Source: Calvatia gigantea
Lineage: Eukaryota > Basidiomycota > Agaricomycetes > Agaricales > Lycoperdaceae
Length of the DNA: 64,000 bases
Assembly: GCA_025093985.1 (NCBI GenBank)
Contig: JACAAK010000016.1
Span: 310,001 to 374,000 of the forward strand
Reading direction: 5' to 3'
Shown one piece after another: positions 1-64,000 of the stretch. The notes beneath the pieces are model-generated. The model worked only from the letters and a program-made list of their open reading frames with translations. It was not told the DNA's origin and ran no database searches. The stretch's first letter is position 1, and every line of letters starts with the position of its first letter. The position numbers and the translations under genes are program-made.

Positions 1-2
1 GG

Positions 3-380
3 ATTGACCAACTCCTTCTTTCACGAGCATTTCTGCTTGCTGGGGATGCGAGTATGGTCAATGTGCTCGTATACCATTACGAGGCTGCCATATCCTACCT
101 GCAATTATTCCTCGTCCTCCTCCCTCTCGGGCTTGCCGTTACGGCCTTCATACTTATGCTTTGGGATAAACACAAATACTACAAGAACTCTCTATTTGCT
201 TCCCTTGCTATGACAGCGCACCTGGGTAGTCAAACCAAGACCTGTGACACTACCGGATACATCAAGGATCCGCCTAACCTTGTCTTACAGCAAGTAGAAG
301 GATGTACTCGGATTGTCACGGGGAACGGCGCCTATGTGATGAATAGCCAAGAATTGGGAAGGGCGCTCCCGCCAGTGTAG
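3..380 (+). CDS. C-terminal part of a membrane protein (partial, starts outside window)
   Basis: An open frame runs from the window edge to a TAG at 378-380. It reads about 125 residues with no stop, so it is probably the last exon or exons of a gene entering from the left. The first ATG in frame (54) is not a convincing start, because the upstream frame stays open to the edge. A hydrophobic stretch of about 25 residues (around 110-185) looks like a membrane segment with the motif LQLFLVLLPLGLAVTAFIL. It is followed by a basic WDKHKYY boundary and a polar tail. I do not recognise the family. The membrane segment is seen in the sequence; the truncation is inferred from the open frame. Confidence 0.45.
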   Translation: MDQLLLSRAFLLAGDASMVNVLVYHYEAAISYLQLFLVLLPLGLAVTAFILMLWDKHKYYKNSLFASLAMTAHLGSQTKTCDTTGYIKDPPNLVLQQVEGCTRIVTGNGAYVMNSQELGRALPPV

Positions 381-1146
381 GCACCCTGGGGGGGGGAGGG
401 AGAGGGGATTATCGACCCAGTGGGAAGGACGGTTGCTTTCGCTGTAATAATGTTGATTGATTATTTACTGATTGTGCAAGCCTTCAGTTTTATCCACTGA
501 TGGACCATTCCGACCTCAGCCGTGGATAGTTTGTCAGTTTGTCTCTTAACTCTTAATGTGGTTGAGCAATATGTATCATGTCACCTTGGGTCGTTGATAT
601 GTCGATTCCAGTACTGCGTATCTATGTTTTGTCCCCAATGTACACGTCACCACGTATGATATTCTTCTAGTATGGTACAAGGGTCTGAACCAACAAGTTG
701 CGCTGGCAGTTAACCCGCCATTTCTTTCCGCAGAAAACACTGGGTTTCAGCGCTCAGCTATGAAGTAGTAGATACATAATATTTGTTCTTTTGTAACGGC
801 AGATAATTTGATGCGATCAGGAATGACGTATTTGCTAGCTTCGTATCACCGTTGGGAGGCCTAATTTTAACGATGGTGCGACTGTTTGTGCATCACTTAA
901 GTATGTCGGGCGGAACTTGCAGGCACGGCTCCTGGGACTCTCGGAAGGGACTACGCCTATATAATAACCACGGCCTGTCTTCCCATCTTCACTCTGCTTC
1001 TATCACCGACGTCTGCCGACACTCGGTGAACCACGGATCGTCCTCCAGCTACTTACCTGGGGTGGACACACTGGGGCAATTGTGCATTTTGACGACGACT
1101 GCAACTGCGAGGTGATTCGGAGATCAGACGCCATAGACGATTAGAG
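381..1146. other. Intergenic region upstream of the DHTKD1-type gene
   Basis: No coding region is supported. A G-rich run lies at about 388-412. A TATA-like TATATAAT lies at 958-965, about 180 bp before the ATG at 1147, and could be the promoter of the next gene. Confidence 0.4.
958..965 (+). promoter_or_regulatory. Possible TATA box of the DHTKD1-type gene
   Basis: TATATAAT on the coding strand, about 180 bp before the ATG. The distance is long for a fungal TATA-to-ATG interval, so this is only a candidate. Confidence 0.25.
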
Positions 1147-4100
1147 ATGTACGTCGTGTCAAGACGCGCGGCTCCAGTCGGTAGAACCACGACCGCCGCG
1201 TTTCGGCCGCGCACTACAGGTCCAGCTTTGTCCGTCAAGGTGGTGTATGCTGGATTAGGTGTAGCTTCAGCGAGAAGGGGGTATCACGACAAAACTTTCG
1301 GGTATAGGCCACCCCCTCGATATGTATTTCCGGATTGTGAGTTCAAAGCCCCTGTTCATCCCCATACACGACTAACGTACGACAGATACCACAAAACAGC
1401 TTTCCAACAGGCACCACAATGCTACCCTCCTACGCTATGTCGACTCTATGCGCATGCACGGACACCGCGCAGCACGTATAGATCCCTTGGACTTAATCCA
1501 ACGGGAAGAGGTCGCTGCTCTCGATCCCGCGCGCTATGGACTCACTGAACGTGACAAGAAATACGACGTTGATGGTATTCTGTGGACTAAGCGCGTTGGA
1601 GAGGGTCAGGGCGAGGAGGAGATGTGGACACTTGAAGAGATTGAGAGACATTTAAGGAGTGTTTATGTTGGTAACATTGGTTACGAGGTGCGTTCCTATT
1701 CATTATATTGAAATTGGGAGCTATGTTGAATACGGCCTGTTGTAGTACATGCACTCGCCATCCAAGTCGGAACGATTATGGTTCTCTCACCTTTTGGAAT
1801 CACAGACTTTACCCTCTCCTACAGACAAGCCATTGCTCGCAGTTGATGAGGAAAAGAAACGGAGGATACATGCATTGTTGGCGCGCAGTGAGGTGTTGGA
1901 TCATTTCTTGCAGGCCAAGTTTCCCAATTTGAAACGCGTGAGTGTCCTGGGTCTTGTAATATTAGAACGCAGAAAGCGAGGTTGACACTGCCCTATTTTT
2001 CTAGTACGGGTTGGAGGGAGGCGAGTCCATGATACCCGCTTTGGACACATTGTTCTCTTCTGCTGCACAAAGTGCGCTCGTTTCTTAATTGTCGCTCTGC
2101 AGAAATTGACTTGTATCGACTCGTAGGTGGCATTCAGCATATCGTCTTGGGTGTGTCCGCCCTCTTCTCCAAACAGTGAGATCAATATGAATTGATATAA
2201 CATCCCTAGGAATGCCCCACCGAGGTCGCTTGAACCTCCTTACAGATCTGCTACACTATTCCCCAACTGCATTATTCCACAAAATCAAGGGTGGCTCAGA
2301 ATGGCCCGAAGAATTAGGTGCTGAAGGCGACGTGCTAAGCCACCTTGGTTCGTAAATCTCCACCAGAAGAGGATTATTCGCTGATACATATTACCGTAGT
2401 TTCCTCACCCACACTTCAATATGAGGGTGCAGGAAACCCGTTGAAGGTCTCAATGCTTCCAAATCCGTCCCATCTCGGTACTTCACATTCTCCCCATTTT
2501 CACCTCGTTCTTCAAGGCCGCTGATGCTTGACCTCCGCAGAGGCTGTAAACCCCGTCGCGCTCGGCAAAACCCGTGCTAAACAATTCTCACTCCTCAAGA
2601 CATCACCGAAAGAATGTCAATTGGGTGATAGAGTGATGTGCGTGCAGTTGCATGGTGATGCCAGTTTTACGGGTCAAGGAGTCGTTATGGAGGGTCTTGG
2701 TCTGAGTGAGTGTCGTTCATGCTTCTGTTGGAGGGGTATGGAGAATTGATAGGGTGGATGTTTTTTTCTTCTTTTTGAATAGGTAACTTGCCGCATTTCA
2801 CCAGTGGTGGGAGCGTTCATTTGGTCGTGGAGTAAGCCTTCTGTGAATCCCCTTCGGCGTGCCATTAACTCCTGTGTTTTGTTTTTAGCAACAAGTACGT
2901 CTATTTTTGGTGGCTTACATGAGGAATGAGAACGGACCTGACGTGTTGTTTAGCATCGGGTATACCACTCCAGCTTCGGGTGCTAGATCTTCGGCCTACT
3001 GTTCGGATGTTGGGAAAGCGATTAATGCTCCCGTATTACATGTAAATGGTGACCATCCTGAAGGTCTGTGCTCATCTTCAGACCACCTGCAATCTATATT
3101 GAAAGAGATTAGATGTGGCGCGTGCTATGGATATTGCCTTCCGATACCGCAACTATTTCAGAAAGGTAGGAGAACACGTCTCTGGAAATATATAATCCAA
3201 CTGGATAATGATTCTAGGACATCATTGTGGACTTATTCGTCTACCGTCGTTGGTTAGTAACTCAACCTTCGCACTTTTGCGTTTGTATCAAATTCAACTT
3301 AGGGGCCACAATGAACTGGATCTGCCCGGTATCACGAGTCCGCTCATGTACGAAAAGATCGCCGCTAGAAAATCAGTTCCAGAACTCTACGAACAAAAAC
3401 TCCTTGTAAGCCCTCTTATCCCACCGTCAACCACGGCCTCATGTTTACTAACACGACCCAGTCCGAAAATGTCTTGACACAAGAAGACATAACGAACGTC
3501 CGGTCAACTTACAAATCCCACCTCGAAGACCAACTTTCCAAAGTACCCAACTACACTCCACCTCTCGCCGAAGCACCTATGCTCCAACAGCAGTGGAAAG
3601 GCCTCGTATGGCCTGCGAGCAACGAGGCCAAACGTTCTGTAGACGTGGATACTGGTGTGTCGAAGGATTTGTTGAAGCAAGTCGGGAAGGCGTCCGTGTG
3701 GGTTCCGGAAGGATTTGAGGTTCATTCGAAGATCGGACGACATGTGAAGAGTCGGTTGGGGAGTTTGGAGAAGGAGAAGGGGTTGGATTGGGCTACTGCC
3801 GAGGTGTGTGTACATCGTCTCCTAATCAAGGAACAGGCAGGCTTAGGAGTTGGTTGTGTGCATAGGCTCTGGCCTTTGGGTCGTTGATGCATGAGGGGTA
3901 TGATGTCAGGATTTCTGGGCAGGACGTCGGGCGGGGCACCTTTAGCCATCGACATGCGATGTTAGTCGACCAGAAGACGGAGGGTGTGGTTGTGCCTTTA
4001 AATGAGGCTTTGGGTGCTGAAGGGAAGTTGGAGTTGGCGAACAGTGTGTTAATTCCCCACCATGCCGGGAGGAGACACTGACGTTTTTTAGGTTCTCTGA

Positions 4101-5145
4101 GCGAGTTTGCCGTGCTCGGGGTGTGTATTCCGTTTCAGTACTATACCTAAGCTTACCAGCGCTGTAGTTCGAGTATGGCGCCAGCTGGGAACGCCCAACC
4201 CTGCTTCCTATCTGGGAAGCACAATTCGGTGACTTCTTCAATGGTGCACAGGTCATCATCGATACCTATATTTCGTCGTCCGAGAGTAAGTCTCCATTCC
4301 CCTTTCTAGAGATACAAATCGCTAATCTCACTAAATAGCCAAATGGCTCAAACAAAGCGCCATTGTCCTACAACTCCCTCATGGTCTCGACGGTGCTGGT
4401 CCCGAGCACTCGTCATCCCGTGTTGAACGCATGCTTCAGCTCACGAACGACAAGTACACTGAGGAAACGGCCGAGCCAACAAGTGTCAACATGCATGTTG
4501 CATTCCCTACTACGCCTGCGCAGTACTTCCACCTTCTGAGGAGGCAGATGAAGAGGGATTACAGAAAACCTTTGGTCATAGTTGGACCTAAAGGACTCTT
4601 ACGACTCGCGGTCCGTCCATCACTCACTCTTTAAAGACTTGACCAAAGCACTGACTAAATGGGAACAGGCATCCTCATCTGCCTTGGCAGATCTCGAACC
4701 AGGAACAAAGTTCCAACCTGTCCTCCAAGACCCGCTCGCTAATCCATCCCAGACGAAGCGTATTGTCTTGCTGACGGGCAAACTATATTATGACCTCCTC
4801 AAAGAACGCGAAGCACGCAACCTCGTCGACCAGGTCGCATTGATCAGGCTCGAAGAACTCGCACCATTCCCGTTCACGCAGCTTCGCGAAACCTTGGAAA
4901 GTTACGGTGATATTTTGAACGACGTAGAACTGTGCTGGGTACAGGAGGAACCGAGAAATCAAGGCGCTTGGGGACACGTCAAAGAAAGGATAGAGAGCGT
5001 GTTGGAGGATGCTGGTGTTAGTCTGAGGAGGAACTGGTTGGGCTATAAGGGACGGGCGGAGAGTGCAATTCCGGCTCCTGGTATTGGCAAAATATATGCG
5101 AAACAGCAGAAGGAGGTTATTCAGAGCGTGTTCGAGGATATATGA
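1147..5145 (+). CDS. DHTKD1: 2-oxoadipate dehydrogenase E1 component (DHTKD1 type), mitochondrial
   Basis: ThDP-dependent E1 subunit that decarboxylates 2-oxoadipate in mitochondrial lysine/tryptophan breakdown. Twenty exons join in frame to 975 residues: 1147-1336, 1386-1687, 1746-1937, 2005-2071, 2127-2150, 2210-2347, 2400-2477, 2541-2705, 2783-2831, 2889-2894, 2954-3063, 3113-3165, 3218-3252, 3303-3405, 3462-3803, 3866-4043, 4092-4120, 4168-4285, 4339-4610, 4669-5145. The N-terminus is Arg-rich like a transit peptide. Diagnostic motifs are [21 protein letters not shown] (about residue 260), [10 protein letters not shown] (ThDP, about 370), [46 protein letters not shown] and [14 protein letters not shown]. 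Similarity to animal DHTKD1 (length, [16 protein letters not shown]) is closer than to 2-oxoglutarate dehydrogenase, and no long OGDH N-terminal extension is seen. The frame is intact. The substrate assignment is inferred from the family. Confidence 0.93.
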
Positions 5146-6240
5146 GCTGATCTATGCGATGGTCCCGAGCGTCTGCCAGTCCGGATGTGGGACCTTTTGG
5201 GGTTTTGTCCACATTTTGTATTATATCCGTCCTAACACCGAGTTCCGCTCCTGGCTAATTAGAGTCTTCGTTATTCGTGACCTTTCTTAATAGGTTTGGA
5301 TTCAGGGAAATGCCATTCAAAAGTGCGTACAGGGCGGCTGGGACGATGCTATATGGTCGATGGGGTTGTCTTGAACCTGATGGCATACAAGCACATGTGC
5401 AGTGATGAGGGTAACTTTGTAACCAGCAACGTTTGAGGTACAAATGTTCCAAGCCTCGTATCCCGGGCCAATCTGGACGCGCGGGGAACTCGCAAGGATC
5501 ATACTACTCAGGCGTTCCCAAAAGGTAAATTCTCATTCGATGCGATCCCTACAGCATTGCCCTCATACAGAGAACAACATTCCGTCTCTCTTTCGAGACC
5601 CCCGGCTCCTTTCTGACTGCCCGAACAGATAGCTGGGGTCGGCCAAAAAGAGAACAGGGTTTCACCATCCCCGCACCGCGAACCACGGAAATGAGGATGT
5701 GGTCGATCGTGTGCAAATTCGACCTGGCCTCGGGCACTGGAGAGAGTAAGATCCATGGGGAACGCCGAGTGATCGTTAATAGGATGGACGGGAATGGTGT
5801 CCAAGCTCCTGATACTTGCCGTTCGTGAAACGCGATGGCCGGCGCCTATGGCTAATAGGGGTGTTAGCGAGAAGGGGCGAGGTGATAATAGGCCAACTTC
5901 CCCGAGAGCCCTGGGCCTCTGATGAAAGAAACAGGGGCCACCCGAGAATCGCAACTAACATTCGGAATATGGCCTAAACGAGAGGACATTGGTGCCGTAT
6001 GGGTGGCGAGGGGAGGCCGGCCATAACGGAAGAAGGCAGGTAACATATCTTCGGACGCGACTGCTGGTGAGTTATTAGATGGGCGTTGAGAGCCATAGTA
6101 CGCTCGACGCGGTTTATTGGATTATTATTAAGGTGCCCCGAAAAAGCAGAAAGTCTAGCAGGTAATAAATAATAAAATGTACTAAATCCAGAAATGTCCG
6201 GCATATAACAAGGGACGCGTGAATTCAAAGGTTGGTGGAT
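5146..6240. other. Intergenic region between convergent DHTKD1 and MIOX genes
   Basis: The two flanking genes converge on this 1.1 kb stretch. Several short open frames exist on both strands, the longest being 148 codons on the minus strand at 5508-5954. None shows recognisable domains or a plausible exon pattern. I see nothing supportable here beyond 3' flanks. Confidence 0.5.
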
Positions 6241-7569
6241 TTACCACCTCAACTTCTTGGGGAAGAACTTAGCGATAAGGCCCATGTAATATGGTTTGAG
6301 CTTGTGAGGATCAACCGGATCGTCGCTCTTGCTGTATAAATCATACGGGTTGAACGCTTGGACAGCCGCCAAAGCTTCCTCATCCTCTTCGTTGCAAAGG
6401 TGTTTATACGCACCCTCTCTGTGCCACCTAAAGTCTAAGGGTCAGGACCCGAGTTTCCCGGGATTCCGGAAAAACGAAACTCACGGATAGAAAGAATGAT
6501 AGCGGATCATCCAGAGCCCTTCTTTCGGAAGCGTACATTGATCCTTTAAGACAAGGTATAGATACTGGCCATGGTGTCAATTGGTCACGGAAAATTCGGT
6601 CTTCCAGTCAAAGGGCTCACTTCATCATGCCCCCAAGAAAGCATCACATTGTCTAGACCACAATGAGGCCTATAGATGCCGCATTCGGTCATTGTTTCTT
6701 TGTTCTGGGAATCAACATTTGATGAGAAAGTCTCAGGGTAAATGATCTTGTCCGAGAACTGGCAACCAATAGGGAAGGTGTCCTGTATCGTTGGGTCAGA
6801 GCATATACCTGAACGAAGGAACTGTGCTACGCACCCCAACGATGGCCCATTGGCCCCTGGCGAATGGATCTTAGCCTGATATAACCAAGAAGTCTGGAGG
6901 ACTACCTACTCTGGTTGAAAAGTTGCGAGTAGCTTACCAAGATCATGCACGAGACCAACGACCTGCATCCATTCGGGCTTGCCATCGCGGCGGATTGCCT
7001 CAGCTGTCTGCAATAGGTGTTCAATCTGGGTCACGCTCGTCTGCTCAGAGTGCCTGTCAGCCGCTGAAACACGAAAATTTGCAAAAGTCTTCTCACGTCT
7101 GGATCAGAGTCGTCCTTCATTGAATTGAGAAGCTCCATCGCTTCCCAGATACCTGTGAACGAAAGACATAAGTATATTCACAAAATCATATGTAAAGTGA
7201 AAATTTACCCATCTCAGCATTGCGCAACTCTGCAAAATGTTTCCGGATCTCAAGGTTAAACTGAAGCGTTTGTTTTGCTGCGATAGGAAAATTAGCGAAG
7301 AGATAAAGTGCAAGCAACCTAGGACGAACTGTGCTGTTCCTTGTAAAACAATTTGACGCGATCGCATGCTTCTGTATACTGTCTAAATTTTGTGGTATCC
7401 TTATCCTTGGAGAACTGGGCCTTGGAATCCCAGAGATGGCCCTTCAACTGGTTGACTATCAACGGAGCACACTTTGAGTATCGGAGGCACTGACGGAAAT
7501 AAACAGCCTCTCACCTTCGTCAACAGCGTCAGACGTTTGTTCGAGTTGTTCAAACTCAGAGGGCTTCAT
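6241..7569 (-). CDS. MIOX: myo-Inositol oxygenase
   Basis: Non-haem di-iron oxygenase that cleaves myo-inositol to D-glucuronate. Nine exons on the minus strand join to 295 residues, close to the usual length of about 285: 7515-7569, 7330-7455, 7209-7277, 7097-7152, 6910-7040, 6835-6856, 6621-6782, 6485-6564, 6241-6427. Family motifs run in order: [92 protein letters not shown] and, at the end, FNPYDLYSK then PYYMGLI. The iron-ligand His/Asp pairs (HDLGK, GHDEY, RYHS) are present. Exon 5 must run past a GTAAGC donor-like site to the GTAGGT donor at about 6909 to keep the conserved GKLL; using the earlier site breaks the motif. The gene converges with the DHTKD1-type gene. Confidence 0.94.
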
Positions 7570-9705
7570 GGATAAGGGTATAATATGCGAGCGGATGGTA
7601 GTCGATGGAAGGACCAAAGGCCCCTTTAAATGGTCTGTCTATGCCCGGTCGTCACGGCCACCGTCAGATCTCCTTCACTTGATATTTCGGAGATGAAGAA
7701 GCTACTGAACGATAGGTCAGGGCTCGCGAATCCAAGTGTGTTGCGCAGAAGGAGAGGTGGCTTTATAAGTGGAAACTCACTCAGACAACAACAACGGCTA
7801 TATATACCATCTGCTCATCCCCATCTGCCTTTTCCTCATGCTTCTGAATGATCCAATGAAGCCTGGCCGTTCCACCCGAGGCTCCACAATCGCCATTCAT
7901 ATCCGCGTCTGTTTGTGTAAACGCAGCCCGCCCGCCTGCCATCCTAATAAACAAATAAGGGCACAGACTACCGAGAATAGAATTGAGCTCCCTAGGCCAA
8001 GACTTTGACGGATGGAGGATGTTGAAACTGTCATGACGGAATGATCAATTTGGCTGTAAGAGTTACTGACACATCGGGAGCTTGAGGATCCACACTGCGT
8101 CAAACGCGCACCGTCGGAGATCCTTGGAATTTCACGGAGGCATATTATGGGCGTCAACCACAGACTACTTTCCAAGGCGAGCACTGATCGAGAATGTCTT
8201 TGTATTTCTTCATCGAAGTCATTTCTGGATTCTAGAAGACGATTCACGCATGGATTTTGCCCGAAGCGCGAGGTTCGACGACAACTGCGGTGCCCTGACC
8301 AGACATCAACAGCACCGGGGTTCGGGAATCATCTGAACCCAAGAATCGGCCTCAATTCTCTAACATTAGAATGTGCACAGCATCTCAAGTGCTGAAATCA
8401 TTTACCAATAGAATTACCACCTAGCATTGCGGTCCAAGGCGAGAATACCCGCCGTGTTGCTTATGACTCTGAAAACGGCGATGATAGATGTTTGAGCATG
8501 ATGTTGATTACTATTTATACACAGGTACGACCTCTTCATGGTTGATGTAATATCACCACCCTCTGATTTGATGAATGTAAAGTATGTCTCGCCCGTTGTA
8601 TTGATGCATGTCGCGCCCTTAGGGAACTATCAATGGCCGGGTGAACCTACCTAAAATTACGAACAATGCGGTATCTAGGAATCATTCATTGATTTGTCAC
8701 TTTTCTCTCAGCCTTTTCTCTACCATGTACTGTTCGGGGAGATCTCTGTCTAAGAACCAACCAAGAATTTGAATGTTACTCACCTTTGGGTTCACGCAGC
8801 GACATGACTTATCTCTGTGCAGGGTCGGATCTTCGGGCTTGATTGAGTTATCACTTAATGTGAACCAATACGAACCTTCGCTGGAATAATTAGTGCGGAT
8901 TTTACAGTCATAGCCATCAGGTCGTTACCAATAACAAAGCAGTTCCATGACCACCTTGATATGAAATCTGACTAAAGGCGCAGATTTACGGAAAAGGTCA
9001 GAACGTTCTTTCATGTTCAATACTACTCGGATTCCTGCTTCAAGGCTTGCTTGTTGTTAATACCACAAGCACCAGATAACTGCAAAAGCGGCAAGGTCGA
9101 CTCGAAGCTTTTGGGTTCCTGCAAAACACATGTCCCCAGCGCACCTCAGATCAAATCTGTCATGTCCTACAACACAGATTCCAGACTCATTCATCGATTC
9201 ATCATTAGTTCAAAGAAGTGTCTGCACTCGCCGCAGAGTTTGGTGACCTGAATGCAGTCCCTTGTTGACGTTTTGAAATGTAAAACTTGCAGTTAGCTAC
9301 ACATTATTTAAAACCCCTCTTTGTGCGAAACCTCCATTACTGCTCCAATCGGAACTGAGGGTAATTCCGATGTGCTAACCTATGGGAAGGACTGGTGAGT
9401 CATGATGGCGTCCTATTGTACCAATTGAGTCGGGTCGGAAGATGTTGGACACTAGAAAGTTTTGATCGCTTATTTTGCTCCAGGTATTGCAAAACTACGT
9501 TGGTCCTCTTTTCCTGCCTCAAACGCATAACAGCGATTTGGACGAGAATCCTCACAGGATACATGAAGCACGTGGTCTCCTGTGTCGTACTCTAATTTGC
9601 GAGGTCGCAAGCGTACTGGAATTACGAGGAAGTAATTGCAAAGAAAACTGCATTTGCAAGCGCTCTACTTAGCATTTATCTGTCCGAGTACAAGCCGCGT
9701 ATAGG
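7570..9705. other. Gene-less stretch between MIOX and dihydrofolate synthase
   Basis: About 2.1 kb with only short open frames of fewer than 120 codons on either strand. I found no domain, no coherent series of exons and no recognisable repeat. It contains the MIOX 5' flank at its left end and the dihydrofolate synthase 3' flank at its right end. Confidence 0.5.
7798..7808 (-). promoter_or_regulatory. TATA-like sequence upstream of MIOX
   Basis: A TATATATA stretch lies about 230 bp upstream of the MIOX ATG on the minus strand. It is a weak candidate because of the distance, and an unannotated 5' UTR intron would be needed to bring it closer. Confidence 0.2.
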
Positions 9706-11139
9706 TTACTGTAACTCCGTAGCGGTGTCTCTCTGGTAGACTCGGTAAAAGTCTGCTACGAGATACAAACTACCAGCAACAATGATCAAGCCTGCATTTT
9801 CCGTGTGATCCGCTGCCCAACCAATTGCTGCCGACAGTGATTGAACCGGTGCTACATCATCGTCCGCGACCCATATATCGGCGGTCGGGATTACGTTTCT
9901 AACTACATCGGCGAGATCGCATGGTGGGACAGATTTGACCCATGGCATTCCCGCCGGTGGAGAGAATTGTGTCAGTGCGACATGTACTCTGACACGATTC
10001 GTTGGTCCAGCCGAAAGGTGCGGTAGCAAAATCGGGGATAGGGTTTCAAGAGGCGTTTTGGGCGGTGAATGAGATAGCGCGAAGATATAGGTAAGGTCGA
10101 TTATCGGATCGATGGAGAGTGAGACGATGCGATCCATATAATCAGCCAAGGTTTTGGCAGACCCTGGATTATGGGCACCGTCGACCAAAACGGGAAGACG
10201 TCTGGGCGATGGGATAGTGTGGAACGAAAGGCGGCCCCGCCAATGTACTTCGTTGATTCCACGAACGATAGCGGGAGGCGTGATAAGATCAGCGAGGTTT
10301 TTGTCAGCCAAGGTCTTCCCCCTTATCAGGACAGAGACCACTGTGAGCGCAGTCGCAAGGTTCTCAAGTTGGTGCCGTCCTCGAAGCGGGAAGTCTGCTC
10401 TGATTTCTTCCGTAAAAGATGGAAGCGTACAGGATACTTTCCCTGCGGGCGGTGGCTGGAATGCTGGTGGCCACAGGGTCAGACTTGGCGACGCCGCATT
10501 TCCCAAATTATGGACAGTGAGAAGAGGAACCATTTGGCTACCCTTGTCCAGAAGAACGGCACTCACAACATCGACAACTTCCGGATATTTTTGGGGACCC
10601 AATACGAACGGCCGTCCAGTCCTAGCAATTCCGACTTTTTCTCTCGCAATCGCCGAAACCGTGCCGCCCAAGAAAGCTTGGTGGTCAAGATCAACATTGG
10701 TAAGAGCCGAGGCTAGTATAGCCTCGTCAGGTATTATGTTCGTGGCGTCCAGCCTTCCTCCCATACCCACTTCGACTACAGCAACATCGACCCCGACACG
10801 CTCAAAGATTTGCAGAGCCGTTAGTGTGAGCAACTCAAAGTTACTGAGATTTGTGCCTTGCTCGGCATCGACGTGTTCAACTTCAGCTCTTACTGAGCTA
10901 TAGACTTCAGCGTCAACTGGGTTATCATTGATGACAATGCAGTCGCATATCGTTACGAGGTGGGGGCTGTTATACCTGCCAACGTTAAGGGGAGGTGACG
11001 TTGCCCGGAGAATTGAGGAGACTATGGCGGTAACGCTCCCTTTTCCGTTAGTGCCTGCGACGTGACATGTCGGCCGGGTGTATTTCGGGAGATGTCGTAT
11101 GGCGTGCTGTAAGCGATCCAACGTGAGGCTTATCGACAT
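9706..11139 (-). CDS. FOL3: Dihydrofolate synthase
   Basis: ATP-dependent ligase that adds glutamate to dihydropteroate in folate synthesis. A single intronless frame of 477 residues, unusual beside neighbours with many introns. It shows the Mur-ligase-type P-loop GTNGKGS (residues 29-35), NSPHL (about 60), VVEVGMGGRLDATNI (about 125), LTNVDLDHQAFLG (about 150), REKVGIAR and GAHNPGSA (about 325, the C-terminal domain signature). The frame opens two codons earlier at a TTG, but the first ATG is at 11139-11137 and gives the natural start. Folylpolyglutamate synthase is the related alternative; the short N-terminus starting directly before the P-loop helix fits dihydrofolate synthase better. The frame is intact to TAA at 9706-9708. 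Confidence 0.9.
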   Translation of the reverse strand: MSISLTLDRLQHAIRHLPKYTRPTCHVAGTNGKGSVTAIVSSILRATSPPLNVGRYNSPHLVTICDCIVINDNPVDAEVYSSVRAEVEHVDAEQGTNLSNFELLTLTALQIFERVGVDVAVVEVGMGGRLDATNIIPDEAILASALTNVDLDHQAFLGGTVSAIAREKVGIARTGRPFVLGPQKYPEVVDVVSAVLLDKGSQMVPLLTVHNLGNAASPSLTLWPPAFQPPPAGKVSCTLPSFTEEIRADFPLRGRHQLENLATALTVVSVLIRGKTLADKNLADLITPPAIVRGINEVHWRGRLSFHTIPSPRRLPVLVDGAHNPGSAKTLADYMDRIVSLSIDPIIDLTYIFALSHSPPKTPLETLSPILLPHLSAGPTNRVRVHVALTQFSPPAGMPWVKSVPPCDLADVVRNVIPTADIWVADDDVAPVQSLSAAIGWAADHTENAGLIIVAGSLYLVADFYRVYQRDTATELQ

Positions 11140-12307
11140 GATCAATGAAAGAGTACGATGAGATCAGTGATCAGATGTGGATGACAACTTGTGTCACGAA
11201 TACACGTGGAATCAAAAGGAAAATCCGAAGAGGGCTGTCGATGGAGCGCAAGTCTGGCGGATTTTGTCGCCACAACTACGTATCCGAATATACATCCCCT
11301 CGCAGTAAAAGGAACAAGGCTTGACATTGCTGGGGGGGCTCGGCGTTGGAGGTGCTGAAGGCGATCAGATTTGTGCCCGCCTCCAAAAGTCACGGAACAC
11401 ATACAAATCTCCTAAGTCCACCGCTTGCCAAGAGCGTACGGTTAAGGATGCGTGCGATATTAGGTTTATGACGCAGGATGGCCTTATTCCACTTTCATAG
11501 TGGGGCTTCAATCACAGAGTGGGATAATTGCCCAGATGACGTGCTTTTGCGAGAACGCCATACCTTATGACCTTAATATCACACCACGAGTGCTGGCAGC
11601 AAACCGAAACGGAGACAGGCCTCGTCAGCGGTCACAGTGTGATCATAAGAACTCTGACCTGCCATTCCGAGTCTATCCCCAGCTCCCCACCGACTACAAA
11701 AGTGAATAACCCCAGATGGATCATTATCTAGGGTGCATGACTGAGTCCTGAGGCCCGTCATCAACTGAAAGACAGAGCGCAGTCTCAGCACCCTCTACGT
11801 CACTAGAAGATACATTATCAGAACCTTAAGGCCTTAAGGATATTTCGCGTTGTTTTCATTACAATTTAAGGAGGTATAACAGTGATTGAGCGTGAGGTAA
11901 ATTAAATCACCTATCAGGAAGTCTCTTTTAGTTGTTACTTCCAGTATTTGGTGAAAGTGAGCCGTCCGTCCGGAATTTTGGGTTGGATGCAATAAATAAA
12001 CACTTGGTAGAAAAAGGTATATATCCAAATGGGTACCCGAACAATAAACAATGTATGATTAATGTATAATCACCCTCACCAGAACATATTTGCCCATCCA
12101 TCCCCATAAGTACTTCAGTAATACGTCCAATAGCGGATAACATTTTTTTTAAAAACCGCCGCCTCTCACGACTCTCCTGCCTCATAACTCAATCAAGCCA
12201 CTTCCACTTGAGTACAGGACCATACGTAATCCAGCTCGGTGGCAATGAAGTCAATCAGTAACCTCCACTTCGCTGAGTGGTGTAGCTGAGCCTCTCCTCA
12301 GGGCATT
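11140..12307. other. Gene-less stretch between FOL3 and the repeat precursor gene
   Basis: About 1.2 kb without a supported gene. The last 450 bp is AT-rich (11820-12190). It holds the 5' flank of FOL3 and the 3' flank of the repeat precursor. Confidence 0.5.
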
Positions 12308-12921
12308 TTATAGCGGTACCTCATCCGATCCACGCCCCCACCCGGGTGCATCTGTCTTCTCTTGTCTCCACCCCGGAGCACCGGAGCTGTCACGCCTCCA
12401 ACCTGGTGCAGAATCCCTCTCTCGTTTCCAACCCGGTGCACCATCGGTTCCACGCTTCCAGCCAGGCGCGCCATTGCTGTCTCTCTTCCAGCCAGGGGCT
12501 GATTCACTATCCCGCTTCCATCCGGGTGCGCCATCGCTCTCTCGTTTCCAGCCAGGCGCGCCCTCACTATCACGTCTCCAGCCAGGTGCCCCTTGGCTAT
12601 CGCGTTTCCAACCAGGTGCACCCTGGCTGTCCCTCCTCCAGCCGGGAGCGCCTTGACTCCCGCGTCTCCAACCCGGTGCACTGACCTATAAATTAACAAT
12701 AAGCAAGGGGTATCGCCCGCGGGGTGGTGGGGTGGGACGACTAACGTCAGCAACATCTTCCGCGACCGGAGCACTACGACCCAGGAGGTTCAAGTTCTCC
12801 TATCAACAGCATGAGCTCATGTAATGGAATCATGTTCGTAACAAGTACATACCACAGGTGCAGCACCAACACCGACAGTAAGGGCCGATGCAAGGAGAGT
12901 CAAAACAGTTACGGTGCGCAT
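12308..12921 (-). CDS. Secreted Kex2-processed repeat protein (putative peptide/RiPP precursor)
   Basis: Three exons (12853-12921, 12746-12799, 12308-12685), all joined in phase 0, give 166 residues. Exon 1 is a clean signal peptide (MRTVTVLTLLASALTVGVGA, then AP). Exon 2 is a short acidic pro-region. Exon 3 is twelve tandem decapeptides of form [DEG]-[ST]-x-[GS]-A-P-G-W-[KR]-R, for example DSEGAPGWKR, DSNGAPGWKR and ESDGAPGWKR, then GSDEVPL and TAA. APGW is present in all twelve units. Dibasic KR or RR, the site of the Golgi protease Kex2, ends the first ten; units 11 and 12 end in RQ and GR. Codons of the GAPGW core vary mainly at third positions, which suggests selection on the peptide. 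The expected products after Kex2 and carboxypeptidase trimming are octapeptides ending in Trp. Fungal KEP proteins and dikaritin precursors share this layout. The family and product are unknown, and no tailoring gene was seen nearby. Confidence 0.85.
12320..12685 (-). repeat. 30-bp tandem repeat array (about 12 units) within the precursor gene
   Basis: The period is 30 bp, equal to ten codons. Units differ by scattered substitutions, many of them synonymous in the minus-strand frame, and no insertions or deletions break the period. It encodes the APGW-KR/RR units of the secreted precursor. Because the core is partly palindromic, the plus strand also reads as an open decapeptide repeat; see the rejected items. 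Confidence 0.9.
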
Positions 12922-12975
12922 TATGTTTTGGGGGTTGATGACTTCTGAACCATCCATGTGCGAAAAGTCTTCAAG

Positions 12976-12982
12976 TTATATA
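12976..12982 (-). promoter_or_regulatory. TATA box of the repeat precursor gene
   Basis: TATATAA on the minus strand, 55 bp before the ATG at 12921. The spacing is typical of a highly expressed or regulated fungal gene with a short leader. Confidence 0.5.
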
Positions 12983-12989
12983 CTTAGTT

Positions 12990-15900
12990 GGATCAAGGCG
13001 CTCCGTTGGAAACACCTCATTTCGGTCAGAGTGCCTGAATCAAGAAGCATGCGTCACGGTTGCCTGGCAGAACTTTGAAGTGGTGCATTAACCCCATCCG
13101 GGTTTAGGACGTATTCTTTCGTCCGGACTTGAATCTGGTGCTAGGATCTCACATTGTTGTCGCCCTCGGTCGGTGGCCCACTAATGCAGAACACCTAGCA
13201 TATTAGATCTCAAAGCGATATTACCACTATTGGGATGGTACGATATTCAATATATTCGTTGGGTCCCCCCCCTACCACTCCCGCACCCGACAATTCTTCG
13301 ATGGCTTTTTATAAAGGGTTCAACCCCATGATCAAATTCCCTGTCAGTTTAGCCACACTACGGACCATGTGTGCCCGATACCGGACATACCAGCACATGG
13401 TATCCGTACGTGGATCCCGGTCATACGAATATCGTTCGACTCTGAAAAACGGGGCGAGTTTGGAGAATGCGTAAATTTGGACGTGGCCTCAGGAAGCTCC
13501 ATTATATTAACCGACTTTCTCCGGTGGTGAGGTGCGCTTAAGGGGACACTCCAGACGAATCCAAGGCTGCTTTCTCCTACCTTCGGTTGAAATCCGGTCT
13601 CAATGCTGTGAGTGTGGTTATTTCAGGCGGGCCGCGCAGTCTCGTGCTGATACACCTATTCTTAGTAAGTAATCTGGTTCTATGCTAGCAGCTACGTAGC
13701 ATATGGAAATGGCGCAGAATTACTTGAATTACCATGCTCAGATGCTAATCGCCATTGTCAATGGGGATCAGTAGAATAAGGTGTCGCGTCAGGCCCTCCG
13801 GGCTGACTGATCATTCCTGCCAAGACCATCGAATCTGACCACCGTTTCCGCATACAGCACGTGCAAACTTATTGAAAAGTAAATGACCTCGATGGGTCAC
13901 TACGCTCATTAAAATCACCTATGCTCCGCCCTTCAAACCAAGGAACTTCTCTGTGGAAAGCATCAGAAGCTGAATACGAGAGACATGCTCCCTATCAATT
14001 AGGAAGGCCTCCAAAACGGCATAGTACGCCGTTCTGTTGCCTTTTTGAACGTCTGCAGTTGTATTACACAACTCGCCAAGGTTGGCCGTTCAGCGAATTT
14101 GGTGCTTGCCCATAGATTGCACCACACGAGACTCCCGGAGCCCGGTAACCTGTCCTCGGAGTTTGGGGTCCCGTCTAAAGGAAGTGCTTTATTTCCGAGC
14201 TACAAATAGCTACGAATCACGAACAAAAATTCAATCTGTCCAAAGGCCTGACAGACTGAAGTATTCCCCCTGACATGCTGGGACCAGAGCCATCCCCCTT
14301 CCGGTGCCATAAATTTGGACCTCAAATGAGGACGGGGATGTCGTATCTTTTTATGGACAGGACGATTCCGCTGATGTTATTCCACTTTCTCCGGATTCTA
14401 TGGCAAACACGGCCGAGCGAAGCGGGTGCCACACTCGGAGTCACTGTGCAATGGATTCTTATCTACCATTGTCGAAGTCACGACACACCGGTAACTTGCG
14501 CTCGGGCTCAGGGCGTGACAAATCATATAATCTGAGTCCTAGTCGGACCTCTTGCCACCGCAGTGGCTAGATTCAGGGGAGCCTCCGACGGCCAGACATG
14601 AATATAAATCGCTGCACCTGTCTCTTTTGTTGTTTGCGCTTTTTACCCATAGAGAGGCTGGAGCAGCTTTGAGCACTAAACGATCTGTTTGAAGCAACAA
14701 CCTGGTATCTTCAAAATTTAGGGCAGTATTGGCGTGTCTGACAGCATACCCAGGTCCTGGGCGGGCCGTTACACTCATACAGTTTACTAAAGATGCAGAA
14801 ATTGGGAACATCACCGAGCACAAGTTGAACTTCCAGGATAAAGGCAAAAATTCCGTCAGGTCACGATTCCGAATAACGGTAAGTGTTCTTGATCAATCAA
14901 TCTAGGAGGCATTTAAAATCGCTGTAGTGAAGCAATGTCTCTTCATAACTACCGCCGAATACGGGAGCACAATTTTCCAGGTGCCTCGACAAAAATTGAG
15001 CCTACCTTCCCTTAACTTTAATAATCTCATGTGGTGATTGCAGTCCCGGAATCGCAGGCACATAATCGTGCGTCGAGAAAAATCCACCATCAATTGAACG
15101 TACACTCATGCACTTGGATAAAAGAAAAGTCGACGAAACCTGACGCCGAAGTGGAAGTAATCTCAATTTGAACACTGGGCCTCGAAAGGTCCATTGCGTA
15201 GGTTATGAGGCCTTCTTTTCATGAAGAAAGAGGGCTTCCTGATCCGATACGTTGCTAAGCACCGTATGAAAGTGAATGCTTCATCATACCCAGCCCGAGG
15301 AACTTGAACCTAAAAAATCATCGCGGGGACTCCCAGTTCGGATGCTTGCGGCACTTGGACTGAGAATTTCCGAGTGAGAAAAATGTGCTACTGTTCTTGG
15401 TTTCCGCCTAATTCGCTAGCTTCAGATTTTCTTCCCAAGCCCGGGATGAAGAAAACGCTGAGTAGGGGAGTGGACATTCAAAGAAGGAAGGGTGCTTCGA
15501 CTGTACCGTGACTCGCAAAGATATCACTCGGACAACGACTCCAGAACTGGACCTAGGGGACGTCCGATTATGAGGGGGATAAACTGAGCATTCATTTGAT
15601 AAAAGGGTTGAAGCGAAGTTTGGTGTTCTGCCACGAGCCAGACCAACTCCTTTCCTCTTGCCTCGGTCTTCCGAGTCTGGCTCGTCCCGATTTTCACCCA
15701 CCCGCCACGCCTATTTGAGCTTATTCCCAGCAAGAAATTTGTCCAGGTGGCGGCACGAGGAGCGTCGATGGCCTTTCTCAATGATATCGCAGCCAAGTCT
15801 CTCCCCTCAGTGCTGTCCCTGAGGCCCTCACAGGCTTTCCGCCCATCCGTATTCGCGCAACACCGCTACAATGATTTTATATTCAACCGCCGTCATTAAA

Positions 15901-16573
15901 TTACAAACCCAGGAGTCCTTTTCTAACTGTACAGAGTGGCCCAGACCAGCCAGGCGAAAACTGGAATAAGTTGTTACGCCGTTCCTAAAATGGTTTCATC
16001 GATCTTGCTTCAAACAATGATCCGTGCATATGATTACTTCCCAAATTGATTATCTTCATGCGTGATCTTGTGTGACAATGTGCGTTGTCTTCATATCCCT
16101 TTGATAGCATGTCCTAATTATGGTCCTGTGCGGTGCTTCTATCAGAACTAACAGGTCCAGAACAAAGTCTAGCGCAGTGCACAATGTGGGTCTGTTCCTG
16201 TTTTACGGCACTGATGGAATCACACACTTCAGGATATTAGTGGGTATGTAGTATTCAACAGCCTACAAAATACAACGGGTTATCAATAGCGATAGGAAAA
16301 ATCAGAACTCGATGTATCAATCATCGAGTGAGGTGAGGTGAAACAGAGATAGGCTACAGGGGGGGTACCAAATCAAGAACACGCATATATGGCTACAGTG
16401 AGGTGGTTGGTGTACCGAAGTGCAAGAGTGCAGTTGTCATGAACAAAACGCGAGATAAGAACGAGAGCAAAGGACTAGACCAACAATATTAAGGAGGGAA
16501 GGTTCGCAAACAGCGAGAAAGTATTGATAACAAAAAAAGGGACACTGCAACAGAGAAAATTTTTCAGACAAAA
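12990..16573. other. Gene-less 3.6 kb stretch
   Basis: Both strands have only short open frames without domains, and no exon chain could be built. No tandem or long inverted repeat was noticed. CpG is not depleted. It separates the repeat precursor from the HMG-box gene; both lie on the minus strand. Confidence 0.5.
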
Positions 16574-18222
16574 TCACGCCTCGTTCTTGCCAAAATCACC
16601 AAAGTCGAATCCGTTATTGACGAACTGAAAATCTGCACCATTCGCACAGCCTCCATTTCCAGATTGATATCCAAGATCCCCGTTCCCAAAATCAAGGGCC
16701 GGATTTCCCCAGACATCAGAAGCTCCCAGGTTGTCAACGCCAGTGAACATAGCATTGGTGGGAGTCTGATCAGGATGGACGGGTTGAGGAGCATAGACGG
16801 GAAGAGGGAGCACCTTATCGGAAGGCTGCGGAGAACCCGAGTACGTCGACGAGGTATGGGAGGATGGCAGTGATGGACTCTGTTGGAGGGAAGACGACAG
16901 CCACTGGTGCATATCGAGCTCCGGAACCTCCGAGGTGCTATTGTTAGAATCGGGGGTCGTGGGATCGTTAGGAGAGTGGCTGTTGTACATGCGGGAGAGA
17001 ATCTCCTGGGGTACCAGGGGTTCCAATGGTCCCAAACCAAGATTGGCATGAAGCGTTTGTTCGTAGGGAGGTAAGGAGGTCATTAGCTCGTTGACGGTGA
17101 AGGGAGCGTTCTGAGGTTCAACCTGAGATGACTGGAAGTTGAAGCTACTGAACGTATTGAAGAGGGTAGGGTCTGGTTCTGGGAGTGCAGAGGTGTCGTG
17201 TTCGAACATGTTGGTATGTGTCAACTGCGGATTAGGCACAGTCCAGGAACGGAAAAACGCCGGTCCAGCACTGGATGGGCGGCGTTGTTGGCCAAAGGCC
17301 ATTCGTTGCTGACGTGAATTAGGCGATTCAGGCCGGGGCACCAATAGGAAAGGAGCTGAGGGAAGCGTTATGTTGGCATATGGGTTGTAATAATCATTAG
17401 GAAGGGGTACGGAAGAAGAACGGCGATGAGTGTACACAGGCGCTGGGGCAGCGACAGGCGTCTGGGAGCGAAGCCTGTCAAGGTTACGAACGGCTTCGGC
17501 CAATTGCTCTCCTTTCTTGCCCTCAAGGAGTAGCTGGGCGACCTCTTCGCACCTGCGCTCATCTTCAAAAGTCGGCTGGGCCTTATCCTTCTTCTTTTCC
17601 TTATTCTTGTTGTGAACAGGACGGAAGCGGTAGTTGGGATACTTTGCTTTATGTTCAGCCTTTGCGTGCTTCGCCTTCACTTCCCAGACGCGCTTTTCTT
17701 CTAATGGGAGTGCCCTCCAGCAGTTACCTGAGTCACGATAAGATAACGGTCATAAATTAAAATGTGATTTCTTACCGATGATCTTCGATAAAGATCCATG
17801 GTTTGTCTCGATGGAACCTGGGACATGTTTTTGACGAACAAAGTCGGCGCGGAAGAGCATGAAAGCATTAGGTGGACGGGGAATGTAACCGAGGGACCGT
17901 CGCTTGCCAGGCGGTACACGTCGGCGGGCGGGACCATGGGCGGGAGCCTCCGAAGGAGGAAATAGGGCCGAGGATGGCGAAGGCGGCATGGCGGAGTCCG
18001 AACCGTCTTCAGGCTCAGCATATGTGACGGGAGTCACATTAGGTGCGAACGTCAGCGGCTTCTGAGGTGGTGGGAGACCAATCCCATAGACACCAGGTCG
18101 GGCGGGGTTCAGGCCTGCTGTTTAGAGTCAGTACGACAATATGAGCATTATAGAACCAGACGAGACGTACCAAGCATGGCAGACGAGCGTCTTCTGCGGT
18201 TGGCGAGGCGGAAAGCAGACAT
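16574..18222 (-). CDS. HMG-box (MATA/SOX-type) transcription factor
   Basis: Three exons (18171-18222, 17776-18117, 16574-17727) join to 515 residues. The HMG box lies at about residues 97-168: IPRPPNAFMLFR, then GSLSKIIGNCWRALP across the second intron, then EKRVWEVKAKHAKAEHKAKY. This is the sequence-specific MATA/SOX class, as found in basidiomycete sexual-development regulators. A basic KRR patch precedes the box and a KNKEKKKDK stretch follows it (possible nuclear signals). The remaining 330 residues are Pro/Ser/Asn-rich low complexity ending in an acidic-aromatic Gly/Phe/Asp segment (GFDFGDFG), which could be an activation region. DNA binding is inferred from the box; the target genes are unknown. 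Its 3' end faces the repeat precursor gene 3.6 kb away. Confidence 0.9.
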
Positions 18223-18269
18223 GTTGATCTAGAAGGTCCAGCGACGTGGGGAGGTAGAAATGGGGGGGA

Positions 18270-18275
18270 TTTATA
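18270..18275 (-). promoter_or_regulatory. TATA box of the HMG-box gene
   Basis: TATAAA on the minus strand about 50 bp before the ATG at 18222, followed by a C-rich leader. Confidence 0.45.
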
Positions 18276-21200
18276 GGCAGTTATGTAGTTGGATCCAGGG
18301 ATGATTCTAACAGATGCTTCGACAAAGGACCCCGAGAACTGCGTCCGTGATTGAGCAATCAACGCCCTACGGCCAACACATCAGACTTCTCAGCGTCAAA
18401 ATCAACAGATGCAGAAAAACGCACCTCGACAACCGTGCAACGGCTGATTGTGGATGATTAAAGATGGGGAATAACTCGAGGAGGAGCACTGTTACATTTC
18501 TTTGTCTCTTTTATGGGACGCAGTCGTGCGAAGCTGGGACAAAGACAACCTTCCAAATTCATCCACTACCTTATGTCCAAATCCGGTAGGTTGTTTATCT
18601 GGAATGTCTTGTTCTCTTTCGAATTTCGTCTACCCTCCCATCTTCCCCGAGCATACTTCTTCCTGATGCGTGGCTCTGTTCACTTCCAGTGTTTTTCTAT
18701 GGGCCTCATGACTCTTCGTCAAGCCCATATGTATACTCGCCCGGCGCATCAACACTTGGGAGGCGGTGCCGCTTCACCGCCGCCGCTCTAGTCAACTCTT
18801 CTCTTAAGCACCGCCCAAGGCTTACTTCCCAGGATTATTTACGATACGAAATGCCAGTGTGGTTGAACTGCCTGGGAACTACATACGGTGAAGGCAGTGT
18901 TTTTCTCCGGCCATTACCCTGGTTTTCATATGTCCGTTTCTGTGTAAAATCATTACTCGTCTGCGTCCCTGGGATCACTCTGGGGTTCGAGAATTGATGT
19001 CGGCATCAGCGCCCAAGCTCCAAAATGCCCACATGGCTCAACCGAAGCCGTCCCTTGGGCTTTGTTCTCAACTTGGTCACACCCCCCGCCAGAACTCCCA
19101 GGAGCCTGTCTTCCATTCCGTACACCTTCAATACGAACTTCGCGCAATTCTTCCAGGCTTGTTTCTCCCTCGGTTGTGCAGTGCGGTTCCGTGCTGCACC
19201 AAGTGGTATATTCCGTGTCATTCCGTGTCTTACGTTGGTATTTTCCCAGCTAGCGATCTATGACAGGCATTATTACAGCTCATTCTGGATCATGATGATA
19301 CGATAAGTGCTCTCCCAACCATAGGAGATCTATGACGACCAATCGGATCCAATTATGTTTTTTGCTCCGGACATTTCTCTCCTTCGATGAACTGTCGTAT
19401 TCGACAAACCCCACTTCAGCGTCGTATTCTGCAGCATGGGCCATGGGCCTGCATCGAGTTCTCCCCTTCATTCCCGTTGTCGGAATCCCGTAATGGGAAA
19501 ATTCTACGGCCCCTCCGTGGTCTCGGCAGCGGACGAAACACACTCACGTTACTTTCGTTCTTTGCGACACTAAACATGCTACTCCTATGGTCCGTATTCT
19601 CGGTACATTTTTTTCTCCCGAGTAACCTTCAAACTGCTTGCAGCGGACGTAAGGATTACCGCACCTTCGAGCATGGTGATACGGGCCCATTACTCACCCG
19701 TGCTCCGACGCCACCATAACTGATTCTCACAACACGCGCTGCAAATAAGCTTGGAGACCCCCAGGAACTCCTCAAAATGAACCTACTGTCCACTTGATAC
19801 GGATGCAGTTACACACGCCGCAGAGTACGACATTTGGTGACATTCGAGGTGGACCTCGTGGCTAAGCGTGCCTTTGGCCATGAGTCATAATAGCGTCCGT
19901 AAACCCCCGTCTACGACTCGTGTTCTCTGACTCTACGCCGTTTGTGATACGATTTTTATGTACGAGTGGTAGGGACTTCATTTCGGTGTTGGACTAGGGA
20001 GCGCCACCAACTTAGTCGTACCCCCGAATACCGACGCTTTCTCGTTCATTCCTCAATTCGGCGATGCGGTGCTTTGCAACACGTCACCAAGCAACAAAAT
20101 GAAAAGGGACTACTTTTCGAAACGGTTTAGTTTCAGAAGCCGCTGGTCGGTTGTGGTACGTGATGATTATGTACCCTACCGAGCCGCGGCCGTGAAACAC
20201 ACTTTACTGTCGATTAGCTATGTAGAGTATATATCCAGTTGTCAGTTGAGCAAACGTTTTGAGCAGCGCTGACATGATCAACCCCTCGTAATGATTCACC
20301 GGCGAACCAGCTTAGTGGATGGATTGTCATGAATCTAAACGGTTTCGTGATCGGAGGGTTAGGTACTACATGGAGGCAGAATCTGTCAACATCGTGATGG
20401 GGAACCCACGCCGTAGATTTCGTTCTCAGCGGTGACCATTGGGGGCGGTATAAATCCAATAACACAACTCGTCCGTTTCGGACCTCTGATACTTGGAATA
20501 CACTGATCGATACTCGGAAAAGGTTACAGGCAATGAAGGGATAGGTATTACATAGGCCCCGGCCGCTATCCTGTTTACCGATCATCCTCCTTGGCTTTAA
20601 TGTAACGGAAGGTAACAAATGATAATCACCCCTCGGTGCAAACGGTGCATTGGTTGACATCCATCTTTGTTGATCGATGAGTACGGCCTTCCAGAGCAGT
20701 CTGGGCGATAAGGGAGACAGGAGCTGTAGGTATGGAAACTACTGGCTGAGACACTTCCCTTCGAAGGAGACCTGGTTTAAGTACATATTTGATGCTTGAT
20801 GAGCCTTTGTACTTTGCGCTCGACTACCTCTTGCCTTGTCCCGTGATGGAATGTCGGACAGCACTGTTCGCCGAGACCATTTCTCTGACGTACCACCCTC
20901 TTTAATTTCCCTTCGATTGTCATAAACAGTTGTCCAAATCAATCATAAGGGAGGTACCTAAGATGGAAGATCACTTCGGGGTTCCCCGATGACTTGTTGT
21001 GGGTCCACGATTGCAAATAACCACTGCATAACGTTTGATGGTAATAAGCGCCCTATTAAGCGTGTCCGTCCATCCATTTGGACCAAGACTTGATTCGCTT
21101 TTCGGGTCGCGAGCGGCCATTTTTTTTGTGATCTTGATCTAATGAAGTTGAAACGACAAGATGTGATATTTCAGGACTTGAGGGTCGGGATGCCACTTCA

Positions 21201-21360
21201 AAGGTTCGGATGATGGAAGTGCACCTTCATCCTCCTATCTACAGGAAGGTACAAAAGTTGAAGATAACTTCCAAGACTTATCATATGCATAGTGGCCTAA
21301 TAATTGAAAGGGCATAAGTTAACTTCCAATTAAATCGTCAAAAACAGGCCCTTCGTCAGT
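18276..21360. other. Gene-less 3.1 kb stretch
   Basis: Short open frames only. The longest is a 148-codon minus-strand frame at 20214-20660 with no recognisable domain and no exon partners. No repeats were noticed. I see nothing supportable here. Confidence 0.5.
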
Positions 21361-22523
21361 CTAACCGAGTTTCATCAAAAACCACAATGTCCAGACCAAC
21401 CCAACCAAGTTAAAATACGAAGGTGTCCATAGTGCAGTCGTTCCATTGACCAAAGGAGTGGCCCGACCAATCGTATCGTTCAGGCAGGTGAGAAGTGTCG
21501 TGTCGATATTCGAAGGTAGAGGACTATCTGGCGTGCCCTCAGAAGCGTATGTGGCAGTGTCGTTATACCCGTCGAGAGTGAGTGCTACAGAACTTGCACG
21601 ATAATACTGCACCACTTGTTCGGGCCTCGGTATTGATGCACTAGGATCGAGAGGAGTAGAACTCGGCGCGGGGTCCGAGACGAGGTCGAACGAGCAATTT
21701 AGTACGACCTCAGTTACTAATGCCGTGACGGTGTCATTATCGGCAACAAGGCGGAATGTGGAATTGTCCACTGGTGATTGGAATATGGCGGTGGCTAAAG
21801 AACCGCCTGGACGTGTGCTGTTATTGACATCTCCGTACTAGGTCGAAAATTAGCTCGGGACTGCGATGAAGAGTTATGACTATGATGGTACTTACCTCTC
21901 GGCGAGCATCTAGGTAGGTATCTGCCGCAAGCAGTGCCCCTCCGCCCCAGACTATAGGCCAGAAAAAGAATGGGAACGGACGCCCACTCACACCTCGTGT
22001 CACAAAGCCATTCCCATAACCACTTCCATACGATCTACATCATCGCAAATCAATTTAGTCCAAATATCTCGATGTCTGATAATCAAATATGTTCTGAAGC
22101 TCACCTTGTGCCGAATATCTGATTGCGCGCTCCACCACCTGCTGATCGGCCTGCGAAAGGCATTCCTGCAGGTATTAGCGTGGGCGCTCCTCCACCACGG
22201 TTATACGTGGATGAGGACTTGGTCTGGCCACCGGAATTGAAGGTGGTACCTGACGAACGTGTTCCTCCTGAGCTACCGGAGGTCTTCCCAGAGCTGCCAC
22301 CGCTGCTTCCGGATTTACTGCCACCGCCTCTACCCCCTCCTCCTCCTCCTCCTCGACCACCTCCACCACCACCTTTTCGTTTTCCGAGCGTTGATGAGGA
22401 ACTTTTGGCTGGTTTACCACCGCCGGTGCTTCCTCTTCCTCCCCCTCGGCTACCACCTCCGCCGCCACCTTTTCGTTTTTCGAGTGTTGATGAAGAACGT
22501 TGAGTGATGCCCGGTACAAACAT
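21361..22523 (-). CDS. Gly-rich membrane protein of unknown function
   Basis: Three exons (22105-22523, 21896-22034, 21361-21837) join to 344 residues. The first 130 residues are Gly/Ser-rich with two runs of six to eight glycines preceded by KRKG (both in contexts like LEKRKGGGGGG and LGKRKGGGGGG). An aromatic hydrophobic segment follows (FPFFFWPIVWGGGALLAA, about 158-178). A luminal or extracellular region of about 120 residues has several N-glycosylation sequons (NNST, NDT, NCS, NGT), and the end is a terminal hydrophobic segment (LVGLVWTLWFLMKLG). This resembles an uncharacterised family of basidiomycete membrane proteins; I cannot assign a role. A decayed tandem paralogue lies 1.6 kb upstream on the same strand. 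Confidence 0.75.
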
Positions 22524-24129
22524 GAATGAATATGAGCTGAAACGAGGTTGGCTCGGGGGTCAGTAGCGAAGCCAGTAAAGGGCGGGAACGAAGGTTGTGG
22601 GTGATGTCTTGAGAGGAGTCACGTTCCAAAAGAAATAGGGGGAATGCGTTTGAAATTCTCAGAGAGATGTGGTCAATCAGTTGAATGAATGCCTTGCTGC
22701 CCGCCCGAGCCTACCCTTTTATCTTCCTGGAGACCTGTGTTGTCTGTGCCTGGACATGCCGGCGAGGCTGTTCTGAATTTGATTTGGGGCCGAATGTCCT
22801 CGTGTTCCAACTCCGAAGCTTCAAGGCCCAAGTGACAAGCTTCAACGCTTGTATGTTTCGCTTCGCCCCCCAAGTGGGAGTTCTCTGAATCCTCGAGGGC
22901 GGCACGACGACTACCACGGCCACGATGACCACACATGTGAGACTGAAGGTTCCTTGTAAAAGCGGGTGCCAAGGGTTGTCAACTCATCGCAATTTTCACT
23001 GGGTTAAGGCTCCGCATAACTCGCCAGCTCAGCGGCAGTGCGGCCCGATCAGTGCGGCCCAGACATATTTTGGTGTGCCGTCAGCCGAGGAGACTCCTAT
23101 CTGACAACCAAATACCCAACAGCAGCAAGAATTCCCAAGAAAATACGATGATGAGGCCTGAGGCGGGTGTATTTGACTGTCATGGCGGTGGGGCTATTTT
23201 TGGACTCCATAAGAATACCCAAGCGCTTATTGCATTAAAGTTACGGACTCAAATCAATCAATCAAATATGAAGATGACATTATCTGATACCGATGAGGCG
23301 CCACTACGGTCATTCTGCCAGTAACGTGAAGCTCTTTGTTCATATGTATTCCTAAGAGACGAACGTGCCTTACCGAGCGCTTTATTTCACACTTTCAATG
23401 GTTTTTCCCTCACAGTACGGCGCCAGTTCAGAGGCACCCACCGTTACCTGGTTTTGCGTGACAAAGGCAGTGAAATGCATCACAAACCCAAGGACCCGGA
23501 CCTTACAGTCATACTTTCTTGACTAACACAGCTTTCTGGGGCGAACTGAGGAGCAAGAAGAATCAGTGTTGCAGGTGTGGCATTCAGCCACCATCTGGAA
23601 GTCTGCGACCCCACATGTCAGAAGCTGCAACACGATTTGTATCATCCTATTGATGCCCCAAATTCCTGCAGTAGGTTGTACCCCATCTTATCCCGAGATG
23701 AACTAACAGTATATATTGTTTTCAACCGTTCCCACTTCATGTGCCAGTGTCTCATACCTTGTGTTTTTTTTTTTCTAACACAAGTCGAATCTCGATGCAC
23801 CTGAAATGAAAGGCCGCTTCAAGTCTTGTGAAGATCATTGCATTCTCAGTGGAGGTCGGGATGAAATTAGTGTGGGATCCCTTAGCCTTGTACTCCACCA
23901 TATGCTGTTTCATATGGACCCAGGTATGGAGATATTCGATAAACTGGCATAATGAACATAACTGATGGCCGAAAGTACAGTAGACGGCAGGTCCTAGGTT
24001 GCGAACATATCAATAATAGGGAAGGGAGGGTGAGACATACAGTCCATCATGCCATAGAATGTCCAGATGCATAACTACCAAATATGTGTAAGGTCCACAA
24101 GGTGAATTAAAAGTAAGATCACCCCAGCA
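22524..24129. other. Gene-less stretch between the Gly-rich gene and its relic
   Basis: No gene is supported. A T-rich tract occurs at about 23763-23776. The left end is the 5' flank of the Gly-rich membrane protein gene. Confidence 0.45.
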
Positions 24130-25102
24130 CCTTCCCTGAGCTAGCTGAGCTTCATTAGAACTCACAACACTGAAACAAACCCAACCAAGTTGAAATACAT
24201 ATCAGGGTGTCCATAAGGTATTTGCTCCACCGCTCCAAGGGGCAACTAGACCGGTGGTCTCGTTCAGGGGGGCGACAAGGGTCATTAGCAGGGAAAGGGC
24301 TGTCTGGCGTGCACTCAGGAGCATACATAGCCATATTATTATACCCATCGAATGTGAGTGCGATGGAACCCACACGATAATACCGGATCACCCGTTCAGG
24401 CCTCGGTGTCGACGCACTGCGGTCAAGGGGAGTCGGAATCGGTGCAAGATTTGTGCGAGCAGTTTAGCAAGAGGTCAATTATTAGATGGGTGACGGTGTC
24501 ATTATCAGCCACCAGACGGAACGTGGAGTCAATTGATGGTGATTGGAATGCCGCGGTGGAGAGAGGACTACCTGGGCGTGTTCCATCATTGACGCTGCGG
24601 TACTAAGTCGGAATTTAGCCTCAAACCACGGAAAAAAGTTATGTGTGGTGCTCACCTGTGATGAGCATCGAGATATGTATCCGCTGCGAGCAGTGCGCCT
24701 CCGCCGAGCCTCCGCCCACACTAGAGGCCAAAAAAATAATGGGAAAGAGCGTCCCTGCCACTCCTCGGGTCGTGTAACCGCTCCCGTAACCACTCCCATA
24801 CGTTCTAAACCATCAGGGACAGATTTTTTGACACCTTTCTTAGTTGGCGTTGGACGAGGAATCTCACCTGGTACCAAATATCTGGCTGCGTGTACCGCCA
24901 CCTGACAACCGCCCGGAAAAGGGCATTCGTTCAGGTATTATCATTGGTTCACCTTCATTATCCCCCCCGGAAGTTTGGCTACTTTGGTTTTACCTTAACC
25001 CGGCTTCAAAATCTTCGCGATGCCGCCAATGCTTCTGACGCCGCCGCCTTTCCGCTTTTCGAAGTTGGACGAGGAGTGTTTGGTGATGCCTGGTATGAAC
25101 AT
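24130..25102 (-). pseudogene. Decayed paralogue of the Gly-rich membrane protein
   Basis: The minus strand matches the neighbour at 21361-22523 piece by piece. It has the start MFIPGITKHSSS with an EKRKGGG stub (ATG at 25102), the FP-aromatic segment near 24750, the RYYRVGSIALTFDGYNN block near 24340 (cf. YYRASSVALTLDGYND) and the terminal FNLVGFV near 24185. The Gly-rich region has lost its poly-Gly runs and contains stops, the middle is frameshifted, and the last membrane segment ends early with TGA. It is a tandem duplicate that has lost function. Confidence 0.75.
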
Positions 25103-26206
25103 AGATGAACGTATGCTGTAGCGAATTGGCCAAGGAACCCGTTGTAGAAGGTGCCAATAAGCGGCGAGGTGACTGTCCTGGGCTGGTTTATGAGACAGGG
25201 GAGCACCTCACCAGCTTCGCCCTTCAATCTTTCAGAGGGTTTCCCTGGAATGTTTAACGTGTCAGGGGCTACGCTCAAGTTTGTGCATAACGCCTCATGG
25301 CCCAGCCATCCCAGTCAACAGCTCCAGGTACAACGTTCGCAATTTTTTGCCTCTTACCATGTCCGCAGTTCATGTCATGATCAGGTCCCGCTTGCGGCAT
25401 ACAAGAGGTGCAACCTATAACGAGTGTTATAATTTAAGCGTGAGATCATAAGTTGTTTTCGGGCGGGTCAAAGGGTGGTAAGCTCACCTCAACTTCCCCC
25501 AAATCTCGGAGTTGTGGGCAAGGTGGTGAAAGCAAGTTGAGTTGTTCGGGCTTGCCGATGGTCAAATGTGTGACAGCCGAGTATTCCAAGTTGAACCGGG
25601 CACCAAGAGTCCCTCAGAATATGCGAAGGATTAGATCACTCAATCCTGAAGACTGCGGAGAGTTGTCTATCGGGACAGTGAGTCTATTTTGGTTTTGGTT
25701 TTTCCGAGTGTTGAAGCGTTGATCGTCGCTTAAGTGCATTAGACCTCCTGGATCAAACGGACGCACATGAAGACAGCGTCATATGACGCGACGGCGGCTC
25801 AGGCGCCTAACAGAAGTTGCCACTACCGCCACCTTACCATTGATGCACCGAAGTTTCATGGGACCTTCTTCGCAGTTCGGCGTAACTTAAACTTGCAAGA
25901 AAGATTCGTTGGATACCACCTACAACGCCACAGCACCGCAATACGGCGCCAAGTGAAGGGAGGATTCATACCCACTGTTTCTTGGGAAAACCAGGACATG
26001 GTCTAGTTGCCCCCAGACAGCGGGTATCATCTACGGCAACAACGAAGCCCGACTGAATCCTTTGCGGCCCGTTTGTCCCATCACAAGACACCTTCACCAC
26101 ACACACCCAGCGCTTCCTAACCTCCCGCTATTTTTCCTTGTTGGGATATAAGCGAAATGGCTACCACCGAGAAGAACGCCCTATACGGTCTAAACCTTGG
26201 TCAACC
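25103..26206. other. Gene-less stretch upstream of the GH43-type gene
   Basis: No gene is supported. A short segment near 25680-25725 weakly resembles the start of the Gly-rich gene family and may be another relic, but the match is too short to call. Confidence 0.4.
26147..26152 (+). promoter_or_regulatory. TATA box of the GH43-type gene
   Basis: TATAAG on the plus strand, 60 bp before the ATG at 26207. Confidence 0.4.
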
Positions 26207-27545
26207 ATGCTCAATTTCCTTCGATTCGGGTTTTTGGCGGCGTTTTTGAGTGCAACATGCACCTTGACCCTTGCCGTGCCAGCTCCGCTGAACATTACAT
26301 CTACAATGCCCGCACTATCGCCAGAAATGTTGAAGCGAGCTGTGTCTGCACCGTATGTTTTCACGGCGTTTACTTCAGCTTCGGAGTCGAACCTTTTTGT
26401 GTACACTTCAAACGATGGGACGACGTTCAACTTGCTGAAGGGGCCTACGTATACACCGCCTTCAGGGCTTATTAGGGATCCCAGTGTACTTTTACACACC
26501 GAGTATGTGGTTAACTGTCATGTATAGTGTTGTTACTGATCTAGGATCTTGTAGTGGGAGATATTACATTGCCTGTGCGTGAAATGCTGTGCGCTCGTCA
26601 TGATTCAACGTGCGGACCTGTCGGTTATTAGACACCACCAACTGGACTGGAACCAACTTTGCAATCGCGGTATGCCTCGTTTCACTGCTTTTCTTCCCGC
26701 TTTGACCATCTGTCCTTCATAACAGAGCAGCTCCGATCTTATCAACTGGACCTTAGTGACCACAGTTTCCACTTCTTCTTCGGTAATCAGACCCATTAAT
26801 ACATGGGCTCCTGTAAGTCAACATTGATATGTCATGTGCTCCAGGGGCTTATCACATAAGCCAATGTCGTTAGGAATTTTTCAAAGACCCTAGAACTGGT
26901 AAACTAAACGTTGTCGTTTCGTTGTCGACAGGAAGTTATGGCCCATTCCTTCCCTATGTTTACACCGCCAACGATTCGACATTGAGGTCCTGGTCTGGCC
27001 CCGTTGTTATGTCCGGGATATCCAACGCTGGACTTGGGTACATCGATACATTCCCTATATACTTCAAGTGGGTCTACCTCTTTGTGGTGTTATACCTCCG
27101 GAGTAATGATACCTTGGTTTGATAGCAACCAATATCATATCTTTACCAAGGCGGAGTCCAATGGCGAGAAGCACGTCGAACACGCCGTTGCGTCATCTCT
27201 CACTGGTCCGTACTCTTTTATCCAAAGAGGGGACTTCGCTGGTTGGGGACAGGCTGAGGGTCCTTGTATTACCGTTCTTCCGAATGGGAAATTCCGCTTG
27301 TGAGTATCTACCGTTTTTGTATGCCCTACGATGTCGTTGTTAAACATTCTTGATGGTACAGGTATGCAGACGGATTTAGTTCTGGTGAGCGCTCTCGATG
27401 CCGATGGGTATAACAACATTAACTCCGAGGCATAACAGGGAAGTACATCTATTCCGATTCGAGTGACCTGCGTACTTGGTCGGCGTATCAGACGATGCCT
27501 GGCCTCAGTGGCATCGTGAGGCATGGTACGGTGTTGAAGCAGTAA
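26207..27545 (+). CDS. Secreted GH43-type glycoside hydrolase (arabinanase/xylosidase-like)
   Basis: Eight exons (26207-26502, 26555-26574, 26632-26669, 26726-26812, 26874-27067, 27126-27299, 27362-27384, 27439-27545) join to 312 residues. The first ATG in the frame is upstream at 26138, but the start at 26207 opens directly on a signal peptide (MLNFLRFGFLAAFLSATCTL), so I chose it. The three acidic residues expected of the five-bladed GH43 propeller are in place: the base in GLIRDPSVL, the modulator in GYIDTFP and the acid in QAEGPCI. Other family marks are DGRYYI, TNWTGTNFAIA, NTWAPE and HVEHAVASSLTGPY. It probably trims arabinose- or xylose-containing plant polysaccharides outside the cell. 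The exact substrate cannot be read from the sequence. The frame is intact. Confidence 0.87.
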
Positions 27546-28352
27546 AGGCCGGAGAGCCGCTCCAATGTATTCGATACGATTTGACGCCGTCCCCTGATAA
27601 ATTGTTATCTTAGTAACACTCACTCGGGGGGTCCATCAGGGGTGCCCGAACATAAGAAGAACAAGATATAGATTCCCACATCCTCGATGAATTTTCCATC
27701 AGAGACTTATCAGCAAATGATGTTCCAGTTCAAGGATTTCGGCTATCTTCCATGCTACTCGCTCGCCCAAGCCTCTCTTGTCTGATGGTCTGCTATTATT
27801 TAAGCTTGTTGTTTGGGCTTCTCGGCTGGTGGGGCCGCTTTATACATTCCGTCTTAATACAATTGGCTGGGGATGCTCGGTTCAACAAGGGTGCTTCGCT
27901 TGGGACAGAGAGACATGCACACTTCTAGCACAATATTGACAAGGTTCTGTCGGTCAACATGACGGCAATCTAACTATGAAACAGTCATCTTGATGTGGTG
28001 ACATTCCATCCCACCGGTGAGACTTTTCCAGGCAAGCATCTATGAAAAGGCCTCCTGTTTACTACCATGGCGATATCACTACTTCTGACGCTGACCATCA
28101 ACTTGGCGGACTTCCCGAGATGGTGGGTTTGCGTGATAATGAATCATTGACAAAGACAAGCAGCTTTCATCAATAGGCGTTTATCTTAGCATGCGCTGCT
28201 AGCGCTCGGCTACGACTTGCTCCTTGCTCTTTGAACACCACCTTCATCTTGCTCAAGCTCATCTATCTACTCGCCACTTCTGCATTGATCATTCACTTCG
28301 GTTGTGGCAGCCTCAGCCAACGGACCTTTTCGCCTATCCTACTCCAAAAAAT
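27546..28352. other. Intergenic region between the GH43-type gene and the VPS68-like gene
   Basis: No coding region is supported. An open frame continues upstream of the next gene's ATG to about 28224 but has no ATG of its own. Confidence 0.45.
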
Positions 28353-29298
28353 ATGTTTCCCTTTTGGTGTTCTGAATCAGAAAACCCGCAACGCATAGAA
28401 ATCGAAGTTCAGGTCGAAACACGGGTGGACGTCGATGATGGTTGGGGTCAAGAGACAGGGTCGGAGGAGGAGAGTCCATCTTTGGGTGGTGGTTCTCACG
28501 GTTCTACACAGTCACACACGACACCGCCTTTGTCCCGTCGCGCAGTTACCTCACCTACGCCAGACCCATACAAGCCCTCACCTTACCTGCGATACCTGCA
28601 CCCGGAGAACCGTAGAATGTCTTTGCCGAGGGGTGATTATGATCCACGCAGGGTATGTTTAAACCCTTGCCCGAATTTCACATTGGGGAAACATAGGAGG
28701 ACAGTTGGAGTCTATCTTGCAGGCGCTTTGGTATGTCCCTTATCTTTTTCGTAGTAGCTTAGTTCTAGGAAATACTAAATGGTATGCTCTTTTGCGACTG
28801 TTGTAGTTTGCGCTGGCGAATTGGACGTTCTTGGACGCCGCCGTGCTGTCATCGCATGCCAGGTCCAAATGGGAGGATGAACCCCCTGTTCATGTCACTT
28901 TCGTCGATTGGGTCCCAGGGATTTGCTCCTTACTGGGATTCTTCGTGATTAATATGATTGATAAGGATAGAATTAGGGGGGAGGAAGGGTTCACAAGCGA
29001 CTCAAGAGCTGTGTGGACCGCGAGGTTGCTCTTGTTCATTGGGTTCGCACTTATGGCTGGCGGTCTCGCTGGCAGTGTGGTGCGTCACTAGTTCTTCTCC
29101 GAATTGAAAGGCTTCTCACTTGGTTTCTTGTGATAGGCGGTCCTAATTCTGAAATATCTTTTGCACAATTACAGCCCCCAATTCACGTACTACGGATACG
29201 CCAACGTTTCGCAGAGTGTTGCGCTCATGCTTTCGGCGGTTGTGCTCTGGATCGCCCAGAATACTAGCAATGAATATGAATATAACCTCACGCTGTAA
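28353..29298 (+). CDS. VPS68: Vps68/TMEM50 (UPF0220) family membrane protein
   Basis: Three exons (28353-28730, 28807-29079, 29137-29298), all in phase 0, give 270 residues. The C-terminal 180 residues hold the family's four membrane segments: GVYLAGALFALANWTFLDAAVL, DWVPGICSLLGFFVINMI, RLLLFIGFALMAGGLAG and SQSVALMLSAVVLWIAQ. The yeast member works with Vps55 in endosome-to-vacuole traffic; that role is inferred here. The first 130 residues are a polar Ser/Pro/Glu-rich extension not typical of the short family members. The in-frame ATG at 28617 would give a product nearer the usual length, so the start is uncertain. Confidence 0.82.
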
Positions 29299-29728
29299 TT
29301 GTCCCTCACCCCCTTACGCCTTCGCTCCTCGTTGCAAATTCATGTAACCAATAGTGTTGTGCCCTTCCGGATATGTGGACTCTTTTTTTCCCATTGTCAA
29401 CAACACGCCCAGTCTGTACAAACGTCACCACTGCTATTCTGGTCATATTGAGTGTGATGTCCGGTCCTGCCCCATTCGAATGACGGTTATGTTTTTATGG
29501 CGCTTCTTTTCCTTTGAACGTGACCTCATAACCGGAATGCTCAATCTGTGATTGGGACTGGACGATAAAAATGATTGTCCTATCTCGCTGCCGACAGGGA
29601 AGGCATGTCCCTATGCTACTTAGTGACAGCAGAAATGGTTAAGAAACATGCGGATCTGAGGTCATCTGGCCTCGACAGGCGATATATAATCAGACTTTTT
29701 CGCCATCTGCTTTGTCTGCTTACAGAGG
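29299..29728. other. Intergenic region upstream of the first GFA-type gene
   Basis: No gene is supported. A GATATATAATC sequence at about 29681-29691 lies 40 bp before the ATG at 29729 and could be its TATA box. Confidence 0.4.
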
Positions 29729-30362
29729 ATGCCTCATCAAGGTTCTTGTCTCTGTGGCCAAGTTACAGTAAAGATAGACGTGATTGTTGAGAGGCAGGTA
29801 TGTCTTATCGGTTTTATCCTCCAGTAGCTGAAATGCTGACGAGTGACTCAAGTATGTCTGTTACTGCGTGGACTGCAGACAGACCAGTGGAAGCGCCATG
29901 AGCGCCAACGTCCTCGTTCCGAAGAGCAAAGTCAAAATTACCGGCCCCACCAAGGAATACAGCTCACCGGCGGAAAGTGGAAACATGGGTTCGTTTCCGG
30001 AACACATCTCTGAGGACTTTGTGGCACTGAGAAAAGACACTTTATAAATGTGCAGTGACGCGAATCTTTTGCAGTAACTGCGGCAGCGCCGTTGGACATG
30101 GTACCACGTTGGCTCCAACTCTTCAGGCCATTCAGACTGGAAATCTTGCAGATTTCGCGACGATTCCTATTGTGGATGAACGTGAGTAACGCTCTGTCCC
30201 CAGACGCTAGACGTATTATCTGAGGGATGATGGCGGGTAGTCTATGTGAGGGATCGCTGGTCGGGTCTTTCTCCAATCCCTGGAGCCAAACAGATTAAAA
30301 CGATGCCGGAGATAGACTTCATACAGAGGGCTCTGGATCTGGAGACAACCACGGCTGCATAA
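29729..30362 (+). CDS. GFA/CENP-V-type zinc protein, copy 1
   Basis: Four exons (29729-29797, 29853-29988, 30056-30181, 30241-30362) join to 150 residues. It carries the Cys pattern of the glutathione-dependent formaldehyde-activating enzyme fold: CLCG at residues 7-10, CYCVDC at about 26-31 followed by RQTSGSA, and FCSNCGSA at about 73-80. The cysteines are expected to bind two zinc ions. Members of this family were named for promoting formaldehyde-glutathione adduct formation, but most fungal copies have no proven reaction. Exons 2 and 3 have exactly the same lengths (136 and 126 nt) and phases as copy 2 at 31752, so the two are tandem duplicates. The C-terminus is 16 residues longer than in copy 2. 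The frame is intact. Confidence 0.85.
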
Positions 30363-31139
30363 GCCGTCGAGGTGGCGGGAGCATCATGTGGAACCCTAAA
30401 CAATAGAGTCAGAATTGGTCGTGAGCTAGAACAAGTTTTTCAAGTCGCTGTTTTCTGTTCGTTCCAGTCGTAACCAGGAATTTCCTGATAGGTGAAGCCG
30501 TGAGAAATCACATTCCATGGCAATTGAGTGGGACTTCTTTCATCTGCTGCGCGCCTCGTGGAAGATGACTATGAATAAGTGGAGTGTGAAATGAATATCG
30601 TCTGGGAACACTCTATCAGAATTCCTACCCAAGTGGAGTAGAATGTGCGTTCAGTTCTTCTCATCGGAAATTCCTACCTTGTGATCAGAATTAGGTTTGT
30701 AGTGTATGACTTATGAAGGACAGGTCGGTGGTCTCCACTGTAGTAGGCCTCCGAGTCTTTCTGATCGGTTCATCAACATCTAGTGCGCACTTTCCCGCAC
30801 AGATTGTAGACAGATTAACGGGGGTGCTCTCTCTGTCTGAATGCCCTGACACCCTAGACATAGAACGGCGTCAAGATCATCGGATCTATCAAGGAGCGTC
30901 AAGTCAGAGCGGCAGCCCGGTAAGCACAGCACCCCATTTCGGCGACCCCGACGTCTTGACGGTCATAACCCGTTCAAATGAACCGATGTTTGTTGAACGT
31001 GATTTGGGTGCTGAGGTGGAAAACTGCGGTGGCGCGATTTCATAGAAGTCACCCGTGCTCAAAGACCAGCTGAGGGCGTTGTGGACAGGACTTTACGACG
31101 ATCCCTTATCTGGTTGGTCGTCGAATTGCGATGAACGGC
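30363..31139. other. Spacer between GFA-type copies
   Basis: No gene is supported. The stretch runs into a relic of a third GFA-type copy. Earlier exons of that relic may lie here in unrecognisable form. Confidence 0.4.
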
Positions 31140-31228
31140 AATTTTGGTGGGTGGTTTTCCTAAAAGATCGTTGGGTGAGACCAGTTAGCCGTGGCGCTGA
31201 GCAAGCCGGGGCCATGTCTGCTTCTTAA
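31140..31228 (+). pseudogene. Relic of a third GFA-type gene (last exon)
   Basis: The plus strand reads VFLKDRWVRPVSRGAEQ, then AGAMSAS and TAA. This matches the last exon of the neighbouring GFA-type genes (LFVKDRWTGLAPISGAAQ, then TMS and stop). The upstream exons with the zinc cysteines are absent or unrecognisable, so this is the remnant of a degraded tandem copy. Confidence 0.6.
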
Positions 31229-31751
31229 CGCAAAAGCTTAGGGCAAATTTTCTGGTTGTTGTCCAACGAGACGGAATATTGCAAACTGTCATCGATTTTC
31301 TGAAGCTGCGAAGATCAGTGTGTAAATATGTGAGGGATTTCATGAGCCTCACCCGACACGGTGACGTAGGGTGACGTGCGCTCCTCCGCTATGAAGTTTA
31401 CCCTCTCGTGAGATCGCCCGAGAATAGCCAATTTGAAATTGATTCATACATACCAAATCACCACAACCTAGTCTTTCAGGTCTGGTGACGCATCTTATGA
31501 CCAATTAGGTTCTCAGGGGAAGACCCAAAGGTATGTGATATTCACAGGAGGAGGGGTTAATTTAAAGGACCCTGAAAACATCCTTGCCCAGAGGCTGTAG
31601 TAGAGGATAGCTTACACATCGATGTGAACATGTCTCTCGTTTGGGTGGGCGCAAAGGGATAAAAAAGCATATAAAGGTGGCCTTCACCCCGCAAATTTTA
31701 CCAGGCGCACCCGAACTACCAGCACTACTACCACTACTACCAGAGTTTACC
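31229..31751. other. Upstream region of GFA-type copy 2
   Basis: No gene is supported. An A-rich TATA-like sequence (GATAAAAAAGC, then ATATAAAGG) lies at about 31658-31680, some 75-95 bp before the ATG at 31752. It is the probable promoter of copy 2. Confidence 0.4.
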
Positions 31752-32335
31752 ATGCCCCACCAGGGAGTTTGCCTTTGCGGTCAGACTAAAGTCGAAGTTG
31801 GCGGCAAGAGTTTCGAGGAACAGGTATGAAGGCTGCGCTAGACCGCCATGCCACGAACAATTCCGATCTTTGATATAACTAGATCGTTTGTCACTGCACG
31901 GATTGCAGACAAACCAGCGGAAGTGCTTTCAGCACCAACATTCTTGCGCCTCAGAAAGACGTGAAGATCACTGGTCCTACCAAGGAGTACACCATCAAAG
32001 CAGCTAGTGGAAACCCTGGTGTGTCTCCTCGACATCGCCACGGTGAACCATGACGTATTGATGCATATATGCTTCAGTTTCTCGTATTTTCTGCAGTAAC
32101 TGCGGGAGTGCGATCTCTCATAAATCAGTCGTTTTCGGGGAAGCTCAGGCCATCCAGACTGGGAACTTTGCTGATTTCGCCAAGATCCCCATTAAGACCG
32201 AACGTGAGTGGCCAACCAGTCATGAATAGTGTATACAACGATTATCTGATGCGATTATGGACAGTCTTCGTGAAGGATCGTTGGACAGGCTTGGCACCTA
32301 TCTCTGGTGCTGCGCAAGCCCAGACCATGTCCTGA
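31752..32335 (+). CDS. GFA/CENP-V-type zinc protein, copy 2
   Basis: Four exons (31752-31823, 31883-32018, 32078-32203, 32265-32335) join to 134 residues. The zinc-binding Cys motifs are complete: CLCG, CHCTDC followed by RQTSGSA, and FCSNCGSA. A KITGPTKEYT strand and AIQTGNFADF also match copy 1. The first exon begins MPHQGVCLCGQ against MPHQGSCLCGQ in copy 1. It is expected to be a small soluble protein of the GFA fold; formaldehyde detoxification is a family inference only. The strong conservation of both copies, with a dead third copy between them, suggests an expanded local cluster. Confidence 0.86.
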
Positions 32336-32706
32336 TAATTATATGTTGATATGTAGACCGTCTATCAATACACTGAGAAGGTTTCGTTTCTTGAACGTAA
32401 AGTCGACGTTAAAGTGCAGATATCTTTCGTATCTTGGCAGCTGAGTTTGGGAAATGAGAGGAATGCCCAGGGGCGGGTGTGTGGCTGCCAGGGCCAGCTG
32501 GCCCTACAGCTGGGCGCGGTCATGTGAGCTACGTGACTTTCGAACCAGCACGTGACAATCAAAACGCGATTGCCTCGTGTTGTTTTGATTTGTTCGGTCC
32601 AGGTTCAACTTGAGTCCGACATTCTCAACGACAACCACTGGATAGTCAACAGTGACCAGGCGTTAGGCCACACATCCAGCAAGACACAAAAGATACCTCC
32701 ACCACC
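32336..32706. other. Intergenic region upstream of the Polo-like kinase
   Basis: A 370 bp promoter-sized gap with no coding region. The last 60 bp before the ATG is A/C-rich, as in many fungal leaders. Confidence 0.4.
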
Positions 32707-35700
32707 ATGAATAACGATTACAGACGACGGGTAGCCGCCATGCAGACCCAGCAAGCCCAACCCCAACGCCGCAACCCGCTCACGAACGCCGGCAATGTCC
32801 AGCAGTTTCCACAAGCCCAGCAACCGACGTCCCCAAAACCGCCCCCAAAGTCCTCATCGCCACCCCTTCCTCGCCAGAACAGCAAGACAACACCGCCGAC
32901 ACCCCCGAGAGTCATTGTGGACAGGCACAATAGGTTCCAGTTCACCCGCGTGGGCTTCTTGGGAGAAGGTGGCTTTGCTCGAGTCTTTGAAGTCAAAGAC
33001 CCCCGAGACACGAGCCTTGCTTGTAAGGTCATTACCAAGAGTTCCCTCAAGACGAAGAAGGCCAAAACAAAGGTGATTGTCAGCCCCTTTTAGTGGATAT
33101 GCTCACTGACCCGTTTGAAAGCTATGGGCAGAAATTAAAATTCACCGTTCCCTCGAACACCCAAACATTGTTCGCTTCCATGATTGCTTCGAGGACCAGG
33201 AAAACGTGTATATGACCCTGGAGCTGTGTCCTTCCGGTTCCCTCATGGATATGCTGCGTCGACGGCGCCGCTTCACGGAACCAGAAGCTCGGTTCTTCAT
33301 GGTTCAGCTCATCGGTGCATGTCACTACATGCATACTCACCAAGTCATTCACCGTGATTTGAAACTCGGCAATCTGCTTCTCGATGCCAACATGAACATT
33401 AAGGTCGCCGATTTCGGTCTTGCTGCGCTGATCGAGAACCCCGGAGAAAGGAAGAAGACCATCTGCGGAACACCCAATTATATCGCTCCAGAAGTCTTAT
33501 TTGATACGGTTAATGGCCACAGTTTCGAAGTCGACACTTGGTCCATCGGTGTTATTCTTTATACCCTAATTATCGGTCGACCTCCGTTCCAGACGAAAGA
33601 CGTCAAGGACATCTACAAGTGAGCCGTACTCTTACCTTATCTGTCTGGTTTCTTATGTCTTGTATTCACTAGGCGCATCCGCGACAACGAATACGAATTC
33701 CCGCCCGACCGCAGAGTTGGATCTGCCGCGAAAACCCTCATCCAGCAAATACTCACTCCCGATCCTTCCCAAAGACCCACCCTCTTCGAGATTTTAGACC
33801 ATCTCTTTTTTATCCAAGGACCGGTCCCTTCTTATATTCCCTCCTCGGCACACGACTGCCCCCCTGATTTCAATAATATCACGCCGAGCGTTTCTGAGAG
33901 TAATCTGAGACGTCTGCGACGCTACGCTTTCCTCGATCAAGGCATGGCACCGAGCAATAGTGGCAACGTTCCCCAGAGCAATAGTGGCAAGACCATGACG
34001 AGCACGATTCAACAACAGGAGAAAGAATTCCAAAAGGCCATCCAGCCAGGTTCTCCTATCTCCGCTTTGCTCAGCTCAGCGCGGCAGCCCCTAGTCATGG
34101 GTGTCTCACAGAATCCTTCTGACGGCGCCACTAGCGCGCCTAACCCAAGGGAGAGTGCGCTATTGAGAAAATTGCAGGCTGCCAAAGAAAGTCCTCTACG
34201 TCGCAACTATATCAATGCTGACGATGAGTCGAACGCGGAGGAAGATAAACGTGCGAGGAAGGAACTCGAGGCACAGAAGGCTCGTATTGTTGCTCAAATG
34301 GCCCCAGTGCGAGAAGAACCGGAAGAGGAGGAGGGTGATGGTGTGGAAGATGAACCGAATCCGTTAGCGCCGAAGGATAAGTACGCCCACCTAGCCGAAA
34401 AACTAGCTGCGGCACCAGCAGTTGCGGTAACCGCGCCCGCACCACGTCCATTACCGCAGATCCCTGTTCAGAAGGAACGTGTAGCGCTGGCCCCCGCTAG
34501 GACCGCAAAGGAGAATATCCTGACATCCTCAGCCCTCGCTGCTTCGATGACAACAATGCCTAAGGGTGACAGCATACCCAGCAGTCTAAAAGTTAAAGGG
34601 AGAGAGAGAGTTGTAAGTGTGCGGGGGGAGAAGGAGAATATGCCCATCGCTCCAGGTTCGTGACCATCCTTTTTCGTCGAACGGAGCCCTTCTGACATGA
34701 CCTTCTCCATAGTCGATATGGCACCTTCGGTACCAGCTAAACCAGAGAAACGCTTTGATGCAGGCATTGAGGGCTCATTGAAGCTGAACGGTTTTGATGC
34801 TGCGGCACAGACGCTGACTGCCGCATTTGAAGCGAAGACTGCTGGGCGCGTTTTCCGTGATTACTCAAATGCACCACTTGTGGAAGAGAAAGTATTCATC
34901 GTCAGTTGGGTTGACTACTGTAATAAGTACGGGATGGGATATGCGCTTACTGATGGGAGTGTGGGCGTATACTTCAATGATAGCACAAGTTGCGTGTTGA
35001 GCCCCGATAAAGTGTTCGTCCGCTTTCCTTCTTTCCCTATTACGCGGTGCTAATTCTGCATCGCGGGACAGGCACTTCGATTATATCACGTCGCGGCACC
35101 AAGGGAACGCCTACATCCGGAAATCGTTTACCGTCAATACGTATCCTGAGGAGCTGAAGAGCAAAGTCTACCTCTTGAAGAGTTTTGAAGGGTATATCAT
35201 GGACCGGTTATTCAACCACCATGACTACGTGTACCGAGATACCGAACGTACGAAGGGCATGGAGTGGGTGCACAAGTACCTAAGAATGAAACATGTCATC
35301 GTGTTCAAACTTTCACACGATGTTCTCCAAGTACGCTTTCTAGTTCCTTTTGGCTTCCGAAGTCTCACCTCACTGCCCCATTCTTAGTTCAACTTCTACG
35401 ACCATTCTAAACTCATACTCTCGTCCCATGGCTTGCTTATCACTCACATCGACAAGAGCTACAACCTGACAAGACATACACTTTCAGATGTCATGGCACA
35501 ATCACTGAACCCTGGATCGAATCCCGATCCGGAGCAAGCGAGGTTTAATCAAAAGCTTGTGGACAAGCTGAAATACTGTAAAGAGGTGCTCGTGAGTATC
35601 AAGGAGGCAAGTGCGGGAGTGGCAGCGAAACAGCAGGAACCAGTGGTGGTGCAACAAGAGCGGATGCCGTTACGACCGCAGCAGCAAGAACGGACAGAGT

Positions 35701-35825
35701 GCGTCCAAGCGCCAGTCCAAAAAAGGACTGAGGCACCGGTTCCCCTCGGTAATGGCCATACTTACACGAATGCGCAGCAGCAGCATGGATTGATGGCGAG
35801 AGCATCGAGAATGACGCTTCGGTAG
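32707..35825 (+). CDS. CDC5: Polo-like protein kinase
   Basis: Mitotic Ser/Thr kinase of the Polo family. Six exons (32707-33072, 33122-33618, 33673-34655, 34713-35013, 35072-35330, 35388-35825) join to 947 residues. A Pro/Gln-rich N-terminus precedes the kinase domain, with Gly loop [10 protein letters not shown] (about 84), HRDLKLGN (about 199), DFGLAAL, an activation-loop Thr in [14 protein letters not shown] and [12 protein letters not shown] long linker of about 330 residues (acidic and basic, with KEN-like AKENI and EKENM, possible APC/C degrons) leads to two Polo boxes. PB1 includes [20 protein letters not shown] (about 680-760) and PB2 includes [19 protein letters not shown] (about 775-850). 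The C-terminal tail is Gln-rich. The linker is longer than in yeast or animal members. The frame is intact. Confidence 0.95.
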
Positions 35826-37476
35826 GAGACTAGCTCCGACTGACTCTTTCCATATCCCCTTTCATCTCGGGTATTTATTTTATTCTTTTTTGAGCTCTCT
35901 ATTCAACAATATCACATCTTTGTTTCTTCTACGGCTTTTGTCTTGCATATCGCTCGCTCTCACGTTTTCTTTACCTCTTAAGGTCGTGTAATTCTGTGTC
36001 CATATTTACCGATCCCAATTTTACAGTCATCACCGTGGTCCTTTGGTTTTCCCCTTCACCCTGACGGTTGAATATTTCTTTTGGATTATCAAGACGGTGT
36101 CGGTCCGACTTTGAAGATCTGAAGGCCCGACTGAGACTCGATTAGACGCTGCAACTGGTGGTTACAGAAGTACTCCCATAGCTTACGGATATGAATGGAG
36201 TCATTCCTTCTGCGCCCAAGGCGGTGTATTTGCTATCGACCACTTGGATACAAGGTTTTAATGGTAGTTAGGTGGGGCTTCGGAGTCGTAATGATGAGCG
36301 AAATTAGCTGTGGTAATTAGCTTTGCTTCCAATTGCTGTGAATTGTAAGGTATTTAGGCTTTGCTCGGGGGACATTAGCAGACCGGGAACGTTAGAAGAC
36401 AGTCGATAGTAATCGCCTAAATGGTCGTGGAAGACCATTGTAGAAGGTAATTGAGTGCTGCGAATCCTTCGGAGCAGCTCGGCCACCCAGCACCAAGTTT
36501 CGGACACATTCGGATTGTCGCGATTGTTCCAGAAGGACAAGACGGTTTAGTCGTTTCGCTCCGGATTAGTTGCATAAATTTTAAGAGGTCCCGTTCCATA
36601 TTGTGTCTTGAGAAGACCCAGGTCAAAAGCTGTCGAGGTTCGGGTGGTCAAGAGACGAATCACTCCGGCAAGCGGCCGCAGGCTCCTCATCAATTGATGT
36701 TCTATGTTTATCGTCACTTAGGTTGGTACCGATAGCTGAAAGGGTGTCGGTATACCTTGCTCCGTGGATAATGGATGTGTGTCAGCTCGAATTGTGGGGT
36801 TTCGAGTCATTCCGAAGGCAGACGAAGGCAGTTGTGGCCCATGGGCTGCGAGGTTGGTGGAGAAAACCGGTTAGAAGGAGTTAACGTTGATTATTGTCAT
36901 CTAGACCTGTGCTTGCCCCTTCCACGGATCTAGATAAAATTCAGTTTCTGCTGGATATGTGTCATACACTGAACAGGGCAGCTTTGGCATTAACCTGCCA
37001 CTACTGAACAGCGCATTTTCCTCACCATGTTCCAAACACTGGAAAGGAGAAACTGGTTGAAGCGCTACGATCAACAGCTGAGTCATCTGACCGTCGGATA
37101 CCACGGAGCGTAAGTAAGGCACAGCGCCGATCAAGGAATACCAATTTGAGACCACGAGCCGACTGGAGCAGATGCGAGATTCCGGCTTGGCATGACATCG
37201 AGTCAGGGCACATTGTTTCAACTGATTTCAGCCACTCAGCGCTCAGCTGTGCGTGTATCTTCCGTACTTCGTTGACTAATGCAGAACACGAGAAAACCCA
37301 ATCGGATTTTCATTTTCGGGGATAACCCTGGCACCTTGGAGATACTGGTGCCGTCGCGCTTGCGTCAAGTTTCCGCGTAATAAGATTCTCAGCTTCCGGG
37401 GTTAACATGAAATACATAAACCCAGTCGCATCTTTTTTTACCTGCCTGTGCAAAGGTTTTTCGTCCCAACCTCAGG
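35826..37476. other. Gene-less stretch between the kinase and the ABC transporter
   Basis: The first 200 bp is T/C-rich 3' flank of the kinase gene. On the minus strand, 36304-36540 and 37022-37221 hold short frames that look vaguely like pieces of a decayed F-box/LRR protein, but no exon chain or start could be supported. Nothing else was seen. Confidence 0.4.
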
Positions 37477-40400
37477 ATGTCGGGACATCATCGGCTCAGT
37501 GATCTCCAGGAGGAGACGTCGTCTCAGATAGCCTTTCGACCCCCTTCCCAATCAATAGCGCTGGATGTGGAGCAGCGCACAGAACACACTCACCACGCCC
37601 ACCCCGAGTTCCAACCACGCTCTCCTTCGCGCCCTGGCGCCCGTTCACGAAGCTCTTCGGTTTCTCATGTTGACGTGACATTCTTTGACCCAGAGGGGGT
37701 TCGGGAATTGAAGAGAACCTTAACGGCGGAATCTGTGAAGGCATCTAAAAATGTCGACCCGGAATCTCAAACCTCTACGAATACGGATTCGACCCTTGCA
37801 CTGAAGCAAGGGGAGCCGTTCGACTTTGCAAAAGTCCTCCGTAAAACTTTACAAAGGTACGCAGATGATTTTGATCGTGTAAACCAGCCTTTATTCAAGG
37901 CGTCGACAGACAAGAAGAATACCAGATTAAAAACAGGGAACTTGGAGTAGTATTCAGGGACCTTCGTGTGGTCGGTCTCGGGGCAACTGCGTCCTATGCA
38001 CCTACAATGAGCTCCATATTCAATCCCTTGAGCGTAGTCGAAGCAATCCAAAAGGCTCGGCATCCACCTACTCGCGATATTTTGAGTGGGTTTGAAGGTG
38101 TCGTCAGGCCAGGAGAGATGCTTCGTAAGTGTATATAGTTTGACCACGGAATTGTTACTAATCCTTTATTCTACACAGTTGTCCTTGGGAGACCGGGGTC
38201 AGGTTGCACCACTTTTCTCAAGACGCTCGCAAATAGGAGAAAAGAATATCACGCTGTAGACGGCGAGATCCATTATGATTCCATTTCTCCAGAAGACCTA
38301 CAGCGACACTACCGGGGCGACGTGCAATATTGTCCCGAGGATGATGTCCACTTTCCTACCCTCACCGTGGAGCAGACTCTCAAATTTGCTGCGACCACTC
38401 GCGCTCCCCGCAACCGTGCCGGTGAGAGCCGCAGTGAATACGTCAATCGAGTGACCAATATGCTGGTCACTGTCTTCGGCCTGCGACACGCACGGAAGAC
38501 CCTTGTGGGCGACCACATGATACGGGGGGTTAGTGGGGGTGAAAAGAAGCGGGTCTCTATCGCCGAAGCCATGGCCGCCCGTAGCTGCATAGGTGCTTGG
38601 GATAAGTAAGCGACCCCCCGACCACATTGATTTTCTATCCTCACCGAGTGACTCTTGTTAGTTCCACCCGTGGACTTGATGCCTCCACAGCATTAGAATT
38701 CGTTCAAGCACTCCGGATTGCGACCGACACCTTCCGCACCACCACCATCGTCTCTCTTTACCAAGCTGGGGAGTCGATCTATAAGCATTTTGACAAAGTT
38801 TGCGTTATCTATGAAGGCAAAATGGCATACTTCGGTCCCGGCGATCTCGCAAGGCAATATTTTATTGATATGGGGTATGCATCACACCCAGAGCCATGAC
38901 CCGTCTATTGACATGGATCGTTCATAGATACGAGCCAGTGAATAGGCAGACTACTGCTGATTTTCTGGTTGCAGTGACTGACCCGAATGGTCGGATTCCT
39001 CGACCCGGTCCTCTCCGCCCCCCACAAACTGCCAATGAGTTTGCAGAGTATTTCAAGAACTCTGACCTCGGGAACCGTAACCGTCAAGAGATCCAGGAAT
39101 ATATTTCGGGATCCGTCGGTAAGGTGGATCGCGCAAGAGCATACAAGCAAAGTGCCCGTGATGAAAGTGCTCAGATGTCACGGAAGGGAAGGTGCGTGCA
39201 TGTTTCTATGCATATTCTGTTAATATGTGCCTGATTCGTCATCTCCCGAAGCCCTTACTTGATGAACATCCCTGAACAGATACGAGAAGTCGTGATCCGT
39301 CGTGCTCAGATCTTGCGAGGAAATTTGCTCGTCACTGGTTTAACCCTCTTGTACGTGCTCAATCAAATCTATGCTTTTATAGCTCAGGTTTTAAACTTCT
39401 CCGCTCAGCTCTTTCATCTTCCAAGCACTTATCATGGGAAGCATTTTCTACAACGTGCAAGATAATACAGCGGCATTTTTCTCTCGTGGAGGCGTCCTCT
39501 TCTTGTGAGTTTTTGATATATTACTGTTGCTATTTCCCCTAATATTTTGACCCCTCATACAGCGCTCTTCTGTTCTCCGCCCTGACTGCAATGGCTGAGA
39601 TTCCTGCTCTATTTGCCCAACGCCCCATAGTTCTTCGTCACCAACACGGCGCTCTCTATCACCCTTTCATCGAAGCCATCGCACTCACATTTGTAGACGT
39701 GCCGATTACCCTCGGCATAATCATCGTTTTCGCAATTGTTCTTTACTTTTTGGTGGGGCTTCAACGGAGTGCAGTAAGTACTCAGGGCTTGCAACTTGCG
39801 TATATGCTGGCTGATCGGTGCCTTTTAGGATCAATTCTTGTAAGTGCAGGCCATTTTTAGCATAGATGTTCAGATCTTACTTGTCCTCCAGCGTTTTCCT
39901 TCTTTTCTTGTTCACAATGTGCCTCACAATGAAAGGATGGTTCCGAGCAATTGCTGCTTTATTCGCGACGGATGCGATGGCACAGTCGGTTGCCGGTATT
40001 TCCGTCCTCGCCCTTGCGATTTACACCGGTAAGTTATCAGTTCTGATAACCTTGCTGAACGGATCTGACGGGACGTAGGTTACACCATTCCCAAACCTAC
40101 TATGATCGGAGCTTTGCGGTGGATTACCTACATTAACGTAAGCCACATCATGTCCGTTGTTCGGTCTGTTTTAATCCTTATTCCTCTTTGCCTTAGCCTT
40201 TGCGTTATGGGTGTGTCTTCCCAATTATTATCTTCCTCGGGTTATGGCTGATCACGACTCCAAAGGTTCGAGGCTGCCATGGCGAACGAGTTCCGAACTC
40301 TTCAAGGTGCATGTTCAAGTCTTGTGCCCCAAGGCCCTGGCTACGAAAATGTTACAATTGAAAACCAAGTATGTACGGCGGTCGGCTCATTGCCCGCGCA

Positions 40401-43274
40401 ACCCTTCGTCGATGGTGACCGCTTCTTGGCCCTTTCTTATGGATTCTCGTGGTCCAATGCTTGGAAGGTTCGCATCTACGTCATATTTCGTTGCTCGCGG
40501 CTAAAATCTACACGTTGCACCGCAGAACTATGGTATCGTCATCGCCTACGGTATCGGTTTCTTTATAGCTCTCCTTGTTTTCACGGAATTCATGACCTCC
40601 GCCTACCACGAGAGTGCTGTCGTCCTCTTCCGTCGTGGGTACAAGAAGGTTCGGATCACCAATGACGAAGAAACGGCTACCACCAACGAGAAGGAGCGCC
40701 TACCCGAGTCAAACAAAGAACTGGAGGAGGAGGCCATTGGGTCGCGCACTCCAATGACGGATATCTTCTCTTGGCAACACCTTGATTACACCGTTCCCAT
40801 TCCTAGTGAAGGGGATCGGAAGTTATTGAACGATGTTTCGGGTTATGTTGCTCCTGGGAAGTTGACGGCGCTGATGGGAGAATCTGGCGCGGGGAAAACA
40901 ACTCTCTTGAATGTTCTCGCACAGAGGACTTCAACGGGTGTTGTGAAGGGAGATGTTTTCGTCAACGGCCAGCCTCTACCCAATGATTTCCAGGCTCAAA
41001 CGTATGTTTTCCCCCTGGCTTGGTCTCGATATAGGACTCAAGCTATAGATAGCGGTTATTGCCAACAGATGGATACGCACGTTCCTGAATGCACAGTTCG
41101 AGAGGCACTGCTGTTCTCCGCCAAGCTCCGTCAACCTCCTTCTGTCCCAATCGCCGAAAAGGAAGCCTAGTGAGCTCGTTCATCCCTGGGTATGCTCCGC
41201 CTATTGATGCCGTTTTTTTGCGTAGTGTTGAAAAATGCCTAATGATGTGCGGCCTCGAAGACTTCGCAGAAGCCACCATCGGTTCCCTTGGCGTTGAGCA
41301 CCGCAAACGTACAACCATCGGGGTTGAGCTCGCAGCGAAGGTACTGTCTGACAATTTACTCAGTGTTCGGCACTACTGATGTTGGGTTTGTAGCCGAAGC
41401 TCTTGCTCTTCCTTGACGAACCCACTTCTGGGCTTGATTCCCAGAGCGCCTGGGCCATCATGTCCTTCCTTCGGTCTCTCGCAGATAGCGGCCAAGCTAT
41501 TCTTTGCACGTGAGCTCTCCGACTCTCATATTGATAACCTTTCGACTGACATGCCCCCAGGATTCATCAGGTATGGGAGCATGGCCTACGTCCCCCGATT
41601 CATTCGAGAACTCAATTATCCCTCTCAGCCATCTGCTGAACTGTTCCAGGTCTTCGACCGCATGCTCCTACTCAAGAAAGGTGGACAAACTGTTTATTTT
41701 GGCGACCTTGGACGCAACGCTACGACGCTAATCGATTATTTTGAGGGAAATGGTGCTCGCAAGTGTGGGCCTGACGAGAACCCGTGAGTCCAAGTCCAGT
41801 TGTGGAAGTGAATTGTTGCTTAAGCGGGCCCTCTATAGGGCTGAGTACATGTTAGATGTCATCGGTGCTGGTGCGACTGCGACAAGCGAGCAGGATTGGC
41901 ATACCATCTGGGAAGGCTCTAAAGAGGCAACTCTACTCCAAGAAGAAGTTGAAGGTATCCACAACGAAGGTCGCGGGAAGGCCGCTGTTGAGGCAACGTT
42001 CACATCCGAGTTTGCCACATCTTGGTTCTATCAAACCTGGGAACTCGTCAAGCGGGGGCACGTCGCGTATTGGAGAAATCCCACATATTTGATGGCCAAA
42101 ATGGCGTTGAATATCATCGGTGGCCTCTTCATCGGCTTCACTTTCTTCAAGGCCTCCAACTCCCAACAAGGCACCCAGAACAAGCTCTTCGTGAGTCTAA
42201 TTTCACCGTCCCCCCATAACTACCCTGCTGATTTGTTTTGATACCTTAGTCAATTTTCATGGCGACAATTTTGAGGTACTTCGTCCTAACCACTTAGTCT
42301 GATAGCCTAAGCTCATTGATACCCCTAGCGTGCCGCTCTCCAATCAATTGCAAGTTCCGTATATTGATAAGCGTACCATCTATGAGGTTCGCGAGAGGCC
42401 GAGCCGCATCTATAGTTGGACCGCCTTTACGACAGCACACCTCTTGGTCGAGATTCCCTGGAACATAATCGGCTCTTTATTCCTCTTCTTCTGTTGGTAC
42501 TGGACCGTCGGCTACTCTACAGATAGGGCTGGATATACCTACCTCATGCTCGGGATTGTTTATCCACTCTACTATACTACGATTGGCATCGGTATTGCTG
42601 CCGCCGCTCCGACCGCTGAGATTGCAGGCATTTTGTTCTCAACGCTCTTCTCTTTCGTTGTTGCCTTGTGAGTCGCTTATATCCCATGGCATTGCTTATC
42701 GTTGACCTTTTCGATTTGCAGCAATGGTGTGTTGCAACCATATAGGCAGCTACACTGGTGGAAATGGATGTATCGCCTCTCGCCCTACACCTACCTCGTC
42801 GAAGGTCTTCTGGGCCAAGGTCGGTTTTCTGCACCACTACTCCTTTGAAACAACTGACTTGTCTTACAGCTCTTGGCCATCAATCAATTGAGTGCTCCGC
42901 CGTTGAATACGTTCAACTCGAGCCACCATCTGGAGTGACTTGTGCGCAATATCTCGATCGGTTTATCTCGTTTGCCGGAGGATATGTCACCAATCCCGAC
43001 GCCACTACTGCCTGCCGCTTCTGTAGTATGTCTACTGCAGATCAATTCCTCGCTTCGGGCTTCAACATATACTATAAACATGCCTGGCGTAATTTTGGTC
43101 TCATGATTGCATACGTCATTTTCAACGTACGTTTTCCGTTTTTCGCCCTCCGCTTTCTGTCACTCACTATATCAAAAGGTCGCTGTCGTTTTCGTCTTCA
43201 CGTACATCTTCCGTATCCGCACGGGAAGTCTTCTCCCTGATTTTGGTAAGAAGACGAAGACAAATAGAGCCTGA
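37477..43274 (+). CDS. PDR-type (ABCG) full-length ABC transporter
   Basis: Plasma-membrane efflux pump of the pleiotropic drug resistance type, laid out (NBD-TMD) twice. Twenty-five exons join to 1494 residues: 37477-37856, 37910-38124, 38179-38605, 38662-38874, 38928-39191, 39252-39350, 39409-39504, 39563-39773, 39829-39839, 39892-40028, 40079-40137, 40197-40210, 40266-40467, 40526-41001, 41053-41169, 41226-41340, 41394-41509, 41561-41570, 41629-41783, 41839-42190, 42250-42275, 42329-42667, 42722-42819, 42870-43126, 43179-43274. NBD1 has the PDR-typical altered Walker [18 protein letters not shown] and WDNSTRGLD. NBD2 has [17 protein letters not shown], then [15 protein letters not shown] and CTIHQPSAELF. 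Hydrophobic segments fit 6+6 helices. The frame is intact, and length and motif order are normal. Substrates cannot be predicted. Confidence 0.95.
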
Positions 43275-44599
43275 TGACTTTTAGAGCCGGAGATAGATTT
43301 ATTGCAACTAATGGACCTTGTTAACATATGACAAACGTACGATATCTCACATAATCCGCAAGGATTTTTGACTCTAATACAATGCTCATAATGAATAACT
43401 GACGCGTAATGATGTGAATGAACTGCAACGGGAATCACGTTCTGCCGCTCGACGAGTTGGACATCAGAAACGGCTCTCTCCTGACACGGCCCAGAATTTC
43501 TAGTTTGCACTCGAACTGGTGCGATCACGCTTTTTCGTGGCAGCTGGCATATCCTACTCCATTAATTCTCGCAACGTCCCATCAATGCATCATGCATCAA
43601 CCTTCGTCGCCCTTTGCTTTGGAAATTATTGCCTGTTTTTTGAACGTCCCCTTTTTGTTCACGGGCTTGCTTTCCGGAAATTCCATATTTAGCTACTTCG
43701 CATTCTGCCAAGTTCATCGACAACCTATGGGCAAAATGATGTGAAGAGAACTCACCGTTGAGCGTTGCCTCGGATTCGGCAATGGTGGTGGCACAGGATT
43801 TCACCCAATCAAAATAATTAGGGCAAACCACCCCTGGCCAATGCCACGACCTCCCAACCGAGGCCAACTGCTACGAACAGCCGCCATAAATGACGTTCCG
43901 TTCAAGCATTAAGAATCACGTTTCATCTTTCCTGGCAACCGTTGACCGGAACCCGCAGATTGCCCACCCGCAGTGATTTTTTCATCCGTTTCCATAGGTC
44001 CCGCGTTGCTTGACAGGCTTCAGCAAGATTTGTCTTTAGTCTCCCCTGCCTCTGCTTTTCCTATTCTCTCAAACTGGATCCCAAGGTGGAACGGCTCCGT
44101 AATTCCATATGTTTATCTCATTCTGGAATATATCGGAAGAGGGCGTCCGGGTGAGGTCACCTCTTGAGAAGCTTCTTCGGACATACATCTGCGCGTGGTT
44201 GGTGTTTCGCTCAGGTACCCTCAAGTCCGTTAAGTTCTTATCTTCATATCTTGCATTGGCCTCAGTTCCCGGATTGCAGCACATTGGATATTTTAATTGA
44301 ATCTTTATAGTGAACCCACTCCAGGTCCATCGAAGTACCAACCAGTGATTCAATAGCACTGACTCGTATTTCAAAATTTCACGTTTCGTCGTAATACATT
44401 ACCGCGAGTATGCAAGGTTTTAAAGCCCGTCATATCGCTCCGAGCTGTCGAAGCAACTACCCACCCCGATGGTCAGGGCTAGCTGAGGCCACCGAAGATG
44501 CGCGTGCCTTGAGGGAGCGATTCTAAAATACGCGAAACTCAATCGCGTAGTTCACATAGTGTTTTCGAAGAACATCAGTTAGGAAACCTAAAACTATCT
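43275..44599. other. Gene-less stretch after the ABC transporter
   Basis: 3' flank of the transporter, then about 1 kb with no supported gene or repeat. Confidence 0.45.
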
Positions 44600-45100
44600 G
44601 ATACCCCTTGGTTCGTTGATCTCCGAAATCCCCATCTAGCTCCACTGATAATTGGTCTATGTAGTACTTTATACATCAGTACGTCTGATACCTCTTAGGG
44701 ACAGGAAAGGTTTCGCACTGGGTTGTCCAAATGCTGGAAATGCTACCGGGGCGAGATAATATCAGTAATCCCAAAGAGGTACGCCGCATGACCCACAACA
44801 TGCAAAGATCGGGGCGTTGTTCCCACTGATATCCTTCCTATCTTAGTTGCACGAGGGCATACGGTTACTATCGACACGACAGGATACTGATATGTGATAT
44901 GAGGATTCTAAAGTTCCGGCTACTTTATTCAAAAAAGTAAAATCATTAGAGTCCTATCTCAAATATTATTTTATTCACCGGGAGTTGTATCCAGTCGTGT
45001 ATGACAAGGGACGAACTGCCCATATATTCAATGAAGGGGCAATATCATAGCCTTCATTTGTTGGTTCAACCAAAGTGTCCTAGCCTACTCCCAGGATGGC
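44600..45100 (+). repeat. Fragment A of the membrane-protein repeat (upstream part)
   Basis: This stretch aligns by eye with 48650-49070, the 5' flank of the split membrane-protein copy, for example TCGCACTGGGTTGTCCAAAT here against TCACACTGGGTTATCCAAAT there. It also resembles parts of 56560-56830. No coding exon follows. CpG is normal here and lost in the 48.7 kb copy. Confidence 0.5.
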
Positions 45101-47439
45101 GCCTTATTGAACTTGTTGACAGCAGCGAACGAGGAAGATGCATAGAGTACTTGTTTGGGGTAGGCAGGAAGCAGGGGGTTATTAAATAAATGAAATGCAT
45201 TGATGTGGAAGTAGGATGAACATAGCGAGTTGTGGTACCCGGCGGTTGGGAAAGGGAGTCAGGGTCTGAAAATGCGAGAGACCCCAGGCGGTAAATGGTG
45301 CGCAGTTAAACCCATTGTAAGGCGGGTTTCGTGGTTGTAGAGGAATTAAGGGTACGATTGGTGGTAGAAAGATGATCTGTACAATACATCGCTATCCCTA
45401 TACTATCCCTGGGCCGGAATTTCGATTCACCAGTGCATGACTTGGGTGGGATGGCAGGGTCCTGGGTCAAGCTAGATACGAGCTGTGTAGGAACGAGAGG
45501 CGAGGAGACTTTCAGAGATATTCTCGTCACAAGTCACGCTCGCAGACCCGAGCTCCACGTGCCTGAGGACCGAGTCGCTCTGTGTATCAAATGGAAACGA
45601 CAATCAAATCTGTTCAAAATGCTTCTTCTAGCCCTGCTGTCTGTGAGAAACCATCATGAGCAATCTTTGAACGCGACGTCCTCCTCCACGATGTGTTGCC
45701 TTGGAACAAGACAGTGTGTCGTGAATGTTGTCCTCGCGTGGCGCCATAACCATAATCGCACGGAGCGTCCCCTCTGTTTGAATATATAATCAAGCCAGAT
45801 CACCTCTGGCCAACACTACAATTTCCTGACTGAGACTGCTGAATCGAATGCCTTTTTTCATACACTTACAAACTGGCCATGCATGAATCTCTGGGAAGGA
45901 TTCAATATCATTCCACAAGCCTGTTGAAAATCGGCGGCTCGGCGTCATGTGCTGATGTCATGAAGAATTTTCGGGTTTCCATATTCGTTCCGTTCCGTTG
46001 TTTCAGTTCCGATTCCGCCGCAAAAGTCTTGTTTGTATTGTCTCGTAAATAAGTGTACATTACTGTTTCCTCACTTATACGTAGTCTCCTGTATTCTCGA
46101 GGTCCAGTTCTTTTCCGTGGACCTCAGTCCACTGTGAAGCCTGCGAGTACCGTTGTCGCCTACACTGTGCTTACAAAGATATGTCGCGTCAAAGCCGCGT
46201 GTCACAAGATGGGTTTAACCAAATGTGTCACGTTGGGGGAAAAGGGGAGCAGGCGGGGACAAGTTGGGAGTAAGAAGGGAAGCGGGGCACTTGAGGTCAC
46301 ACAAGAAGGGCAACGATTGAAATGGAACTCTGCTTATTAGGAAGGTCTGTGACATGATCAATGGATCCGAGGACGAAATTTGAGCACCTCGGAGATCAAG
46401 TCTTCCGGTCTCTAAATCAAAAGGAGCTAAGCTCGGCGAGTAAATAACTTACCGGTGTGTGGCAGCAAACTGGACTTGATTCTGATAACTCACAGTATGG
46501 TCTTGATGACCGCATGCCCTCTTACAAAACCAAATTACAGCTTCCGTTATCCATTTTCGCAGCTCCAATGACAAGTTTTTTGGTACTTATCTTCTTTTTG
46601 CCTCCGTCTCTTAATTCGCCTCCGGCCATCAGAAATCGCTCTCAGAGGGGCGATGGCTAGCTTAACCTCTACACACCAAAGGTACAGAGAATCCTGATGT
46701 CGGCGAACGTCGAAGGTGTAGGGTGGGGTGAGAGCAAGATGCACTAATGGCGATGGAGAGTTGAGATATGCGACCTTGTGCTCGTGTTATGGCAGTTGCT
46801 CTTCATCTAAACCCCGACATACAAGTGATCACATAATGACTCAGACCTTCTTTCATTGTTCTTTCTAATCGATGGGGGTATCTCGCTCTCCTCAACAAAT
46901 CCACGGGTGGAGAGTGGATGGAGGTGAATAAATACGTTGAGCATTCACAGCCGACTTGCATTAGAGTAAGGATAAACGTTAGGAATCTATAATATGGATA
47001 TAGAACACCGACCTAGTCCCGAGACAATAATGAACTCACTCACACGGTGAGCGTCGGAATATATAGTGAAAGGGAAGGATGCTTTCCCCACCCATTTACC
47101 CATTGGTGTCCGGAAGTACTAAGCCACCGTACCGCACCCATTCCAATAATTGAGCTCTCAATGATTTCGTCCAACGGCAATAGCCACCCTTACTTTCTTG
47201 AGCGGAAACACTTTTGCCCTCGTCGCCCGAAGACGCAACAGATCACTTGGGCATTCTTTTGGTTAATTGTGACGGTGATGGGATAATAAGGTGGGGAATT
47301 TTGCGACTGATGGACGTGAGGCGGGCGTCGCGGTTTGGAGCATTGAGTTCGTCTCGCCTTCGAACGGAAGTACAGGGTCTTGTTGAACATGCATTTGTTG
47401 GTTGTGTTGAAAGCACGTGAGATATACAGAGTTTACAGG
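45101..47439. other. Gene-less stretch
   Basis: About 2.3 kb of short open frames without domains. No supported gene and no clear repeat. Confidence 0.4.
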
Positions 47440-48235
47440 ACATACTTTACGACGTACTGATCCCTGGGCATGCCTTGGATTTCGACGCCCTCAATTCCGG
47501 TCTCCGACTGAGTATCAGGAGCCCGATCCCTGCATGATTTTCTCCGTTTCTGGGTCTGTTCGGGTGTGACATGTGGTGCCTCCCGGACGGGGTGTTCCAA
47601 GCACATAATAGTGCATTAAGTGTCTGTTCGCGTGCGCATACCATCGACGAGGCTGTGACGAGCCTGCAGGGGAACTTCAACCCAAGCGAATCCAGTGAGC
47701 GCTATTACTTCGAAGGACCGTCCGAGGCGGGAATCCCTTTGAAACGAGGCAGCTGGCCTAATAAGAAGCTAATCTTTTCCGAAGTGTTTGATCACGCCAC
47801 CAATTTCACGAGATAGACTGAAGTACCATCTGTGCCCGCGTCAGGTTAGCATCGGCAAAAAAATTGTTGTGTCATGAACAGCGACACACCTCGTATTCGT
47901 ACCAGTCTTACCTGACTCCCAATCCCCCCAAGTTAACTGGTTTGAAAACTCTGCCCTCCTCAACCAACTCATCTCCGTCACTGTGTCAATGCCTTATTCA
48001 TCCCTTCCTCCTGCGTGCTTCACTCCGCGCCTCCTGAGGCGATGTCTGTTCCTAAGCACACACTAGGATGGATCCATGTTCGGCATAGTGAGTCATGACG
48101 TTCAGGTGTTATTCACGGCTGGGGCTTGATGTATACTCGGGAAAACTGAGGATCCGACGCGAGAAATAGTGTGTTTGTGGTGTTCGTTTGGTGTGGTTGT
48201 TGACGTAAGCAGGAGAGGAAAACACACAGTCTCAT
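47440..48235 (+). repeat. Dispersed unclassified repeat, copy 1
   Basis: Shares blocks with 58600-58900 and with 62290-63850. Examples are a GGCATGCCTTGGATTTCGAC-type block, a CTGTTCGCGTGCG/CTGCTCGCGTACG-type block, a CACGCCACCAATTTCACGA/AAGCCACCAATATCACGAA block near 47800, and a TTGATGTATACTCGGGAAAA/GTGATGTATGCTCAGGAGAA block near 48130. An 81-codon frame at 47571-47816 has no recognised domain. CpG is normal up to about 48208. Confidence 0.45.
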
Positions 48236-48300
48236 TCTACAATTCTGAGGTGAGTTACATTATGCTTAACTGCATTATACCTTTTACTTATATGACCTAT

Positions 48301-48380
48301 AGTGTATTATCTCACTCTAGGTATTTCTTAATATATTTATAGTCTTGTTCTATGATTCTGAGTGTATTATCTCACTCTAG
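48301..48380 (+). repeat. Pair of exact 20-bp repeats spaced 60 bp apart
   Basis: AGTGTATTATCTCACTCTAG occurs at 48301-48320 and again at 48361-48380 at the start of the CpG-depleted block. A partly related AATTCTGAGGTGAG precedes them. Confidence 0.7.
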
Positions 48381-49078
48381 ATCCCTGCTGCTCGTTACAA
48401 CAATTTCACCTATGCTCCAGCCCATTGCTTCAGGTAGGCAAAGGTAACAATATTGCTCTGAGCTGTTCCTTCATGAAACAGCTGGGACAGTAGTCTGCTT
48501 GATTTCTAAGGGCTAGCAGAGACCACTGGGGGTGTATATGTGCACCTTTGCAAGGGCAATAACAGGGAGTGTGAAGCCTAACTGTGTGCTCACATGGTAC
48601 TTTTCAAAAAAAAAAATGCTGGTATGAACAATCAAAAGATTTAAGGTTACCTGATCCTTCTTCCCTATTGATCTCAGTCGCACCACCTCTGTTCCTTGTA
48701 GTTGGTCTATGAAAATGATTTCTACATCAGTCTAATATCTATTCCATATGGACAGGCAAGATTTCACACTGGGTTATCCAAATATTAGGGAACTATTGAG
48801 CCTAAATGATAGTGATCTTAGAAAAGTGAATGAACTATGTTCAGGTTGACTCACAATAGGCAAAGATGTAAATCTGTCCTATCAATGCCATTTTTTCACT
48901 TGAATAGAAGGGTAATATCATGACCTCAATTAATTACTCAAACAGGATTCTCAGGCCACTGGGTCACCCTTGACAATGCAGCTGTGATCAAAGTTCCAAA
49001 TGTCAGCAGGGATGTTCAATTACTGACAGGATATATACATGTATGAAATAGTGGCATTGTTAGTCCACCATTCCTTCC

Positions 49079-49433
49079 ATGAGCATCCAGTCTCAGAACC
49101 ATGTATTCTTCTTGGAAGCTATTGACCTTGTCAGCTACACTACCATCCTTGGAATCTTGTATGGCATTGCATTCATGCTTTATTGCCTCTATGCTCAATT
49201 GTTGTACCCTCAGCTCTGGAGGCCAGACAAACATATACAAGCTAGGTTTACACTTGGCTATATTTCTCTTGTATTATTTTGCACAACAGTCTTTCTTGCA
49301 GTGAATGCACAGCTAATATAGATGTCATATTTAAATTATACCAATGCCCCTAGAGGGCCATTGGGATTGGATGATCCTATGTTGACTACAACTACCAAAT
49401 ATAGTATAGCAATGGCTGTCCTTGACTTGGCTT
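49079..49433 (+). pseudogene. Membrane-protein copy B, 5' half (split by insertion)
   Basis: The frame from ATG at 49079 reads 80 residues with FLEAIDLVSYTTILGILYG, LYCLYAQLLYPQL and RFTLGYISLVLF. It matches the start of the copy at 56834 (LLETLDLISNTTVFGVLYG, RFTLAYTSL) and stops at TAG 49319-49321. Similarity continues without an open frame to 49433, where the inserted element begins. Nearly every CpG of the 56.8 kb copy is TG or CA here. The gene is dead: it has a stop and is interrupted by 4 kb. Confidence 0.75.
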
Positions 49434-49461
49434 CACCTAAGAATACTGAATAACCAGTCTT

Positions 49462-49498
49462 ATTAGAGGGGTACTACCATAGCTGGTACCCCTCTAAT
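49462..49498 (+). repeat. Hairpin inside the terminal repeat
   Basis: Perfect 13-bp arms ATTAGAGGGGTAC and GTACCCCTCTAAT with an 11-nt loop, about 30 bp from the outer end of the element. It recurs in the opposite arm near 53410-53446. Confidence 0.8.
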
Positions 49499-49854
49499 TA
49501 GAGTGGTTTAGCCCTTTTCCCTCATAGGATAGAAATTGGGTCCAACTTAGCATGAAAAACTTGTACAAGAAAGTACTCCATTGAGTGGCTACTGGCTAAG
49601 CTCCCAGATGCCATTGTCCATGACACTTAGGCTTCTCCCTCACTGTCTCCCACCATCACCCCACTCTTCCCATATCTCCCCTGCTCACTGGGCCCCATTG
49701 TTGCCACTTTTATTGCTGCCACTGCTACCCCACCACAGTGTCTCCACCACCATCACTGCCCTATTATGGTGGCACATCCCAATCCAGCTCATGGATCATT
49801 TGTGGATGCCCCTGCCCAATTTTCCTGCACTCTTGTCAACACTGTCTTTGACAA

Positions 49855-50165
49855 TGAGCTTGAGTATCCCTACCAAATCCCACTGATTTTAGTGCAATTA
49901 ATTTGATATATTAGATGTATATAGTATGAGGTGTAGAATGTGCAATAAAATAATTGATTAATCAGTGAAAATGAAGTGTTTTAAGTGCAGAAGTGTCACC
50001 ACAAGAACCTTCTGCATAGGAATACACCACTGTGTTCTTACTGGATACTTGCCTGATTCTGGTAGCCATTTGTATAGGCTATTAGGATATACCAGACTGC
50101 CTTCTACAGAATAGCATGGAGAGGCACAATGGCCATGATGACAATGAGGCATATTTTCTCAGTAT
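49855..50165 (+). repeat. Inner inverted repeat, left arm
   Basis: About 305 bp that recurs in reverse complement at 50511-50815, with a 345-bp AT-rich spacer (50166-50510). The outer part also belongs to the long terminal repeat. Confidence 0.8.
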
Positions 50166-50510
50166 TTCACTTATATCTTCTTGTATGTTTTATCTTTTTT
50201 GATTATAAATACCTTTCCAGAAAGGTGGGTTAGGTAGGAGTAGAATACAATAAGTCTCATAGAGATAGACTGAGTTCCTGAGGAGTTATAGATGAAATAA
50301 GACAGGATTTCATGACAGATCAAATTTAGGATCATAATACACCTTCATCTTTGATGTTCACATCACCTTGAGTATTATTTTCCCCATATCTTTTCAATTC
50401 CTTGGTATATCTACAAATGGTTTTTTGCACTTGATAAGAGCTGTGTAACTGTATTATAATATAAAGGAAGGTGTAGAGAATAAATTTATTTGTAGAGATA
50501 TGATGGAAAT

Positions 50511-50815
50511 ACTGAGAAAATATGCCTTATTGTCATCATGGCCATTGTGCCTCTCCATGCTATTCTGTAGAAGGCAGTCTGGTATATCCTAATAGCCTAT
50601 ACAAATGGCTACCAGAATCAGGCAAGTATCCAGTAAGAACACAGTGGTGTATTCCTATGCAGAAGGTTCTTGTGGTGACACTTCTGCACTTAAAACACTT
50701 CATTTTCACTGATTAATCAATTATTTTATTGCACATTCTACACCTCATACTATATACATCTAATATATCAAATTAATTGCACTAAAATCAGTGGGATTTG
50801 GTAGGGATACTCAAG
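50511..50815 (-). repeat. Inner inverted repeat, right arm
   Basis: Reverse complement of 49855-50165. It ends abruptly at 50815 (CTCAAGCTCAT), where CpG-normal DNA starts. About 225 bp of it (about 50588-50814) recurs in direct orientation at 52825-53054. Confidence 0.8.
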
Positions 50816-52821
50816 CTCATAATCATCAATTGAAGGCGGTGCACGTGGCAGTCCGCACCTACGCAAGAACAAACGTAGGTACTAAGTTGACCTCTTCAAA
50901 GCTTCAACCCGAAACCGAAAAGCCGCCCCGAGAACCCATGAAACACGTAAAACTAAGAATTGTCCGGGGGCATACGCAACGCGCCCAGATCCAACTATTG
51001 CGCGTGCCCGTGATGCTAGGAGGGCAGCCTCCCTCCTAAGCCGTTCAGTCCGTTCCTCGATATACGCTACAGTGAGTCGTGTACCCTCTGCACAGCTAAG
51101 ACCTGGCCCCGCCAGCATCGTCGCGTCCCAAAGCCCAGTCCGGCGAAGTGCGGTCGATCATCAAGACATTTTCGTCACATATCACAGACGAGAACTCTGC
51201 GGAGTCAAATGCGAACGAAAACCAACTCGCACAACACCACCCAACCAAGCTTGCAAAATTTAAACATTTAAACATTGACATTAGAAACGTTTACGTTGTC
51301 GATCCGACGCGGTTTTGTATCCGCGTACTATCAAATTGATACATGTCTGACCACCGTTCCCAAGGGTCTGTAGCGCCAGGTGAACGTTTGAACATCGGCG
51401 GCGGTAACAACACCCATTGTTTTTGTGCTGGGCGACACAGTCACGTATGATATCTGTCATAATACCCATTATTATACCAGTATCAACAGTACGTATCCCG
51501 GTGCATTTGTGTAACTTCCTGTTGAATATTGGCCTAATGCTCCAGTCAATGGTTCCCTTCACCCTCGAGAGTCACACTCGATCTATCCGAACACGACTTC
51601 CTTATCCAAGATATCGTCCTCGAACAAGGTAGGACGTCATTCAAATAGTCCTCACATGCTGCCCAACAGTAAAACCGCCCGAAGCGCCTCCTCTTGGGCC
51701 AGTGGGCCCCAGTCAAGTTTGCAGTCGCCCAGGCCCTCGTTGAGGTCTGGCAGAAGGCGGCGCCGAGGGGCTAGGCGCAACTTCCTCACCTAGCAATCCA
51801 ATATGGGCGCAGGTCCCAACAAGAGTCCTCGGCATAATCGCATACCAACTCGGAGAATGATCCTGCTAGTGTATTTATATAACCAAATAAACGGCAGGCG
51901 GTCGTTGGGAATGGCTATATTGAGCAATCCAGAACATTTACCTCCCAAACTTTTGTAAATCCCGACACTCTAGCGAGCTGGTAATGTTTGGTGGCGTACT
52001 TGAACGGGTCGACATGTGCAACGGCGAACAAGTTCACTCCCGCTTCCGCCTCTCTGAACTCATCATGTACTTACCATGAGGGAGATACCGATGAAGGATG
52101 TATTATGGCATAGTCCATCTAGTGTAGGCCGCGGCGGACAGGGGATAAGGTAGGGAGTGAAGAGGGAGTGAGGTAAAGTGAGTGGGAGAGAGAAGAAGAG
52201 CGCACCACAGGCGTTGGATAAGACGGGACACAGGAGAGTGCATGCAAACACAGCGTTACAGTGTAGTGTGGTCAGTCGCAGTTATCAAGGCAAATAAGTA
52301 TTAATTATTCATCGAAGTATCCGTTCTTAGCCAGCTCCACACTCGCTTCTCTGGTGCACTCCGCATGACTACCAACACCTACTTACTCGGTTCTGGTTAC
52401 TCCCCAAGCGCCATTGAAAATAGTCGTCGTCGATATATCTATTCTATGTCGGAAGGTTATCTGTTTTCCATTAGTTTGACTCGAAATCAGCTGAGTTCTA
52501 GGTCAGGTCTTGGCGTTATGTGAGTCCCCCGCACGACGTCCCACAATGACCGTGCGGAGAAGATAGAAGGGCACGGAAAAGAAGCAGGACCGACAGTGAC
52601 CGCTTGACCGGTGACCGCCCAGAGTATGCCCTCTTAACCCGTTGAACTCCTACCGTTCCAGCATCAAGCACAGGAAGAGCTCTCAGGACAACCTGGATTA
52701 TCAATTGTAGCCGAATACGCTCCCTGTATTCCCAGCACGGAACACCCGAAATCACGTTGTCAATTTCCCAGGTTCATTCAATGAACAATTGAGGTCAAAA
52801 ATTCTCTCTTGATCGACCCCT
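50816..52821. other. CpG-normal 2-kb segment inside the element
   Basis: Abrupt change to GC-richer DNA with ordinary CpG. Only short open frames are present; no domain was recognised. A purine-rich tract lies at about 52138-52200. The segment is flanked by direct copies of about 225 bp of repeat DNA. It could be captured genomic DNA, a nested insertion or an assembly join. Confidence 0.6.
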
Positions 52822-53472
52822 CTAATAGCCTATACAAATGGCTACCAGAATCAGGCAAGTATCCAGTAAGAACACAGTGGTGTATTCCTATGCAGAAGGT
52901 TCTTGTGGTGACACTTCTGCACATTAAAACACTTCATTTTCACTGATTAATCAATTATTTTATTGCACATTCTACACCTCATACTATATACATCTAATAT
53001 ATCAAATTAATTGCACTAAAATCAGTGGGATTTGGTAGGGATACTCAAGCTCATTGTCAAAGACAGTGTTGACAAGAGTGCAGGAAAATTGGGCAGGGGC
53101 ATCCACAAATGATCCATGAGCTGGATTGGGATGTGCCACCATAATAGGGCAGTGATGGTGGTGGAGACACTGTGGTGGGGTAGCAGTGGCAGCAATAAAA
53201 GTGGCAACAATGGGGCCCAGTGAGCAGGGGAGATATGGGAAGAGTGGGGTGATGGTGGGAGACAGTGAGGGAGAAGCCTAAGTGTCATGGACAATGGCAT
53301 CTGGGAGCTTAGCCAGTAGCCACTCAATGGAGTACTTTCTTGTACAAGTTTTTCATGCTAAGTTGGACCCAATTTCTATCCTATGAGGGAAAAGGGCTAA
53401 ACCACTCTAATTAGAGGGGTACCAGCTATGGTAGTACCCCTCTAATAAGACTGGTTATTTAGTATTCTTAGG

Positions 53473-53689
53473 TACTTAGCTTTGGAGACCTTGATGATAG
53501 TAATACAGGTTGGTCATTGGTTTAATATGTCAATGTCATTGAAGAAACAATCTTGATAGATCTGGTACCTGTGGATCATATGGAGCAGAACACAATACAC
53601 TGTGGCAGTCATTGCTCTAGCTTTGCTACTTCTCTTCTCTTATATTGGTATGTCAACCACAATTCTCAGTAGCTATTGCACATAATGAT
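53473..53689 (+). pseudogene. Membrane-protein copy B, 3' half (after insertion)
   Basis: Matches 57175-57385 of copy C, for example the TCTGGTACCTGTGGATCATA block against TCTGGCGCCTGTGGATAGTA and the TTTGCTACTTCTCTTCTCTT block against TTTGCTACTCCTTTTCGCTT. It continues the split copy B from 49433 and is cut off at 53690 by the next element. Confidence 0.7.
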
Positions 53690-53990
53690 GTTGTGTATAC
53701 CCAGACTCCCCTCCAGTTGGTTGAAGGCTTTATATAAGCAGACATTGATCCAATGTTGTTCCATACTTTGTTAACTGTTAACACATCCAATTGACTGGCA
53801 CAACTTGTATTTGCATATATGCATATGTTTGTCATTATGTTAGTATATTGTGAATGTTGGAACAAATAATGTGCTGTTTCTGCATATCATGACCCAATTA
53901 GGGTGAACTATACCTTCTGAGAATAGACATTGCACCCTAAGTCTACTTGTACATGCATATACAAGGTGGACATGAGGTTGCTGAAATCTA

Positions 53991-54374
53991 ATGTCAAACA
54001 TCAGTAAAAAAACTAAGCAGAATCTTATAATGTACTACCACACTCCTCTAGCAAAGATACTACATCTCATACAATCCCACAATTTGACCATTCCAGCAAT
54101 CATTAAAGGTCTTCTCCTGGGTGGTCACCATGCACTACAAGAGGATCTAATCAAAAATACAACATCTGTCTTCAAAACATTCTATGAGCACCAACCAGAT
54201 CTTGTTTTCTCATGGGCATTTGAGCTCATCTTACAGTGTCTGCAGGCAGAGTTACTAACATTAACTCGACAACAACATGGATTTCATTTCAATGTCAAAC
54301 ATGCTACAGTGACATCACTCCATGGTTCATTCATGCAAATTGTTGCACAAAAGATGAAGGGCTTGTCATATTGA
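53991..54374 (+). pseudogene. Element-borne unknown protein, N-terminal fragment (E1)
   Basis: A frame of 127 codons from ATG 53991. Blocks TIPAIIKGLLLGGHHALQ, YEHQPDLVFSWAFELILQCL and QAELLTLTRQQHG match the fragments in E2 (YEHSPEIMHSWAFSLVTRCL) and E3 (QAEVVELTRPRHG). The family is not recognised. It is truncated at the junction with the helicase fragment. CpG is almost absent although the frame is still open. Confidence 0.55.
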
Positions 54375-54376
54375 AT

Positions 54377-54858
54377 AACCTTGATACAAATGTCTTGTTA
54401 TTACAGAGCCATAGAAAATGCAGGTCTGTGAGAATCTTCTCAGGCCCAACAACAATAACTTGATACACCCCATTTGCTATGTTCTGAAGATGTATGAGGT
54501 GCTTGTTGACATCTAGATATTTCATTGACCCACTCACCTCAAATATCTCATCTGAACTACTCCCAGCTGTTAGATTGATGGCCTTAATGCTGAGCTTTTT
54601 GACCTTGTGGACATTCTGATTCCCCAGAACATTGAGAGCTGTGATAATAATGATAATGCTGCCATCATTAAACAAGAGTGGTATCCAGAAGGTCAGAGTC
54701 TTCCCAGAACCAGTTGCTGAGATAGTAACAGTATCATGGCCTCGGAGCTGGGCGAGGGCATCCTTGATCCGGAAAAGACAAGAATGATAGCCGAAGCAGG
54801 CCTTTACCTCATTGCGAAGTTCTTCTACTGATGGAATGCAAACCTTGTGAATAGACAT
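54377..54858 (-). pseudogene. RecQ-like helicase, N-terminal fragment (E1)
   Basis: The minus-strand frame from ATG 54858 reads about 160 helicase-like residues. They include CFGYHSCLFRIKDALAQLRG, Walker A in ISATGSGKTLTFWIPLLF (motif I), ITALNVLGNQNV (motif Ia) and IVVGPEKIL. It breaks off before the DEAH motif, so no ATPase core is complete. RecQ-type helicases of this kind are common in repeat elements and chromosome-end regions of basidiomycetes; that context is knowledge of the family, not shown here. Confidence 0.7.
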
Positions 54859-55090
54859 GAGGACAGCACAGTTATACCCAATTTAGTAATGGTGCACAGG
54901 AATGGTGCATTGTTTATCACAATCTCACGATAGGTAATGGCAATGACAAACATATGCAAATGCAAGTTGTGCCAGTCGGTTGGATGTGTTAGCAGTTGAT
55001 GAAGTATGGAACAACATCGGATCAACGTCCGCTTACATAAAGCCTCCAACCAACTGGAGGGGAGTCTGGCGTATACAGTCATGGGCAAGC

Positions 55091-55656
55091 AAAATCAACA
55101 AATTTAATATCTCACGATCGGCTCAATAAGATTGCACGAAATCTTGGCTATTCAGTTGGATTCATGGAATACGTCGAAATACACAACTTTCGGATTTTTC
55201 TCATGAGTTTTGGGTCACTGCCAAATTTTTTCGCAAATTTTTCGCAACATATATGGTCAAAACCCAAGGATACCATCGGCTGCTCGGTGTTCAGACCCCT
55301 TTGGGTGGTCACATCAGTTACAACCTCCAGCCAGATTTTTCGAAGTCAGATGGACTGTGGATGTTGCCACCAGCTGATGGCGTGATCCCATCATTTTTAT
55401 TCAAGTTTCAACATGTATCAAGTAGTGGTGCTTGGCCGATCGGCCTCATTCCCCAGTGGCCTATGGCTTGATTTGCACAAGGAATGAGACCAATGCTGAA
55501 GCAAGCATAGGAGAACATACCATTATCATATAAACCCTCCTATACTGCACTTTGCCCTTTTTTTTGGTGGAATAGTTCCGGTGGTGATATAAAATGGTTT
55601 AATAATGATTATCAATGTTCAATTAATAACATGACATTGGCTTGTTAAAATTGTTT
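55091..55656. other. Spacer between elements E1 and E2
   Basis: No gene is supported. A short T/A-rich stretch repeats TTTTTTCGCAAATTTTTCGC near 55225. CpG is normal. Confidence 0.4.
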
Positions 55657-56415
55657 GAAAACCTGGGGTTGTTCCAGACTCCTACCCAGTCACCTGGGAT
55701 GCTCTTATATAAGTGGATGTTGATCCAAAGTAATACTGAAACTTCATCAACTGCTAATGCGTCCCAGGGACTGGCACAAATGTACGATGTTCATGTTTGG
55801 CTACAGCCTTGAATAATGTCATGCTCTCATGGAAGGGTGCCTTTCCCACGCATCCCCCCTAATTAAGCAACACTCCCGTACTTTCTCATGTCACCATCAA
55901 AGCCTCTGATTCCCTCAGTAGAACAAATGTGCGAAGATGTCAGGGAAAGATTTGTCAACTACTTCTGCTTGGAGACATCGTGTCACTAGGCTGAATGCCC
56001 AGGAATGCATAATCTCTGGTGAGTGCTCGTACAGCAGATCCGTAATTTGAGTGGCCTGATCCAATACTGAGTGCCGAGCTTCAGGTAGCCCACATCCCCA
56101 AACCCCTTTCATAACCCCCAGAATAGTCAAATTGGTTTCATCAAGGACATTAAGAATGTGTGAGAGGGATGGAGTAGCCATTTTCCAAGAGGAAAAATCA
56201 GATTATGTTTTTTTTCCTACTTTGATAAATAGCCTCGTAGCTCGTATGGTACAATGTGATCATCACAATCACTTATCGGACTTACCAAAATTGATCAGAC
56301 AGTCGGGAGTGCTGCCTAATTTAGGCAAAAAGGCGGGGAGGGTACATGTTATGATGGTGTGACACAGGCTGTAGCCAAACATGAACATCGTACATTTGTG
56401 CCAGTCCCTGGGACG
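55657..56415. mobile_element. TIR element E2
   Basis: The left terminus 55660-55809 (CAGACTCCTACCCAGTCACC onward) has its inner part inverted at 56366-56415; the right terminus is truncated there. Inside is one fragment of the unknown element protein on the minus strand. About 460 bp (55951-56414) is nearly identical to 59070-59587 in E3. Confidence 0.6.
55915..56181 (-). pseudogene. Element-borne unknown protein, fragment (E2)
   Basis: A frame of 88 codons from ATG 56181 with LTILGVMKGVWGCGLPEA, YEHSPEIMHSWAFSLVTRCL and QAEVV, then a divergent tail. It is homologous to 53991-54374 and to the E3 fragment. It is only the N-terminal part, so it is not a functional gene. Confidence 0.5.
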
Positions 56416-56833
56416 CAATGATAGATTTCGCCGGGTTAGGATAATTAGGCTAGATCACCTTTCGTAACACCGCGGTTTCCTGAGACTAATCACTGCCACG
56501 AGAATTCATGTTCAACATTCATCATCGATGTAAAATCAGGTACACATCTTTCCTGGAAATTGTTGATGCAAATTCACTGATCGATCATGAAACCAATCTG
56601 TTTGCCCAATAGAGGGACAACATCACGGCCTTAATTCGTTGGCCATCGTTCCTCACAGCACAATCATCCCAATATCAGTGCTGCTGAAAACCACCAAACC
56701 GCCCCTGTACACCACCTGCGGACTAATATTAACTGACGATTAGAGTAATAATATATATATAAGTGTACAAAGTGTGATTGTAATTAACCTACCCGCCTTT
56801 CGACATAACCTACCCGCCTTTCGACACCACAGA

Positions 56834-58057
56834 ATGAGCACCCAGCCTCAGAGCACCTTATTCCTCCTTGAAACCCTCGACCTAATCAGCAATACCACTG
56901 TCTTTGGAGTTCTGTATGGCATCGCATTCACACTTTATTGCTTCTGTGCTTGGTTGTCATATCTTCAACTCCTCCGGGAACCGGACAAACGGTGGGAAGC
57001 GAGGTTCACGCTGGCCTACACTTCTCTTATACAACGGCCCAGCTTGTATTGGATGCCCGGACGAGCCAATTGGCTTATGTTCATCATGGCAATTTTCCTG
57101 GAGAGCCATTGGAATATGAAAGTTTAAGGAATTCGAGCACGGCAGTTTATCAGACAACAATTGGTATTGTTGGCTTGAGCATTGAGGTCTTGACAATGGC
57201 AATACAGGTCAGTCATTAATCCAATGTTTTGGTATCATTGAACACGCCACCCTCATAGATCTGGCGCCTGTGGATAGTATGGAGTGGGACACAATATGCT
57301 GTAGTGGTTACCATTTTACCTTTGCTACTCCTTTTCGCTTTTATAGGTACGTCGATTGTGGTTCTCAATTACCTCGTACCTTGTGACGCCTCCCATGTCC
57401 AGGGCTGTTTGTTTTCGTCGCCGTCTTACCTGGTTTCTTGTCACTTAAACATCTCGGCACCTCTCGCGAGAGGTTCCATGCAATTATAACTGCAGCCTAT
57501 GCTGTTCTGTTAACATTTACGATCCTTGTGATCGGGCTAGTGGCTGTGCGCCTTTTGTTAGTGCGAAGGCGTCACATCAGGATAATGGGTAGGTCCCTGG
57601 GTCATCAGGTTGCAATGATAGGCTTCACTACAGTGCAGGAACGTCAGACACTTCCAGTACTTACATTGGCATCATCGCAATGTTGACTGAATCCTATGCA
57701 TTGGACTCTATATGGTCCATTGGTGTCACAATTTCGGCTGGTATGGCAAGTCCCGGTCTTTCTCTATTCGTGAATCTCGATGTCACCATCAAGGTATGTG
57801 CATTTATCACAACAATGAGATCTTTCATTCACCTCTGTTGTTTCCAGGCTATCGCCTACTTTCTTGTTGTTTATCGTGTTGCAGCTGGACGAGGATGGAC
57901 AGAGAAGACAGAACACAAACTCACAAGCTTACAATGGAACCGTGGTGCACATACGGCCACTGATGAAGCCAGCGGTGTTCGATCTCGAGTACCTGCAACC
58001 ATAACCATGAGGACAACAGGTTCTGCACCAATATACCATTCCGAGTCGGACGTTTAG
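56834..58057 (+). pseudogene. Multi-spanning membrane protein, copy C (frameshifted)
   Basis: Most complete copy of an uncharacterised agaricomycete-type membrane-protein family. ATG 56834 opens FLLETLDLISNTTVFGVLYG and RFTLAYTSL. Near 57026 about ten bases are missing relative to copy B, so the frame jumps to LDARTSQLAYVHHGNFPGEP and SIEVLTMAIQ (to 57207). Later exons are plausible: from 57259 (IWRLWIVWSGTQYAVVV), to 57588 (VRRRHIRIMG), 57639-57793 and 57848-58057 (IAYFLVVYRVAAGRGW, then TSLQWN and a polar tail). Five or more hydrophobic segments are visible. The frameshift makes this copy probably inactive, unless the loss is a sequencing error. No function is known. Confidence 0.65.
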
Positions 58058-58599
58058 TCAGCGTATTTTCATTTCAGTATCCTTCGTTCGTAGTACCTTC
58101 TTTCGTCGTGGGCCAATCCGGGCTGTGGGTCATGTTATAGTTTGCTTTTGAATATGTATGTTTAAGTAGAGAGGTACGGGGATGGATAGCTAATTTTTAT
58201 CGTTGTCAGCACCCTATATAATGGATGATTTCTGGCCTGAATTTGTCACTGCTACCATGACGGGATATCAGAACGATTAAACAGAACTGAAGGATCATAA
58301 GGAAGAACGAAGGCAGACCCACAGTCTCTCAATTTGTGCGAACGTACTATCTAAGGAGGTACCTGGTAATTCGGCCAGAGCGCGTCCGGCAGGTGTAATC
58401 AGTGCCACGCACTCAGGAGGAATTGGCACCACCCTGGGAACAGCCTTTGTGTGTCTAGATAGAGAACATTGAGCACGTCTAACCATCGGAATCGGTCTTG
58501 ATTTCAGACGGTGGTCAGACAAGGCGGCGGGTTTAACGGTTGTTCAATGTGAGGTAGATGCCATAATTGGAGGAACGGAGTTGTACCATCTTCGAGGGA
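58058..58599. other. Spacer after copy C
   Basis: 3' flank of copy C and unclassified sequence; no gene is supported. Confidence 0.4.
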
Positions 58600-58900
58600 C
58601 GTTGTCGCGGTCCTGTTAAGCATGCCCTTGTTAACTTTACAGCGCAAGTTAGTTATACGGAGTTGTGGGGCATAGTCAACGACATACCGATTGCCGGACA
58701 TGTGTTGGATTTTGATGATGCTGCAATCCGTTTTCCCGGCTCGTGGTATTGAGATTTCAATCGCTACGTATTTTGTCTTTGGTTTTTTGTATCTGCTCGC
58801 GTACGATTTGAGTGCTTCGAGTCACCGTGAAACAAGACGACTTGGTCATTTCCGGTCAATTTTTGGTAATGTAACAAGTTTATGTGTTTAGTGCATGTCG
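58600..58900 (+). repeat. Dispersed unclassified repeat, copy 2
   Basis: Matches 62290-62490, for example a GTTGTGGGGCATAGTCAACG block against TACGGGACATAGCTCAACAA and a TTTTGTATCTGCTCGCGTAC block against TTTGCATCTGTTCGCGTATA. It also matches 47440-47640. No domain is recognised. Confidence 0.45.
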
Positions 58901-58934
58901 AGTACAAAGACTCGGAAGTGTATCCCTGCCTGTA

Positions 58935-59690
58935 TCAAGTGCATGATGCACTAGCGCAACTCCGAAGGGAGGACTGCATTACCATTGCAGCCACCATAGA
59001 TGAGCCCTCCAGATAAGATGACAATGCTTGGCTGATATTGAATTGTAGTCCATGCCGTGGTCTTGTCAGTTCAACTACTTCTGCTTGGAGACATCGTGTC
59101 ACTAGGCTGAATGCCCAGGAATGCATAATCTCTGGTGAGTGCTCGTACAGCAGATCCGTAATTTGAGTGGCCTGATCCAATACTGAGTGCCGAGCTTCAG
59201 GTAGCCCACATCCCCAAACCCCTTTCATAACCCCCAGAATAGTCAAATTGGTTTCATCAAGGACATTAAGAATGTGTGAGAGGGATGGAGTAGCATAGTC
59301 AAATTGGTTTCATCAAGGACATTAAGAATGTGTGAGAGGGATGGAGTAGCCATTTTCCAAGAGGAAAAATCAGATTATGTTTTTTTTCCTACTTTGATAA
59401 ATAGCCTCGTAGCTCGTATGGTACAATGTGATCATCACAATCACTTATCGGACTTACCAAAATTGATCAGACAGTCGGGAGTGCTGCCTAATTTAGGCAA
59501 AAAGGCGGGGAGGGTACATGTTATGATGGTGTGACACAGGCTGTAGCCAAACATGAACATCGTACATTTGTGCCAGTCCCTGGGACGCGTTAGCAGTTGA
59601 CGAAGTTTCGGTATCACTTCGGATCAACGTCCGCTTGTATAAGAGCGTCCCAGGTGACTGGGTAGGAGTCTGGGGTTGTTCGTGCTTTAT
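58935..59690. mobile_element. TIR element E3 (left end unclear)
   Basis: The right terminus at 59538-59687 is the inverted equivalent of the E2 left terminus and is complete. The interior matches E2 and extends further into the unknown-protein fragment (minus strand, down to about 58935, with RPRHGLQFNISQALSSYL). No left terminus was found, so the element is truncated or its end has diverged. Confidence 0.5.
59239..59350. repeat. 56-bp exact tandem duplication inside E3
   Basis: 59239-59294 and 59295-59350 are the same 56-bp unit (starting ATAGTCAAATTGG). E2 has it once. Because 56 is not a multiple of three, the duplication shifts the frame of the element protein just after its start. Confidence 0.85.
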
Positions 59691-59929
59691 CAGAAGGAAT
59701 TGATTGCACATATTTTCATAAATTTCTATAGAAATTTTGGTCCTCTGCCAATTTTTGGTCCTATTTCCTTATTTAGCATTTTGCAGAGGAATGGCTCGAT
59801 AGAATATTATGATTTTGAGTTCCCCTGACAGCCTTCGATGAGAAGAATCGTTTCCAAGGTTATTTTTTAAAAAACCATAACTTCGGAAAAATTAATTGAT
59901 TTTGCCTGTCCGCGACTGTACCCAGCACG
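59691..59929. other. AT-rich spacer between E3 and copy D
   Basis: About 240 bp of AT-rich sequence, no gene. Copy D begins without its first exons, so its 5' half was probably lost around here. Confidence 0.4.
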
Positions 59930-60564
59930 GGCTGTTACGATCGGTTTCGTGCCTTATTCTTTCAGGGTCCATACGGAGATTAATGGCAATCGGCACCGCA
60001 ACTTATGTGATTCCGTCAGGATTGACGGTCCTTGTAACTGGATTAATTGTTGCGCGTCTGCTGCTGTACGGAAGCGTCTCATTAGGGTAATGGGTAAGCA
60101 CCTGAAATTATCAAATTTGTAATGGTGGGTTTTACCCCAGTACAGGAACGTCAGGCACCTCCGGTCCTTACATGAATATCGTTGCAATGCTGGTTGAATC
60201 CTACGCTTTTGAGTCCGTATGGTCCATCGCTTCTGCAATGTCACTCGGCTTGGGAAGCCCCAGTTTCATCCTGTTCTCAGGGGTCGATTCCCTCATCAAA
60301 GTATGTACACGGGCAACGGCAACGGGACCTTTCGTGCACCTCTAATCCTATCCTCAGGTTATCGCCTACTTTCTTGTTGTTTATCGTGTTGCATCCGGGC
60401 GAGGGTGGACCGCGGAGACAGAAAGCAAGCTCACAAGCTTACAATGGAACCGTGGTACACAGATCGCCACTGATGAAGCCAGCGGCACCCGGTCTCAAGT
60501 ACCTACGACAACTATGATGGCAGTAGATTCTCCACCCATATTCCATTCCAAATCAGTCGTTTAG
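59930..60564 (+). pseudogene. Membrane-protein copy D (5'-truncated)
   Basis: Matches the 3' half of copy C: RRLMAIGTATYVIPSGLTVL and LIVARLLL up to 60093, with a one-base frameshift before the RKRLIRVMG equivalent; then exon 60146-60300 (SYAFESVWSIASAMSLGLG); then 60358-60564 (IAYFLVVYRVASGRGW, SLQWNRG, stop). The last two exons keep the same lengths or phases as in copy C and are open. The first four or so membrane segments are missing, so this is a fragment. Confidence 0.65.
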
Positions 60565-62289
60565 TCAGCGTATTTTCATTTTTTTTGGTATTCTTTTCGT
60601 TCAGCTTTGTAGTTCATCGGGGACAGATCTGGGGAATCGGTCATCTTGTCATTTTTTCGGAGGGGATGCATATGTAGGTGGGGGGATATAAAGGGAGATA
60701 ATCGTTCGCTGAGATAATGTTGAGTATTCTATGGGATGAATAGACTCCGACCTCCACTTGTACCTGCTACAGTTTATCAAAGCGGACGGGCAGAGCTGAG
60801 GGATCATAAGGATGGGCAAAAGGACAATGGGAAATCGGAACTACTGTAAAGAAAGTCCCCGAGCCGCCAACCTCATTTCCGTGCGGCCTCAAGGCCCGGA
60901 TCAACCACGATTTCCTAACCCGGAACCCGACCTCCGATGCCTCCGAACTCCACCTCGCCCACTTGTACTTCTCATTTCCGACTCTAAAAACATACAGACC
61001 GCTTTTCTATTCACTTTTCATACTTTCCCTACATTCCTTGTAATTAGAACCTCATAGAATGTCATTCCGGCCTGTTTGCAACCCCACTCAATATGTTTTC
61101 TTGTTCTTTCTTTTAAATTTACATTCTACTCTTTGTAATACATGCGCACAGGCCACTGTTGTCCCCTTTAACCTCTCCCCCTTCTCTCTCTATCCTTCGC
61201 CTTGACAGCTTGGACGTTTCGTATTCGTAAACACCACCCTCCGGACACTCGGAAATTGTTCTCGCCGCCTTTCCGGATCCCTCTCTCATCATTTCGAATC
61301 TTCGGAACAGATTTATCTTCTGTTCCATCGCCTCGTAGATTCCCTGACCTCCATTTCTATCCCTTCCCCTTTCCAACAATCCCCTTGGTCGAGAACAACG
61401 TCAGCCGGACACTGACGTGCTCGCTAACCTAGCCGTAGCCCCCCTCTTCACTCCTTTAACTTGTGAAGCGTATATTCAAGGGCATACCTGAGAAGCCAGC
61501 CGCAGCGCATCTGGAAGGCTTAAATACCACACCATATTCCAGTTTGGACATCACCTCTGGGAATGGATTATGCACGCACTGATTGGGGGGTGCATCAACT
61601 ACTTCCAATCAAGTGGATATCTCCCTTTCACATCGGGGCTCAGGTTGGATATCCTCCTACCCGGTGTGAATTCTTGGACGGGTCGGGGGAACGGGCAGAG
61701 ATGAATAGCTGCGCGAAAACCTCAAGAGAGATTAACTCCAAGCAAAGGATAGGCGTTACTTGATTGAGAACGTAGATTCGGGACACCAACGGAATCACCT
61801 TCTCGGTGACCGTGTCCCTCCTTCTTTGATCGTGATACATCGCAAAAGAAAAAAAGAACGCTCTTCTTATCGATACCCGAAGTCAACCAGGTGGTCGCAC
61901 TACATCCTTTCCAACGGCCGAATACTCAGCAACTTCATCTGGGCAGCAATAAGCACCCCCGCCTCATCAAACAGCAACACCTTTGCCTCCGCATTCTGAC
62001 AACATTTCCGCTATCATCGTAACAGCGCCCAAAGCACTCGAAATCGTATGTGCACGTCTAAAAAAACACCATTTCATTTAATTCATGTAACTTGAGTACT
62101 GAGATCACGTACACGGCAAATTTGAAGGAGAAACATAATTTCGTGGGTCTGGGGTTACATCGGTGGTGGCTTCGGATGGTGGGAGGAGGAATGAGGGGTG
62201 GGGAGAGGGGGGGTTACAACTGCTGGGCGTGGGGTGGGTGCCGCGAAATGGGGGAATGGGCCTGTATCACCTCCAAAGGAAAGTAAACC
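60565..62289. other. Gene-less stretch
   Basis: About 1.7 kb without a supported gene. The pyrimidine-rich section 61160-61400 gives spurious open frames. No repeat relation was noticed. Confidence 0.4.
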
Positions 62290-63850
62290 GTCCAGTTGAA
62301 CGTGCATTCGTTCACCAGCGCGCCGTAGGTGCGGGAAATTACGGGACATAGCTCAACAACATACCGATCGACGGGTGTATCTTAGGTTCCGGTGCCATAA
62401 TTCTTTTCTCCCAACTCGCTGTCCTGGGATTGAAACCGCTGCGTATTTTTCTTTGTTTCTTTGCATCTGTTCGCGTATAAACTGTGTTGCCTGTTGGATA
62501 GCCTGTCTCAAAAACTGTGTAACCTTTGCTCTTCTGAATCTATTCGCGTACAGCCTATGTCGCCTTTTGGATAGTTTGTCCCAAAAATATAACAGCAACA
62601 GCTCACGGGCGAGTCCGTGGTCGGTATGCGTGATCTTTGGCCCAGGCGAATCTCAGGAGCTCCAGTGCTTTGGAGATCCGAACTATGCAAGATGGTGATC
62701 CCGCCGAAACGAGGAGACTAGATAACGTCTGGTTTGTATTGTATTTCTCGCAACGCTTATCAAGCCACCAATATCACGAACTAAGTAGACTGAACAATTG
62801 TGCTCGCGTTAGCACCGACAAGATATATCCCATGAGCAGCAACGCACCTCGCTTTCGTGCCACAGCCTTACCCAACTTCTACCTCCACACTTAGTCAAAT
62901 TGGCGCCATCGTCCTCCTTCAACACTCCCCTTCATCACTCCTATCTCCGTTATCACGCCAGCGACTTATCCACCCTTTCCAGAAAAACCCCACTCTCCGC
63001 GAGATGGATGTTCATTCGTTCGTAATCGTTATGCACCTCTTCACGCTCAACCCTGGCAACACTTTCAATTCCACTTGTGCTTCAAGTTTGCGACCCTCCG
63101 CCCACATGAACTAAGCTGTCACGCAGGTTTGATACGCCGGTTGGCTTTGGCACCCTGGCGGATTTTGGTGTAGACCTCGAAGGGTTGTTTAAACCGCGCT
63201 TTTCCAAGGGATACTTGGTGTTGCCGTGATTCCGGAAGCTTGCTGCAACCAAGCCAAGCTAGGGGGTTTATACTATTTCTTTTGTGGAGAAGGGTTGAGG
63301 CAGTAGGAGGAAAAAAACGCCAAGGGACGTCCCTCGCGAAATTCTTCGTGTTCAACGTAAAACCTTGTCGTGGTATGATGGGTTCGATTTGGCCGCTTGG
63401 TGAAGATTGCACCCCACACTGTTGCGTCGATCTGTCAACAGCGGCAATAATGCATAAACCCGGGGAATGCAGACCTTTTCAGTCATTCTCCCTGACAAGT
63501 CAGTGGCGGAACCGAGCTGAGAGGCCTGGACCAGTGCAATAGTGAATCAACAGCCTTGGCTCCGCGTGCTACACCGGGATGCACCTACTTGACATCAGCA
63601 CTCGGCCAAATGCGTCGTCCCAGCCGTGGCTATTCCAGGACGTGCCAAACACACCTCGGAAGGAATCTGTTTCCAGCACAGAGGACAATGGTGCATGATG
63701 TTCTAGTGTTATCCGCCCATGATTAGGACGTGATGTATGCTCAGGAGAAGCTTGATCGCTGGCATAGGAAGTGATGCATTCGTGGTGAAATTAACTGATG
63801 CAGTTGATGCATGATGGTGGGAAGGCGAGAAGAAAGACACGCCTCTTTTT
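62290..63850 (+). repeat. Dispersed unclassified repeat, copy 3
   Basis: Left part (62290-62490) matches 58600-58800. 62630-62960 matches 47670-48000, and 63670-63840 matches 48080-48235, each at moderate identity, so the same unit is spread over a longer interval with extra DNA inside. An imperfect internal duplication of about 80 bp lies at 62470-62590, with GTTGGATAGCCTGTCTCAAA and TTTGGATAGTTTGTCCCAAA as its clearest block. No coding frame is supported. Confidence 0.4.
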
Positions 63851-64000
63851 GGATCGGCAGGTTCCCGTTCGATGGATCAAATGAAGATAAGTATATAGTG
63901 ATCAACACACTACGCCGGTCACTTTCAAAGTGTAGATTTCAACTCGCTGGTGAAGCGAACACTATTTACGGTGACCGAAGGAAACCACCATCATTATTAG
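63851..64000. other. Window end
   Basis: No feature recognised in the last 150 bp. Confidence 0.4.

What the first reader, a model, noticed from the sequence alone, without database searches (positions are those of the whole stretch)
12308..12921. Kex2-type repeat precursor with twelve APGW decapeptides
Seen: a three-exon minus-strand gene with a signal peptide, a short pro-region and twelve 10-residue units xSxGAPGW-[KR]R ending at a stop. All splice junctions are GT-AG and phase 0. Known: Kex2 cuts after KR/RR in the fungal Golgi. KEP proteins, alpha-type pheromones and dikaritin RiPP precursors (e.g. ustiloxin UstA) share this design. Inferred: the gene releases up to twelve related octapeptides of the DSEGAPGW type. 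I do not know a described precursor with this core, so it may be a new basidiomycete signalling peptide or RiPP.
Basis: partly seen in the sequence, partly recalled or inferred. Interest (0 to 1): 0.93.

Follow-up and report, generated by a model that had tools for sequence, protein, structure and literature searches.

The report
Mushroom precursor of repeated tryptophan-ended peptides
A mushroom gene encodes a secreted protein that cellular proteases probably cut into about nine short peptides ending in Ala-Pro-Gly-Trp; the precursor type is already known in fungi, but in two other mushrooms a relative of this gene appears to sit beside the same folate gene, which makes it a useful handle on a possible mushroom signal.

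Summary
The gene is real and correctly placed: minus strand, three exons (12921-12853, 12799-12746, 12685-12308), 166 residues, phase-0 GT-AG introns, twelve APGW motifs exactly ten residues apart, varying as coding DNA on this strand. The count needs correcting: 10 of 12 motifs precede a dibasic Kex2 site, so nine octapeptides (eight distinct) are cut out cleanly, not twelve. It is a KEX2-processed repeat protein (KEP); KEP peptides with C-terminal tryptophan were already found by mass spectrometry in Coprinopsis, Lentinula and Pleurotus (PMC9769878). New here: relatives in Mycena, Favolaschia, Termitomyces, Lyophyllum, Leucocoprinus and Earliella. In Leucocoprinus and one Termitomyces the KEP's locus tag is next to that of a FolC gene, the window KEP's neighbour too; this holds for 2 of 9 species where both rows were seen. 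Ten of 16 relatives (two of 18 hits left out) stop exactly at the tryptophan, so a free C-terminal Trp is likely. The dikaritin RiPP reading is not supported (UstYa matches only on other contigs), nor an alpha-pheromone reading (no STE13 start in the nine products). Best view: secreted unmodified linear peptides; a new member of a known kind.

The parts
12853..12921 (-). Exon 1: ATG and probable signal peptide, MRTVTVLTLLASALTVGVGAAPV
   Evidence: strongest hydrophobic 12-mer of the protein at residues 7-18; no signal-peptide predictor was available
12800..12852 (-). Intron 1, 53 nt, GTATGT...TAG, phase 0
   Evidence: join AAPV|ENL resembles AAPVESL of Leucocoprinus P0009
12746..12799 (-). Exon 2: short pro-region ENLNLLGRSAPVAEDVAD
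12686..12745 (-). Intron 2, 60 nt, GTTAGT...TAG, phase 0; if retained it gives an in-frame stop before the repeats
12308..12685 (-). Exon 3: repeat array and stop
12332..12685 (-). Twelve APGW motifs at 10-residue spacing; the first ten are followed by RR or KR, the 11th by RQ, the 12th by GR
12976..12982 (-). TATATAA, a possible TATA box 55-61 nt before the ATG
   Evidence: consensus only
9709..11139 (-). Neighbouring FolC gene (dihydrofolate/folylpolyglutamate synthase), same strand, ATG 1169 nt from the KEP stop; adjacent by locus tag to the KEP in Leucocoprinus birnbaumii and Termitomyces Mi166

Best explanation
The gene encodes a KEX2-processed repeat protein of a mushroom, probably of the family Agaricaceae. 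The signal peptide takes it into the secretory pathway. Kex2 cuts after ten RR/KR pairs, a Kex1-type carboxypeptidase trims the basic residues, and nine linear octapeptides of the form (D/E/G)-x-x-(G/S)-A-P-G-W with a free C-terminal tryptophan are secreted (GSQGAPGW, DSQGAPGW twice, DSEGAPGW, ESDGAPGW, DSESAPGW, DSNGAPGW, GTDGAPGW, ERDSAPGW). The fixed part APGW is probably what a receptor or other target recognises, the N-terminal half being free to vary. The gene is probably the ortholog of KEP genes beside FolC in Leucocoprinus and Termitomyces and belongs to a wider agaricomycete family. Shown: gene structure, coding constraint, homologs, locus-tag adjacency in two species. Inferred from known KEP biology: processing, secretion, lack of modification. 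Inferred only: that the peptide is a signal.
For: Gene model and repeat. Variation in APGW limited to synonymous sites. 18 profile hits, 13 of them at E <= 1e-3; 17 of 18 carry PxW followed by a dibasic pair. Leaving out P0010 and P0018, 10 of 16 end exactly in W-stop, so W is a natural C-terminus. In Leucocoprinus birnbaumii all four W-ended products are also octapeptides beginning with D; Termitomyces Mi166 has SDQGAPGW against DSQGAPGW here. Tag adjacency to FolC: NP233_g7811/g7812 and C0995_009104/009103, with equal contig lengths; the window FolC and both homologs pass TIGR01499. A Kex2-type P-domain match and a DPPIV_N protein are in the genome. Precedents: SGVAADW, MSGVAADW, SGTGEASAADW and GPPAPSW detected in mushrooms (PMC9769878, Results parts 1-2).
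Against: No transcript or peptide data. The window protein does not itself end in W and has two degenerate units (RQ, GR), which may mean some decay. Kex1 was not searched. Six C. cinerea kep knockouts, including the Trp-type KEP 490115, had no phenotype, and the synthetic peptides tested had no antibacterial activity (PMC9769878), so a signalling role has no direct support. FolC linkage was seen in only 2 of the 9 named species for which both a KEP and a FolC row were listed: in Favolaschia, Mycena polygramma, M. galopus, M. epipterygia and Lyophyllum shimeji the contig lengths differ, in Termitomyces Mn162 the tags are not adjacent (C0989_001687, C0989_011356), and Termitomyces J132 cannot be judged. 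These may be paralogs or other FolC genes. The profile search scored only the 7996 candidates sharing most words.
Confidence: 0.8

Rival explanations
1. Dikaritin-type RiPP: the core octapeptides are cyclised or oxidised by UstYa-type enzymes.
For: Same precursor layout; UstYa genes exist in the genome (7 matches); an unlinked enzyme is not excluded; Trp can be a modification site (general knowledge).
Against: All 7 UstYa matches are on contigs C7 and C23, none on C8. Among 40 window ORFs scanned with Pfam (of 255 listed) none is UstYa, tyrosinase or P450; the only oxygenase-like matches are a myo-inositol oxygenase exon and a lipid-desaturase match below its cut-off. No Tyr or Cys in the precursor. 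Agaricomycete KEP peptides found so far are linear and minimally modified (PMC9769878).
Confidence: 0.07
2. Alpha-type sexual pheromone analogue acting on a Ste2-like receptor.
For: Similar precursor design; C-terminal W is also known in ascomycete alpha pheromones; basidiomycete KEPs with alpha-pheromone layout are described (PMC6339444). In the 16 relatives, 26 of 76 W-ended products start with XA or XP (counted from the list), so the family may overlap with STE13-type KEPs, though A and P are common in these peptides anyway.
Against: None of the 9 products here starts with XA or XP. STE2 gave no match, but no control genome rang, so this is weak. STE3 receptors, the basidiomycete mating receptors, were found on C74 and C1, not C8.
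Confidence: 0.05
3. Peptide aimed at other organisms (bacteria, fungi, invertebrates) rather than at the producer; APGW resembles the molluscan neuropeptide APGWamide.
For: kep knockouts lack growth phenotypes and the authors suggest interaction with the biotic environment (PMC9769878). APGWamide is a known neuropeptide of molluscs (search listing only).
Against: Only the last of 12 copies has a glycine after W for amidation. No Cu2_monooxygen match, but the control was silent. 10 of 16 relatives end in free W. The same core is kept across several genera, which suits an internal partner better than varying enemies (inference).
Confidence: 0.25
4. Not a peptide source: a low-complexity secreted structural or cell-wall protein.
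For: Repetitive secreted protein; no peptide evidence for this species.
Against: Dibasic sites follow 10 of 12 units here and recur in the relatives, many of which end exactly at W.
Confidence: 0.04

Closest known systems
Agaricomycete KEPs with C-terminal Trp: C. cinerea 490115 and 447393, L. edodes 2599, P. ostreatus 1091723 (PMC9769878, Results parts 1-2 and Discussion read)
   Same: Secreted precursor; short peptides ending in W (QYKAPSW, GPPAPSW, SGVAADW, SGTGEASAADW)
   Different: Core APGW; no STE13 spacer here; next to FolC. Sequence homology with those precursors was not tested (their full sequences were not held)
Hypothetical proteins NP233_g7812 (Leucocoprinus birnbaumii) and C0995_009103 (Termitomyces sp. 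Mi166)
   Same: AAPV after the leader, repeated PxW with KR/RR, tag adjacent to FolC
   Different: 5 and 7 PxW motifs instead of 12; both end in W-stop; Termitomyces has longer spacers; the Leucocoprinus gene model has a longer, probably misannotated N-terminus
Ascomycete alpha-type pheromone precursors
   Same: Signal peptide, pro-region, Kex2-separated repeats
   Different: No STE13 dipeptides; no Ste2 found in this genome (weak test)
Dikaritin precursors (UstA)
   Same: Kex2-separated repeats
   Different: No UstYa match on the contig; no Tyr in the core
Molluscan APGWamide precursor (recalled; search listing only)
   Same: The tetrapeptide APGW before a processing site
   Different: No Gly donor for the amide in 11 of 12 copies; no relation by descent claimed

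Membership tests
KEX2-processed repeat protein (KEP) | Signal peptide | tested here: inconclusive
   Hydrophobic stretch at residues 7-18; no predictor available
KEX2-processed repeat protein (KEP) | Repeats separated by KR/RR | tested here: met
   10 of 12 units followed by a dibasic site
KEX2-processed repeat protein (KEP) | Processed by Kex2 into peptides in vivo | not testable with these tools
   Needs peptidomics; a partial Kex2-type P-domain match lies on C12
Trp-terminated agaricomycete KEPs | Core peptide ends in W before the Kex2 site | tested here: met
   All nine clean products end in APGW
APxW KEP beside FolC | Sequence similarity to the Leucocoprinus and Termitomyces Mi166 KEPs | tested here: met
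   Pairwise E 1e-22 and 1e-23, inflated by the repeats
APxW KEP beside FolC | Adjacency to FolC across species | tested here: inconclusive
   Adjacent tags in 2 of 9 species with both rows; contigs not read
Dikaritin RiPP | UstYa (DUF3328) gene near the precursor | tested here: not met
   7 matches, on C7 and C23 only
Alpha-type pheromone precursor | STE13 XA/XP dipeptides after the Kex2 site | tested here: not met
   None of 9 products here; present in part of the relatives' products
Alpha-type pheromone precursor | Ste2 receptor in the genome | tested here: inconclusive
   No match, but no control genome rang either
Basidiomycete lipopeptide mating pheromone | C-terminal CaaX | tested here: not met
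   The protein has no cysteine and ends in DEVPL
APGWamide-type amidated peptide | Gly after W as amide donor | tested here: not met
   1 of 12 copies

The most novel reading that the evidence does not exclude
APxW peptides are an old, conserved peptide hormone of mushrooms: a gene family, in some lineages still beside FolC, makes a free C-terminal -A-P-G-W ligand recognised by an unknown receptor of the producer, controlling a mycelial or fruiting step, separate from the mating pheromones.
Probability: 0.22. Interest if true: 0.75.

Novelty: new member of a known kind. Interest (0 to 1): 0.42.

Why it matters
KEP peptides are widespread in mushrooms and their functions are largely unknown (PMC9769878, abstract). 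A family member apparently single-copy in this genome, which can be followed by its position beside FolC in at least some relatives and whose core is closely similar in two genera (DSQGAPGW here, SDQGAPGW in Termitomyces), gives a defined peptide to synthesise and a gene to delete, and so makes the question of KEP function easier to test.

Tried and rejected
Dikaritin RiPP: not supported by the genome search for UstYa. STE13-type pheromone: not supported by the product list. Mating-locus linkage: the STE3 matches lie on C74 and C1. Plus-strand coding: long plus-strand ORFs overlap the array but hold no [AP]PxW-dibasic repeats, and the variation fits the minus frame. Paralogs in the same genome: searches with the repeat, with P0001, with P0006 and with two DNA patterns found only this locus, apart from a self-match on the opposite strand and one hit on C34 whose middle motif is out of frame by eye. 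The reversed-pattern control also gave one hit, and that pattern does not see W-RR, so paralogs could be missed. Pfam gave one weak CTD match (20.1 bits, cut-off 25.4) in the window protein, the family matching 2 of 14 members. STE2 and PHM searches are uninformative because their controls were silent. Of 18 profile hits I left out P0010 (three PxW-KR units, but mostly AAAGW and a different N-terminus, perhaps an animal neuropeptide precursor) and P0018 (no PxW) from the family counts; counted with them, 10 of 18 end in W. P0017 (E 5.7) is not significant by itself, P0016 shares its end with P0015, and several hits are fragments or doubtful gene models, so the 16 are not independent.

Full report
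Observation. On the minus strand an ATG at 12921 opens a 69-nt exon, followed by a 53-nt intron, a 54-nt exon, a 60-nt intron and a 378-nt exon ending at 12308. The 166-residue product starts with a hydrophobic leader (strongest 12-mer at residues 7-18) and contains twelve APGW motifs, each exactly ten residues after the last. Between copies the codons for A, P, G and W vary only at synonymous positions: 0 of 108 amino-acid-determining positions depart from consensus against 19 of 36 fourfold positions, p = 3.5e-14 (relatedness of the copies is ignored). The repeat has therefore diverged and yet been kept as a peptide on this strand. Shuffled peptides never held more than two APGW in 20,000 trials.

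Corrections. Ten of the twelve motifs are followed by RR or KR. The eleventh is followed by RQ and the twelfth by GR and a short tail. Cutting at dibasic sites therefore gives nine octapeptides, eight of them distinct, plus a longer N-terminal piece that ends in VSAPGW and a C-terminal piece with the last two motifs. The xSxG pattern holds in 7 of 12 units. An in-frame ATG at 12957 is possible, but a TATATAA at 12982 and the start of the Termitomyces homolog favour 12921.

Relatives. A single-sequence search of a 5.8-billion protein database returned one hit, in Favolaschia claudopus. The profile of the two returned 18 at E <= 10, 13 of them at E <= 1e-3; only the 7996 candidates sharing most words were scored. 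Of the 18, 17 carry PxW followed by a dibasic pair. I left out P0018 (none) and P0010 (three such units, but mostly AAAGW and a different N-terminus). Twelve of the 18 are named: Mycena (5), Termitomyces (3), Favolaschia, Lyophyllum, Leucocoprinus and Earliella (1 each), to my knowledge all Agaricomycetes; I looked up the lineages of Leucocoprinus and Earliella only (the Termitomyces look-up gave names without a lineage). Ten of the 16 end in W followed by the stop. At the last unit the stop itself makes the C-terminus, so this is comparative evidence that the mature peptide ends in a free tryptophan. The four W-ended Leucocoprinus products are all octapeptides beginning with D (DSDTAPPW, DTASAPTW, DDAVAPGW, DTDVAPGW). 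Termitomyces Mi166 has SDQGAPGW, close to DSQGAPGW here. Unlike the window gene, 12 of the 16 relatives have at least one product that begins with XA or XP (26 of 76 products, counted from the list).

Position. The next recognised gene on the same strand is FolC at 9709-11139, 1169 nt from the KEP stop. In Leucocoprinus birnbaumii the KEP is NP233_g7812 and the FolC homolog NP233_g7811, both on a contig of 25,728 bases. In Termitomyces sp. Mi166 they are C0995_009103 and C0995_009104, both on a contig of 31,143 bases. The window FolC and both homologs pass TIGR01499. The adjacency rests on tags and contig lengths; I could not read those contigs. Nine of the 12 named species have both a KEP row and a FolC row among the best 120: two are adjacent by tag; five (Favolaschia, Mycena polygramma, M. 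galopus, M. epipterygia, Lyophyllum shimeji) have different contig lengths; Termitomyces Mn162 has non-adjacent tags; Termitomyces J132 cannot be judged. Two adjacent pairs among thousands of genes are unlikely by chance, but the linkage is not general, or some KEPs are paralogs. The three best FolC matches are unnamed (83, 71 and 69%); the best named are Macrolepiota 70%, Leucocoprinus leucothites 65% and Agaricus 64%, so the window is probably from Agaricaceae.

Mechanism. By the described biology of KEPs (PMC9769878: Results parts 1-2 and Discussion; PMC7329392: section 6 and passages; PMC6339444: STE13 section and passages), the leader sends the precursor to the Golgi, Kex2 cuts after the dibasic pairs and Kex1 removes the basic residues. 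A partial Kex2-type P-domain match is present. None of the nine products here begins with a STE13 dipeptide. The UstYa search found matches only on C7 and C23. None of the 40 window ORFs scanned with Pfam is UstYa, tyrosinase or P450; a myo-inositol oxygenase exon and a lipid-desaturase match below its cut-off are the only oxygenase-like ones (40 of the 255 stop-to-stop ORFs of 75 residues or more counted, so small exons were missed). I therefore expect unmodified linear octapeptides. The constant APGW end is the part under constraint and the likely recognition element. Whether the target is a receptor of the fungus itself or another organism is open: conservation across genera favours the former, the absence of phenotype in six kep knockouts of C. 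cinerea (PMC9769878) the latter.

Novelty. KEPs with C-terminal Trp cores are described, and several of their peptides were measured in mushrooms (PMC9769878). 'APGWKR' occurs in no paper of the library and 'GAPGW' in three, none of them on KEPs to judge by the listing; 'APGW' is absent from the main texts of the three KEP papers. Further searches listed no other paper on agaricomycete KEP peptides of this type. The supplements of those papers, which list homologs and types, were not open to me, so these proteins may be listed there. I rate the finding a new member of a known kind, with the position beside FolC in some lineages as the new point.

Noticed in passing
P0010 (protein database hit): An unnamed protein, perhaps an animal neuropeptide precursor, with repeated AAPGW-KR and AAAGW-KR units; similar to the fungal array, possibly by convergence.
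   Followed up: no
window 16577-17749 (-): HMG-box protein about 3.7 kb upstream of the KEP; Pfam match only just over the cut-off (25.8 against 25.4 bits).
   Followed up: no
window 2889-5142 (+), 6588-6905 (-): 2-oxoglutarate dehydrogenase C-terminal exon (with a below-cut-off E1 match upstream) and a myo-inositol oxygenase exon beyond FolC: metabolic surroundings, no sign of a biosynthetic cluster.
   Followed up: partly
window 33119-35822 (+): Polo-like kinase (kinase domain and two POLO-box matches).
   Followed up: no
window 38139-43237 (+): PDR-type ABC transporter exons.
   Followed up: no
window 59239-59350: Perfect tandem duplication of 56 bases.
   Followed up: no
G000 contig C74, about 1.034-1.084 Mb: Cluster of several STE3-type pheromone receptor matches, probably the mating-receptor locus.
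   Followed up: no
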